Source: a virus. From it: DNA of 43,924 nucleotides. The notes under the pieces are model-generated. The model was given only the letters and a program-made list of their open reading frames with translations. It had not been told where the DNA came from and did no database searches. Location: IMG/VR virus record IMGVR_UViG_3300037296_000150, positions 1-43,924 of that record; one strand, given 5' to 3'. A program made the position numbers and the translations under genes. Of the stretch, positions 1-43,924 are shown piece by piece; position 1 is the first letter of the stretch, and each line of letters starts with the position of its first letter.

Positions 1-55
1 TGGGGCCATGCTCGGCGCATGGTGCCGCGTCCCATGTAGGGGCGCGGGCGATGCG

Positions 56-442
56 TCACGCGGTGGGGTGATCTGCTGCCAGTAGGTTTGCGGTTTCCAG
101 GGCGCGGCGTTGCGCCTCTGCCTCGGTGCGCTTGGCCTGGTGAAAGTCCCGCGCTGCGGCCCATAGTGCGTCGGCTTCTGCGATTGGCAGATATGTCCAG
201 TTGTCGGGCCCTTGCTTCAGTTTCTCGCCTGTGTCCATGTCCACCACGTCGGCGCAACCTTCGCCCCCGCATGTGCCGCAATATGCCGTGTCGTTAATGT
301 CGTCACTGGCTACAAACGCCTGCTTTTCGGCGTCCCAATAGGCTGTTGCGTCCCAATATATCGAGCCTTCATCTTCGCCGCATGTGTCGCAAACGTATTT
401 GATGCGGCGTTCTGTGGCGGTGGCTTCTGCTGCGTTGCTCAT
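56..442 (-). CDS. Hypothetical Cys-rich (zinc-ribbon-like) protein, 128 aa
   Basis: I do not recognise this protein. It has two cysteine pairs, one CxxC near residue 18 and a CxxCxxxC cluster near residues 55-62, an arrangement that could bind zinc. The C-terminal third is Ala/Glu/Arg-rich and probably helical. A CGGAGA Shine-Dalgarno element lies 7-12 nt before the ATG and supports the start. It is the last gene visible in the leftward accessory operon behind ardA, so a small anti-defence or regulatory role is possible, but this rests on position alone. Confidence 0.7.
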   Translation of the reverse strand: MSNAAEATATERRIKYVCDTCGEDEGSIYWDATAYWDAEKQAFVASDDINDTAYCGTCGGEGCADVVDMDTGEKLKQGPDNWTYLPIAEADALWAAARDFHQAKRTEAEAQRRALETANLLAADHPTA

Positions 443-523
443 GTCGTATTCTCCGTATCGCTGGGGTTAGCGTGGGTCTGGTTCACGGTGACACCGCCCA
501 GCGTGGGGCGGTGCTGCGGTGGG

Positions 524-1135
524 TCAGTGGGCGTGGAACACTGCAACGCCTGCGGGAACGTCAACAGTGTGCATGTCCATCGCCAAGTCGCGGGCAAAGG
601 CTTCATAGTCGAAATAGCGGCGCAAAGTTTCGCTCTCAATTCCTGCGATCATTTCGTCGGCCACTGCGTCCGCATAGTCGCGGAACGTATCGAACACGCC
701 GCAATAGTGATCTTCTAAGCGGGTGCGGGCTTCGTCCATGTCATAGGCGTCTGCGATGATCGCGGCCAAGGTGTCGGCGTCGTGGTCGCTCTCGAACTCC
801 TCGAAAAACTCCACATAGTCGGCCACGGCCTGCAATCCGCAGTATTCGCCAAGGCTAGAAGGGATGCCGTCAAAGTCGTGAATAGCAAACTCCTCGGCGC
901 TGGGAACGGTGCCAGTGCCCTTGCAGGTCCGGCAGTCCGTTGCATGGAAGCCTGCCATAACCTTCCCGTCGCCGCTGCAATCGGGGCAAGTCACTGTGAC
1001 GTTAGGGTAGGGGCTGGCGCGCAAGATGCGGTCAACGTGCTCCTGCATCTCGTCCGTGTCGCTGCTGGCGTCGATCCATTCGCCGTGCATGGTGCCGTTG
1101 TTGTAAGATGCGAGGCAGGCAATATAGATTTTCAT
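524..1135 (-). CDS. ardA: Antirestriction protein ArdA with zinc-finger insertion
   Basis: ArdA proteins are acidic DNA mimics that bind and inhibit type I restriction-modification enzymes, protecting incoming DNA. The N-terminus (MKIYIACLASYNNGTMHGEW) is the classic ArdA opening, and the later segments around AIHDFDG and the acidic helices (EEFESDHDAD, AYDMDEA) follow the family. Between the first domain and AIHDFDG, at about residues 49-75, sits a DnaJ-like double motif, CPDCSGDGK and CRTCKGTG, which plain ArdA (about 165-170 aa) lacks; this explains the 203 aa length. The start has an AAGGAAA Shine-Dalgarno element. The gene lies in a leftward operon pointing away from the virion genes. 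Family assignment is firm; the role of the zinc insert is unknown. Confidence 0.93.
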   Translation of the reverse strand: MKIYIACLASYNNGTMHGEWIDASSDTDEMQEHVDRILRASPYPNVTVTCPDCSGDGKVMAGFHATDCRTCKGTGTVPSAEEFAIHDFDGIPSSLGEYCGLQAVADYVEFFEEFESDHDADTLAAIIADAYDMDEARTRLEDHYCGVFDTFRDYADAVADEMIAGIESETLRRYFDYEAFARDLAMDMHTVDVPAGVAVFHAH

Positions 1136-1186
1136 GGTTGTGTTTCCTTAGCTGGGGTGTGGTGCGGGGTTTGGTCCCGCGCTGGA

Positions 1187-1288
1187 TTAGAGGGAAAGGG
1201 CTGCGAATTGCCCAAGGGATGCGCAAACAAGCATGAAACCGGATGCAAGCAAGGCGTGGATGGTCGCCACGATCCAACGGCGGATCAT
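1187..1288 (-). CDS. Small membrane protein, 33 aa
   Basis: A 33-residue reading frame begins with ATGATC overlapping the stop of the gene before it (ATGA), which implies translational coupling. The sequence MIRRWIVATIHALLASGFM and what follows is hydrophobic after an Arg-rich start, consistent with one transmembrane helix with its N-terminus in the cytoplasm. It sits between another tiny membrane protein and ardA. No family is recognised. The coupling and hydrophobic pattern favour a real gene. Confidence 0.5.
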   Translation of the reverse strand: MIRRWIVATIHALLASGFMLVCASLGQFAALSL

Positions 1289-1386
1289 TGGTCGCGCTCC
1301 GCTTTGTCGCGCAGATAGTCCGATACGATCAACGCGACGGGCACTAGTAGCGGGGCCATAAAGGCAAGGGCTGCGATCAGGTCCAT
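1285..1386 (-). CDS. Small membrane protein, 33 aa
   Basis: This 33-residue frame starts two bases after the stop of the preceding gene and overlaps the next one by 4 bp. It has a hydrophobic core (LIAALAFMAPLLVPVALIV) followed by a charged tail (RDKAERDQ), as in a single-pass membrane peptide. No homologue is recognised. Tight packing in the operon is the main support. Confidence 0.5.
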   Translation of the reverse strand: MDLIAALAFMAPLLVPVALIVSDYLRDKAERDQ

Positions 1387-1388
1387 GA

Positions 1389-1610
1389 TCAATACCCCAA
1401 CGCGGCGCGCAGGTCGGAACGGCTGCAAAGGCCCGTGACTGTATCGCGGCGGATCTGCTGCCACCCGTCGGCGTTCCCCTGTGCGTCCATCAATTCGACG
1501 GTGTGCGCGCCGTGCATGATCAGGCCAAGGGTGTCACCGCTGGGGGCCATGCCGCCGTGTGCTGCGTTCTGCGCTGCCACTTGTTCGATGGTAAGCGTGA
1601 AATCTGACAT
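1389..1610 (-). CDS. Hypothetical protein, 73 aa, first gene of accessory operon
   Basis: A small soluble protein beginning MSDFTLTIEQVAAQNAAHGG, not recognised. The frame is open further upstream, but the ATG at 1610 is chosen because a GAAGGAAA Shine-Dalgarno sequence precedes it and the extension would reach back almost to the promoter. Its leader resembles that of ardA (CCCCAGC then AAGGAAAC). It is the promoter-proximal gene of the leftward operon that includes ardA. Confidence 0.65.
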   Translation of the reverse strand: MSDFTLTIEQVAAQNAAHGGMAPSGDTLGLIMHGAHTVELMDAQGNADGWQQIRRDTVTGLCSRSDLRAALGY

Positions 1611-1664
1611 TTGCTTAGTTTCCTTCGCTGGGGTAGTGGGCCGTTTGGTTGCCCTATGAGATGT

Positions 1665-1692
1665 AATATACACCCCTTTACCGCGAAATCAA
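1665..1692 (-). promoter_or_regulatory. Sigma70-like promoter of the ardA operon
   Basis: On the minus strand a TTGATT (-35, 1687-1692) and a TATATT (-10, 1665-1670) are separated by 16 bp. The predicted start lies about 50 bp before the first gene of the operon. The match to the consensus is good, so the operon may be read by the host polymerase from an integrated or freshly injected genome. Confidence 0.6.
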
Positions 1693-1779
1693 CACCTAAA
1701 AAGATAAAAGATGCACTATTATTGCCCCGCCTCGTCCAGTGTTGCGAGCTTCTAGCTAAACAAGGCGCATATCTGTTAA

Positions 1780-2271
1780 ATGCGGGCCATGATGGTGCGC
1801 GATTGGATAAAAGCGGCGCAAGCTGCTGGCTGGGTCGTCAAGTCCGTAAAGGGCCACACGATCACGCTGGGCTGTGCCTGCCACGGCTGCCAGGGCGTCC
1901 GGTCATACCTGCTGGAAAGTCTCGACACCGCCCCGCCGCGCTGCGATCTGCCACACGCCAACGGATACTCCCGCCCCGCCTTCGATCGTTACGAGCTGTT
2001 AGTGGATGATCTACGCCGCAGGCGGATGGATATCGGGCTTGACCAGCTCGACCTAGGCGAAGCCATGGGCGTGCCGGATGGATACGTCAACAAGCTGGAA
2101 AGTTTCGCGCGCACTGCCTCGCCGGTGATGCTGCTGCTGTGGGCGCAATCTCTCGGCCTTGAGCTGACCTCGCGGCCCGTCGCTCTGCCCCCCGCAACCA
2201 TCAAAGCCATTCAGGACCGCCAAGCGCGCCCCTATGACGCCAAACACGCAAGGATGAAACATGACCGATGA
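1780..2271 (+). CDS. HTH (XRE-like) DNA-binding protein, 163 aa
   Basis: The segment from about residue 72 to 130 reads as an XRE/lambda-repressor-like helix-turn-helix: LVDDLRRRRMDIGLDQLDLG, then a recognition-helix region VPDGYVNKLE. The N-terminal 60 residues contain a Cys/His cluster (GCACHGCQG), possibly metal-binding. No good Shine-Dalgarno sequence is visible; in-frame ATGs at 1780, 1789 and 1792 are all possible. It overlaps the small terminase gene by 11 bp and opens the rightward packaging operon, so it may regulate late genes or act in packaging; this is inference. Confidence 0.7.
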   Translation: MRAMMVRDWIKAAQAAGWVVKSVKGHTITLGCACHGCQGVRSYLLESLDTAPPRCDLPHANGYSRPAFDRYELLVDDLRRRRMDIGLDQLDLGEAMGVPDGYVNKLESFARTASPVMLLLWAQSLGLELTSRPVALPPATIKAIQDRQARPYDAKHARMKHDR

Positions 2272-2806
2272 TGTAGAGGGGCAGGACGTAGAGGGCGCAG
2301 CCCTTCCCCCCGCAACGCCACGCGACGACAAGACAGCAAAGCTAGAAGCACCCGTAAGGGACAAGGACGGCAAGTTTCTCCCCACGCTAAGAGGCAAACT
2401 AAGAGAAGCAATACTCCTAATGGGGGAACAAGGCGTCTCTTCAACCTTGGCCGCGCAGCGGGCAGGCGTAAGGATCGACAATCTGAACAAGGCATTAAAG
2501 CGACCATATGTAATAATGGCGCTAAATCAGATGTTTGCAGACGTGAAAGCCAACGCCGCACAACAAGCCTACATACGCAACGTCCGATTAGCTGAAACCT
2601 CGGATAGCGATCACGTCAAAGCAGACCTAAACAAGTGGGTGGCAGGAGTTGACGGCATCGCTGCACTGAAAAGGGTCGAAGGAAAGCACACCGTTTCGCA
2701 CACATTCGGGGGCTTCGAGTATGGCAGCAGGGACAATCCAGACGCCATTGATGCGCAGGTCATTGATGATGGGGCAGACAATCAGTCAGGTGATCACGGT
2801 GAATAG
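2261..2806 (+). CDS. terS: Probable terminase small subunit
   Basis: Small terminases recognise the packaging site and stimulate the large subunit. This 181 aa protein has a disordered, charged N-terminus, a helix-turn-helix-like central part (LREAILLMGEQGVSSTLAAQ ... VRIDNLNKALKRPYV) and a C-terminal helical part (AETSDSDHVKADLNKWVAGV) resembling the tail of phage small terminases with a terminase-type HTH. The acidic C-terminus may contact the large subunit. Position directly upstream of the large terminase is the strongest support. It could be another DNA-binding protein, but no other small-terminase candidate is present. Confidence 0.75.
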   Translation: MTDDVEGQDVEGAALPPATPRDDKTAKLEAPVRDKDGKFLPTLRGKLREAILLMGEQGVSSTLAAQRAGVRIDNLNKALKRPYVIMALNQMFADVKANAAQQAYIRNVRLAETSDSDHVKADLNKWVAGVDGIAALKRVEGKHTVSHTFGGFEYGSRDNPDAIDAQVIDDGADNQSGDHGE

Positions 2807-3159
2807 CTCGTTGGTAATGCACGATAAAAAGGTGAGTGTGATCATGCGCCTTGATAATACTGATGTGAATGATGGGCACAGGGGCATGGGTGGCACCATC
2901 CACACGGCGCGACCCCCCCACCCCCTTCGCGTCCTCGATCACCAGACCCCGGCCCCAAAAATCGCCGCGCCAGCGTGTCCATCCAAGCCCCGCCTCTCTC
3001 GCCCTCCCCAAAACCTAAACATGCAGATTACACCTTTCGGTCTCGCGTATCACGGGGCTGAGACTTTGGGAGAGGTGTATTATTTACCTATTGTGGGGTT
3101 TTGCGTGTGATTGGGGCGGTGTTTGGGATGAAAAAAATTTCGATTAGAGGATTGGGCTG
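2807..3159 (+). other. Gene-free region before terL; C-rich strand-asymmetric tract
   Basis: No convincing gene lies here; short open frames lack Shine-Dalgarno sequences and known features. From about 2920 to 3015 the plus strand is very C-rich with few Gs (runs of 7 and 5 Cs near 2926-2939), then turns G/T-rich before terL. Such a bipartite tract between terS and terL could be part of a cos or pac site or a terL leader. No terminus can be read directly from the sequence. A GAGGA element about 9 nt before 3160 probably serves terL. Confidence 0.4.
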
Positions 3160-5610
3160 ATGGCGGCTAAGGCGTTTTCGTATCGGCCGGACGGCAAGGT
3201 TCTTTCGGATTTCTTTTATTCGCAGGCTACGGTTTCGGTTATACAGGGGCCGGTAGGCTGTTTGAGCGCAGAGACGGAAGTTCTGACGGATAACGGGTGG
3301 CTGGCGATTTCCGATTGGGACGGCCAGCGGATCGGGGTTTGGTCGGACGGTCATTTGTCGATGGAAGATCCAGAGGCGTATATCGACGCGCCGTGCGATC
3401 AGATGTGGCATTTCAAGAATGAGCATGCCCTTTCGATGATGGTTTCGGATGAACACCGGATGCCGCTTTATGATCGGGATGAAAAATTTCGTGTTCGGAT
3501 TGCGGCTGATGTGGCGGCCAAGCCGGGGCGCTATCGGGTGCCAATAAATTTCGACAGGGTAGGGGCGCTGCAGGACGAGGCTCGGTTGCGCCTGCACTGT
3601 GCGATTGCCGCTGATGGGTGCATGCCCAAGCGTGGGGATCAGGTGGTGATCTGCGTTCGGAAGGATCGCAAGAAGGATCGCCTGCGGGTTCTCTTGGCGG
3701 ATGCTGGCGTGACGTGGCAGGAGTTCCCACATTCTACGCGGGATACAGAGCTGACGTTTGCGTTCACGCGGGAAACGTGGATGACAAAACGTCTGGCGAT
3801 CTGGGCGCTATGCACGCCGGGCCTTCGGGTAGTGTTGGACGAGGTTCAGCATTGGGATGGGCTCTACGAGGGGCCGGATCAACGCTTCGACACAACGGAC
3901 AAGGAAGCTGCCGATTTCATTCAGTTCGCAGCACACGCAACCGGCCGGCGCGCGACGATCAGCAAAACCGTTGATCAGCGCAACGCAGCATGGGCACCGA
4001 TGTATGCGGTTCACATTTCGCAGCCTGGTAGCCGGAAAGGCAAAGTGGGCCTTCGGGGCGACAATACCTCGATCGAGCGCGTCAGTGCGCCGGGCGGCCG
4101 CAAGTATTGCTTCACAACGTCGAGTGGGTTCTTTCTGGCCCGTCACAACGGCTGCGTGTTTGTAACTGGCAATTCCGGAACGTCGACGGCTTGCTGTCAC
4201 AGAATGTTTCGTCACGCGATGGAACAGTGGCCTGATGCGTCTGGGGTGCGGCGGACGCGGTGGGTGATTGTTCGGAACACCTATTCGGATTTGAAAGAGA
4301 CAACGCTCAAGACGTGGAAGTATTGGTTTGAGCAGATCGCGCAGGGCAAGTTTGGCGAAGTCAAAATGTCCAACCCTCCGTCGCATGATATTTCGTTTCC
4401 GATGGCGGATGGAACGCGGGTGAACGCTGAATTTGTTTTCTTGGCGCTGGACCAAGAGGACGACGTTCGGAAATTGCTTTCGATGGAAATGACCGGCGTG
4501 TGGTTCAACGAGGCGCAGTTCACGGACAAGGCGATTTTCGATGCTGCACACTCGCGGGCGATGCAGGGGCGGTATCCGCCAAAGCTCGACGGTGGGCCGA
4601 AGTGGAAGGGCGTGCTGTGCGACTTGAACGCGCCGCCTGATGGTCACTGGATCCCCTACATGCGCGGGGATATCCCTATGCCGGATGAATGGGACGACGA
4701 CGAGCGGCAGCAATACATCAAGCCGGAAGGGTGGGAGTTTCTGATCCAGCCCTCGGGGCTTCTTGAGGTGATCGAGGAAAAGCGCGTTGTGGGTTACACG
4801 GAAAACCCCGCGGCGGAAAACACCAACTGGCTGACCGAAAGCTATCAAGAGCTGATCAAGGGCAAGCCTAAGACGTGGATTGATACCTATGTGATGAACC
4901 GCGTGGGCGTTTACCGGAAGGGCCGTCCGGTCTTTGAAAGTTTCCGTCCAGAGGTCCACGTCGCCAAAGACACGCTAGAGTATTACCCGAACCTGCCGCT
5001 TGTCGTGGGGCTCGACTTCGCCCGTAACCCGGCAATGGCTGTGACGCAGATGGTGCGCGGCCAGCTGCGCATCCTATTCGAGTATGGCCTGCAAAACTAT
5101 TCGGCCACCACCTACGCGCCGATGTTCAAACAACAGCTTCTCAAGAAGTTCCCAACGGCATTTTCGACGGAAGGCGCCGGGATACGGTTCTGGGGAGACC
5201 CCTCGGGCGACAACAAGGGCCAAGGCACCGACGACACGCCGTTTAAAATTTTCATGGCGAACGGGATGCCCGTTGCGATGGCCCCCGGAAACAACAGCAT
5301 TTCCATCCGCCTCAACGCCGTGCAAGGCCAGCTCGACAAGATGGTGGCCGGTGCGCCGGGGTTCCTCGTGGATCCATCCTGCCGCACGATCAAAGCAGGC
5401 ATGGGCGGCGGCTACCACTTCGGCCGCATCAAGGGCCAGTCGCGCTACCACGATCAACCCGACAAGGGCGACACCTACGCCGACTATTGCGATGCCGTGC
5501 AATACGCCGCGCTGGGTCACGGTCTGGGCACCGCAGTCCTTACCGCAGGCGGCCTGACGCCAAAGCCGACACGTCTCAAGAAAAAACAGTTTTCGATCAA
5601 GAGAAGGTAA
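3160..5610 (+). CDS. terL: Terminase large subunit, interrupted by an in-frame intein
   Basis: The large terminase is the ATP-driven motor and nuclease that packages DNA into the prohead. The frame encodes 816 aa; removing the intein (residues 34-338) leaves 511 aa, a normal TerL length. The joined extein reads GPVG-SGTST, the P-loop, with Thr where the Walker lysine is expected. Walker B is GVWFNEA with catalytic Glu451. The RNase H-like nuclease has Asp619 (GLDFAR), Asp680 (WGDPSGDN) and Asp775/778 (YADYCDAVQY). It follows terS and the C-rich tract and precedes the connector genes. Splicing must occur for a working ATPase, since the intein splits the nucleotide-binding loop. Confidence 0.95.
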   Translation: MAAKAFSYRPDGKVLSDFFYSQATVSVIQGPVGCLSAETEVLTDNGWLAISDWDGQRIGVWSDGHLSMEDPEAYIDAPCDQMWHFKNEHALSMMVSDEHRMPLYDRDEKFRVRIAADVAAKPGRYRVPINFDRVGALQDEARLRLHCAIAADGCMPKRGDQVVICVRKDRKKDRLRVLLADAGVTWQEFPHSTRDTELTFAFTRETWMTKRLAIWALCTPGLRVVLDEVQHWDGLYEGPDQRFDTTDKEAADFIQFAAHATGRRATISKTVDQRNAAWAPMYAVHISQPGSRKGKVGLRGDNTSIERVSAPGGRKYCFTTSSGFFLARHNGCVFVTGNSGTSTACCHRMFRHAMEQWPDASGVRRTRWVIVRNTYSDLKETTLKTWKYWFEQIAQGKFGEVKMSNPPSHDISFPMADGTRVNAEFVFLALDQEDDVRKLLSMEMTGVWFNEAQFTDKAIFDAAHSRAMQGRYPPKLDGGPKWKGVLCDLNAPPDGHWIPYMRGDIPMPDEWDDDERQQYIKPEGWEFLIQPSGLLEVIEEKRVVGYTENPAAENTNWLTESYQELIKGKPKTWIDTYVMNRVGVYRKGRPVFESFRPEVHVAKDTLEYYPNLPLVVGLDFARNPAMAVTQMVRGQLRILFEYGLQNYSATTYAPMFKQQLLKKFPTAFSTEGAGIRFWGDPSGDNKGQGTDDTPFKIFMANGMPVAMAPGNNSISIRLNAVQGQLDKMVAGAPGFLVDPSCRTIKAGMGGGYHFGRIKGQSRYHDQPDKGDTYADYCDAVQYAALGHGLGTAVLTAGGLTPKPTRLKKKQFSIKRR
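3259..4173 (+). mobile_element. Intein (305 aa) in the TerL P-loop, with LAGLIDADG-like endonuclease region
   Basis: The element begins with Cys (block A: CLSAETEVLTDNGW, residues 34-47). Block B is VSDEH with His99 and Ser96 in the usual Thr position. The middle holds two degenerate LAGLIDADG-type motifs, LHCAIAADG (Asp152) and LDEVQHWDG (Asp233), the second followed by a typical helical segment (KEAADFIQFAAHATG). Blocks F/G read KYCFTTSSGFFLARHNG then VFVTGN, ending in Asn338 with Ser as first extein residue. The penultimate residue is Gly instead of the common His; I recall the VTGN ending from other phage inteins. Both catalytic acids are present, so homing activity is possible but unproven. 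Confidence 0.93.
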
Positions 5611-5807
5611 TGGGTCGAGGGGTTCCCACCCTCTGCGCGCTGGTCCGTGCGCTCTGCCGTGGATTAGCTAGGTCACAACCCCTGCTGATGCCGCGGCGAA
5701 ACTTTGTGAGTGCGCCTCGTGGCCCTAGAACCTAAGCCCCCGGTCAAGCCGGTCTTCGCACATCATGCGAATTTTCGGAACCACGATCGCGCAAATATGG
5801 AGATACC

Positions 5808-6239
5808 GTGATCTACGACTTCGATCAATCCCTGATCTGGCATGTGATCTTCCACCCCGGCCGTCTGTGGGGTGGCAAATATCGCCACGTTTCCCTGGCA
5901 GGATACGCCGATACGACGTGGCTCAATATCGACCTGCACCGCGGCGGCGTGGCCATGTCCCTGATCTACCGCCACGACGAGGTGCATGACTACCTGACGT
6001 TCCTCAACGCGCATTACACGATCGTCAAGTTTGGTCCGGCGCGAGGTAGCCGAATGGGCCAGTTTGGGCGGCCCCTGACGTGCGTGGGCTTCGCAAAGCA
6101 TGTGCTGGGGTTCCGGTCGGGTGCATTGCGCCCTGACGGCCTTCTACGCGATCTGACGAGGGACAGAGACGCGGAGTTGATCAATGAAGTCCAAGATGCC
6201 CAAGGAAACAGCAGAGCAGAAAGCGGTGCGCCTGCGTAG
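5808..6239 (+). CDS. Hypothetical phage protein with TCVGFAKHVLG motif, 143 aa
   Basis: The start is a GTG preceded by GGAG. The C-terminal half contains PLTCVGFAKHVLGF, a Cys-centred motif that recurs in small proteins encoded next to phage terminase or connector genes. It looks like the remains of a cysteine-peptidase-like fold (NlpC/P60 or transglutaminase type), but I cannot identify a full catalytic set, so no function is assigned. The roughly 200 bp between terL and this gene carry no gene I can support; they include a short hairpin (GAGGG/CCCTC near 5617-5633) without a T-run. Confidence 0.7.
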   Translation: MIYDFDQSLIWHVIFHPGRLWGGKYRHVSLAGYADTTWLNIDLHRGGVAMSLIYRHDEVHDYLTFLNAHYTIVKFGPARGSRMGQFGRPLTCVGFAKHVLGFRSGALRPDGLLRDLTRDRDAELINEVQDAQGNSRAESGAPA

Positions 6240-6354
6240 CGAGGCTGATAACCTCAAGGCGACACAATCCCAGCTCACTGACCGCACGGCGATGTTCCGG
6301 CGTATCGCCAGCCCAGCCCTATCGCTGGTTTCCGGCAAGATGAGTGGCCGCTGA
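6184..6354 (+). CDS. Small basic protein upstream of the connector, 56 aa
   Basis: A 56-residue frame (MKSKMPKETAEQKAVRLRSE ...) starts inside the end of the previous gene, behind a GGAG element, and its stop overlaps the connector start as TGATG. It is charged and probably helical in its first half. Small proteins in this slot are common in T7-like and related podoviruses, but their role is unknown. Coupling at both ends supports it. Confidence 0.65.
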   Translation: MKSKMPKETAEQKAVRLRSEADNLKATQSQLTDRTAMFRRIASPALSLVSGKMSGR

Positions 6355-7910
6355 TGGCCGTTGCAAAGGACGAGTTCGCCCGGCGCTTCACTGCCGCTAA
6401 AGCTACACGCCGCCAGAAGATCGACGACGACGGCCGCGAGGTCTACAAGTTCTGCTTCAATGGCCGCGAAAAGGAATGGGACGATACCGGTGGCAAACAC
6501 ACCGACGACGATCCCGACGAGATTTTCACCGATGCGCCGGCCACGATCGCAGAGGAATTTGCGGGCGAGCTATTCTCCACCATGACGCCTGAAAATGCGC
6601 CGTGGGCAGAGTTTGAGGCTGGCAACGCGCAGGACGCGGACAACGCTGACGCCGCAGTCGAACAGATTGGCGATTTCGAGAAGCTGATCAACCGCGCGCT
6701 GCGGGCGTCCAATTACTATTCCGAAGGCCCAACGGCTTTTCAGGATTGCATCATCGGCAATGCCGCGCTGTGGGCTGACCGGCCGACGCTCAATTCCCCG
6801 ATTGTTTTCGAGGCGGTGCCGCTGGCAGAGCTCTATCTGCGCCTTGGCCCGTTCGGCATTGATGATCGCTTCCGCGTGCGCCGCTTCGCCTATTCCGATC
6901 TGCCTGCGCTTTTGCCTGACGCAAATTTCCCCCTCAAAATTCAGGACAAGATCAAGAACAGCTCAAGCGCGATGGCGAAAGTCACCTATGGCTTTTGGCT
7001 GACCTACAAAGATGCTGAAAACCCGATCTGGCGGCAGGAAATTCGTGTCGACGGCGATCCGGTCGGTCTGGACAAGGATCTGGCAGAGGATGGTTCCTGC
7101 CCGTTGCTGGTGGGCCGGTTTAACCCAGAGGCGAACAGCCCTTGGGGGCGTGGCCCTGGCCGCCGTATGCTGCCGACGATGCGGACGCTCGATGCCCTGA
7201 CGATGATGGGGCTCGAAGGCATGGACCGCACGCTAGACCCGGCGATCATCTATCCGCACGACGGTATGCTCGATCTGTCCAACGGGATCGAGAGCGGCAT
7301 GGCTTATCCCGCGATGCCGGGGTTTCAGGACAGTATCCAAAAGCTCGGGCTTGAAGGATCGCTCGACTATGGCTTCTTTGCAGAGGATCGCCTGCAAGAA
7401 CAGCTACGCGATGGTTTCTACCGCGAGACGATGCAGAAGGGCAAAACACCGCCCTCGGCTTCGCAGTTCGTGGGGCAAGAGCAAAAGCAGCTGCGCCGGA
7501 TCGCGCGGCCCGCGGCAAAGCTCTGGAAAGAGCTGGGTGTCGGCCTTCTCAAGCGTGTCGAGTATTTGGAGCGTCAAGAGGGCGGAAGCCTTGTCGGTCA
7601 AAACTTCCCCCTAATCGACAGCGGCACGGTAATGATCCGGCCCATTTCGCCGCTGGAACGTGCCCAGGCGCGCGAAGAAGTTCTGGTCGGCCAATCCCTC
7701 ATGGCAATGGCGAACGAGGCGGTAGGGCCGCAGCAGGCCGCCCTCCTGATCGACGGGCCAAAGACCATGCGCAACGTAAAGACCAAGCTCAAGGATCAGC
7801 TTGTCGAGTTCCGCAGTGAGGAAGCGATGATGCAGATCATGCAGGCGATGCAGCCACAACAGCCGCAGCAGCAGGCTGCCGCGCCGGGAGGTGAGAATGT
7901 CCAGCAATAA
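6354..7910 (+). CDS. Head-tail connector (portal) protein, T7 gp8-like
   Basis: This 518 aa protein matches the size (T7 gp8, 536 aa) and pattern of the podoviral head-to-tail connecting protein, which forms the dodecameric ring through which DNA enters and leaves the capsid. Characteristic stretches are the N-terminal WDDTGGKHTDDDPDEIFTDA region, the central NPEANSPWGRGPGRRMLPTM segment before TLDALTMMGLEG, and the C-terminal helical MQIMQAM with a Gln/Pro tail. It is translationally coupled to the small gene before it and is followed by scaffold and capsid genes, the T7 order. Confidence 0.93.
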   Translation: MAVAKDEFARRFTAAKATRRQKIDDDGREVYKFCFNGREKEWDDTGGKHTDDDPDEIFTDAPATIAEEFAGELFSTMTPENAPWAEFEAGNAQDADNADAAVEQIGDFEKLINRALRASNYYSEGPTAFQDCIIGNAALWADRPTLNSPIVFEAVPLAELYLRLGPFGIDDRFRVRRFAYSDLPALLPDANFPLKIQDKIKNSSSAMAKVTYGFWLTYKDAENPIWRQEIRVDGDPVGLDKDLAEDGSCPLLVGRFNPEANSPWGRGPGRRMLPTMRTLDALTMMGLEGMDRTLDPAIIYPHDGMLDLSNGIESGMAYPAMPGFQDSIQKLGLEGSLDYGFFAEDRLQEQLRDGFYRETMQKGKTPPSASQFVGQEQKQLRRIARPAAKLWKELGVGLLKRVEYLERQEGGSLVGQNFPLIDSGTVMIRPISPLERAQAREEVLVGQSLMAMANEAVGPQQAALLIDGPKTMRNVKTKLKDQLVEFRSEEAMMQIMQAMQPQQPQQQAAAPGGENVQQ

Positions 7911-8208
7911 AGCCGGTGCCGCGTATCGAAAGCAGATGCGCCAGCACGATCATGTCGCCATGTCTCCGCTGACCGCGCACCTGAATTATCTGCGCAATTC
8001 GGACGAGGGCGCCTCTATCGCGGACGAGCTGACGGCCACCCTGCGCAAGTGCTTTGCCACTGATGATGGCATCAAGTCTCTGATGTTGCTTGAAAAATCA
8101 GTCCTAGTTTCTTGCGTGCCAAACGGATCGTCAGACGGTGCATTGCGAGAAATGAACGCAGTGCGCAATTTCGTCCTCGATCTCAGGAGGATTGCATCGA
8201 ATGTTTAA
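7897..8208 (+). CDS. Hypothetical protein between connector and scaffold, 103 aa
   Basis: A GGGAGG element places the start at the ATG at 7897, inside the end of the connector gene, not at the GTG two codons earlier. The protein is small, soluble and mostly helical (MSSNKAGAAYRKQMRQHDHV ...; SIADELTATLRKCFATDDG). No family is recognised. It overlaps the scaffold gene by 8 bp. By position it may be a virion-assembly or small structural protein. Confidence 0.7.
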   Translation: MSSNKAGAAYRKQMRQHDHVAMSPLTAHLNYLRNSDEGASIADELTATLRKCFATDDGIKSLMLLEKSVLVSCVPNGSSDGALREMNAVRNFVLDLRRIASNV

Positions 8209-8965
8209 AATGAATTGGCAGACCCGCCGCATGATGTTGGAAGCCCCCGTCGAAGGCGCTGGTGGCGGTGACGAAGGCGACACGATCGACCTCGGCTCGT
8301 TCGTCCCTGAAACCTTCAAGGGCGAAGATGGGAAATATGACACGGTAAAATTCCGTGAACAGTTCGACACCATGACGGCCGCGCAACAGCAGGCACAAGA
8401 ACGCCTCGATGCGCTGCCCAAGTCGGCTGATGAATACGCCTTCTCTCTGCCAGAGGGGCACGCTCTGCCCGAAGGTCTGGACCTGACGGCGCTGGCGACG
8501 AAAGACGAACAGGGTAACGACGTGCCGTTCGACGTGAACAGCATCATCGCTGCCGACGATCCCGACGTGAAGGTGCTGCAGGAATTGATGCACAGCGTCA
8601 CGACGGGCGAGACAGACCCCAAGGCGGCCATGCAAAAGATGGCCGGGCTCATGGTGAACCGCGAGTTGGGCCAGATTAAAAAGGCGATGGATACGGCGAA
8701 AGAGGAAGCGAAAGCCCTCGGCCCCGATGGTGGCAAGGCCCGTATCGAAACGCTCAAGCGGGAAGCCGCTGCCCGTCTGCCGGCCGAACAAGCCAGCGCC
8801 CTGATGGACAGCCTCACGTCCGCAAACTCCATCCGCGCCGTAGAGGCGCTGATCAAGAAGTCGGCGATTACGCCGGGCGCAGGCGGCAACGGTGCCCCTG
8901 ACTACAGTGCCATGTCTCCCGACGAGCGGATCATGGCTGGTTTGAAAGCGCGTAGCGCAAAATAA
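8201..8965 (+). CDS. Capsid scaffolding protein
   Basis: Between connector and major capsid genes, a 254 aa acidic, Ala/Glu/Lys-rich, largely helical protein is expected to be the internal scaffold that guides capsid assembly and leaves before maturation. The sequence fits: an acidic N-terminus (GGGDEGDTIDLGSFVPETFK), a coiled-coil-like middle (LKREAAARLPAEQASALMDS) and a basic C-terminal tail (AGLKARSAK) of the kind that contacts the coat protein. The ATG at 8201 is used because AGGAGG ends 10 nt before it; a TTG at 8192 lies too close to that element. Confidence 0.85.
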   Translation: MFKMNWQTRRMMLEAPVEGAGGGDEGDTIDLGSFVPETFKGEDGKYDTVKFREQFDTMTAAQQQAQERLDALPKSADEYAFSLPEGHALPEGLDLTALATKDEQGNDVPFDVNSIIAADDPDVKVLQELMHSVTTGETDPKAAMQKMAGLMVNRELGQIKKAMDTAKEEAKALGPDGGKARIETLKREAAARLPAEQASALMDSLTSANSIRAVEALIKKSAITPGAGGNGAPDYSAMSPDERIMAGLKARSAK

Positions 8966-8975
8966 GGAGGGCCGG

Positions 8976-9950
8976 ATGGCCGATGAACTGATCAACCTGG
9001 TCGAGTTTGCAAAGGGGATGAATGATCCCGTAGCAAGCGGCATGATCGAAACTTTCGCAGCCGAAAGCGACGTTCTGCAGGCCATTCCATTCAAGGCGGC
9101 CCCGCAAGGTCTAAACCGCTTTGACCGCGAAACCTCAGAGCCAGCCGTGGACTTCCGCGCGCTGAACGAAGAACCTGAAATCAGCTACGGCTCGGAAGAA
9201 ACCTTCCAGGACGCCTGCTTCCCAATTAGCGGCCTGATCGAGTTTGACCGTATCAAGCTCAAGCGTTACGGCGAACGCAAGCGGATGGTCTACATGCGCG
9301 GCCAGATGAAGAACGCATCGCGCGTTTGGACCTCTACGTTCATCGACGGCATTAACAAGCTGGACCCACGCCGGTTCAACGGTCTGCGCGCACGCTGCAA
9401 AGCTGACCTCGCTGGTAACGTCGACGGCTCGACCGACGATAGCCGCCTGCTGGTGAACAGCACGGCATCCGGTGGCGCTGCCCTGTCCATGTCTAAGATG
9501 GATCTGGCCGAAAGCCTCGTGAACCGTCCGTCGCATTGGCTCTGCTCGCGTCGCCAGCTGGTTCGCTTCAAAGCTGCCGCTCGTGATCCCAGCCTGACGA
9601 ACAACCGCTTCACCGACGATATGGACAGCCAGCTCGGCCGCCGTGTCACTCGCTTCGGTGACGTGCCGTTCCTGACCGGCTACGAGCCGTCCAAGGGCTC
9701 GTCCTTCCTGCCATACAACGAAGTAGCCTATGGCGGCGGCGCGGCAGTAACGACCTCGCTCTATCTGGTGTCCTTCCGCGAAGATGGCGTTTGCGGCATC
9801 CAGACCGGTGAGCCTGAATACATTCCGGTCGACACCGATCGCGGCGTGTTCAAGCGCGACCTGTTCGAGTGGGATACCGGCATCACCTGGGAAGATGAAT
9901 ACGCAGCAATGCGTTTGTCCTCCATCGCTGACGCCCCGATCGTGGCATAA
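8976..9950 (+). CDS. Major capsid protein
   Basis: The 324 aa protein follows the scaffold and has a strong Shine-Dalgarno element (AAGGAGGG), as expected for the most abundant virion protein. It has the features of podoviral coat proteins of the broad HK97-fold group: an N-terminal helix region (LINLVEFAKGMNDPVASGMI), a short E-loop-like part, a central SKMDLAESLVNRPSHWLCSR region and a C-terminal beta segment with GVCGIQTGEPEYIPVDT. The fold cannot be proved from sequence inspection. A long antisense open frame over this gene is a codon-bias shadow. Confidence 0.9.
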   Translation: MADELINLVEFAKGMNDPVASGMIETFAAESDVLQAIPFKAAPQGLNRFDRETSEPAVDFRALNEEPEISYGSEETFQDACFPISGLIEFDRIKLKRYGERKRMVYMRGQMKNASRVWTSTFIDGINKLDPRRFNGLRARCKADLAGNVDGSTDDSRLLVNSTASGGAALSMSKMDLAESLVNRPSHWLCSRRQLVRFKAAARDPSLTNNRFTDDMDSQLGRRVTRFGDVPFLTGYEPSKGSSFLPYNEVAYGGGAAVTTSLYLVSFREDGVCGIQTGEPEYIPVDTDRGVFKRDLFEWDTGITWEDEYAAMRLSSIADAPIVA

Positions 9951-9962
9951 GGAGAAACCAAC

Positions 9963-10391
9963 ATGGCAAACATGAACCACCCCTTTGACGCACGGCTTGA
10001 ACACCGCGCATTTGGTTCCGCAGCGATCACCGCTGCGGCCACCACCCTCGCCACGATCACCGAACGCGCCGCCCAGCGGACGCAGTATCGCACGATCGTC
10101 AACGTGGAAGCGATCAAGACAACCGCTGGCAACGAGCTGGTAAAGGTCGTGATAGAGCTGTCTAACGACGGTTTCTCCACGGTCCACGTCGCCGCGGTTG
10201 CTGACTTCGGCCACACGTCTGTTCGCCAGTCCGGTGCGCCGACCTCTGTTGCCGGTGACGGCCGCGAGATCCTGTGGACAACCGAACAGGGCGAAACCAA
10301 GTATGCGGCCAGCCGTATCCGCGTGATCACCTCTGGCACCGCGCCTTCGATCACGCTGGGCTGTTTCAGCACGATCCTGGGGGATATCTAA
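9963..10391 (+). CDS. Hypothetical virion protein (decoration-like), 142 aa
   Basis: A beta-rich, Ala/Thr-rich protein (TAAATTLATITERAAQRTQY; SRIRVITSGTAPSITLGCFS) with a good AAGGAG element, directly behind the major capsid gene. Small beta proteins in this position are often capsid decoration or head-stabilising proteins; no specific family is recognised. The next gene begins immediately after its stop. Confidence 0.75.
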   Translation: MANMNHPFDARLEHRAFGSAAITAAATTLATITERAAQRTQYRTIVNVEAIKTTAGNELVKVVIELSNDGFSTVHVAAVADFGHTSVRQSGAPTSVAGDGREILWTTEQGETKYAASRIRVITSGTAPSITLGCFSTILGDI

Positions 10392-10766
10392 ATGGTTGAC
10401 GTAAAAATCGTTCCGGTATCCAAGCCAAAGTCGTTCGCTGACACGGGCTTCACCAAAGACGAATGGGACGCCGCGGTAAAGGCTGGCCCCAAGGTCATGC
10501 CTGTGGGCGCTGCACGCGAAGCTGTGGTGCAGTCCAAGGGTTTGTATGTGGTCAAGGCTGCCGTTGATGCGGAAGCTACCGCCGTCAAGCTGGTTGCCCC
10601 GTCCGATATGACGAACGAACAGCTGGCGCAGGAAAGCGCGGCATACGGTCAGCCGATCCGCAAGCAGATGGCGCGGTCCAAGCTGGTCGAGTTCATCACG
10701 AGCCAGCGCGAAAAAGCGGTTTCGTTCATCGTCGACGACGAGGATGATGATACGGCCGGCGAATAG
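10392..10766 (+). CDS. Hypothetical virion-associated protein, 124 aa
   Basis: Starts directly after the previous stop codon. It has a compact N-terminal part (VDVKIVPVSKPKSFADTGFT) and an acidic C-terminus (VDDEDDDTAGE). No family is recognised. As the last gene of the head module before a terminator it could be a head-completion or accessory protein. Its codon use matches its neighbours. Confidence 0.7.
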   Translation: MVDVKIVPVSKPKSFADTGFTKDEWDAAVKAGPKVMPVGAAREAVVQSKGLYVVKAAVDAEATAVKLVAPSDMTNEQLAQESAAYGQPIRKQMARSKLVEFITSQREKAVSFIVDDEDDDTAGE

Positions 10767-10792
10767 CTCCTGACTGATCGCCAGACGTTAGA

Positions 10793-10820
10793 AAGGCCGC
10801 TCCTTACGGGGCGGCCTTTT
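10793..10820 (+). terminator. Rho-independent terminator at the end of the head module
   Basis: An 8-bp stem, AAGGCCGC with GCGGCCTT, encloses a 12-nt loop and is followed by further Ts. It separates the head genes from the recombinase/HNH cassette, so tail genes may depend on read-through or on another promoter downstream. Confidence 0.8.
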
Positions 10821-10872
10821 GCGTTGGTAAATGAGGCGGTCCTTGTGTCAGTGTTCGTTTCTGTCACCTACC

Positions 10873-10896
10873 TTACACCACTAAGCTATTGTGTAA
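10873..10896. repeat. Inverted repeat upstream of the serine recombinase
   Basis: TTACAC and GTGTAA form a 6-bp dyad separated by 12 bp, in the AT-rich stretch between the terminator and the recombinase gene. It could be a recombinase-binding or operator site. The spacer includes CTAAGC, identical to the half-site of the phage operators, but the matching second half is missing. Confidence 0.35.
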
Positions 10897-10967
10897 AGCA
10901 TTTAATGGGGTGCTGTCTTAATAACTTTTTCTTTGACTTAATAAGCGGGCTGTGTGCATTGTTCGAT

Positions 10968-11726
10968 ATGATGAATTTACCCGATTTCAGCGGCAACCTT
11001 TACGGCTATGCGCGCGTGTCCACCGAGGACCAGAACCTAAACCTTCAGCTTGACGCCTTACGGACGGCAGGCATACCGGATAGCCGCATCTTCACAGAGA
11101 AGGTGTCCGGCACGTCTAAGAAGCGGCCCAAGCTGGAACTCGTGCGCAAGATCATGCGCGAGGGTGATGCGCTCTGCGTCTGGCGTCTGGACCGCGTAGG
11201 GCGGTCGGTGGTGGCCGTGGTCGAGTTTGTCGAAGGTCTTAGTGCTGACGGCATCTTGTTCCGGTGCCTAACTGAACCAATCGACACCACGACACCGACG
11301 GGCAAGCTGATGCTGCACATGATGGCGGCGCTGGCAGAGTTTGAGCGCAACATGATCGCGCAACGGACGCGGGCCGGAATGGACGCGGCACGGTCGCGGG
11401 GCGTCAAGATGGGGCCTAAACACCGCATCTTGGATTGCCCCAAGCGGCTGGCGCGCTTCATTGAGTTGTGGGCCGATGGGCGCATACCGTCCGGCGACAT
11501 GAGCGCAAATGACGTGTGGGCTGATCTAAATACCGTGCCGTCAAAGCTGCCGGAAATGAAGGCGCAAAGCAGTTATAGCAACTGGAAAGCGCGCCTATTC
11601 GCGGGGTTTGAAGCCACACTTGAACACGCGATCAGCAAGGGCGACGAAAAGGCCGCGAAGGTAAAGCCACTGTTTTTGCAGTGGCGTGCTGACGAATTGA
11701 AGCGCCGGGAAGCAGCAAAGAGGTAA
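10968..11726 (+). CDS. Serine recombinase (resolvase/invertase family)
   Basis: Small serine recombinases cut and exchange DNA strands through a phosphoserine intermediate. The catalytic domain is clear: YGYARVSTEDQNLNLQLDAL with the active Ser, VWRLDRVGRS, and the helix-E segment AEFERNMIAQRTRAGMDAAR. After GVKMGPKH the usual short HTH is replaced by about 95 residues (CPKRLARFIELWADG ... QSSYSNWKARLFAGF) I cannot assign. The frame is open 48 codons upstream, but the hydrophobic extension is atypical, so ATG 10968 is chosen; no clear Shine-Dalgarno is visible there. It sits between head and tail genes, behind a terminator and 4 bp ahead of an HNH gene. It might resolve multimers, switch DNA or mobilise the cassette. 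Confidence 0.9.
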   Translation: MMNLPDFSGNLYGYARVSTEDQNLNLQLDALRTAGIPDSRIFTEKVSGTSKKRPKLELVRKIMREGDALCVWRLDRVGRSVVAVVEFVEGLSADGILFRCLTEPIDTTTPTGKLMLHMMAALAEFERNMIAQRTRAGMDAARSRGVKMGPKHRILDCPKRLARFIELWADGRIPSGDMSANDVWADLNTVPSKLPEMKAQSSYSNWKARLFAGFEATLEHAISKGDEKAAKVKPLFLQWRADELKRREAAKR

Positions 11727-11730
11727 GTCC

Positions 11731-12132
11731 ATGGACAATGAATGGAAGGGATCGAAAGCGCAGCGCGAGGCTTTACGCCAGATGTTCGACGGACGCTGTG
11801 CATATTGCGGGGAAGTCATGGATCGGATGCAAGCTGACCATGTAGAGCCAGTCACGCGACTGACGACTGACCCTTGGGGCAAGCTGCTGCCATCTGCAGA
11901 GCGACGCCTGATGAACCCAGAGCGCAACGTAGTGAGCAACATGATGCCTGCATGTGCGCCGTGCAATAACAGCAAGGGCGGTTATCGCCTTGAGGAATGG
12001 CGGGCCATGATCCAGCGGGCGCATGAGATTGTGGCGCGTGAAAAGCCCATCTTTCGGGCTGCTGTCCGGCTTGGCACAATCAAGGTCGAAAGCGATCCTA
12101 TCGTATTCCACTTTGAAAAGATGTTTCCGTAA
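11731..12132 (+). CDS. HNH endonuclease
   Basis: The 133 aa protein has the full HNH pattern: CAYCG near residues 23-27, the catalytic MQADHVEPVTRL with Asp-His, an internal Asn (NPERNVVSNMMPAC) and CAPCNNSKGG as the second zinc pair. It starts 4 bp after the recombinase and is probably co-transcribed with it. HNH proteins in phages act as homing nucleases or packaging helpers; being away from terL and paired with a recombinase favours a mobile-cassette role, which is inference. Confidence 0.88.
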   Translation: MDNEWKGSKAQREALRQMFDGRCAYCGEVMDRMQADHVEPVTRLTTDPWGKLLPSAERRLMNPERNVVSNMMPACAPCNNSKGGYRLEEWRAMIQRAHEIVAREKPIFRAAVRLGTIKVESDPIVFHFEKMFP

Positions 12133-12169
12133 TGGCCGCAGGCCGAACAACCCAAATAGGAGACTGCGC

Positions 12170-12250
12170 GTGAAGATACTCTTGGCCGTTATTGCGATCT
12201 ATCTGGCGTTCGCGTTGCTGGGGTATCTTTACGGCGCGACCTTCGGGTAA
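12170..12250 (+). CDS. Small single-pass membrane peptide, 26 aa
   Basis: A GTG start with AGGAG spaced normally before it encodes a 26-residue, almost wholly hydrophobic peptide (KILLAVIAIYLAFALLGYLY). It lies between the HNH gene and the tail tube genes. No homologue is recognised. The good ribosome site and clear hydrophobic pattern support it in spite of its size. Confidence 0.5.
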   Translation: MKILLAVIAIYLAFALLGYLYGATFG

Positions 12251-12307
12251 TCATATCCGCCAAGCGGGTGCATTGCCCCAAATGGCCGGCGCGACGATGT
12301 TCGCTGC

Positions 12308-12919
12308 ATGGCTATGCGTTCAAAAGAGACAATCATTCAGGCGGCTTTGCTCCGCTGCGGTCGGTCCTCGATGGCTGACGAACCGTTTTTGGCTCAAGCG
12401 ATTGATGCTAACTACGATGAAATAGTCCGGGCGGCGTTTGAGGACGGCGACGGGAATTACCCTTTCGGTCGCGCGCGCGTGGCTCTGACCAGTCGGTTTG
12501 ACGGTTCAATGGGTTATGCTGATGCGTTCCAAGTTCCGAACGACACTCTGCATATTGTTGAGGTTTACATCAATGATTGCTCTGCGGCTGACTTGTTGCA
12601 GGATTGGGAGTTTGACGGGACAGAAAACGCGATCCTTCTGGATGCGCGCAGTGGCTCGATCGAGGTTGAGATTGTCCGGTCCGGGCAAGAGGCGAATTGG
12701 TCTGCCAGCTTCTCTAAGGGTGTGCAGCGCCGTGTTGAGGCGGTGATCAAAGACGCTCTGGATGAAACAGAGGAAGCGATGGCGAAAGAGCAAGAGGGCG
12801 ATCTTGCGTTCCTCAAGGCTGGCGTGAAGGGTTCTAAAAATCGTTCACCTAAGCCAATGTTCCGCCGCGGTGGTGGCCGCCTCATGCGCGCCCGTCGCAC
12901 ACCTGATCGGGGTTACTGA
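12308..12919 (+). CDS. Tail tubular protein A (T7 gp11-like)
   Basis: The T7 gp11 family forms the gatekeeper ring between connector and nozzle. This 203 aa protein shows the family pattern: an N-terminal ETIIQAALLRCGRSSMADEP segment, a helix with DANYDEIVRAAFEDG, then FGRARVALTSRF and YADAFQVPNDTLHIVEVYI. A basic C-terminal tail (RRGGGRLMRARRTPDRGY) is extra. Several in-frame ATGs are close together and no strong Shine-Dalgarno resolves the start. It precedes the gp12-like gene as in T7. Confidence 0.88.
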   Translation: MAMRSKETIIQAALLRCGRSSMADEPFLAQAIDANYDEIVRAAFEDGDGNYPFGRARVALTSRFDGSMGYADAFQVPNDTLHIVEVYINDCSAADLLQDWEFDGTENAILLDARSGSIEVEIVRSGQEANWSASFSKGVQRRVEAVIKDALDETEEAMAKEQEGDLAFLKAGVKGSKNRSPKPMFRRGGGRLMRARRTPDRGY

Positions 12920-12921
12920 TC

Positions 12922-15141
12922 GTGGCTGGCCGCAAGGAAATGATCTGGCAGAATGACTTCTCTTTGGGTGCGGTGCGTCCAGAGGCGGAAGAACGTGACG
13001 ACACGGACCTGATCACGGCGTCTCTATTTGAGGCGGAAAATACTGTGTCTCTGGCTACAGGCCAGATCGAGCGGCGTCCTGGACTTCTGTATCTTGACGA
13101 CAGCCTTTCGACACAAGTTTTCAGTGTGAGCTTGGGTAAGGGCCGCAATTATCAGCTGCATATTCTGCGCTATGGTTACGCCTTATTTGATGAAAGCGAG
13201 GCGCTGGTAACATCATCGGGTAGCATCGACTGGAAGGTGTTAGATGCAAACCCATTCGGCTCATATGCTTTCACTGATATGCAGTTTTGGGCGGTATCCA
13301 TCCCTGACCAGTCTGCAATAATCATTGGGTCTAAATACTTTGCGATGCGTGCGCTTCGGGTCAATGGCGCTGGCCTGTGGGAGTTTGGCGAGGTCGAGTA
13401 TCCAGAGACGCAGTATGGATCCCCAAAAATCCCGTTCTACCGCCCAGAGGGCGCAGAGAAGATGTCGATCATTCCGACGACTTCGGGGCGCGCGGCTTTT
13501 GAAAGCAATTTTGATTTTTTCACAACGGCGCACATTGGGACGTGGATACGCCATAACGGCACTTTGGTTTTGATTGATACGGTTACAGATATTCGTCATG
13601 CCAGCGGTAAGTCTTATGGCAAGGTTTCCAGGACCGTAACGCTGACAGTAAGCGATGCTTCGGAGTTTAAAGAGGGGGACGCAGTAGAGCATAGCGTTAC
13701 GGGCGGGCCCGGTTTGATCACGCAAATTACCGGAAGCGATATTCGGGTTTTCTGCAATGACAGCTACAAGGACTTCCCTAGTAGCGGCAAGCTGATCGGG
13801 CCGAACGCAAGCGAAAACATTACTGCGTCCGTGCTTTCCACCTATGGCTCATATGTTGCGCTTTGGGACGCGCAGATGTTTTCCAAGGTGTATGGCTATG
13901 CCAACTATGGGGCCGTTCACAAGGGCAGGCTTTACTTGTGCGACTACGCGGCGGGTCCGCGTGCGTTCGCAGCTTCGCAGGCGGGAGACTTGCTCAACTT
14001 TGAAGATGGCGCGAACGACGCCGACGCCTTTATCGAAACGATCAGCGCGGATCGCGGCGGCGACCTAAAGTTCATCGTGTCCGCAGAAGATTTGCTGTTT
14101 ATGACGACGCGGGGTTTGTATTATCAGCCTTCGCGCGATGGTAATGCAATTACCCCGCTCACTATCGGCCCGGTGCTGTTTTCCCAGGTGGGTTGTGACA
14201 GCGTTGCCCCCATGCCGATTGACGACGGCGCGGTGTTCATCGACGTGGTTGGCCGTCAAGTCTATGCCGCTATCCTGTCGGGTGACGCATACAGATCGTG
14301 GCGGTCAATCCAGATTAGCCCATTCCACTCGCATCTTATAAATGAGCCAATCCATATTGGGGCAACGGTTGTTGGCGCTGAAAAGCCCGAGCAATTTGTC
14401 TACGTTACGAACCTGAATGGCACAGCCGCGGTATTTCAATGGGACCGTGATCAGAACCGGATTTCCTGCCGCCCATGGTCTACGGATGGCGATTTTGTTG
14501 CAATCTATCAGGCCGGGAAAAAGGTCTACGCGCTGGTTGATCGGCGGGACTATTCTGGCTTGAATTACCGCAAGCGTGAGCGGTTTGAAGGCGCGCTTTA
14601 TGTTGATTATGGCAGTATGATATTGGTCGACGCAGCGCGGCCAACTGGCGGCGCAGGCGTGTATCCTGTCCCGGCATCTGAAAATCCTGCGGTTCATTTG
14701 GCGGGGTATACGGCTCAAGTTTATCTGCAAGGCTGGGACTATGGCGATCTGGTAATTGATGATGATGGCAAGGCTATCATCGAAGGCCAACCTGCAATCT
14801 ATCCGTCCGATACGGTTCGCTTCCTGCAGGTTGGCCTTGGGTTTCCGGTGCGATGCACGCCTTGGGCGCGGCGGTCTATCCAAACGCAGTCAGGGACGCG
14901 CGAGGTTAAGCGCATAATCGACCTGTATGTGACGGTGCGGAATACCGGATCCTTCAAAATCGGTAATGCTGAATACGGCGGCTATGAGATAGGGACTGAC
15001 TTGGTTTCTCCTCCGCCTCCAGTAAGCCGTGAATATCGGGTGGGTCTGGCTGGTGGGGCTGCTTTCAAGCGCACGCCTATTGTGCAAGATCGCCCCGGCC
15101 CGTTCCAGCTTCTCAAAATTGGCTACAAGGTGAGCGTCTAA
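12922..15141 (+). CDS. Tail tubular protein B (T7 gp12-like nozzle)
   Basis: The 739 aa protein starts at GTG, 2 nt after the previous stop. The N-terminus (WQNDFSLGAVRPEAEERDD ... FEAENTVSLATGQIERRPGL) is typical of podoviral nozzle proteins, and repeated segments such as RLYLCDYAAGPRAFAASQAG, LLFMTTRGLYYQPSRDGNA and KVYALVDRRDY give the beta-propeller-like pattern of gp12. It forms the tail nozzle with the fibres and the gp11 ring. Length is close to T7 gp12 (794 aa). Confidence 0.9.
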   Translation: MAGRKEMIWQNDFSLGAVRPEAEERDDTDLITASLFEAENTVSLATGQIERRPGLLYLDDSLSTQVFSVSLGKGRNYQLHILRYGYALFDESEALVTSSGSIDWKVLDANPFGSYAFTDMQFWAVSIPDQSAIIIGSKYFAMRALRVNGAGLWEFGEVEYPETQYGSPKIPFYRPEGAEKMSIIPTTSGRAAFESNFDFFTTAHIGTWIRHNGTLVLIDTVTDIRHASGKSYGKVSRTVTLTVSDASEFKEGDAVEHSVTGGPGLITQITGSDIRVFCNDSYKDFPSSGKLIGPNASENITASVLSTYGSYVALWDAQMFSKVYGYANYGAVHKGRLYLCDYAAGPRAFAASQAGDLLNFEDGANDADAFIETISADRGGDLKFIVSAEDLLFMTTRGLYYQPSRDGNAITPLTIGPVLFSQVGCDSVAPMPIDDGAVFIDVVGRQVYAAILSGDAYRSWRSIQISPFHSHLINEPIHIGATVVGAEKPEQFVYVTNLNGTAAVFQWDRDQNRISCRPWSTDGDFVAIYQAGKKVYALVDRRDYSGLNYRKRERFEGALYVDYGSMILVDAARPTGGAGVYPVPASENPAVHLAGYTAQVYLQGWDYGDLVIDDDGKAIIEGQPAIYPSDTVRFLQVGLGFPVRCTPWARRSIQTQSGTREVKRIIDLYVTVRNTGSFKIGNAEYGGYEIGTDLVSPPPPVSREYRVGLAGGAAFKRTPIVQDRPGPFQLLKIGYKVSV

Positions 15142-15575
15142 TGGATCCAGTTACAGGATTTGCGGTTGCTTCGGCAGGGTCGGCTATCATGGGCGGCCTT
15201 TCTGGCCGTGCGCAGGGTATGTCAGACGCGGCGCGGCAGGAAAGCGAAGCGCGCATGGCTGACACGCAGGGCTTGCAGCGTGACACCATTGCAAGGGGCG
15301 ATCTTGATGCGTTTCTCTCGACAATGCGATCCTCTCGCGCCGCAAACGGTCTAAGCGCCACGTCGCCAAACGCGCGCGTGCTAGAGGCCGAGGCGATCAT
15401 GCAAGGCAATAAGGGCCGCCTGATCGAGCGGGCAGATAGCAAGCAACAAGCGGCAAACCTGCGGGCCGGGGCCAAGGCTTCGCGTTCTGCAGCTAACTGG
15501 TCACTGGCTACGGGTCTGGTAAAGGCGGCGGTCCCAATTTCACAATACGGCATGAACAGAGGGTGGGGCTCCTAA
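15141..15575 (+). CDS. Internal virion protein (T7 gp14-like)
   Basis: A small Ala/Gly-rich protein (144 aa) with a hydrophobic N-terminal segment (TGFAVASAGSAIMGGLSG) followed by helices rich in Arg, Glu and Ala. Its size, composition and position after the nozzle gene match gp14-type internal proteins, which are ejected and help form the channel through the outer membrane. Start and stop overlap the neighbouring genes (TAATG on both sides). Confidence 0.75.
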   Translation: MDPVTGFAVASAGSAIMGGLSGRAQGMSDAARQESEARMADTQGLQRDTIARGDLDAFLSTMRSSRAANGLSATSPNARVLEAEAIMQGNKGRLIERADSKQQAANLRAGAKASRSAANWSLATGLVKAAVPISQYGMNRGWGS

Positions 15576-18559
15576 TGGCGCGCGTTCCAGAGATTAACCG
15601 GGCACGTCAGGTATCGCAGGTTGCGGCTGCAGCTCCGCGTCAAGGCGTGGGCTTTGAGGCTCTTTCCCAGATCGCAGGCATGGCCGCGGACTTTGTGAAG
15701 CCAGCCGCTCTAAAGCAGTCTGCAGAGGAAGGTGCCAACGCTGTCTACCGCGATGAAACTGGCAAGCTGCGGATCGACGAAAAGAACGTCCTCGGCGGTG
15801 AAATGGCTGCGGCGCATAATCAGGCCGCCTATTCCAAGTATCTGTCCACGCGGAAAATGGACATTCGCGCGACGATGCAGGAATTGCAAATTAAGCACGA
15901 GTTCGATCCGGCCGGGTTCAAGGATGCGTCCGACGCCTATTTGAAGCTGATGCAAGAAGATGAAACCGCGCCGGCACTCTTGCGGGAAGATCTGGCCGCA
16001 ACGGTGCAGAACGAGGCTCTGACGCGCTTCAATGGCCTGCAGGTCCAGCAGATCAACCGGACGCAGCGGGAAAGCGATCGGGACACCTCGACGCACCGCG
16101 ACATGCTGGCCGACGACTATGTAAACCTGACGATGGCAGGCGACACGGAAGGCGCGGCGCGGGTCTATGCTGAAATGCAGAGCGTCACATCATTTCGCGC
16201 CTCTGCGCCTTACATTGGTGAGACGCCAAACGAGGCAGAGGCATATATGTCTGGCGCGCGCGGGGCGGCGCGGGCGGCGCAGATCACGCAAGAGCTTTCC
16301 TCTCTGGAAAGTGCAAGCTCCATCACAGACGAACGCCGGGCCGAAGTTCAGGGGCTTGTCGATAATCCAGACCTTTCGCCTGCGGTGCGCCAGCGCCTCT
16401 ACGCGGCAACAAAGGGTGTCCTCAAGGGGATCGACGGGCGGGGCATCGCGGACAGTCTGGCGGGCACCGATGTATCCTCTGCGGTGCGCAACTTCGATTG
16501 GTCGCAGCATCGCAGCGGCGGCGGCCTGCGTGGCGATGCGATTACCGGCATGGAAGAGCAATTCCGGGGTTCTCTGGAAAGCATGATCGCCAGCGCGCCT
16601 GAAAGCATCCGGTCTGGCTTGAGCGTGTTCTCCGGCTTCCGTTCTGTGGAAAAGCAGCAAGAGCTTTGGGACGCAGCTTTAACGAAGTATGGCAGCGCAG
16701 AGGCCGCGCGCAAATGGGTGGCCCCTCCCGGCAATTCCCAGCACGGCCACGGCAACGCGGCTGATCTAAGCTGGAACGGTCAACGCTTGGACAAGGCACC
16801 GCAAGAGGTGAAGGACTGGGTTCACGCGAACGCGGGTAACTTCGGCCTTGCCTTCCCTCTCGACAATGAGGCTTGGCATGTTGAGGCGTCCGGCGCGCGG
16901 GGTGGACCTACCGCCCCTCGTGTGGACTTCGACGCTAACCGCAGCAAGCTGGACGACATGGGCGTGCCTGTCTCCCCCGGCAGCGAGTTCTTTGCCGCCG
17001 TAGCCGACACCGATACTGCGGCGCTGATCTTTTCAGTTGATCCTACAGTGATTGCCGGGCCGCTCCTGCCGCCAGAGGTGATCGCGGCAAACCCCATGCT
17101 AGAAAACATGACGGTCGGCCAGGTGCGGTCCTGGGCAGAGCGCAAGGGCACAGTGAAGGCCGCAGACATTGCCGCACGTCGCACGCAGGTTGACCAGATC
17201 GAAGATACAGAGGTGCGCGATATCGCCCTGTCTGCGCTGAACGATCACTACCAGCAGCGCAAGCGGATGGAGGATGCGGCGGCGATGGATTACCAGAGCC
17301 GTGTCGATTACAACGATAGCACGCTGACGGAACAGCAGATCGCAGACGATCACAGCCTGTCTGACCAGTCGCAGCGCAGCCTTATCTCTGACCTGCAGGC
17401 GCAGCGGAAAGACGCGCGTGAAATTCAGGAAACGCTCTCGACGCTTTCTGATGATAGCGCCCTGATCGACCCCTACGATAGCGGGACGCGCAAGAAGGTT
17501 GACGACGCCTATACAGCCTTGCTGAACGGTGAAAGCCCCATGTCGCAAGCGGGCATGGTAACGGCCGGGCAGATCGTCCAGCGGTCGGGCATTGTCCCGC
17601 GGCCTATGTTTAACGCGCTGCGGTCTGCCGCAAATGGTAATGATCCCGCGTCACTGGCGGTAGCGATGGAGTTTGCCGGGCAAGCCTTGCAGATGCAGCC
17701 CAACGCTTTCGGCGGCGTGGACGGTAGCTCGGAAGTTCTGAACGCGCTGGCGGATTACAAGTTCTACAGCGGCATGATGGGCGGTGAAGAGGCTGCGGGC
17801 CGCATGATCGAAAACCGCAATGCCAATCCGCCGAAGAACGTGACGGATCAGGCAAAGGATCTGGCGAAGAACCTCAAGCCCGAACAGGTGACGGACTTCA
17901 TGGCCGGGCGCGGGGCTGACGTGACGATGGGTTCCCCAGCGCAGCAGGCGGCGATCATGGGCGACTATGATCGTCTGTTCCGCGAAGCCTATGCAAAGAC
18001 CGGTGACGAGGGACTGGCGCGCAACCGTGCGCTTGAAGATATGGCCCGCGTCTATGGCCCGAACGGCGTGACTGGCGACAAGCGTATCATGCGATTTCCG
18101 CCCCAGCAGTTCTATCCGCAGGTTGTGGGCAAGCCTGACTGGATGCGCGACCAGATCGTATCTGAGGTGAACGCCTTTGCGGGCATTGAGGAAGGCAGTG
18201 ATCCTTTCCTTTCCCCCGGCAGCGCAACGCCTATCTCGTCGGATCGTATCATCATCAATTCTGACGAGCGCACGCGGGGCGATGTGGCCGCTGGGCGATC
18301 CCCCACCTACGGCGTGAGCTATCTCGACGGTGACGATATGCTGCAATCCGTGCCAGGGCGTTTTGCCTTTGCCGCGCCTAATGCGGAAGCGGCTGATATC
18401 GCCACGATGGAAGCTGAACGGTCGCGCGAAAGCGGCGTGGTGAACCTGCGTCTATGGCGCGAGTATCTGCGCGCTGGCGGCCAGTCAGAGGGCCAAGCGA
18501 TGCAGGCTGTTCTCGACAACAAGGCGGAATACAGCGCCGCACCTCCCCCTACTGAATAG
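15575..18559 (+). CDS. Internal virion protein (gp15-like) with M15 peptidase domain
   Basis: A 994 aa protein in the T7 gp15 position. The start is the ATG that overlaps the previous stop (TAATG). Most of it is helical and Ala/Glu-rich, as in ejection proteins. Residues about 345-437 form a peptidase M15 (VanY/D-Ala-D-Ala carboxypeptidase or endopeptidase) domain: VFSGFRSVEKQQELW, QHGHGNAADL with His390 and Asp397 as zinc ligands, and EAWHVE with catalytic Glu432 and zinc ligand His435. It probably opens peptidoglycan locally during ejection. In T7 this job is done by a transglycosylase in gp16. Confidence 0.85.
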   Translation: MARVPEINRARQVSQVAAAAPRQGVGFEALSQIAGMAADFVKPAALKQSAEEGANAVYRDETGKLRIDEKNVLGGEMAAAHNQAAYSKYLSTRKMDIRATMQELQIKHEFDPAGFKDASDAYLKLMQEDETAPALLREDLAATVQNEALTRFNGLQVQQINRTQRESDRDTSTHRDMLADDYVNLTMAGDTEGAARVYAEMQSVTSFRASAPYIGETPNEAEAYMSGARGAARAAQITQELSSLESASSITDERRAEVQGLVDNPDLSPAVRQRLYAATKGVLKGIDGRGIADSLAGTDVSSAVRNFDWSQHRSGGGLRGDAITGMEEQFRGSLESMIASAPESIRSGLSVFSGFRSVEKQQELWDAALTKYGSAEAARKWVAPPGNSQHGHGNAADLSWNGQRLDKAPQEVKDWVHANAGNFGLAFPLDNEAWHVEASGARGGPTAPRVDFDANRSKLDDMGVPVSPGSEFFAAVADTDTAALIFSVDPTVIAGPLLPPEVIAANPMLENMTVGQVRSWAERKGTVKAADIAARRTQVDQIEDTEVRDIALSALNDHYQQRKRMEDAAAMDYQSRVDYNDSTLTEQQIADDHSLSDQSQRSLISDLQAQRKDAREIQETLSTLSDDSALIDPYDSGTRKKVDDAYTALLNGESPMSQAGMVTAGQIVQRSGIVPRPMFNALRSAANGNDPASLAVAMEFAGQALQMQPNAFGGVDGSSEVLNALADYKFYSGMMGGEEAAGRMIENRNANPPKNVTDQAKDLAKNLKPEQVTDFMAGRGADVTMGSPAQQAAIMGDYDRLFREAYAKTGDEGLARNRALEDMARVYGPNGVTGDKRIMRFPPQQFYPQVVGKPDWMRDQIVSEVNAFAGIEEGSDPFLSPGSATPISSDRIIINSDERTRGDVAAGRSPTYGVSYLDGDDMLQSVPGRFAFAAPNAEAADIATMEAERSRESGVVNLRLWREYLRAGGQSEGQAMQAVLDNKAEYSAAPPPTE

Positions 18560-18567
18560 GAGGCATC

Positions 18568-21500
18568 ATGCCCTTCATCCCGGACGAAAATACCTTTGGG
18601 CCAATTTCTATTGATCCGAAAATGAACCTGACGCCGAAGCCGGAGGGGCAGAAAACCGGGGCGGGGGCAGTGATCGGCGCAGCCTTCCGCACGGAAAACC
18701 CTATCGTCTCTGCCCTGACCTCGTTCGACTATGATCCGCTCAAGCCGTTCGATCCTGAGTATCGCCCCTGGGACGAAGTGCAGGGCACGGAATATGAGGC
18801 CTATGGGGATCGGTTCACGGGCGCGCGGGATGCGACGGACGTGGCCGCCATGAAGGCGCAGATCAACCAAGAGCTAGAGGATCGCCGCACACTGGACGCG
18901 GCAGGTGCCAGTGGCATGATGGCGCAAATGGGGGCCGCTATTTTATCGCCCACAACGCTGTTGCCGGGCGGCGCACTAGTGAAGGGTGCCCAAGGCGTTA
19001 AGATCGGCCTGACGGGGCTGTCCGTGGCTGGTTGGACTGGTCTGGCCGCAGGTATCGACGAGGTGATGCTTCACGCGACACAGCAAACCCGCACGGCAGA
19101 GGAAAGCGCGTTCGCTATTGGCGGGTCTGTGATCCTCGGCGGTATCCTCGGCGCGGGTATCGGCTCCCTTGGTAAGCAAGAGTTCAAAGTCGCGGCGCAG
19201 CGGGCAGAACAAGCCGTCACCATGCACAATGACTTTGCAGATGGGCTGCGGTCTATCGGCGCTGCGGAAAACCCCCAAGATTTCACGATACGGCGCGAAG
19301 GATTTTTCGCGGCAGTTCGTAAGGTGCCTGTCCTGCGCGCGATTGTGCGAAGCGACCCTGTGATCCGCCCTATGCTGTCAGAGCTTTCATCCTCCCGCCG
19401 CGCGCTGTCCGATTTGGTCGAGACGCCGCTGCAATACAAGGTGAACGAGGAAGGCCAGACCGTTCTCAATGGCGAGGCTTCCGTGGAGGCACTGATCAAA
19501 GACCGCACGCACGGCAGCATGGTCAAGTCGCTCTCGGGTCTGAACAAGTTCTACGGTGAATACTGGAAGGACGGGCCGGTAGGCACGCTCGGCACTATGG
19601 TCGCGCCGCTGCAGCGCTGGACGCAGAACCTTGCTGGCAAGACGGAAAAGCTATCGTCGCGTGACTTCATGGAGGAAGTGGGCAAGGCGATGCGCCGTGA
19701 CGACAAACACCCTATTCCCCAGGTGCAGGCGGCGGCCGACATGCTGCGGAAGGAAATCTTTGACCCCATCAAAGAGGAAGCGATCGACTTTGGCATCTTC
19801 GATGAAACGCTGACCGAATTGAAGCACGGCAACAGCTACTTCTCCCGCGTGTATCAGCAAGAAAAGATCATTGCGCACCGGGGCGACGGTTCGGAAAACG
19901 ATATCATGCCCACCCTGCGCCGCGAATTTGAGAAGCGCCGCGACATTGCGCAGCAGAATATGGCGTTCGATCGCCGCGTGGCTGATCTGGAAGCTGACCA
20001 ATTCAAGCTCAAGGAAAACATTCGCGGCACGCAACGGGCGCTGGATACGGCGCGCAGCAAGGCGGTTGCCAAGCGCGAACGGGCGAAAGGCGCCGATGGT
20101 CGGTCTAAGGCAGTGGGCCGGGCTACTGGTGCCCTGCGGCGTGTGTTTGAAAAGCGCAGCGACGATCTGAAAGCCCTGACCTTCACTGACGCGGAAACGG
20201 ATGCACTCAAGTATGCTCTGTCAGATGCGCGCGGTGTGAAGCGTCTGCGCCCTACGGACCTGCTCGAAGCGATCCGCGGCTACGGCGGGATCAAGGATCC
20301 AAAGATCGGCACGCGCTGGAACGGCAAGGGCTGGTCTGGCGGTAGCGCAACAGAGATTGAAATGTCTCTCGACACGCGGGCACGCTCTATTCGCCGCAAG
20401 GACGGCAGGGATATCGACACGGTGCGCGAGGCCATGATCGACGCCGGGTATCTGGAAGATGGCGCGACGGTGAACGATTTGCTGGACGCGATCGACCGTG
20501 CGGCGCGGGGTGACGACATTTTCTCCCGTTACGACATGGGCGAAGAATTTGCGCGATACGAGGCGGCGCTGGCGTTCGCGGATGAAATGGACCGGCTGGG
20601 CGTGGATATATCGAAGCCCATCGACAAGATCATCGCTGACCTTCCGAACACGGCACGCAATCCCAAAACGGCCAAGGTGAAGGCTGGGGAGGCAGAACGC
20701 AGCGGCAACGTGGCTGGCAAGGCAGAGGATGGCGCAGAGGCGGGCGTTCTCAAGGCGCTGGATCGCTTGGAGGAAGCGCAGGCCCGTATTCGTGAGCTTG
20801 ACGAAGAAATCGCCCCCAAGGTGCGCGATGAAATCAAGGCGGCGCGGGCAGAGCTGCAGAAGGTCATTCCTGAATTGAAGAAGGCCAAGAAGGCGCAGGA
20901 CGTTGAGGACTTCTACGCCAATGCGACGGATGCGGATATCGCTGCGGCTGTGAGCGACACGGTGAACGCGCTGACGGGCATGAAGCCGGGCGAGGCACAC
21001 TACAAGGCCGCAATGTCAAACCCTACTCGTGCGCGCGTTCTGGACGTGCCTGACGAGGTGATCGAGCCATGGCTGCAATCCAACGCGCAGGACGTGATGG
21101 CGCAATACTTCCGGTCGATGGTTCCTGATCTGGAAATCATCAAGAAGTTTGGCGATCTGGAAATGACGAAGGTGCAGGAGCGGATCAACGCGGAAGCTGC
21201 GCGGTTGATGGAACAGGCTGATGGTCCGAAGGCCCGCAACCGGATTAAGAAAGAGCGCGACGAAAACCTGCGCGACCTCTTGGCGATGCGGGACCGGATG
21301 CGCGGCGTCTATGGCGTGCCGGCTGATCCTCGGTCGGGCTGGATACAGGGTGCGCGGACTGTTCGCACGCTGTCCTACATGGGTTTCCTTGGCGGCATGA
21401 CTATTTCGGCAATCCCTGACGTTGCGAACGTGGTTGGTCGGGCGGGTATCCAAGCGGCGTTTGGCGGCTCGTTCACTGCAATTACGGACCCGCGACGGCT

Positions 21501-22521
21501 AAAGCTGGCCGCTATGGATATGGCTGAATTGAACTCGGCGGCTGACTGGCACCTCAACAGTCGCTCGATCGCGCTTGGCGATATGTTCGACCCCTACGGC
21601 GGCGGAACGCGGCTAGAGAAGGGTCTGGCAAAAGGCGCGGCCGTGTTCTCCCAAGCTACGGGTATGGTGGCGTGGAACGTGTTCTGGAAGTCGGTGGGTG
21701 GCGCAATGGTCGCGTCTAAAATGTCCAAGGCAGCTGAACGTATGGCGGCGGGCAAGGCGTCGACGAAAGACATGGCCGCCTTAGCTTCTAACGGAATTGA
21801 CCGTCTCTGGGCGCAACGTATTTCGGCACAGATTGCAAAGCATGGTGACACCAATGGCACCCTCTGGTTGCCGCGTGGTCAAAATTGGGATGATCGGGAA
21901 GCGTTCGACGTGTTCCGCCAAGCGATGAACCGTGAATTTGACATTATGATCGTCACGCCGGGGCAGGATTTGCCGCTCTCATTTTCATCAGAGACAGGAA
22001 AGTTTTTCCTGCAATTCAAGTCGTTTGCCTTCTCTGCGCACCATCGGATCTTGCTGGCCGGTATCCAGCGGGCGGATGCTGACGTGCTGGCGCAAGTCGT
22101 GGGCGCAATGGCGCTTGGTGCGCTAGTCTCGAACATTAAGGCTATGCAGGCTGGTAACGAACCGAAAGAGGGCGCGGCGTTATGGGAAGATGCGCTGGAC
22201 CGATCTGGTCTAGGCGGCTGGCTGATGGAGCCCTACGCGCTGGCGGGGGCACTTACCAACGGCGCGACTTCTATTAGCGGTGAGGAAGTCTCCCGCTATA
22301 AGTCACGATCGGAGGCTCAAGGTCTACTTGGACCGGGTGTCGACATGGCGGTGGGTATGTTCGAGGGTGCAGCGGCCTACGGTGCGGGCGATGCGTCCTA
22401 CCGCGACGTTCGCAAGATCATGCGACCTATCCCCGGCAACAACCTTGTCTGGCTTACTGGCGTGACGCGCCAGATTGAGGACGCAGTCGTAGAAGCAACC
22501 GGGGCCAAGCCCCGCGAATAG
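18568..22521 (+). CDS. Large internal virion protein (T7 gp16-like ejection protein)
   Basis: At 1317 aa this is the largest protein and takes the gp16 position; T7 gp16 is 1318 aa. It has AGGAGG before its ATG. I see no transglycosylase motif at the N-terminus, unlike T7 gp16; that role appears moved to the preceding gene. There are long Arg/Lys/Glu-rich helices (about residues 470-540 and 730-780), an early hydrophobic stretch (LTGLSVAGWTGLAAGIDEV) and a C-terminal part with GKFFLQFKSFAFSAHHRILL, typical of gp16-like ejection proteins. It should help form the DNA channel through the cell envelope. Confidence 0.85.
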   Translation: MPFIPDENTFGPISIDPKMNLTPKPEGQKTGAGAVIGAAFRTENPIVSALTSFDYDPLKPFDPEYRPWDEVQGTEYEAYGDRFTGARDATDVAAMKAQINQELEDRRTLDAAGASGMMAQMGAAILSPTTLLPGGALVKGAQGVKIGLTGLSVAGWTGLAAGIDEVMLHATQQTRTAEESAFAIGGSVILGGILGAGIGSLGKQEFKVAAQRAEQAVTMHNDFADGLRSIGAAENPQDFTIRREGFFAAVRKVPVLRAIVRSDPVIRPMLSELSSSRRALSDLVETPLQYKVNEEGQTVLNGEASVEALIKDRTHGSMVKSLSGLNKFYGEYWKDGPVGTLGTMVAPLQRWTQNLAGKTEKLSSRDFMEEVGKAMRRDDKHPIPQVQAAADMLRKEIFDPIKEEAIDFGIFDETLTELKHGNSYFSRVYQQEKIIAHRGDGSENDIMPTLRREFEKRRDIAQQNMAFDRRVADLEADQFKLKENIRGTQRALDTARSKAVAKRERAKGADGRSKAVGRATGALRRVFEKRSDDLKALTFTDAETDALKYALSDARGVKRLRPTDLLEAIRGYGGIKDPKIGTRWNGKGWSGGSATEIEMSLDTRARSIRRKDGRDIDTVREAMIDAGYLEDGATVNDLLDAIDRAARGDDIFSRYDMGEEFARYEAALAFADEMDRLGVDISKPIDKIIADLPNTARNPKTAKVKAGEAERSGNVAGKAEDGAEAGVLKALDRLEEAQARIRELDEEIAPKVRDEIKAARAELQKVIPELKKAKKAQDVEDFYANATDADIAAAVSDTVNALTGMKPGEAHYKAAMSNPTRARVLDVPDEVIEPWLQSNAQDVMAQYFRSMVPDLEIIKKFGDLEMTKVQERINAEAARLMEQADGPKARNRIKKERDENLRDLLAMRDRMRGVYGVPADPRSGWIQGARTVRTLSYMGFLGGMTISAIPDVANVVGRAGIQAAFGGSFTAITDPRRLKLAAMDMAELNSAADWHLNSRSIALGDMFDPYGGGTRLEKGLAKGAAVFSQATGMVAWNVFWKSVGGAMVASKMSKAAERMAAGKASTKDMAALASNGIDRLWAQRISAQIAKHGDTNGTLWLPRGQNWDDREAFDVFRQAMNREFDIMIVTPGQDLPLSFSSETGKFFLQFKSFAFSAHHRILLAGIQRADADVLAQVVGAMALGALVSNIKAMQAGNEPKEGAALWEDALDRSGLGGWLMEPYALAGALTNGATSISGEEVSRYKSRSEAQGLLGPGVDMAVGMFEGAAAYGAGDASYRDVRKIMRPIPGNNLVWLTGVTRQIEDAVVEATGAKPRE

Positions 22522-22581
22522 GGGTGCATTGCGATAAGGGGCGGCGAAAGGCGATCTAAAGGGCAATTCAAGAGGATGCCC

Positions 22582-24624
22582 ATGACCCTTTCGCCGTCCA
22601 CGCGCTATAAAAAATACTCGCCAACGGTCGAAACGACGACGTTTGCGGTGCCTTTCCCGCTGTTCGACGATAGTGACCTGAGCGTTCTTATCGAGGGCCA
22701 GGTGACTGACGCTTACACGGTAAGCGCAACATATCTGAACGGCCGCAGCGACGACGCTGAAATCATCCTCTCCGCTGCGGCTGTAGGCGTTGATGTTGAG
22801 ATTTTTGGCACTCGGCAAGCTCGCACGGATCGCGCTATCGGCGCCAATACGCCTGACCTTATCGGCACAATCGGAATTGAAATCGACCGGCTCGCTGCGA
22901 TCCAGCAGGAACAGCAATTCCGCCTTGGCCTTTTGCCGGGCTATGCCGGCGCTATTAGCGAACTTCTTGCCGAAGCGATCGAAGATTTGAGCAACGCGCT
23001 TCACATGAATAAGCGCACGCTTTTGACCGTTGGCGGCCAGCAAGTTTATAGCACGGCCAGCAATGGCACTGCCTTGAACCTGACGCAGACCAACCACATG
23101 ATCATGGGCCCGTCTCCCGCTGGGATGCTTACCTATGGCGTTGATTATACGGTGGTGGACGGCGACCTGTCCCTCAACTTCTCGCCAGAAGCGAACGAGC
23201 TATACCACATCGTTTCCATGCCCCGCCTGACGAACACAGAGGCCACGGTAGTTTTGTCCGAGTACAAGGACGAGGTTGAGGCTCTGATCGACAGCAAGAT
23301 CAGGGTTTACGAGCGAACCACATCGGCTTTCCAGTTTTGGCGTGACACCCTGTTAGTGGGCGAAGTGACACCTTCGGTGGGCGGTCTATTCTATGAACGC
23401 TCGGCGGTCACAGGCGCGGACAGCTGCACGAATGATCTGGGTGTCGATGGGTTCATTCCGCACGGTGAACGTAGCGTCTTGCACTACGGCACGCCAAAAG
23501 AAGGTTCTGCCGGCGCTGACGTGGGTTTTAACGCTGCTCTCAAGGGCGGCAACGTCAAGGTAAAGGTTCCAAATGGCGTTTATCGGTGTGACGCACACCT
23601 ACGGCTTTACGCCAATACGCATCTGGAAATGGACCCGTTCGTCACGATCCTTGACTATGCGATTAACCGCCCGCTGTTCCTGAATGGCGAGTATGGCAAT
23701 CTGACCTATGCTACGGGCTACACTGGCGATGGCAATATCACGATCACTGGCGGCGTGATCGACATGGCGGCAAAGGTCGCGGCGTTGTCTCAAGGGCCTG
23801 CGTTTGCTTTCGGGCATGGTGAAAATATCTGGGTGCTCGGCACCGAAATGAAGAACAATTACCAGGCCCACTTTATCGAGTTCAACGCCTGCCGCCGAAG
23901 TGGAGCGCTTGATTGCGAGTTTCTTGACGCGACACTCGCCACCCCCGGCACGCGCGAAGCTGTGAATGTCGATTATGCTTATGCTGGCGGGTTCCCTCAC
24001 TTCGGTGGATATGACCTGACGGTCTGTGATGATATTCACATCGGCCGTTGCAAAGGCCGCAATATCGACGTGATGGCAGGTTCCCACTCGCAGCCTACTG
24101 GAACGCTAAAGTTCCACCAGCGGATCAAGGTATATGACTGCGTTATTGATGGCGCGGTATCTTGGGCATTGGACCCCCGTTTCTGGAACCCGTTCAATTC
24201 CAGCATCGACCGGACGGAGATTAAAAACCTTGTCACCGCTGATCGCGAATATCGCGGGATGGCAAAGATTGACGGGCGGTTCCTGGCAAACATTGCTGAT
24301 GATGCAATAGCGACGTTCCCGCTGCCTGCGCCCGTATACAATTCAGTCGCGCAAGGTATGGCAACTATCGTTGGCCACTCGTCCAACGCCAATTCGCCGC
24401 GCGGTCAGTATTACGTCCATTCGACAACTGGCATCACGCGCATTGCAACGGGCGGGCTAGATACCGCAGTCGATCTTTCAACCGCGGTTCTGACCGGCAC
24501 AACGGGCGTTGATGGCAACGTCACTTTGTCCGTTGTGGCGGCATCCGGCACGACGCCCGGCGCGCTTGTTATCGAAAATCGCCGCGGATCGTCCTTGGTC
24601 GTCGACGTGAAATTCCCCGGATAG
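22582..24624 (+). CDS. Tail fibre/tailspike with T7-type N-terminal domain
   Basis: Residues 1-120 (STRYKKYSPTVETTTFAVPF ... IEIDRLAAIQQEQQFRLGLL) match the virion-attachment domain of T7-like tail fibres. The rest changes to a beta-rich body with LKGGNVKVKVPNGVYRCDAH and repeating turns (DGNITITGGVIDM), the pattern of pectate-lyase-like right-handed beta-helix tailspikes. It may bind or cut host surface polysaccharide; catalytic residues cannot be named. The ATG at 22582 is preferred to the one at 22576 because GAGG ends 6 nt before it. Confidence 0.85.
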   Translation: MTLSPSTRYKKYSPTVETTTFAVPFPLFDDSDLSVLIEGQVTDAYTVSATYLNGRSDDAEIILSAAAVGVDVEIFGTRQARTDRAIGANTPDLIGTIGIEIDRLAAIQQEQQFRLGLLPGYAGAISELLAEAIEDLSNALHMNKRTLLTVGGQQVYSTASNGTALNLTQTNHMIMGPSPAGMLTYGVDYTVVDGDLSLNFSPEANELYHIVSMPRLTNTEATVVLSEYKDEVEALIDSKIRVYERTTSAFQFWRDTLLVGEVTPSVGGLFYERSAVTGADSCTNDLGVDGFIPHGERSVLHYGTPKEGSAGADVGFNAALKGGNVKVKVPNGVYRCDAHLRLYANTHLEMDPFVTILDYAINRPLFLNGEYGNLTYATGYTGDGNITITGGVIDMAAKVAALSQGPAFAFGHGENIWVLGTEMKNNYQAHFIEFNACRRSGALDCEFLDATLATPGTREAVNVDYAYAGGFPHFGGYDLTVCDDIHIGRCKGRNIDVMAGSHSQPTGTLKFHQRIKVYDCVIDGAVSWALDPRFWNPFNSSIDRTEIKNLVTADREYRGMAKIDGRFLANIADDAIATFPLPAPVYNSVAQGMATIVGHSSNANSPRGQYYVHSTTGITRIATGGLDTAVDLSTAVLTGTTGVDGNVTLSVVAASGTTPGALVIENRRGSSLVVDVKFPG

Positions 24625-24636
24625 ATTGGATCTGTA

Positions 24637-25815
24637 ATGACTATTAACCTTCTATCATCGCGCGAACGGCAATCGGATCAGGCCCTTGAGTTTGGGCATG
24701 GTCTGCACACTGAAATTGTCGAGGTTACTGTCGGAACAGGCGGCGAGTTTCCTAGCTTTACGAAGGCGCTAGAGGAGTTGTCGCGCGCGTATCCCGCATA
24801 CAAGCGCGGCGGAATAAAGGTCGAGGTTAAGGCTCGTTCATCTTTCGTAATGGAAGAACAGCTTTTCATTGATGGAATTGATCTGGGCTTTATCACTCTG
24901 ACCGATACGCTTGGGTTTATCCCGGTTTCCAGCGCGGGAATTTCTGAAAGTCTGTTTGTTCTTGATACGACGCGACCTTTGATCGCTGGTGTAAATAAGG
25001 CTGTTCTGCCCCGTATTGGGTGCCTGTTCGACTACTCGACCGCAGTCAATAGGTATGACGGCATCGCTCTCTCGGGCGGTTCAGAGGTCCAATTCCTTGC
25101 CGGTCCCGCCGATACCGGCGTCCGTGTTTCCGGCGTAAAGAACGGACGCCGCGGGCTAGTCCTGCTGGGCGGCGCTAAAGCCTACTGCCACATCGACGGA
25201 TTAACGCAGGGCGGCGAGGGAGCCGCGGCCGGGCTGGCATCTGGCCCTGACTTCTCTGGAAGTTCCAATAGGGCAATGCAGCTGCAGCACGGCGCTAGAG
25301 CAGATTTGCCTCGGGCCAGCTTCAAAAACTCAACTGGCGATGCTTCGGTATACTGCATCTGGGGCAGTTCGATGGACATATACCAGTCTGACGCCTCTGG
25401 TAATGCCACGGGTGACGGTATTCTCGTGCGTGACGGTAGTGGCGCAAACTGCCGCGAGGTGAACGCTTCTGACTGTGATATCGGCTTTCACGCAATTCAC
25501 GGCTCGACAATCAACGCCCGTTATAAAGCGGCAAGTGTTTGGGCTGGTGACGGTGCCTCGCGGTGTGGTTCCTATGGGGTGCTTGCTAACGACACATGTT
25601 CGGTTTCAGCGCCAGAATTACCCGTAACGGGTTCTAATGTTGGCTTTCATGCCTCGTCCAACTCAGACATCAATGCGGAACTTTCCGACGCCTCTGCCTG
25701 CGCAGAGGTCGGTTATAAGGTTTTAGGCGGCTCGAAAATCAATGCGCTTGGCGGGACTGGCACAGCCAATGTGACGACGAACGCATGGACAGTGAACGGG
25801 TTTATTTCAAAATGA
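24637..25815 (+). CDS. Second tail protein, probable beta-helix receptor-binding protein
   Basis: A 392 aa protein starting 12 bp after the fibre gene. It lacks the T7 anchor domain, so it probably attaches through the first fibre or is a separate spike. Repeating short segments (GTGGEFPSFTKALEELSRAY; SGVKNGRRGLVLLGGAKAYC; HGSTINARYKAASVWAGDGA) with regular Gly/Asn turns suggest a parallel beta-helix. The last gene bases overlap the lysis cassette. Role in host binding is inferred from position and pattern. Confidence 0.75.
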   Translation: MTINLLSSRERQSDQALEFGHGLHTEIVEVTVGTGGEFPSFTKALEELSRAYPAYKRGGIKVEVKARSSFVMEEQLFIDGIDLGFITLTDTLGFIPVSSAGISESLFVLDTTRPLIAGVNKAVLPRIGCLFDYSTAVNRYDGIALSGGSEVQFLAGPADTGVRVSGVKNGRRGLVLLGGAKAYCHIDGLTQGGEGAAAGLASGPDFSGSSNRAMQLQHGARADLPRASFKNSTGDASVYCIWGSSMDIYQSDASGNATGDGILVRDGSGANCREVNASDCDIGFHAIHGSTINARYKAASVWAGDGASRCGSYGVLANDTCSVSAPELPVTGSNVGFHASSNSDINAELSDASACAEVGYKVLGGSKINALGGTGTANVTTNAWTVNGFISK

Positions 25816-26045
25816 ACCCTGTAGATATCCCACAGATCGCTAGTGAATACGGCCTGTTCGTCGCGCTTGTCGTGGTGGTGGTCGTGGCTATGGGTTGGGT
25901 TATCAAGGCGTTGTGGACGCGCCTCAATGAGCAGATCGACGCTCGGTTCGACGATCAAAAGGTCCATTCCGCGCAAATGGCGGAAAACGTGAAAGCGATG
26001 GACCGGGCGTTCGATCTTGTTGGAGGTTCTCGCCGTGAAGCATAA
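25812..26045 (+). CDS. Small membrane protein, holin candidate, 77 aa
   Basis: The start is the ATG overlapping the previous stop (ATGA). Residues about 13-32 form one strong transmembrane helix (YGLFVALVVVVVVAMGWVI), followed by a charged amphipathic tail. One-helix proteins at the head of a lysis cassette are candidates for class III-like holins or holin regulators. The three-helix protein two genes on is the rival candidate. Confidence 0.65.
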   Translation: MNPVDIPQIASEYGLFVALVVVVVVAMGWVIKALWTRLNEQIDARFDDQKVHSAQMAENVKAMDRAFDLVGGSRREA

Positions 26046-26229
26046 ACGCAGTTTCCTCGACATTTTGAAGAACAAGCCGCAGCCGCCAAATCGGGCAGAA
26101 GTCGCCTCGGTGCTGCAGCGTGAAGTGGCAGAGGCCACACGGCAGAGATTGGTTCGGGCGATGGACCAGAGGCAGCGCGACGTGAACGAACTGTTCGACG
26201 CGATCCTACCAAAGCGGGAGGCCAAATGA
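26035..26229 (+). CDS. Hypothetical charged helical protein in the lysis cassette, 64 aa
   Basis: A GTG at 26035 follows GGAGG at normal spacing and overlaps the end of the previous gene. The protein is basic and helical (EVASVLQREVAEATRQRLVR). No family or membrane segment is seen. It overlaps the next gene by 4 bp, so it belongs to the lysis transcript. Confidence 0.6.
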   Translation: MKHKRSFLDILKNKPQPPNRAEVASVLQREVAEATRQRLVRAMDQRQRDVNELFDAILPKREAK

Positions 26230-26642
26230 TGTGGCTCTACTACTTGAATGAATTTACGGCGGTGCTGGCTTTGTCCGTGATGGGCTGGGCCACGCTGGGG
26301 TATGCGCCGCACATTCGCCGCGCACCACCAGGTGCGGGCCGCTACATGCGAATGTTCGTCTGCGGCATTGGGCTAATCCAGTGCGCCCGAACGGCGTGGT
26401 GGGATCTGCTGCGGGTCTATCTCGGCTTTATCGGCTGGATGGCTCCGACGAGCATGGCGCTTCCGCTGCAGCTGGTGAACGCAGGCTTCAACCTTGGCGT
26501 TGCGATTAGCGGATACCTCGCTCTCAAGGCGCTGCACCTATCTCTGCCATTGGCGGAACGGGCGCAATTCAACGCCTTCTCGATCGTCTGGTATCCCCGC
26601 GAAATTTCCCTACGCAATCTATTTGGAGGCGCACAGCAATGA
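26226..26642 (+). CDS. Three-helix membrane protein, holin candidate
   Basis: 138 aa with three hydrophobic segments, at about residues 8-28, 43-72 and 78-100, and a soluble C-terminus. Three membrane spans directly before the endolysin gene is the layout of class I holins, which make the membrane lesion that releases or activates endolysin. No sequence family is recognised. It overlaps both neighbours by 4 bp. Confidence 0.6.
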   Translation: MMWLYYLNEFTAVLALSVMGWATLGYAPHIRRAPPGAGRYMRMFVCGIGLIQCARTAWWDLLRVYLGFIGWMAPTSMALPLQLVNAGFNLGVAISGYLALKALHLSLPLAERAQFNAFSIVWYPREISLRNLFGGAQQ

Positions 26643-27295
26643 GCGATCTATGGACCGGCAAAGCGAAGAAACTGGACGACGTTGATCTGCCGCGGCTTGG
26701 GCATCGCATTGGCGTTGGTGAGGACGAGCTGCACGCAGTTCTGGACGTAGAAACAAGCGGCGGTGGCTTTGACAGCAAGGGCCGGATCAAGATGCTGTTC
26801 GAGCCGCACGTTTTCTATCGACAGCTTGGTCCGGTGGATCAGATGCAGGCGGTGCGGATGCGCGTTGCCTATAAGGATTGGGGGACGCGGCCCTATCCCG
26901 CAGACAGCTTTGCAAACCTGATCACTGCCATGAACATCAACCGCGAGGCGGCGCTGCGATCGGCGTCTTGGGGGCTTGGTCAGATCATGGGCTTTAACTG
27001 CTCGGTTGTCGGATACGACACGGCAGAGGCGATGGTGAAGGCGTTCCGCGACGACGAGGAAGTGCATCTGGAAGCGATGGTCAAGTTTATCGAGGAAAGC
27101 GGCATCGACGACGAGCTGCGCCGGCACGATTGGGCAGGGTTCGCCCGCGTCTACAATGGCCCCTCCTACGCCAAGCATGGCTACCACACAAAGCTGGCCG
27201 CGCGCTTCAAGTGGTGGCAGGGCAAGCCAGATACGCCGTGGGCGCCTGATCGGACGCCGCCTGACGTGAACGCCTGCTTTCAGGCCGCAGTATGA
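26639..27295 (+). CDS. Endolysin: N-acetylmuramidase (DUF3380 family)
   Basis: The 218 aa protein matches the DUF3380 N-acetylmuramidase family that cleaves peptidoglycan glycan chains. The probable catalytic Glu38 lies in AVLDVETSGGGFD; further family marks are IKMLFEPHVFYRQLG, SWGLGQIMGFN and FARVYNGPSYAKHGYHTKLA. There is no signal peptide, so export should depend on a holin. It stands between a holin candidate and the spanin genes. Confidence 0.93.
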   Translation: MSDLWTGKAKKLDDVDLPRLGHRIGVGEDELHAVLDVETSGGGFDSKGRIKMLFEPHVFYRQLGPVDQMQAVRMRVAYKDWGTRPYPADSFANLITAMNINREAALRSASWGLGQIMGFNCSVVGYDTAEAMVKAFRDDEEVHLEAMVKFIEESGIDDELRRHDWAGFARVYNGPSYAKHGYHTKLAARFKWWQGKPDTPWAPDRTPPDVNACFQAAV

Positions 27296-27561
27296 CCCGC
27301 ATCGCTCTCTCTGCCTCTGTGCTGGCCCTTATCGCCGCTACGGGTTGGGGATGGGCGCAGCATCAAGCGGCTGCAACGTGGCAGGCCAAGGCTGAATACC
27401 GCGCGGCAGAGCTGGCGATTTGCTCTGCACGCAACCGCAACATTCAAGAGGATCGGAAAAGCGATGATCAGATTGACGCAATTCCTGACAGCGGCCTGCG
27501 GAATATCCCTGGTCGTTGGCTGCTCCCCCCTGCCGTTGGAGGATCTTCCAGTGGCGGATGA
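27292..27561 (+). CDS. Rz-like inner-membrane spanin
   Basis: An 89 aa protein with an N-terminal membrane anchor (IALSASVLALIAATGWGWA) followed by a helical, Ala/Gln-rich periplasmic part (AEYRAAELAICSARNRNIQE). This is the layout of an i-spanin, although the coiled coil is short. The second spanin gene starts inside it in another frame. Together they would fuse inner and outer membranes in the last step of lysis. It overlaps the muramidase gene by 4 bp. Confidence 0.7.
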   Translation: MTRIALSASVLALIAATGWGWAQHQAAATWQAKAEYRAAELAICSARNRNIQEDRKSDDQIDAIPDSGLRNIPGRWLLPPAVGGSSSGG

Positions 27562-27709
27562 AGCGGCAAACTTCTGCGACGTGGAACAGCCGCGCCGCTT
27601 TACGCAAGCCGAGGTGGATTGGCGGGTAGAAAATGCCCCCGCAAACCTCCGGCTAGATTTTAAAACGAACACGACTTTCGAGCGTGAATGTGAAGGTATG
27701 GTCCAATGA
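27464..27709 (+). CDS. Rz1-like outer-membrane lipoprotein spanin
   Basis: Starts within the Rz-like gene in a different frame. It has a lipoprotein signal peptide, MIRLTQFLTAACGISLVVGC, with the lipobox ending at Cys20. The mature part (FCDVEQPRRFTQAEVDWRVE ... LRLDFKTNTTFEREC) resembles small lipoproteins found beside phage endolysins. Overlapping Rz/Rz1 architecture is a strong clue. Two further Cys could form a disulfide. Confidence 0.75.
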   Translation: MIRLTQFLTAACGISLVVGCSPLPLEDLPVADEAANFCDVEQPRRFTQAEVDWRVENAPANLRLDFKTNTTFERECEGMVQ

Positions 27710-30246
27710 CGGAACGTCTTGACAGTGAGTTGCGCGGCCGCCTGCGCAAAGAGGAAACAGTCGCGTTGGAAATCGTCGACGGATGGTTGAAGGAACTGCC
27801 GACCGGTGTCGATCCTTCCGAATTGCAGGGGGCAGTTGATACTACCTTCGCCGCCTACATCGCAGCCAATCCCGGCATCAGCCGCAGCCTTGAAGCTGTC
27901 ACAGCGGTCAGCACGGCCAACCTCGCGCTTACAGGCGCGTATTCCGTCGATGGTCGCACGATGGCCAACGGCGACCGCTACCTTGCACGGGTACAGACCA
28001 ACGCAGCCCAGAACGGCATCTACATCTACAACAGCGCAGGCGCTCACACGCGGGCAACTGACATGGACGCGGCGGCTGAGTTTGTCGGCGCGAGGGTGTC
28101 TGTCACAGGTGGCAATACGCTGGTGGGTAACACCTACCAGTGTCAGTCGGTTGTTACGACGGTTGGGACTAGCCCTGTGACGATTGCGCTGATTGAGAGC
28201 CAGACATCGGCGTTGGTAGCGGAGGCTGCTGCACGGATTGCCGGAGATCAGATTAATATTCCTATGCCAAACTCGGGTTACATTAACTCCATTGGCGTGT
28301 TTGTGTTCTCCGACAGTTGGGCGGGGACTGACAGGTTAGACCTCCGTGCGATCAAAATATCCAGCTTGTCTATTGTAGGCTCTGTAGGATCACCCGTAAT
28401 TGCGTATTATAGTGCGAACGGGGCGTATTTAAGCGGTGTATTTGTTACGGCAAACGGCGAGCGTGTTGAGACTGTCCCGACGCCGCCAGTCCTTGCGCAG
28501 TATGCCATAGTCTCAAGCAGCAAAGTTGGCACTTGGTATATTAAAGGACAAAACAAGACGGTCGATATAGACGCCATAGAAAAGTACACAGATGACAGCT
28601 TGGCTGGCGATTTGGTGACAGAAGGTCTTGGGTCTGACGGCAGCACCACTACGGCCTCCGGTAGTCTGATGATAATGCAAAATTACCCGATTTACACTTC
28701 GGGCATTATGAAAAGCATATTCTTCTACACGTCTGCAAGTGGTAGCGTCACCCTTTACCTGCTGTCTAAAAACGCTTCAAATCAAGTTACTGGTATACGT
28801 TCTATTCCAGTGGCGGCTGTTGCTGGTCTTAATGTTGTTGCGGTCAACTTCGCAGTTGAGGCAGGGCAGTATATTGGTGTATTCGCTGCGAACCCTATTC
28901 TTAGGTACGTGGCAACCGGAGGTTTAGGGGTTCGCTATTCATCCGGTGTTCCCTCTACTGACACTACCACAAACCTCATCGGAAGTTGGACCCTATCGCT
29001 AGGATGGACAATACAAACTGGCGTCATACCCCGAATTGATGATTTAGAAGAGAAGGTGGCACAAATATCCTCTGTAGAGGTGTCGCAGGCTTTAGTTTAC
29101 GCAGCGCGGAAATCGCTTTCGTCGCCTTTGTCGTCTGCATCTATTATTGCCATCGCGTTTTATGGCCAAAGCAATAGCGTCCCCGTCTATCAGGGTGCAA
29201 CGCCTTCTGCGGTGCTATCTGGAACACAGCCTTATTCCAACGTCATGTATTCTGGCGGCAGTCTTCTCCCGCTAGTGTCCGTCACAAATGAAAAGCCTTT
29301 CGTGACGGCTGCAAACTATGCCACTGCAACGCGATTAAAGCGAGGGTCTGGGATACCATCTACACAAGTGCTCGCCGCGTTTACGGCGGGCGTTGGAGGC
29401 GCTTCTATCTCTGCGATCCAGCGTGGTTCGTCTGGTTATGTGGCGTTCCTTGCTAGGCTCAATGAAATTAAGGCATTGCAGCCGTCGGTGCAGTTAATCG
29501 TGAATTTCATTCAGGGTGAAACAGACACCGAAAACAACATGCTCGGCACGACTTACAAAAATCACTTGCTGACACTTCAAAGCAATCTGGAGGAAGATGT
29601 AAACGCTTCTACGGGACGGAGCGACCCGCTTTACTTTCTAGTTACCCAACCTGCCTTTAAGGTTGCGCTATGGAAAGAGGTTGTCCTAGCGCAACTAGAG
29701 GTCTGCATGACAAATGATAAGTTTTTCATGGTGTCGCCAATGTATCGCTTGCCGTATTCTAGCGTTGACAGCGTCCACTTAACCAACGTCGGTTATAAAC
29801 TCATGGGCACGTATTTTGGCAGCGCGAATGATGCTATCATGGACGGCTTTGAGCCTCGTCAATTCACCCCCAAATCTGCGACATTTAGCGGATCAAAAAT
29901 TGAGTTGAGAATGGACGTTCCCGTTCTGCCCATGATGTTTGATACATCTATTGGTGCAGTAGCATCAAATGGGTTTAGGGTGACAGAGGGCGGAACCACA
30001 AAGACGATCAGCGGCATGGAGATACAAGACGACAAGGTTATTTTGACCTGTGCGTCGGTATTAAGCGGGACTGTTAAGATCCGGTACGGCTTGGATTTTA
30101 ACGGTGCAGGCATGAATATCGTGAATGGTGCGGCGGGCAACTTGCGCGATAGCGGTCCTGAACTGGTCACTATCAGTGGGACGGTGTTTCAGCGATACAA
30201 TATGGCCCCGTCTTTTGAGTTGACGGCCTACACAACCAACGTGTGA
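27706..30246 (+). CDS. Tail protein with SGNH-hydrolase (esterase) domain, 846 aa
   Basis: Residues about 65-165 resemble a common phage tail module (VDGRTMANGDRYLARVQTNA, NGIYIYNSAGAHTRATDMDA). Residues about 480-700 form an SGNH/GDSL-type domain: IAFYGQSNS with nucleophile Ser489, FIQGETDTENN (Glu605), and DSVHLTN with Asp688 and His691. Such domains remove acetyl groups from O-antigen or capsule. Codons from about 28200 on are more AT-rich than in the rest of the late region, suggesting recent acquisition. It lies behind the lysis genes and is the last late gene before the terminator. Confidence 0.85.
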   Translation: MTERLDSELRGRLRKEETVALEIVDGWLKELPTGVDPSELQGAVDTTFAAYIAANPGISRSLEAVTAVSTANLALTGAYSVDGRTMANGDRYLARVQTNAAQNGIYIYNSAGAHTRATDMDAAAEFVGARVSVTGGNTLVGNTYQCQSVVTTVGTSPVTIALIESQTSALVAEAAARIAGDQINIPMPNSGYINSIGVFVFSDSWAGTDRLDLRAIKISSLSIVGSVGSPVIAYYSANGAYLSGVFVTANGERVETVPTPPVLAQYAIVSSSKVGTWYIKGQNKTVDIDAIEKYTDDSLAGDLVTEGLGSDGSTTTASGSLMIMQNYPIYTSGIMKSIFFYTSASGSVTLYLLSKNASNQVTGIRSIPVAAVAGLNVVAVNFAVEAGQYIGVFAANPILRYVATGGLGVRYSSGVPSTDTTTNLIGSWTLSLGWTIQTGVIPRIDDLEEKVAQISSVEVSQALVYAARKSLSSPLSSASIIAIAFYGQSNSVPVYQGATPSAVLSGTQPYSNVMYSGGSLLPLVSVTNEKPFVTAANYATATRLKRGSGIPSTQVLAAFTAGVGGASISAIQRGSSGYVAFLARLNEIKALQPSVQLIVNFIQGETDTENNMLGTTYKNHLLTLQSNLEEDVNASTGRSDPLYFLVTQPAFKVALWKEVVLAQLEVCMTNDKFFMVSPMYRLPYSSVDSVHLTNVGYKLMGTYFGSANDAIMDGFEPRQFTPKSATFSGSKIELRMDVPVLPMMFDTSIGAVASNGFRVTEGGTTKTISGMEIQDDKVILTCASVLSGTVKIRYGLDFNGAGMNIVNGAAGNLRDSGPELVTISGTVFQRYNMAPSFELTAYTTNV

Positions 30247-30354
30247 TGTTAGGTAATTAGTGCGGGGCAGGGCTGGCACCCGAACCCCGCGCCGAGACAC
30301 CACCGATAGGACACGGCGACATGGGGGCAAGCGTCCCGATCACACCGCACGTCG

Positions 30355-30371
30355 CTAAGCGCAATGCTTAG
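30355..30371. promoter_or_regulatory. Operator-like palindrome near attP
   Basis: CTAAGCG-CAA-TGCTTAG has the same 7-3-7 layout as the immunity-region operator CTAAGCA-ATA-TGCTTAG and differs by one base outside the spacer. It lies between the tail gene stop and the terminator, about 8.5-9 kb from the immunity region. It may bind the repressor or Cro, or serve as an arm site near attP. Confidence 0.5.
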
Positions 30372-30380
30372 CTTCAATGA

Positions 30381-30416
30381 AAACGCCGCGATAATACTTC
30401 GCGGCGTTTATTCTTT
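30381..30416. terminator. Bidirectional terminator between late and integrase operons
   Basis: AAACGCCGCG and CGCGGCGTTT make a 10-bp stem with a 9-nt loop. T-rich sequence follows on the plus strand and TTTTC on the minus strand, so it can stop transcription from both converging operons. Confidence 0.85.
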
Positions 30417-30447
30417 TCCATCAGGCGGTTGTGACGTGCGGCGGTCA

Positions 30448-30494
30448 GACTTTTAATCAGTAGGTCTCGGGTTCGGATCCCGACCGGCTCACCA
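30448..30494 (+). other. Phage attachment site attP: 3' half of a tRNA-Lys(UUU) gene
   Basis: The 47 bp contain the anticodon loop CTTTTAA and the 3' side of its stem, a full T-arm (TCGGG TTCGGAT CCCGA), the 3' acceptor strand CCGGCTC and ACCA. The 5' half of a tRNA is absent, and the bases just upstream do not complete the anticodon stem. A tRNA 3' end beside an integrase gene is the usual form of attP: integration would use the host tRNA-Lys gene and rebuild its 3' end. The exact core ends are not visible from one sequence. Confidence 0.9.
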
Positions 30495-30768
30495 CACACA
30501 CAGGGGTTTCAGCGATTGGCGCTGAAAAGTGTGAACAAGTATTATCACGAGTGTTATCGTGATGTTCTTGATCAGCGCCCTGCGTAGGTGCGTCTGGAAG
30601 GTGCATCCAGTGTGTTGGTTGGAAGTTTGTAATAAGTTCGCCAGACCAGCTTTCAAACCATCCTTCGATTTCTGGCCATCTTTCTGCTATGGTCCATCCA
30701 AAGTCGTCGTGCCAAATCAATATAAACTTTTTAAATGGCGCTGTCTCAATGGGTTCTCTCGCTGTCAT
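30457..30768 (-). CDS. DUF551-like hypothetical protein ending inside attP, 103 aa
   Basis: The N-terminal half (EPIETAPFKKFILIWHDD ... GWFESW ... PTHWMHLPDAP) resembles the small phage DUF551-type proteins that end in a THWMPLP-like motif; their function is unknown. It overlaps the integrase gene by 4 bp. The last dozen or so codons read backwards through the tRNA-derived attP sequence, so site-specific integration would exchange the 3' end of this frame for host sequence. The conserved part lies outside attP and would be retained. Confidence 0.65.
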   Translation of the reverse strand: MTAREPIETAPFKKFILIWHDDFGWTIAERWPEIEGWFESWSGELITNFQPTHWMHLPDAPTQGADQEHHDNTRDNTCSHFSAPIAETPVCVVSRSGSEPETY

Positions 30769-31982
30769 TTCGCTTTCCTCATTTTCACCACGTTGTTTGC
30801 GCCGTCTGATCGAGCGCGCGCGTATCCGCTCGTCGTTTCGATGTGCCGATGCTGGGCCGCGTCACGCAGCTGTAGCGGATTGACCCCCATCGCTTTCGCC
30901 TCCGTCACGCCACCAGAGCGCAGGTCCATGCACTGTATCTCCTTCGGCAAGCCCAATGCGTCTCGGGCACGACTGAACGCGCGAGTATAGGCAAGCTGGG
31001 CGTAGGGTGCGCCTGTCGACGACACGATCACTGGCCCGATGCCCCCGCCATTGCGCAACAGGCGCAGGCGGGCGCGTATCTCTGGCAGGTCTGTCAGATC
31101 AAACTCATACGCTTCGGGCATAGACTTGGCCGTCTTGCTGATTGTCTTGCGCAGGGAGGTTAGATCCTCGTCCAGCATGTCCCACGTCATGCCGTCCTGC
31201 CAACGTAGCGTGGTGCCCTTCTCCGTGCGTGTGATGCCGCCTGCTTTGTCGTCGCTGGGTAGCCAGTGGCCGCGAACGTCGACGGCGCGCAGGATCAGCT
31301 CGTATTGGATCAGGATGCCGCAAGCGATCGAGGGCATACCCCTTGCGTCCAGCTCGGACACGATTGCCTGCACCTGGTCACGTGTGACCTCTACGCTGCG
31401 GGACGGGGGCGTGCTGATGCGAATGTCTGTCAGCATGGTCCGCACCTTCTCGATGCCGGGCTGCTCGATCAGGCTGGCGTATTTGGCGATCATGCGCAGG
31501 GTGGTGACGGCGCGGCGGATATAGGACACCGAACGCTTCTTCTCCTTCATCGCCTTCATAATCGCCATCATGGTTGGATAGTCGAGCCAGTGGATCTTCT
31601 GGTCGCCAATGATCCGCTCCCAGATCGCGGCCTGCTCACGGTATCCCGCGGCGGTGTTGGCCTTCACGGCGCGCATGGTGCTGTATTCGTCATTGAGCCA
31701 GCGGGCGATCACATAGGCCCATGTGCCCATTTCAGGGCCTCCTCGCTCGTCTCCCTGCCACCAACGCAGCATCGTGACGGTGTGGGTGCGACACGCCTCT
31801 GCGCGGGCATGGTCATTCCCATCGCCCTTGGTGCCTTCGAGTTTGATGCTGGTGATTTCGTAACCCGCCTTCACATAGCGTGCGGGGGCTTTCCAACGTG
31901 GGTAAATGCCCTTCGACCACATAAGGCCGGGGGCATAGTCGGGATCAGACCCGTCCCATAATCTCGCGTCGTCGTATTTCAT
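30765..31982 (-). CDS. int: Tyrosine integrase
   Basis: A 405 aa tyrosine recombinase. The catalytic region is C-terminal: an Arg in LILRAVDVRGHW, MDLRSGGVTEAKA as the HxxR-equivalent motif (with Asp for His), and AQHRHIETTSGYAR with nucleophile Tyr387. The frame is open upstream, but ATG 31982 is chosen because AGGAG precedes it and the upstream part lies inside the excisionase gene. It is next to attP and at the end of the leftward early operon, like lambda int. Confidence 0.95.
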   Translation of the reverse strand: MKYDDARLWDGSDPDYAPGLMWSKGIYPRWKAPARYVKAGYEITSIKLEGTKGDGNDHARAEACRTHTVTMLRWWQGDERGGPEMGTWAYVIARWLNDEYSTMRAVKANTAAGYREQAAIWERIIGDQKIHWLDYPTMMAIMKAMKEKKRSVSYIRRAVTTLRMIAKYASLIEQPGIEKVRTMLTDIRISTPPSRSVEVTRDQVQAIVSELDARGMPSIACGILIQYELILRAVDVRGHWLPSDDKAGGITRTEKGTTLRWQDGMTWDMLDEDLTSLRKTISKTAKSMPEAYEFDLTDLPEIRARLRLLRNGGGIGPVIVSSTGAPYAQLAYTRAFSRARDALGLPKEIQCMDLRSGGVTEAKAMGVNPLQLRDAAQHRHIETTSGYARARSDGANNVVKMRKAK

Positions 31983-32244
31983 GGCTTGTTGCTCCTGCTG
32001 GGTTTGTTTGGGCCCCAACCGTAGCATGTTTTGAAAACTTGCGCCTTCTCTCAATCCATGCGTCCACGTCGGCCTTGATGTAGTGGCCGACAATCGGGTC
32101 AGGGGGTGGTAGGCCGTCCGTCTGCATCTGGGGCAGGCGTGTGCGCAGTTGGTCGATAGACAGGCCCATCGCGGCGGCCAGCCATTTCAGCGAACCATAG
32201 CGCGACACGTCGTCAAAGGTGCGGTCGGTGGCCGGGCGTGTCAT
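31945..32244 (-). CDS. Excisionase-like DNA-binding protein
   Basis: A 99 aa protein with a winged-helix/MerR-like HTH: SLKWLAAAMGLSIDQLRTRL, then DPIVGHYIKADVDAWIERRR, the pattern of AlpA/excisionase-type regulators. It lies directly upstream of the integrase gene and overlaps its start. It probably directs the integrase towards excision. The basic C-terminal tail may bind DNA. Confidence 0.75.
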   Translation of the reverse strand: MTRPATDRTFDDVSRYGSLKWLAAAMGLSIDQLRTRLPQMQTDGLPPPDPIVGHYIKADVDAWIERRRKFSKHATVGAQTNPAGATSHEIRRREIMGRV

Positions 32245-32402
32245 TCGTCTCTGTCCAATGCTCGATCGCGTTTCATTTCGTAGAGGAAGTCACCCAGATC
32301 GTCTGCGTCGTCCTGATCCATCTGCAGATCCTCGTCGTCTGGTTCGTCGGCGTCGGGCGGGGTTAGGCGCCAGCGGTCGTATCCGGGGGGAAACAGGTTC
32401 AT
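32241..32402 (-). CDS. Small acidic protein, 53 aa
   Basis: Starts at the ATG overlapping the previous stop by 4 bp. The protein (MNLFPPGYDRWRLTPPDADE ...) is rich in Asp and Glu (DADDLGDFLYEMKRDRALDR). No family is known to me. Overlap with both neighbours shows it is in the early operon. It could be a DNA mimic because of its acidity, but nothing else supports this. Confidence 0.6.
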   Translation of the reverse strand: MNLFPPGYDRWRLTPPDADEPDDEDLQMDQDDADDLGDFLYEMKRDRALDRDE

Positions 32403-32572
32403 CGCGGCGTCTCCACATAGGTCGAGGTGATGTTGCGCTGTCCGTCTGCTTCGGCGGCGCGGATGCGGGCAAGGTGCAGACCCATCGGCTCCATCAACGC
32501 CACGGTCTTTTCGTGCAACTCCTTGGCTTCGCGCAGGGTCGGGGCCGTGCATGTGATCTTGACCTTGCTCAT
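32399..32572 (-). CDS. Hypothetical protein, 57 aa
   Basis: The frame begins MSKVKITCTAPTLREAKELH and ends VETPR, flanked on both sides by 4-bp ATGA overlaps. One long amphipathic helix is likely. Not recognised. Confidence 0.6.
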   Translation of the reverse strand: MSKVKITCTAPTLREAKELHEKTVALMEPMGLHLARIRAAEADGQRNITSTYVETPR

Positions 32573-32721
32573 AGCGTCACCAGCATTGCGTTGCAGATGA
32601 TAAGATCGAGCGCGATCAAGGTTAGGGCGGGCTCGTTTGCTGTAATTCGCAAGTAAAGCGGAAAGGGGATGCCGCCCATATCTAGCCAGCGCAGCTCAAG
32701 TCTGATGTGCGTTGACAGCAT
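32569..32721 (-). CDS. Hypothetical protein, 50 aa
   Basis: The ATG has AAGGA a few bases upstream. The protein is amphipathic to hydrophobic (EPALTLIALDLIICNAMLVT at the C-terminus) and may attach to the membrane. It ends in an ATGA overlap with the next gene. Not recognised. Confidence 0.55.
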   Translation of the reverse strand: MLSTHIRLELRWLDMGGIPFPLYLRITANEPALTLIALDLIICNAMLVTL

Positions 32722-32738
32722 ATAATCCTTTAGACCCT

Positions 32739-33134
32739 TCACCGCAGTATCTCCCCATCCACGACAAAGACGATTGCTTCACCGATAAGGCGTGCCTGCG
32801 TCTCTACCATCGCGTCGAGTAGGCGCTGCACGAACGCGGTGGGGTAATTGGTGGCGATATATTCCGCGCGCTTGCGGTCAACCCCATCCACGATCGCGTG
32901 ACAGTTTGAACAGCCATAGGCGACGGCAAGGTCTGTCACTTTCGTTCCGGTGCCCTTCCCTATCGTCTGGATATGGCAGGCGACGGTGGTGTCCCGGCCC
33001 GCGCATTTGTGGCCCGGGTAGAAGCTGGACACGCGCAGGGCGCAGTTCTGCCCCATAGCGGACGCCATGATCTGCTTCGAGCGGACCTTGGGCAACAATT
33101 CAGGGTTTGTGATATCATGCAGTGCCAGCATCAC
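32739..33134 (-). CDS. DUF1364 family putative HNH-type nuclease
   Basis: Small DUF1364 proteins are found in lambda-like early regions and are thought to be HNH-type nucleases. The pattern here fits: QNCALRVSSFY, CAGRDTTVACHIQ with a Cys and His, GTKVTDLAVAYGCSNCHAIV with the second Cys pair and catalytic-type His, then Asp. Zinc binding is likely. The role may be recombination-intermediate processing. It overlaps the gene before it by 4 bp. Confidence 0.8.
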   Translation of the reverse strand: MMLALHDITNPELLPKVRSKQIMASAMGQNCALRVSSFYPGHKCAGRDTTVACHIQTIGKGTGTKVTDLAVAYGCSNCHAIVDGVDRKRAEYIATNYPTAFVQRLLDAMVETQARLIGEAIVFVVDGEILR

Positions 33135-33415
33135 TTGCCCCCTACGCCGCAGTATCCAAGGTTCGTCTTAATCCCATGCGCTTCGGGATCTTCGGCAATC
33201 GCCTGTGCGGCCTTGGGGTATGGTGCCTTCTCGCCCGTTGCATCTGCCAGCGCGCGAAGTGCCTTCTTCCATTCCGGTGTGCCAGCCAGCAACGGGGCCC
33301 AACGCCACGCCATGCAATCGTCGCCGCGGCAATGGGCGTCTGCGGGGGTGGTGCCAAACGTGCGGGCCAGCGGGCAGAGCTTCTTGCCGGCTTCTTCTGG
33401 GGTGCAGGTGGTCAT
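33131..33415 (-). CDS. Hypothetical Cys-containing phage protein, 94 aa
   Basis: The segment KKLCPLARTF ... AHCRGDDCMAWRW is a recurrent motif of small phage proteins of unknown function; four cysteines including the late GYCGVGG could bind a metal. It overlaps both neighbours by 4 bp in the recombination operon. No activity is assigned. Confidence 0.75.
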   Translation of the reverse strand: MTTCTPEEAGKKLCPLARTFGTTPADAHCRGDDCMAWRWAPLLAGTPEWKKALRALADATGEKAPYPKAAQAIAEDPEAHGIKTNLGYCGVGGK

Positions 33416-33747
33416 TGGACGGCTCCTGTCTCGGCCATAAGCAGATCGAAGTGCTCGGCCATTTTCTCCATCGAGCGTCTCATGCGCTTGTTGGTGCGGT
33501 CGATCACTCTTTCGTCTTTGGAAAAGCAGCCCTCCGCGACGGCGGACGCATAATGCTGGGACTGCGGCCCTCCCATATCGCGCATCAGGAACGTCAAAGC
33601 GTGAAGGGTTAAGGCCGCTGTTGAAAGGGGGCTGAAACCGAACAGATCACACTTGCGATCAACCATATCCATCAGAGACGTTGTGAAGTCGTCCATCATC
33701 ACTTTTTGCAGGTCGTGATCAATGGACGTGAAGTTTGCGCGGCTCAT
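33412..33747 (-). CDS. Hypothetical protein, 111 aa
   Basis: The start MSRANFTSIDHDLQKVMMDD at 33747 is chosen because it overlaps the recT stop as ATGA; the open frame further upstream lies inside recT. It is helical with several Met and a basic segment (ERVIDRTNKRMRRSMEKMAE). Not recognised. Confidence 0.65.
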   Translation of the reverse strand: MSRANFTSIDHDLQKVMMDDFTTSLMDMVDRKCDLFGFSPLSTAALTLHALTFLMRDMGGPQSQHYASAVAEGCFSKDERVIDRTNKRMRRSMEKMAEHFDLLMAETGAVQ

Positions 33748-34826
33748 TCCTTGTCTCCCTCGTCGCCTGTCTCTGCTGCGTTGGCGGCCTGATCGTATCC
33801 GCCAAGCCAGTCGATCGCCTCCTGCGTGCCCTCGTCGTGCGGGCACATCTGCGGCTTCATCCCCGCCTGCCGCGCCTTCACGCCTTCGGTAAATGCGTCA
33901 CTGCCGGGGAAAGCGTCTGCCGTGTCCAGCGTCTCGGTCCAGTGCGGGGCGTCCTCGTCGTCGCTGGGCACGATTTCAGCGTCGTCCACGGCGTCCGTGC
34001 GATCTTCGGGGGTATCAGTCGGGTTAAACTGCTCTTGCGCGTCCTGCGCTGCCTTTGCGGCTGCCACCTTGCGCTGCAACGGGGTCATTTCAGGCGTCAC
34101 GTCGCGGGCAAGCTCAACGCGGTTGGCGTCGTCCTCCTGCATAAGGCGGTTCATATCCTCGGACGACATGGGCAGGCGCTTGGCAAGGTTCCGAATGACG
34201 GTCTTTTTCGCCATTTCCTCATACCAACTTTCCCAGATACCGGACGGCTTGTTCGCGTCACGTTGGTTTGCGCTGGCGATGCGCCGCTTCTCAATCTCGG
34301 CGCGGCTCATGGGCTGGAAGTCGATGGTGCCGTCTGACAGCTTCGCAACAGCAAAGGCACCGACAACAGCGCCGCCGCGCGACATAGCGTTGATAGGTGA
34401 ACCATCGGCCCGCGTGTGCTTCCAGACCCGTTCGCCGTCCTGAATATCGACGGTCATAATCTCGCCCTCATAGACCACATCGGCCCAAAGGGATTTCACG
34501 CCGCCAGAGTTACGCGCTACCTTGATGATGCCATAAACCATCGGCATGGCCTGCGCTTGCCCCTTGAACGGCACAATGGCGGCTTCGCGGTTGTCTGGGA
34601 TAAGGCCTGCTGCGGCAAGGTTGCGGATCGCGCGGAACACGCTGCCCTGATCGCAGTCCAAAATGCCGGGGTTATTCTGCACGGCCACGATTGCGGCGTT
34701 GCGAAAGGCGTCGACACTGACAGTGCTGGGCAAGGCCAGCTCCTTCCGCTCGACCAAGGCCGAAAAGTTCTTCTTAAACTGCATGACCTTTTGGTCGCGC
34801 TGTTGCGCTACGGTAAGCTGGTTCAT
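33744..34826 (-). CDS. recT: RecT-family single-strand annealing protein with RMF-like C-terminus
   Basis: RecT binds single-stranded DNA and anneals complementary strands in phage recombination. Marks are the N-terminal VDAFRNAAIVAVQNNPGILD, MPMVYGIIKVARNSGGVKSL, SWYEEMAKKTVIRNLAKRLP and a following acidic linker. The last 45 residues (AFTEGVKARQAGMKPQMCPH ... AIDWLGGYDQA) look like a ribosome-modulation-factor-type domain joined by the linker, which ordinary RecT (about 270 aa) does not have. It lies downstream of the exonuclease, separated by a homing-type endonuclease gene. Confidence 0.92.
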   Translation of the reverse strand: MNQLTVAQQRDQKVMQFKKNFSALVERKELALPSTVSVDAFRNAAIVAVQNNPGILDCDQGSVFRAIRNLAAAGLIPDNREAAIVPFKGQAQAMPMVYGIIKVARNSGGVKSLWADVVYEGEIMTVDIQDGERVWKHTRADGSPINAMSRGGAVVGAFAVAKLSDGTIDFQPMSRAEIEKRRIASANQRDANKPSGIWESWYEEMAKKTVIRNLAKRLPMSSEDMNRLMQEDDANRVELARDVTPEMTPLQRKVAAAKAAQDAQEQFNPTDTPEDRTDAVDDAEIVPSDDEDAPHWTETLDTADAFPGSDAFTEGVKARQAGMKPQMCPHDEGTQEAIDWLGGYDQAANAAETGDEGDKE

Positions 34827-35380
34827 GGTGCTGTCCTTTCGGAAATTGGGAAGTTAAGGCGTGCAAATTCGCCAAAGTATTTTGATGCTTCACGATCGTA
34901 AGCTCGTGCGGCTTTTTCTTGGGTCTCGTATTCACCTATGAAAATGTGCTTCCCCATCTGGCCCATTTGAGCGACCCACCCGCCGCTCGGCCTTTTCGTC
35001 ACGCCTCGATATAATGACGATCCAGACCCGTGCGCCGCGTTCCCGTTGTTCTGCGTTCTCGTCGCCCAACGCAGGTTTCCCAATCTTGGATTGGCTCTGT
35101 CACGGTCTCTATGTTCGCACTCGTGACTTGGGGTTGGCTTTGGAACAAACGCCTCAAGGACTAGGGAGTGAACAGTTCTTGGCGTAAGCTTTTCCGTGTC
35201 AGACAAGACGACAAGCGGATACCCATTTGGCCCAGCGGAAGGCTTTAGTATGCGGCCCTTAATTCGCATGGCTGATCCGTTTCGGCGCATTACAATTCTG
35301 GGAAGTGATTTAACATTCCCGATATCCGAAACAGCGTAAAAGCCTTCATGCCCTTTGATCGGAAGAAAAAACTCACTCAT
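34823..35380 (-). CDS. HNH homing endonuclease with NUMOD4 and AP2 domains
   Basis: Three modules are visible in 185 aa: a NUMOD4-like start (GHEGFYAVSDIGNVKSLPR), an HNH core (HSLVLEAFVPKPTPSHECEH ... NPRLGNLRWATRTQN), and an AP2 DNA-binding domain (YRGVTKRPSGGWVAQM ... GEYETQEKAARAYDREA). This is a classic free-standing homing endonuclease. It overlaps both neighbours by 4 bp yet interrupts the exonuclease-recT pair, so it looks like an intruder adapted to the operon. Its codons are visibly less GC-rich than those around it. Confidence 0.92.
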   Translation of the reverse strand: MSEFFLPIKGHEGFYAVSDIGNVKSLPRIVMRRNGSAMRIKGRILKPSAGPNGYPLVVLSDTEKLTPRTVHSLVLEAFVPKPTPSHECEHRDRDRANPRLGNLRWATRTQNNGNAAHGSGSSLYRGVTKRPSGGWVAQMGQMGKHIFIGEYETQEKAARAYDREASKYFGEFARLNFPISERTAP

Positions 35381-36351
35381 GTCGCAGTGCCTTGAATTTG
35401 CATTTCCTCAAGCAACATCGTTCTTTGCCATTCGGGGCGTTGATAGCACGCTACGTCAACACCTGGTCCCGGCCAATTCCCAGACGCTAAACATTCCGCG
35501 AAACGATCTAAGCTGCGGCGATTGCGAAACTGGCCTATGCGAAGATCTTCCTCCGCAATCTCTCTGGCGATTACATGATGCGGCGGGGCGTCACACTGCG
35601 CGACAATCGCGGCCATAGTCGGCCAATCGCCCGTCAGCTGCTCAAATCCCTCGTTCGCAAAGCCAAGCTGCATATCATAGCCATACTTAGTGATGGCGGC
35701 GTCGACGATCCGGTGGTTAAAAGGACGCCCTTGCGTGTTCTGCTTCTTATAGTCCACGGTCGTTCCGTCGAAGTTGATCACGTCTGGACGCGCTAGACAC
35801 CAGAGCCCTGTGCGCTGATCTTTCCACGCCATTGAAACTTCTGGGATGCCGCCCATGAGAACAGAGGCAATCGGATCATCCGCCAGCACCTTGCCCATGT
35901 TGTCGATCATGGTGATTTCCGCCTCGGACAGCGGCGTGCGGCCGTCCGCGTCGATCTTCTCCCAGAACGCAGCGCCAGGTGCAGCGGCTTCGCTCCATTT
36001 GCCGTTCTTCTCGAACGCGGCGATCTGCACGGTGGTTGGCCGGCGCGGGGCATCCTTCGGGATGATCAGGTATTCCTCGCCTACCGCGTCCATGCCGCCC
36101 TCGACGTAGGCGGCCATAGCGCGGCCAAGGCGTAGGGCCGTCGTCTCTGGCTTCTCCCAGCGGTCAGGATTGAGTTTAGAGAAGGCCCAAACGTCCGCTG
36201 GCGTGGAAAGCTCCATCGCGCGCAGGACGCCGCTGGTGACGCTGGGCCCGTCGCATGGTTGGTTGTGGTGCTGATCCAGCGTGATCCCGTAAAACCCCGG
36301 CTCGGTGAGCTTCTCGCCCTCGGCAAGCGTGCGGATAGTGTATTCATCCAT
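35377..36351 (-). CDS. PD-(D/E)XK exonuclease (RecE/lambda-exo-like role)
   Basis: A phage exonuclease that would resect double-stranded ends for RecT. The central ARPDVINFDGTTVDYKKQNT holds the Asp ... (D)xK signature (Asp in ARPDVI, VDYKK), and the C-terminal region (KYGYDMQLGFANEGFEQLTG) is typical of this family. Start ATG 36351 is chosen since the upstream TTG lies deep in the previous gene; a strong Shine-Dalgarno is missing, so coupling to the overlapping upstream gene is likely. Confidence 0.85.
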   Translation of the reverse strand: MDEYTIRTLAEGEKLTEPGFYGITLDQHHNQPCDGPSVTSGVLRAMELSTPADVWAFSKLNPDRWEKPETTALRLGRAMAAYVEGGMDAVGEEYLIIPKDAPRRPTTVQIAAFEKNGKWSEAAAPGAAFWEKIDADGRTPLSEAEITMIDNMGKVLADDPIASVLMGGIPEVSMAWKDQRTGLWCLARPDVINFDGTTVDYKKQNTQGRPFNHRIVDAAITKYGYDMQLGFANEGFEQLTGDWPTMAAIVAQCDAPPHHVIAREIAEEDLRIGQFRNRRSLDRFAECLASGNWPGPGVDVACYQRPEWQRTMLLEEMQIQGTAT

Positions 36352-37042
36352 CGCAGCCACCACGGCGATCAATCTCGCGGTTTGCGTTCCACTTTAGATC
36401 GGCTTCCATATCTGATTGCCGCATCATCCACATAAGGAAACCTGCCTCAACTTCCGGCCACGGCTTGCCGCGAAACTTGCCAATGGGGCAGGTCGGCATC
36501 AGGCGTGGCTCTTTCGTCCACGCGACCATTTCCCTGCCTGTGTGCCCAGCGTCGAACAGCGCCAAGAGGATATGCGCCGTAACATAGGCATCTGGTGGGG
36601 CGCGGTGCGCTGGCTGGGTAAGGGAATGATCAGGCGTGATCAGGCCGCTGTCCTCAAGCCAGTAGCGCAGTGCGCCGTTGCTGTGGCTGGGTGCGTCGGG
36701 CCACGCGCGAAGTGCAGATTTGTAGGTGCAGATCACTGGCAGATCGGTGGAAAAGAACTTCAACTCAAAGTCTGCGTTGTGTGCGGCGATGGCATCGCAC
36801 TCTGGATAATCCGCGCTGAACATATCAGCTTGGTCGAATGGCTTTTGCCCAGAGCAATCCGCCAGTGAAATATGATGCACCGCGCGAACGACTGGCGGCA
36901 TTTCATCTACGCCGCAAAGCCAGCCAACAGGATCTTCAACGATGCGGTTAGACACATCAAAATCACAAATCCCAACTTCGCAAACCTCTGATGGAGGCTC
37001 TGCGCCTGTTGTCTCAAAGTCGATAACCCGAATTACAGTCAC
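36344..37042 (-). CDS. DEDD-family 3'-5' exonuclease (ExoX/DnaQ-like)
   Basis: The catalytic acids are in VIDFETTG (Asp, Glu), AAHNADFELKF (Asp) and HRAPPDAYVTAH (His and Asp), giving the DEDDh pattern. The C-terminal third (PRLMPTCPIGKFRGKPWPEV) is like the tail region of exodeoxyribonuclease-X-type proteins. It starts with GTG behind an AGGAG element. It is the first of two nucleases before recT and may trim ends in recombination. Confidence 0.9.
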   Translation of the reverse strand: MTVIRVIDFETTGAEPPSEVCEVGICDFDVSNRIVEDPVGWLCGVDEMPPVVRAVHHISLADCSGQKPFDQADMFSADYPECDAIAAHNADFELKFFSTDLPVICTYKSALRAWPDAPSHSNGALRYWLEDSGLITPDHSLTQPAHRAPPDAYVTAHILLALFDAGHTGREMVAWTKEPRLMPTCPIGKFRGKPWPEVEAGFLMWMMRQSDMEADLKWNANREIDRRGGCDG

Positions 37043-37176
37043 GTCCGTTTCTCCTGCTGGGATTGGGTGCCAGACGCCGGGGCTTGCCTCTGAGCGTCTG
37101 GCTGGCCTGCCGTTCGGTCGGCGGCCTTGATTGCGTAATGGGCGGGGTAGCTGCCGCTGGGGCCGGGTAGCATCAT
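37039..37176 (-). CDS. Small hydrophilic protein, 45 aa
   Basis: The start overlaps the stop of the ATPase gene (TGATG) and the end overlaps the exonuclease GTG start. The protein (MMLPGPSGSYPAHYAIKAAD ...) is Gln/Pro-rich and probably disordered. The double overlap is the main evidence; it could be just a coupling leader. Confidence 0.45.
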   Translation of the reverse strand: MMLPGPSGSYPAHYAIKAADRTAGQPDAQRQAPASGTQSQQEKRT

Positions 37177-38291
37177 GCGCAAGCCCCCTCGATCAATCGC
37201 CGGGCCATCCAGTGCTTCCCTGCGATAGCGGCGTATCCTTCGATCACGGCAATGGTCATTCGCTCCTGATCAGAGAAGATAGCCTCGTTGATGAATATCG
37301 CCTTCTTCTTCACTTCCATGTCGCCATAGAATTTCAGACCTTCTGCCAGCACGAATTGGCAGATCGTAAGATCAGCATTGAGAAGGCGCAGGACGGACAG
37401 GGCGTTCATCAGGCACTCACCGCCCGGCTGCGACTTAGATAGGACTGTGGCCGTGCCGCCGTCTGCAGGAAGCTGAGCTCGAACAAGAGCGGTAGCCGTG
37501 GGATTGGCCGCAGAGCCCAAGCTGATCGTTGCGCCCAGAAACTCTTGGCTTGCGGTCGCGCTTGAATAATCAAGACCCGCCTCAAACTTGTTGCGGCAGT
37601 CTGCGGCGGCTTGGATCACGTCGTTATGGGTAGATGCGGCCAGAGCGTCTGCGATGGTGCCTTTGACGATAAAGTCATACTTCGCAGTGCGATCCTCTGT
37701 CAGATCAAGATAGCCCAGAAGGTTATAGCGATAGACGGAAGGCTCTTTCAGCTTCATCACGGCCACGCCTTTATAAAAGACGAACAGGGACCGCCCCTTA
37801 TAAACTTCGATCTTGTCTGACTTGAAGAATGGCTCGTCGTTCTCGTCGATGAAATGCTCGTCCATGGAAAAGAAGATCGCCTCGAACGGGTCCAGAGACA
37901 CGCTGATCACGGTTTCATCGCCGCAGGCAGGCTGCTGAGTTTCAGACCGCGAAACACCACCACCTTCATCCAGAGCGTTTGCGTATAGCTCACGAAAGGC
38001 CATCCATGGCTCCCAATCGCGGCCAAGGTCTGTCGTGAATGGCAGAGGCTCTTCGTTGATGGTCAGACTGGTAATTTCGGTGCCACGAAATTCCTCGGAC
38101 TGGCGGCCAATGGTGTAGGTTTCACCGTTGGACTGGATCGTCATTTCGCCACCGTGACGCATGATAACTGCGGTGGCATATTTCAGACCGGTGCCGAAGC
38201 GACCGATCTTGTCCTGACCTGACTTGCTGGAAAGACCGAACGTCTTAATCGCACGCATGTCGATGTGGCCTTCATTACGAAAGATGATCAT
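37173..38291 (-). CDS. GHKL-like ATP-binding protein with reordered motifs
   Basis: A 372 aa protein beginning MIIFRNEGHIDMRAIKTFGL behind a CAGGAG element; an upstream in-frame ATG at 38318 is less likely. KIGRFGTGLKYATAV matches the Gly-rich lid motif of GHKL ATPases (Hsp90/MORC/histidine kinase type) and GTEITSL resembles the later GT motif. FRELYANALDEGGG matches the N-box, which normally comes first, but here it follows the Gly motif. The remaining 250 residues are not recognised. Its place in the leftward early operon suggests a DNA-linked or anti-defence job, which is inference. Confidence 0.65.
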   Translation of the reverse strand: MIIFRNEGHIDMRAIKTFGLSSKSGQDKIGRFGTGLKYATAVIMRHGGEMTIQSNGETYTIGRQSEEFRGTEITSLTINEEPLPFTTDLGRDWEPWMAFRELYANALDEGGGVSRSETQQPACGDETVISVSLDPFEAIFFSMDEHFIDENDEPFFKSDKIEVYKGRSLFVFYKGVAVMKLKEPSVYRYNLLGYLDLTEDRTAKYDFIVKGTIADALAASTHNDVIQAAADCRNKFEAGLDYSSATASQEFLGATISLGSAANPTATALVRAQLPADGGTATVLSKSQPGGECLMNALSVLRLLNADLTICQFVLAEGLKFYGDMEVKKKAIFINEAIFSDQERMTIAVIEGYAAIAGKHWMARRLIEGACA

Positions 38292-38330
38292 ACAATTCTC
38301 CTGGGATTTGAATTTCATCCCAGCGCGGCA

Positions 38331-38359
38331 GCATCCGGGGGAGGAACGGGGCCGCGCTG
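38331..38359. repeat. Stem-loop between two early genes
   Basis: CAGCGCGG and CCGCGCTG form an 8-bp stem with a 13-nt loop upstream of the ATPase gene. There is no T-run, so it may be an attenuator or an RNA-processing site instead of a terminator. Confidence 0.4.
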
Positions 38360-38405
38360 GGGAACAGTGCGCAACGGAGCAACCACGCCGCGCACTATCT
38401 CGGTG

Positions 38406-38837
38406 TTAGGTGAGGGCCCAGAAGGCCAAGCCCAGAAGGGCGTAGGATACTGCCATGGCGATCCACACAGAGCGTGGGATCTTAAACTTTGGCTTATCAA
38501 ACATGACGGCGATCTTGCTGTTCGGCTTTGCCACTTCGCGGAACCATGCCAATTCCAGATCGCGTCCGGTGAATGTCATGTTCTTCGCCATGTGCGGCAG
38601 GCTGTTAGGGCAGCCCAGATCCAGCCAGCGATCTAAGTCTGTGACCGTCATTTTCTGGAAGCTACTAAACCGAATGTGTAGTGTGTCGCCTGTATCTTCG
38701 TGGATTGCGAAGTGGTGATACTTGGCGAAATCGTCGTCCTGAATTTCTTCACAAAACAGTGTCCAGGGGCGGCTCAATCCAACGATATTGGCGGAGCGCG
38801 TGTCCTTGGCGATCAGGTGGGGCTTGGGAATGTTCAT
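38406..38837 (-). CDS. Hypothetical protein with C-terminal membrane anchor, 143 aa
   Basis: First gene behind the leftward promoter. The ATG at 38837 is chosen because AGGAT lies at suitable spacing and the longer frame would start upstream of the predicted transcription start. The body is soluble (FCEEIQDDDFAKYHHFAIHE) and the last 20 residues (VWIAMAVSYALLGLAFWAL) form a tail anchor. Not recognised. Its position is that of lambda N, but no Arg-rich motif of an antiterminator is seen. Confidence 0.65.
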   Translation of the reverse strand: MNIPKPHLIAKDTRSANIVGLSRPWTLFCEEIQDDDFAKYHHFAIHEDTGDTLHIRFSSFQKMTVTDLDRWLDLGCPNSLPHMAKNMTFTGRDLELAWFREVAKPNSKIAVMFDKPKFKIPRSVWIAMAVSYALLGLAFWALT

Positions 38838-38865
38838 GTTGCTGCATCCTGTGCTGATGCCACAA

Positions 38866-38894
38866 TTCATAACTAAGCAATTTGCGTAGCGCAA
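38866..38894 (-). promoter_or_regulatory. Leftward early promoter PL
   Basis: Minus-strand TTGCGC (38889-38894) and TATGAA (38866-38871) are separated by 17 bp. The operator at 38873-38889 fills the spacer, so a bound repressor would block polymerase. It would drive the recombination-integration operon. Confidence 0.65.
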
Positions 38895-38919
38895 GCCCGA
38901 AAATAAACAAAATGCGTAG
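38873..38919. promoter_or_regulatory. Left operators (two sites)
   Basis: Site 1, 38873-38889, is CTAAGCA-ATT-TGCGTAG; site 2, 38903-38919, is ATAAACA-AAA-TGCGTAG. Both follow the 7-3-7 dyad of the right operator CTAAGCA-ATA-TGCTTAG. Centres are 30 bp apart, about three helix turns, allowing side-by-side binding on one face. Confidence 0.7.
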
Positions 38920-38999
38920 TAGGTAACATTTTCTTTATTTTAGATATTGCGGAACAGGCAGGGAACGGTAGTCTCAAACCATTCAACCTAGAGGCTTAT

Positions 39000-39158
39000 A
39001 TGACGACGCAATTACGCTTAGATGCATTGAAAATGCTGCGCAAAAACACTGGCCTAACGTTGGATTTCTGGGCGGATATGACAGAGGGGCTAGATCAAAG
39101 CTCTCTGGATATCCTTGTGGGCAGATCATCGACCTTACCAAAGAACAAGAACTCGTAA
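39000..39158 (+). CDS. Possible small protein convergent with the repressor, 52 aa
   Basis: A frame (MTTQLRLDALKMLRKNTGLT ...) with GAGG 6 nt before its ATG runs rightward and overlaps the 3' end of the repressor gene by 64 bp on the opposite strand. Its first half could be an HTH-like helical pair. No promoter is clear. It might be a real small regulator or a chance frame. Confidence 0.35.
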   Translation: MTTQLRLDALKMLRKNTGLTLDFWADMTEGLDQSSLDILVGRSSTLPKNKNS

Positions 39159-39397
39159 GGTAAGCTATATGCAGACCTCAGCTTCTTCGCTGCTTGTAGG
39201 GTAAGGGGGCGCCTGGCGTTCTCGAACGGGCCATAGACCTGCTCGGACAGACCAGCCTTCTCCGCGAACTCGCGCTTGGAAAGCCCCAATATCTCGCGCA
39301 CCGCCTGCAATCTGGCGGCGATGGCTTCGGGTGTATCTTCTTGATCCTGCATCATGATCACAGCATATGCAGGTGTTTCGGTCGTGACGATCAGCAT
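39095..39397 (-). CDS. XRE-family repressor (CI-like), short
   Basis: A 100 aa protein with a clear lambda-repressor-type HTH: AIAARLQAVREILGLSKREF AEKAGLSEQVYGPFENARR, ending at LPYEFLFFG. There is no C-terminal S24 peptidase domain, so RecA-driven self-cleavage as in lambda CI is not expected. It is read leftward between two pairs of operators, as lambda cI is. The first ATG (39397) lies inside the operator and next to the predicted transcription start, so the mRNA could be leaderless; ATGs at 39355/39352 are the alternative and would remove 14-15 residues before the HTH. Confidence 0.8.
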   Translation of the reverse strand: MLIVTTETPAYAVIMMQDQEDTPEAIAARLQAVREILGLSKREFAEKAGLSEQVYGPFENARRPLTLQAAKKLRSAYSLPYEFLFFGKVDDLPTRISREL

Positions 39398-39430
39398 TTT
39401 GCGTATTTACAAACTAAGCAATATGCTTAG
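39390..39430. promoter_or_regulatory. Right operators (two sites)
   Basis: The site at 39414-39430 is a perfect palindrome, CTAAGCA-ATA-TGCTTAG. A second, weaker site at 39390-39406 reads ATCAGCA-TTT-TGCGTAT and covers the start of the repressor gene. Centres are 24 bp apart. The first overlaps the rightward promoter; the second could mediate control of the repressor itself. Confidence 0.75.
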
Positions 39431-39433
39431 ATT
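39406..39433 (+). promoter_or_regulatory. Rightward early promoter PR
   Basis: TTTACA (39406-39411) and TAGATT (39428-39433) are separated by 16 bp, with the palindromic operator in the spacer. The predicted start is near 39440, at or next to the ATG of the Cro-like gene. Confidence 0.6.
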
Positions 39434-39440
39434 GCCCCCT

Positions 39441-39737
39441 ATGATGAATGAAAAAAATCCCCCGATCACACTCGATCAGTTTCTTACAAAGGTCGACCGC
39501 CAGCGGTTTCGCAAGGCGATCGGCCGTAGTGAACAGCTTATGACCCGATGCGTCCGCGATGGTCTGATGCCTTCGGGTTGGTTCCTTGATGTGCGCGACT
39601 GGTGCGTCACGAACAAGATCGACGTGCCTGAGCATCTTTTCCGTTGGGCGAAGGGTTCTAAGCGCGTCTTTCATAGTAAACAAAATGTTTACCAAAGTGA
39701 TCAGTTTCAAGAGGGAGGCAGCAATGTTTCCTCTTAA
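39441..39737 (+). CDS. Cro-like DNA-binding protein, first gene of rightward operon
   Basis: A 98 aa protein (or 97 from the next ATG). The part ITLDQFLTKVDRQRFRKAIG then SEQLMTRCVRDGLMPSGWFL resembles a divergent HTH with a following Trp-rich segment (DVRDWCVTNKIDVPEHLFRW), as in Cro-like regulators transcribed away from the repressor. No Shine-Dalgarno precedes the start, and the promoter lies so near that the mRNA may be leaderless. The family is uncertain; position is the best evidence. Confidence 0.65.
   Translation: MMNEKNPPITLDQFLTKVDRQRFRKAIGRSEQLMTRCVRDGLMPSGWFLDVRDWCVTNKIDVPEHLFRWAKGSKRVFHSKQNVYQSDQFQEGGSNVSS
39676..39692. promoter_or_regulatory. Operator-like palindrome inside the Cro-like gene
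   Basis: GTAAACA-AAA-TGTTTAC is a perfect 7-3-7 dyad like the operators, with partly different half-site bases (A for G at position 5, G for C at position 1). It lies near the 3' end of the gene, about 250 bp from the right operator, a distance compatible with looping. Confidence 0.5.
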
Positions 39738-39946
39738 AACTAATGTTTTTTTTCAAATTGGGCTTTCCGACACGGATAAGCCTTCCGCGTAGCCCTCCGG
39801 GGTATTCTGGCGGGTGCGCAAGAGCCCGTAACCAATGTGGATTGCGGCCCGGACCAAGGGCTTTTTAGGCAGACTGCGATCTTACAGCCTTGCGCACGCC
39901 GGAGCGAGATACCGGCAACAAACCCCCATCATAGGAGAAGCCAGAC
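39738..39946 (+). ncRNA. Structured leader/untranslated region between Cro-like gene and replication operon
   Basis: No gene is seen here. GTGCGCAAG (39814-39822) pairs with CTTGCGCAC (39889-39897), and pairing extends outward with small bulges. Inside, GCCC GGACCAA GGGC followed by five Ts (about 39847-39866) forms a short terminator-like hairpin, and AGCCC at 39823-39827 offers a competing partner. Two exclusive structures, one with a T-run, suggest an attenuator or an antitermination site comparable in position to lambda nutR/tR1. It ends at an AGGAG element before the next gene. Confidence 0.45.
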
Positions 39947-40444
39947 ATGGCGAAGGAAAAACCAATCGGCCAAAAGGTCCGTGAGGCGCTGGACGGCCCG
40001 CAGGTCGAGCATGACGCGCTGATCAACCAGATCGAAGCACGCGCGAAGGAACAGCGGGCCCGCACGATGGACGCAGGCGAAAGCGGCGCAAAGGTCCAGC
40101 ACTTCCTTGAGACGACAGGGCTGAACAGCCAAGCGTATTCCTGGCTGTCCTCGATCTTCAAGAAGTTGGACAAGAAAGACGGCCAGCACAAAGCGATGGA
40201 CGTGATCACCTCGCTCGAAACCGGCCTGCCGCTGCTCAAGAACCACGTTCTAGGCCAGGGCACTGACCCGATGGATCTGGGGCCGGTCGACGATGAAGCG
40301 CCGGCAGCTGATCCAGTCGAAGCGGCTGACGATGCCCCTGCCGCTGATCTGCCTGCCGACGTGGCAGAGGATACCGCGGGCTTTGAGGATGCGCTGGCAG
40401 ACCTCGACGATAACGTCACGCCGATCAAAAAGAAGCGCGGCTGA
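39947..40444 (+). CDS. Hypothetical protein with acidic Ala-rich C-terminus, 165 aa
   Basis: Starts MAKEKPIGQKVREALDGPQV behind AGGAG. The first 110 residues are helical and charged; the last 50 are acidic and Ala/Pro-rich (DEAPAADPVEAADDAPAADL), ending in a basic KKKRG. The shape is that of a DNA- or protein-binding accessory factor, but no family is recognised. It is the first gene after the structured leader and overlaps the resolvase gene by 1 bp. Confidence 0.75.
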   Translation: MAKEKPIGQKVREALDGPQVEHDALINQIEARAKEQRARTMDAGESGAKVQHFLETTGLNSQAYSWLSSIFKKLDKKDGQHKAMDVITSLETGLPLLKNHVLGQGTDPMDLGPVDDEAPAADPVEAADDAPAADLPADVAEDTAGFEDALADLDDNVTPIKKKRG

Positions 40445-40986
40445 TGCTTATCATGGCGTTCGACATTGCAACTTCGACTGGAATTGCCTTTGGCCGCGCC
40501 GGTGAAGTGCCGCGCACGACAACGATCAATCTTGGCCGGATCAATCAGGACGCCAAGAAGTTCGCAAAGGTGGGCAGCATGGTTTCCGTGCTGCTCACAA
40601 AATACAAGCCGGACCTCGTGGTGTTTGAAGCCCCCATTGGCGGGCCAACGACTTCGCATTTTCTTGTCGGCGCAGCTGCGGTGTTTACCGGGCGCGTAGA
40701 GGAAATGGGGTTTCGCTGTGAGAAGATCACAAGCTCGACCGCGCGCAAGCATTTCGTAGGCCGTGCGCTGCAGGTCAAAGACTTTCCGGGCCGCAACGTG
40801 GGTCAGCGCAAGAAGGCTCTCAAGCAGGTCATAATCGACCGCTGCTATCTGCTGGGCTGGAAGGTCCAGACAGACGACGAGGCCGACGCCTGCGCGATCT
40901 GGGATTTCGCCTGCGCCACCTATGGCCGCGCGCAATCAACACCTGCTGGCGGGCTGTTCACTAAAAAAAATTCAACAGGAGCATGA
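40444..40986 (+). CDS. RuvC-like Holliday junction resolvase
   Basis: RuvC-type nucleases cut four-way DNA junctions. The 180 aa protein shows the RNase H-like acid set: Asp7 in MAFDIATSTGIA, Glu62 in DLVVFEAP, and the late pair around Asp145/Asp148 (DDEADACAIWD). The start overlaps the previous stop as TGATG. It lies in the replication operon, so it probably resolves recombination or replication branches before packaging. Confidence 0.87.
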   Translation: MLIMAFDIATSTGIAFGRAGEVPRTTTINLGRINQDAKKFAKVGSMVSVLLTKYKPDLVVFEAPIGGPTTSHFLVGAAAVFTGRVEEMGFRCEKITSSTARKHFVGRALQVKDFPGRNVGQRKKALKQVIIDRCYLLGWKVQTDDEADACAIWDFACATYGRAQSTPAGGLFTKKNSTGA

Positions 40987-40987
40987 A

Positions 40988-41512
40988 ATGAACGACCAAA
41001 CCGTTCGTGGCGTCGTCTACGTGATGACAAATGAAAGTATGCCGGGTCTCGTAAAGATCGGCATGACAACGCGCGGCTCTATCCGTCGCGCAGAGGAGCT
41101 TTATCAGACTGGCGTGCCTACGCCTTTCAAGGTGGCGGCAGAGTTCCGCAGCGTGAATTGCCGCGAGCTGGAGGCAATGGTGCATGAGGCGCTGATTGAG
41201 CATCGCGTTTCAAACTCTCGTGAATTTTTTAGGATCAGCTTGGAGGACGCTTGCGAGTGCATTTTCCACTTTGAGGATCATCAGTTTTACACATGGCTGG
41301 AGTTTATGCGGCCGGGCCATACGATCACGCCAGACGATCATCTGTTTGACCCAGGTGACTTGGCTCGCATCTCTCATTTCTGCGGTGTGGATGAGCTTAC
41401 ATGCATGAGGGCGATGCACGAGTTGATGCCCGAAGATTTGGAGCCCGCCATAGAGCGGCTGCGGCAAAGGGTGGGAAACCCTGACCTTGGCAAGATTGCG
41501 CAGGTTCACTGA
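40988..41512 (+). CDS. T5orf172/GIY-YIG-like protein
   Basis: The start ATG 40988 follows a CAGGAG element. GVVYVMTNESMPGLVKIGMT and RAEELYQTGVPTPFKV, with a later EAMVHEAL and SREFFRI, match the T5orf172 domain, a relative of GIY-YIG nucleases. The last 60 residues are helical and unassigned. Members are found in phages as possible nucleases or DNA-binding proteins. It ends in a 1-bp overlap with the initiator gene, so it may be a settled homing-type gene. Confidence 0.8.
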   Translation: MNDQTVRGVVYVMTNESMPGLVKIGMTTRGSIRRAEELYQTGVPTPFKVAAEFRSVNCRELEAMVHEALIEHRVSNSREFFRISLEDACECIFHFEDHQFYTWLEFMRPGHTITPDDHLFDPGDLARISHFCGVDELTCMRAMHELMPEDLEPAIERLRQRVGNPDLGKIAQVH

Positions 41513-42279
41513 TGAGCAATATCATTCAGGGCATAGCGCAGAAGAAAATGACCGGGACGGCGGTAAAGAAGGCCGTTCTGATGTATATGGCGAATTGCGC
41601 CAGTGACGACGGAACAGGCATTTGGACAAGCAAGACGAATATGGCGTCCGATTTGGAGGTTTCGCGCCGGGCTGTTCAATTGGCGATTACGGCATTTATA
41701 GACGCTGGAGTTGTAGCCGAGGTCGGAAAGCGGAAATGCAAGAACGGTTTCACAGTCGAATATCAGATCAATATTCCGCTTCTTGATGCCATGCCATCCA
41801 CACGTGAACCCCATTCACATGTGAACCCCGTTCACGTGACATGCGAACCCCATTCGCATCAAGACGTGAACCCCATTCGCACAAACCTTCCTTTAACCAC
41901 CCCTGAACCATCCATAGAAGAAAATACCAAAGATGGATTGTTCACTGATGATCTGGCCCCTCCCAAGCAAGATCCAAAGCTAGATCGCTTCGACGAGTTC
42001 TGGGCTGCATATCCGAAATGCCAAAACAAGCGGGCACCTAAACGAGCTCGGACAATTTGGGCAAAGATCATGTCCGGTAAATCCAAGGGAATTGAAAAGG
42101 AAAGCCCCGATGTGATCATTGCTGCCGTGAAAAGATATGCGGCCAGCAATTCAGATTTCAAATTTGCTTTTAATCCTGCGCGCTGGCTGGACGAGCGTGA
42201 ATGGACGGAATGGCCCGAACAGGTTGAGCGGCGGCGCGGCGGGCAGTCGATCCCCTACTTCGGGGAGATCACGCGATGA
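41512..42279 (+). CDS. Replication initiator (lambda O-like), with winged-helix N-terminus
   Basis: Residues about 1-85 form a winged helix of the HTH_36/replication-protein type (KKAVLMYMANCASDDGTGIW, ASDLEVSRRAVQLAITAFI). A Pro/His/Thr-rich linker follows (residues about 95-140), encoded by the iterons. The C-terminal domain, FDEFWAAYPKCQNKRAPKRA and NPARWLDEREWTEW, is common in phage initiators that recruit helicase. Helicase lies two genes downstream. The layout, origin inside the initiator gene, repeats that of lambda O. Confidence 0.85.
   Translation: MSNIIQGIAQKKMTGTAVKKAVLMYMANCASDDGTGIWTSKTNMASDLEVSRRAVQLAITAFIDAGVVAEVGKRKCKNGFTVEYQINIPLLDAMPSTREPHSHVNPVHVTCEPHSHQDVNPIRTNLPLTTPEPSIEENTKDGLFTDDLAPPKQDPKLDRFDEFWAAYPKCQNKRAPKRARTIWAKIMSGKSKGIEKESPDVIIAAVKRYAASNSDFKFAFNPARWLDEREWTEWPEQVERRRGGQSIPYFGEITR
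41802..41883. repeat. Four dyad iterons: probable origin of replication
   Basis: Core repeats at 41804-41818 (GTGAACCCCATTCAC), 41821-41835 (GTGAACCCCGTTCAC), 41843-41857 (GCGAACCCCATTCGC) and 41866-41880 (GTGAACCCCATTCGC). Centres are 17, 22 and 23 bp apart. The first three are perfect inverted repeats around a 5-bp centre, and the third keeps symmetry by paired changes in both arms. An AT-richer stretch follows (about 41881-41940). Iterons within the initiator gene next to an AT-rich part are the lambda-type origin pattern. Confidence 0.85.
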
Positions 42280-42548
42280 ATTGCCCCACGACATTTGAGG
42301 ACGCCTACGGGGTGGCGATGCGGGCTCTGTGCAAAAAAGAGGGGCGCAAGCCGCTGTTGCCAGGTTCGATGGATTTTACGAGCGGTTGGAAGCGCGAAAC
42401 GCCCGATCAATTAAGGCTGCGTCGTGAAAGAGTGCTTGCTGCTGTGGCGGTAGGCAAGCCTCAGCGAGTGATCGCGGAAGAGCTTAATATCGAATTTGCC
42501 ACTGTGCGCCGTGACATTCGCGTCCTCAAAAATGAGGGGCGTCTGTGA
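42276..42548 (+). CDS. Small HTH protein, 90 aa (paralogue 1)
   Basis: The C-terminal half RVLAAVAVGKPQRVIAEELN and FATVRRDIRVLKNEGRL forms a HTH of the replication/transcription-regulator type. The first half (FEDAYGVAMRALCKKEGRKP) is nearly parallel to that of the next gene, so the two look like a tandem duplication. It lies between the initiator and helicase, where lambda P would stand. It could be a helicase loader or regulator. Confidence 0.7.
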   Translation: MNCPTTFEDAYGVAMRALCKKEGRKPLLPGSMDFTSGWKRETPDQLRLRRERVLAAVAVGKPQRVIAEELNIEFATVRRDIRVLKNEGRL

Positions 42549-42814
42549 TGGTCAAATCTAAGTCAGAGGACGAATACGGCGCTGCGTTGGGTGCGCTGCG
42601 GCGCAAAGAGGGCTTCACCCCACGCGTCATGCCGGATAGCCGAAAGCCTGCGCCCAGCGGGGCTGATATCGAGCTGCGGCGCGTAAAGGTCATGTTTCGT
42701 TTTCTTCGCGGAATGACGGCGCGGGAAATATCAGAGGACATGGGAATTTCTTACAACGTGGTCTGGCAAGACAAGCTCGCCCTTGAGACGCGGGGGTATC
42801 TGAAATGCAAGTGA
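42548..42814 (+). CDS. Small HTH protein, 88 aa (paralogue 2)
   Basis: The start overlaps the previous stop (TGATG). DEYGAALGALRRKEGFTP, IELRRVKVMFRFLRGMTARE and SEDMGISYNVVWQDKLALET follow the layout of the previous protein position by position, with a HTH at the C-terminus. The stop overlaps the helicase start. Function unknown. Confidence 0.7.
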   Translation: MVKSKSEDEYGAALGALRRKEGFTPRVMPDSRKPAPSGADIELRRVKVMFRFLRGMTAREISEDMGISYNVVWQDKLALETRGYLKCK

Positions 42815-43924
42815 TGAATGCAAACAACGGCGACGGCAAAGTGTTTGACGATTGGCTGTTGGCGGAAACGCAGCTGGTCGGTCGCGCGCTTTTGGATCAG
42901 TCCATCGTGGACCGCGTTGGCGACGTGATCAACGAAACGAGCTTTCAAAACCCCGTCCACAAGCGGATCTGGGCGATCATCGCCAACCGTCACCGCAATG
43001 GGCACCCTGCAAACCTCGTGGCAGTGGCGCAGATTATCGGTGACGATCCGGATTTGGAAAAGCTGGGCGGCAAGGGCTATCTGGTTTCCGCTTCGACGAA
43101 AGCGGTGGGCTACATCGACCCGCGTGAGACTGCGCAGATGATGATAGAGGGGCAATGCCGCTTCCTGCTGCGAGATAGCGCCGAGAAAGCCCTTTCGTCC
43201 ATCAAAACGGGCATGGACAGCCAAGAGGTGTCCGCAGGCCTCCTGACGGGCATTGCATCGCTTCCAGAGACGCGGGGGCGGGAAAGCTCTTTCTCTCTGG
43301 CGCGGTCTGTCACGGATGCTGTGACGCAGACGCATGAAGCGTATCATGGGCGGGCCACATTCCTTAAAACTGGCATTGGCGCGCTGGATGATATTCTGCG
43401 CGGGCTGGCGCCGGGCGATCTGTGTCTGCTGGGCGGCACGACTTCGATGGGAAAGACCGCGACTGCGATTGAGATAGCGGCAAACGTGGCGTTTTCTGAC
43501 GAGCCGGGTGGTGCCGTGTTCTGGTCGCTGGAAATGTGGCACACGGAAATTGCCAACCGGATCATCGCGGCGCGTTCGTCCGTGGCGTATTCGGATCTGC
43601 GCGATGCAAGCAAGCTGGATGAAAAGCAGTTCGGCCAATACGTCAAACACGCGCAGGAAGTTGAGAAGGGCCGCCTGCGGGTGGTGCCTAAGAACGTGCG
43701 AGACATGGCCGCTGGTCACGCTGCAATTAAGCGGGCCGCGCAGGATATGGGGCCGAAGTGTCCGCTGCGTCTGGTGGTCGTGGACTATGCGCAGCTTGTG
43801 CGCGGTGAAGGCAAGTCCCGATACGAGCAAATGACCAACGTGTCGATCGGGCTCAAGTCGCTGGCTGGCGTGCTGGGCGTCCCTGTGATCGCCCTGGTCC
43901 AGCTGGATCGCTCCATCGGTGAAC
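42814..43924 (+). CDS. DnaB-like replicative helicase (partial, runs off the window)
   Basis: The frame stays open to the window end, giving 370 residues. The N-terminal domain (AETQLVGRALLDQSIVDRVG ... ETSFQNPVHKRIW) is the DnaB primase-interaction domain. The RecA-like core has Walker A GGTTSMGKT, SLEMWHTEIANRI (motif H2-like) and Walker B LVVVDYAQL. The TGATG start overlapping the previous gene is chosen; ATG 42805 in the same frame is possible. It would be loaded at the iteron origin. Confidence 0.92.
   Translation, partial: MNANNGDGKVFDDWLLAETQLVGRALLDQSIVDRVGDVINETSFQNPVHKRIWAIIANRHRNGHPANLVAVAQIIGDDPDLEKLGGKGYLVSASTKAVGYIDPRETAQMMIEGQCRFLLRDSAEKALSSIKTGMDSQEVSAGLLTGIASLPETRGRESSFSLARSVTDAVTQTHEAYHGRATFLKTGIGALDDILRGLAPGDLCLLGGTTSMGKTATAIEIAANVAFSDEPGGAVFWSLEMWHTEIANRIIAARSSVAYSDLRDASKLDEKQFGQYVKHAQEVEKGRLRVVPKNVRDMAAGHAAIKRAAQDMGPKCPLRLVVVDYAQLVRGEGKSRYEQMTNVSIGLKSLAGVLGVPVIALVQLDRSIGE

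Follow-up and report, generated by a model that had tools for sequence, protein, structure and literature searches.

Does the cluster of 15-bp repeats inside the replication initiator gene of this phage constitute its origin of replication, and, if so, what has selection preserved in these repeats, the DNA sites, their symmetry or the encoded peptide? The window, i.e. the whole stretch of 43,924 nucleotides analyzed here, is IMGVR_UViG_3300037296_000150, a virus record by IMG/VR classification. Positions 3160-32093 encode a T7-like connector, an internal virion protein and tail genes, plus an integrase, RecT and exonuclease VIII; a repressor is also encoded in the window, alongside the podovirus-like structural genes, integrase and RecT. 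The sequence-only reading had taken the phage for an alphaproteobacterial podovirus. The podovirus-like gene content is supported, the gene complement being that of a temperate phage with podovirus-type structural genes, and an alphaproteobacterial host is likely because the nearest named relatives belong to Paracoccaceae. A search with the window DnaB as query against viral contigs found no relative, a whole-DNA search of the window against phages gave no match, and the L239 contig had no nucleotide similarity to the window. The genes pertinent to the question are as follows.

39095-39397, minus strand: repressor gene.
41512..42279, plus strand: replication initiator gene, 255 aa (phrog_270, phrog_391, HTH_36, AlphaFold2 model).
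42276..42548, plus strand: small HTH-like gene in the interval between the initiator gene and dnaB (weak HTH matches).
42545..42814, plus strand: second small HTH-like gene in this interval (weak HTH matches; phrog_645, 3.5e-5).
42805..43924, plus strand: phage DnaB-type replicative helicase gene, incomplete at the contig end (DnaB_C, 5.9e-36; phrog_19, 1.3e-52).

Immediately 5' of the initiator gene, at 40922-41512, there is a gene with a T5orf172/MUG113 (GIY-YIG-like) domain. Perfect dyads TAAGCN5GCTTA and TAAACN5GTTTA occur at 39415-39429, 39677-39691 and 30356-30370, near the repressor gene and beside the integrase end, and are likely repressor operators.

When compared with PHROG, the initiator matched the replication initiation protein family phrog_270 (7.4e-25) and the O-like family phrog_391 (6.5e-12); in Pfam, HTH_36 (5.4e-6) was the sole family above its cut-off, and there was no match to Phage_rep_O (PF04492). 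The AlphaFold2 model consists of an N-terminal winged helix (residues 1-96), a disordered linker (~97-154) and a C-terminal helical domain (155-243). The PDB search by sequence gave no match, and the search by fold returned generic winged helices, none with an E-value <0.001. The model places S51 directly ahead of the recognition helix, and the covariation with the iteron half-site (see below) falls on S51-R52-R53-A54.

41662..41706, plus strand: codons of S51 and of recognition helix 52-65 (AlphaFold2 model; helix/half-site comparison).

The claim that four 15-bp repeats, three of them perfect dyads, lie in the initiator linker was confirmed (41804-41880).

41804..41818, codon frame 1: iteron 1, GTGAACCCCATTCAC, GTGAA-CCCCA-TTCAC, perfect dyad.
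41821..41835, codon frame 0: iteron 2, GTGAACCCCGTTCAC, GTGAA-CCCCG-TTCAC, perfect dyad.
41843..41857, codon frame 1: iteron 3, GCGAACCCCATTCGC, GCGAA-CCCCA-TTCGC, perfect dyad, both arm changes synonymous.
41866..41880, codon frame 0: iteron 4, GTGAACCCCATTCGC, GTGAA-CCCCA-TTCGC, one arm mismatch.

The codons of the iterons specify residues 98-123, inside the disordered linker of the model. The perfect dyads of iterons 1-3 share a 5-5-5 architecture, and the start-to-start distances are 17, 22 and 23; the 17-bp first step is below that of lambda, yet is common among the relatives. A mismatch scan of the window showed the four iterons as a tight cluster, with 6 matches to GTGAACCCCATTCAC (<=3 mismatches) vs. 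0.93 expected, a number reached in 0/100 shuffles.

Such arrays are widespread. At least 120 IMG/VR stretches contain two GTGAA-N5-TTCAC sites <=30 bp apart, vs. 19 in all for the permuted-arm control. The ORFs bearing the sites are mostly 250-360 aa long, and 101 array-bearing ORFs fall into 54 clusters at 60% identity (a lower bound), mostly initiators. Among the 55 cluster representatives (window included), 44 matched phrog_270 and 38 matched HTH_36; Phage_rep_O was matched by 7/55 array-bearing proteins. The spacing of the iterons peaks at 21-24 bp, with secondary classes at 17 and ~45, and the 5-bp centre varies from phage to phage, being largely common within one phage. A survey of named genomes with a three-site pattern, one genome per species, detected initiators with sites, in prophage-like loci, in Pseudomonadota, Bacillota, Bacteroidota, Chloroflexota, Cyanobacteriota and Planctomycetota; several of these genomes are metagenome bins, so that the phylum label of the respective loci derives from binning. 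The arrays in Treponema bins (L186, L192, L193 and L224) are non-coding tandem repeats, not initiators, and were set aside; their units are 23-bp long, each containing GTGAAN5TTCAC. In the open-licence literature, nothing on point was found on GTGAA/TTCAC origin iterons. The C-terminal homologues of the window initiator were tried as a source of iteron relatives and rejected, the sites being absent because their N-terminal HTH differs. A leave-one-out HTH profile scored >=20 bits for 51/55 GTGAA initiators vs. 1/38 site-less C-terminal homologues; thus, the iteron type follows the N-terminal domain.

Relatives were then identified by protein similarity alone, using as the query an alignment of the window initiator and eight relatives (80 loci listed, 36 distinct). 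In most of these 36, the array spacing is nearly constant (17-22-23, 17-23-23 or 18-24-23), and several, e.g. L253 and L256, have a badly degenerate first site. The half-site is GTGAA, GTGCA, CTGAA, CTGCA or a mixture, depending on the phage, and is usually uniform across most or all copies. In the residue numbering of the window protein, S/T51 combined with A54 is accompanied by xTGAA in 22/22 relatives, and G or A at position 51 by xTGCA in 7/7, four of which are one clade; relatives with S51 and S/T54 have xTGCA (4), mixed sites (3), xTGAA (2) or another site (1). The exceptions to the helix rule are SKRSVQK (L298) and SKRTVQL (L312), which retain xTGAA, one SKRTVQN and two SKRSVQN phages with mixed sites, and L243, with a different half-site. 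In L300, GVRAVQY replaces SRRAVQ and all eight half-sites are xTGCA, in a phage nested within a clade of GTGAA phages (99/98); compared with L299, its N-terminus is similar, the recognition helix is different and the half-sites are switched array-wide. On a tree built without the recognition helix, the label had to change 10 times. Of 395 Paracoccaceae genomes drawn independently, 67 had a relative, and one of these out-of-sample relatives, L320 (GKRTV), carries GTGCA in all eight half-sites, matching the prediction of the G51 rule. The same genomes contain a frequent group of diverged initiators (L323-L346; about 38-40% identity) with the helix GETTV, whose G[TG]CCA-N3-TGG[AC]C sites are spaced 16, 23 and 23.

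This concerted change of half-site and recognition helix in the relatives supports the claim that the repeats are origin iterons within the initiator gene. The two would be inherited and change together because initiator and origin share the same DNA. We consider it possible, at just short of even odds, that the O-like initiators of approximately six phyla follow one half-site scheme (G/C-T-G-A/C-A) set by the 2-3 residues that open the recognition helix, with concerted half-site switches limited by the reading frame. Under this scheme, S/T51 with A54 would read A at base 4, and G/A51 would read C; if this is true, origin specificity, and hence phage compatibility, would be predictable from sequence.

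The coding frame constrains the sites in a way that is itself informative. The sites are distributed over two or three reading frames (two in the window, three in L240 and L237), and in frame 2, GTGAA would contain an in-frame TGA stop. When only sites whose right half-site is intact are counted, xTGAA makes up the left half-site in 0/17 cases in frame 2 vs. 55/68 in frames 0 and 1; in the conflict frame, the left arms are instead CTGCA, GCGAA, CGGAA and similar, with the right arm intact in 17/17. The absence of TGA in frame 2 is forced, and the informative part is that the rest of the site is maintained. In L240 (same contig as L075), the closest full-length relative, the third site has the left arm GCGAA and lies in the conflict frame. 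The third site of the window is one base nearer than that of L240 and is outside the conflict frame, yet its left arm is also GCGAA; the C in the left arm of iteron 3 may be a relic of a stop-codon constraint like that in L240.

Iteron 3 had been read from the sequence as a sign of selection for DNA symmetry, both arms having changed together so that the dyad was kept at the cost of changed codons. Both arms are indeed changed and the dyad is kept, but the cost is not there: the changes, xGT -> xGC and TCA -> TCG (Ser), are at third positions and synonymous, and the only amino-acid difference at iteron 3, R to C, is caused by a base that is not part of the dyad. Nor does the double change signify symmetry selection, given that, with three variant arms of eight placed at random, a repeat with both arms variant is expected in 24/56 (43%) of the cases, and that L240 shares the left-arm C alone. 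Co-variation of arms, suggested as a check in related phages, was not borne out either: across 94 arrays, the imperfect sites comprise 87 one-arm changes vs. 1 mirrored change, so that compensatory changes of the two arms are not in excess within arrays. A compensatory substitution in iteron 3 under selection for a perfect dyad, although compatible with the origin reading and favored by the perfect 19-bp dyad in which iteron 3 lies (ATGCGAACCCCATTCGCAT, the longest of the four), is therefore unlikely: besides the synonymy of both arm changes and the rarity of mirrored ones (1/88), iteron 4, L240 and L298 have C at arm position 2 in one arm only, and the left-arm C of L240 prevents a stop codon in the reading frame. 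In L237 and L238, asymmetric GTGCA/TTCAC sites are present in 4/4 copies. At gene positions 316 and 355 of L238 and L245, the two phages carry the same asymmetric 15-mer in opposite orientations between near flanks that are identical, and it looks as if it had been inverted between its own arms. From the asymmetric arrays and the L245 inversion it follows that every half-site counts but not the orientation of the site; the iterons apparently do not require a perfect dyad, nor is symmetry strictly needed. Better evidence of selection at the DNA level comes from the multiple frames, the conflict with the stop codon and the way in which sites and initiator change together from phage to phage.

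The same evidence bears on the possibility that the repeats are a low-complexity repeat of the linker peptide, with the DNA dyads as a by-product. The peptide over iterons 1 and 3 is ..EPHS.. and that over iterons 2 and 4 is VNPV/VNPI, so that EPHS and VNPV recur in the linker, and when the linker was synonymously recoded, at least one dyad appeared by chance in about a quarter of the trials. However, >=3 perfect 5-5-5 dyads arose in just 14/20,000 recodings and a 4-member repeat family in 31/20,000. Because the window iterons are read in two codon frames, they are DNA repeats rather than peptide repeats; among the relatives, the half-sites change together in all frames, and the inversion between L238 and L245 alters the peptide. 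For the family, the frames and the inversion refute the peptide explanation, and we regard it as extremely improbable.

The remaining question is what the DNA sites do. The window iterons, at about two-turn spacing in the linker between the N-terminal winged helix and the C-terminal helical domain, are followed by an AT-rich segment that ranks among the top 1.4% of window 60-mers by A+T content.

41881..41940: candidate AT-rich unwinding element, 60% A+T vs. 42.5% window-wide.

In 69/73 array-bearing genes, the A+T content of the segment directly 3' of the array exceeds that of the gene itself (p about 4e-13, with relatives not independent). The sites might instead be mainly an autoregulatory operator, bound by the initiator or a small neighboring HTH protein that blocks or times transcription, with the origin elsewhere. 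Dyads of 15 bp are typical of operators, two small HTH genes directly follow the initiator gene, and embedded iterons may serve both roles. However, the four copies are in the linker and not at a promoter, the AT-rich flank is a feature of nearly all these genes, the annotated origins of lambda and P22 have the same location and nearly identical spacing, and the covariation partner is the initiator's own helix, all of which makes a mainly regulatory role quite improbable. We therefore favor, with a probability of about 0.9, the interpretation of the iteron region of 41512-42279 as the phage replication origin, embedded in the initiator gene.

By analogy with known origins, this origin would function through iteron binding, unwinding and helicase recruitment. 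The winged-helix domain would bind each iteron as a dimer, with one recognition helix per GTGAA-type half-site and the 5-bp centre contributing little to recognition; the array would be wrapped by four dimers, strain from the wrapped array would open the AT-rich flank, and the C-terminal domain of the initiator would recruit the phage-coded DnaB. The coding frame would restrict which iteron arms stay perfect.

With a single phage, it is difficult to study the joint change in specificity of protein and site within one reading frame. The relatives supply a near-minimal pair (L299/L300), an orientation swap (L238/L245) and a stop-codon conflict that breaks one arm, and with these natural variants both the recognition rule and whether symmetry is needed can be tested directly. 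In addition, GTGAA-N5-TTCAC arrays in initiators provide a signature for finding phage and prophage origins across many phyla.

An origin embedded in the initiator gene is the textbook arrangement of phage lambda, and the proposed resemblance to lambda ori holds, with an O-like initiator (PHROG), four dyads at about 22 bp, an AT-rich 3' flank and dnaB downstream. Like the window initiator, that of lambda has an N-terminal winged helix and a separate C-terminal domain. In lambda ori, each of the four iterons has the 5-5-5 dyad core CCCTC-AAAAC-GAGGG, and an AT-rich stretch adjoins them (PMC7466680); as in the window, the iterons are located in the initiator-gene linker; the lambda spacing is 20, 24, 23, with codon frames 0, 2, 2, 1. 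The half-sites differ, as had been noted (GTGAA/TTCAC in the window vs. CCCTC/GAGGG); unlike in lambda, no P-type loader gene was seen downstream, where the window has two small HTH-like genes and then dnaB; and the window initiator is outside Phage_rep_O, its N-terminal domain being only remotely similar (lambda O scores a low 8.4 bits against the GTGAA-initiator HTH profile). P22 likewise has an O-like initiator gene, 18, with an internal annotated rep_origin (spacing 20, 24, 23) and, as gene 12, a DnaB-like helicase gene after the initiator; in the window, the helicase gene is incomplete and comes after the two small genes, whereas P22 has no intervening HTH genes, its half-site is TTTACC/GGTAAA and its initiator is diverged. 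The HTH domain of the SfV orf39 replication protein matches the GTGAA-initiator profile (94 bits), and the gene contains five GTGCA-type sites at a spacing of 24, 21, 21, 24; unlike those of the window, these sites are mostly asymmetric (GTGCA/TTCAC), differently spaced and found in a phage of a gamma-proteobacterial host. SPP1 gene 38 and ORF20 of staphylococcal phage 80alpha are further cases of a known or proposed initiator-internal origin, with initiators described as unrelated to lambda O (PMC5499656). By its sequence, the window array belongs with the embedded origins of the lambda/P22 kind, as a putative member with a different half-site.
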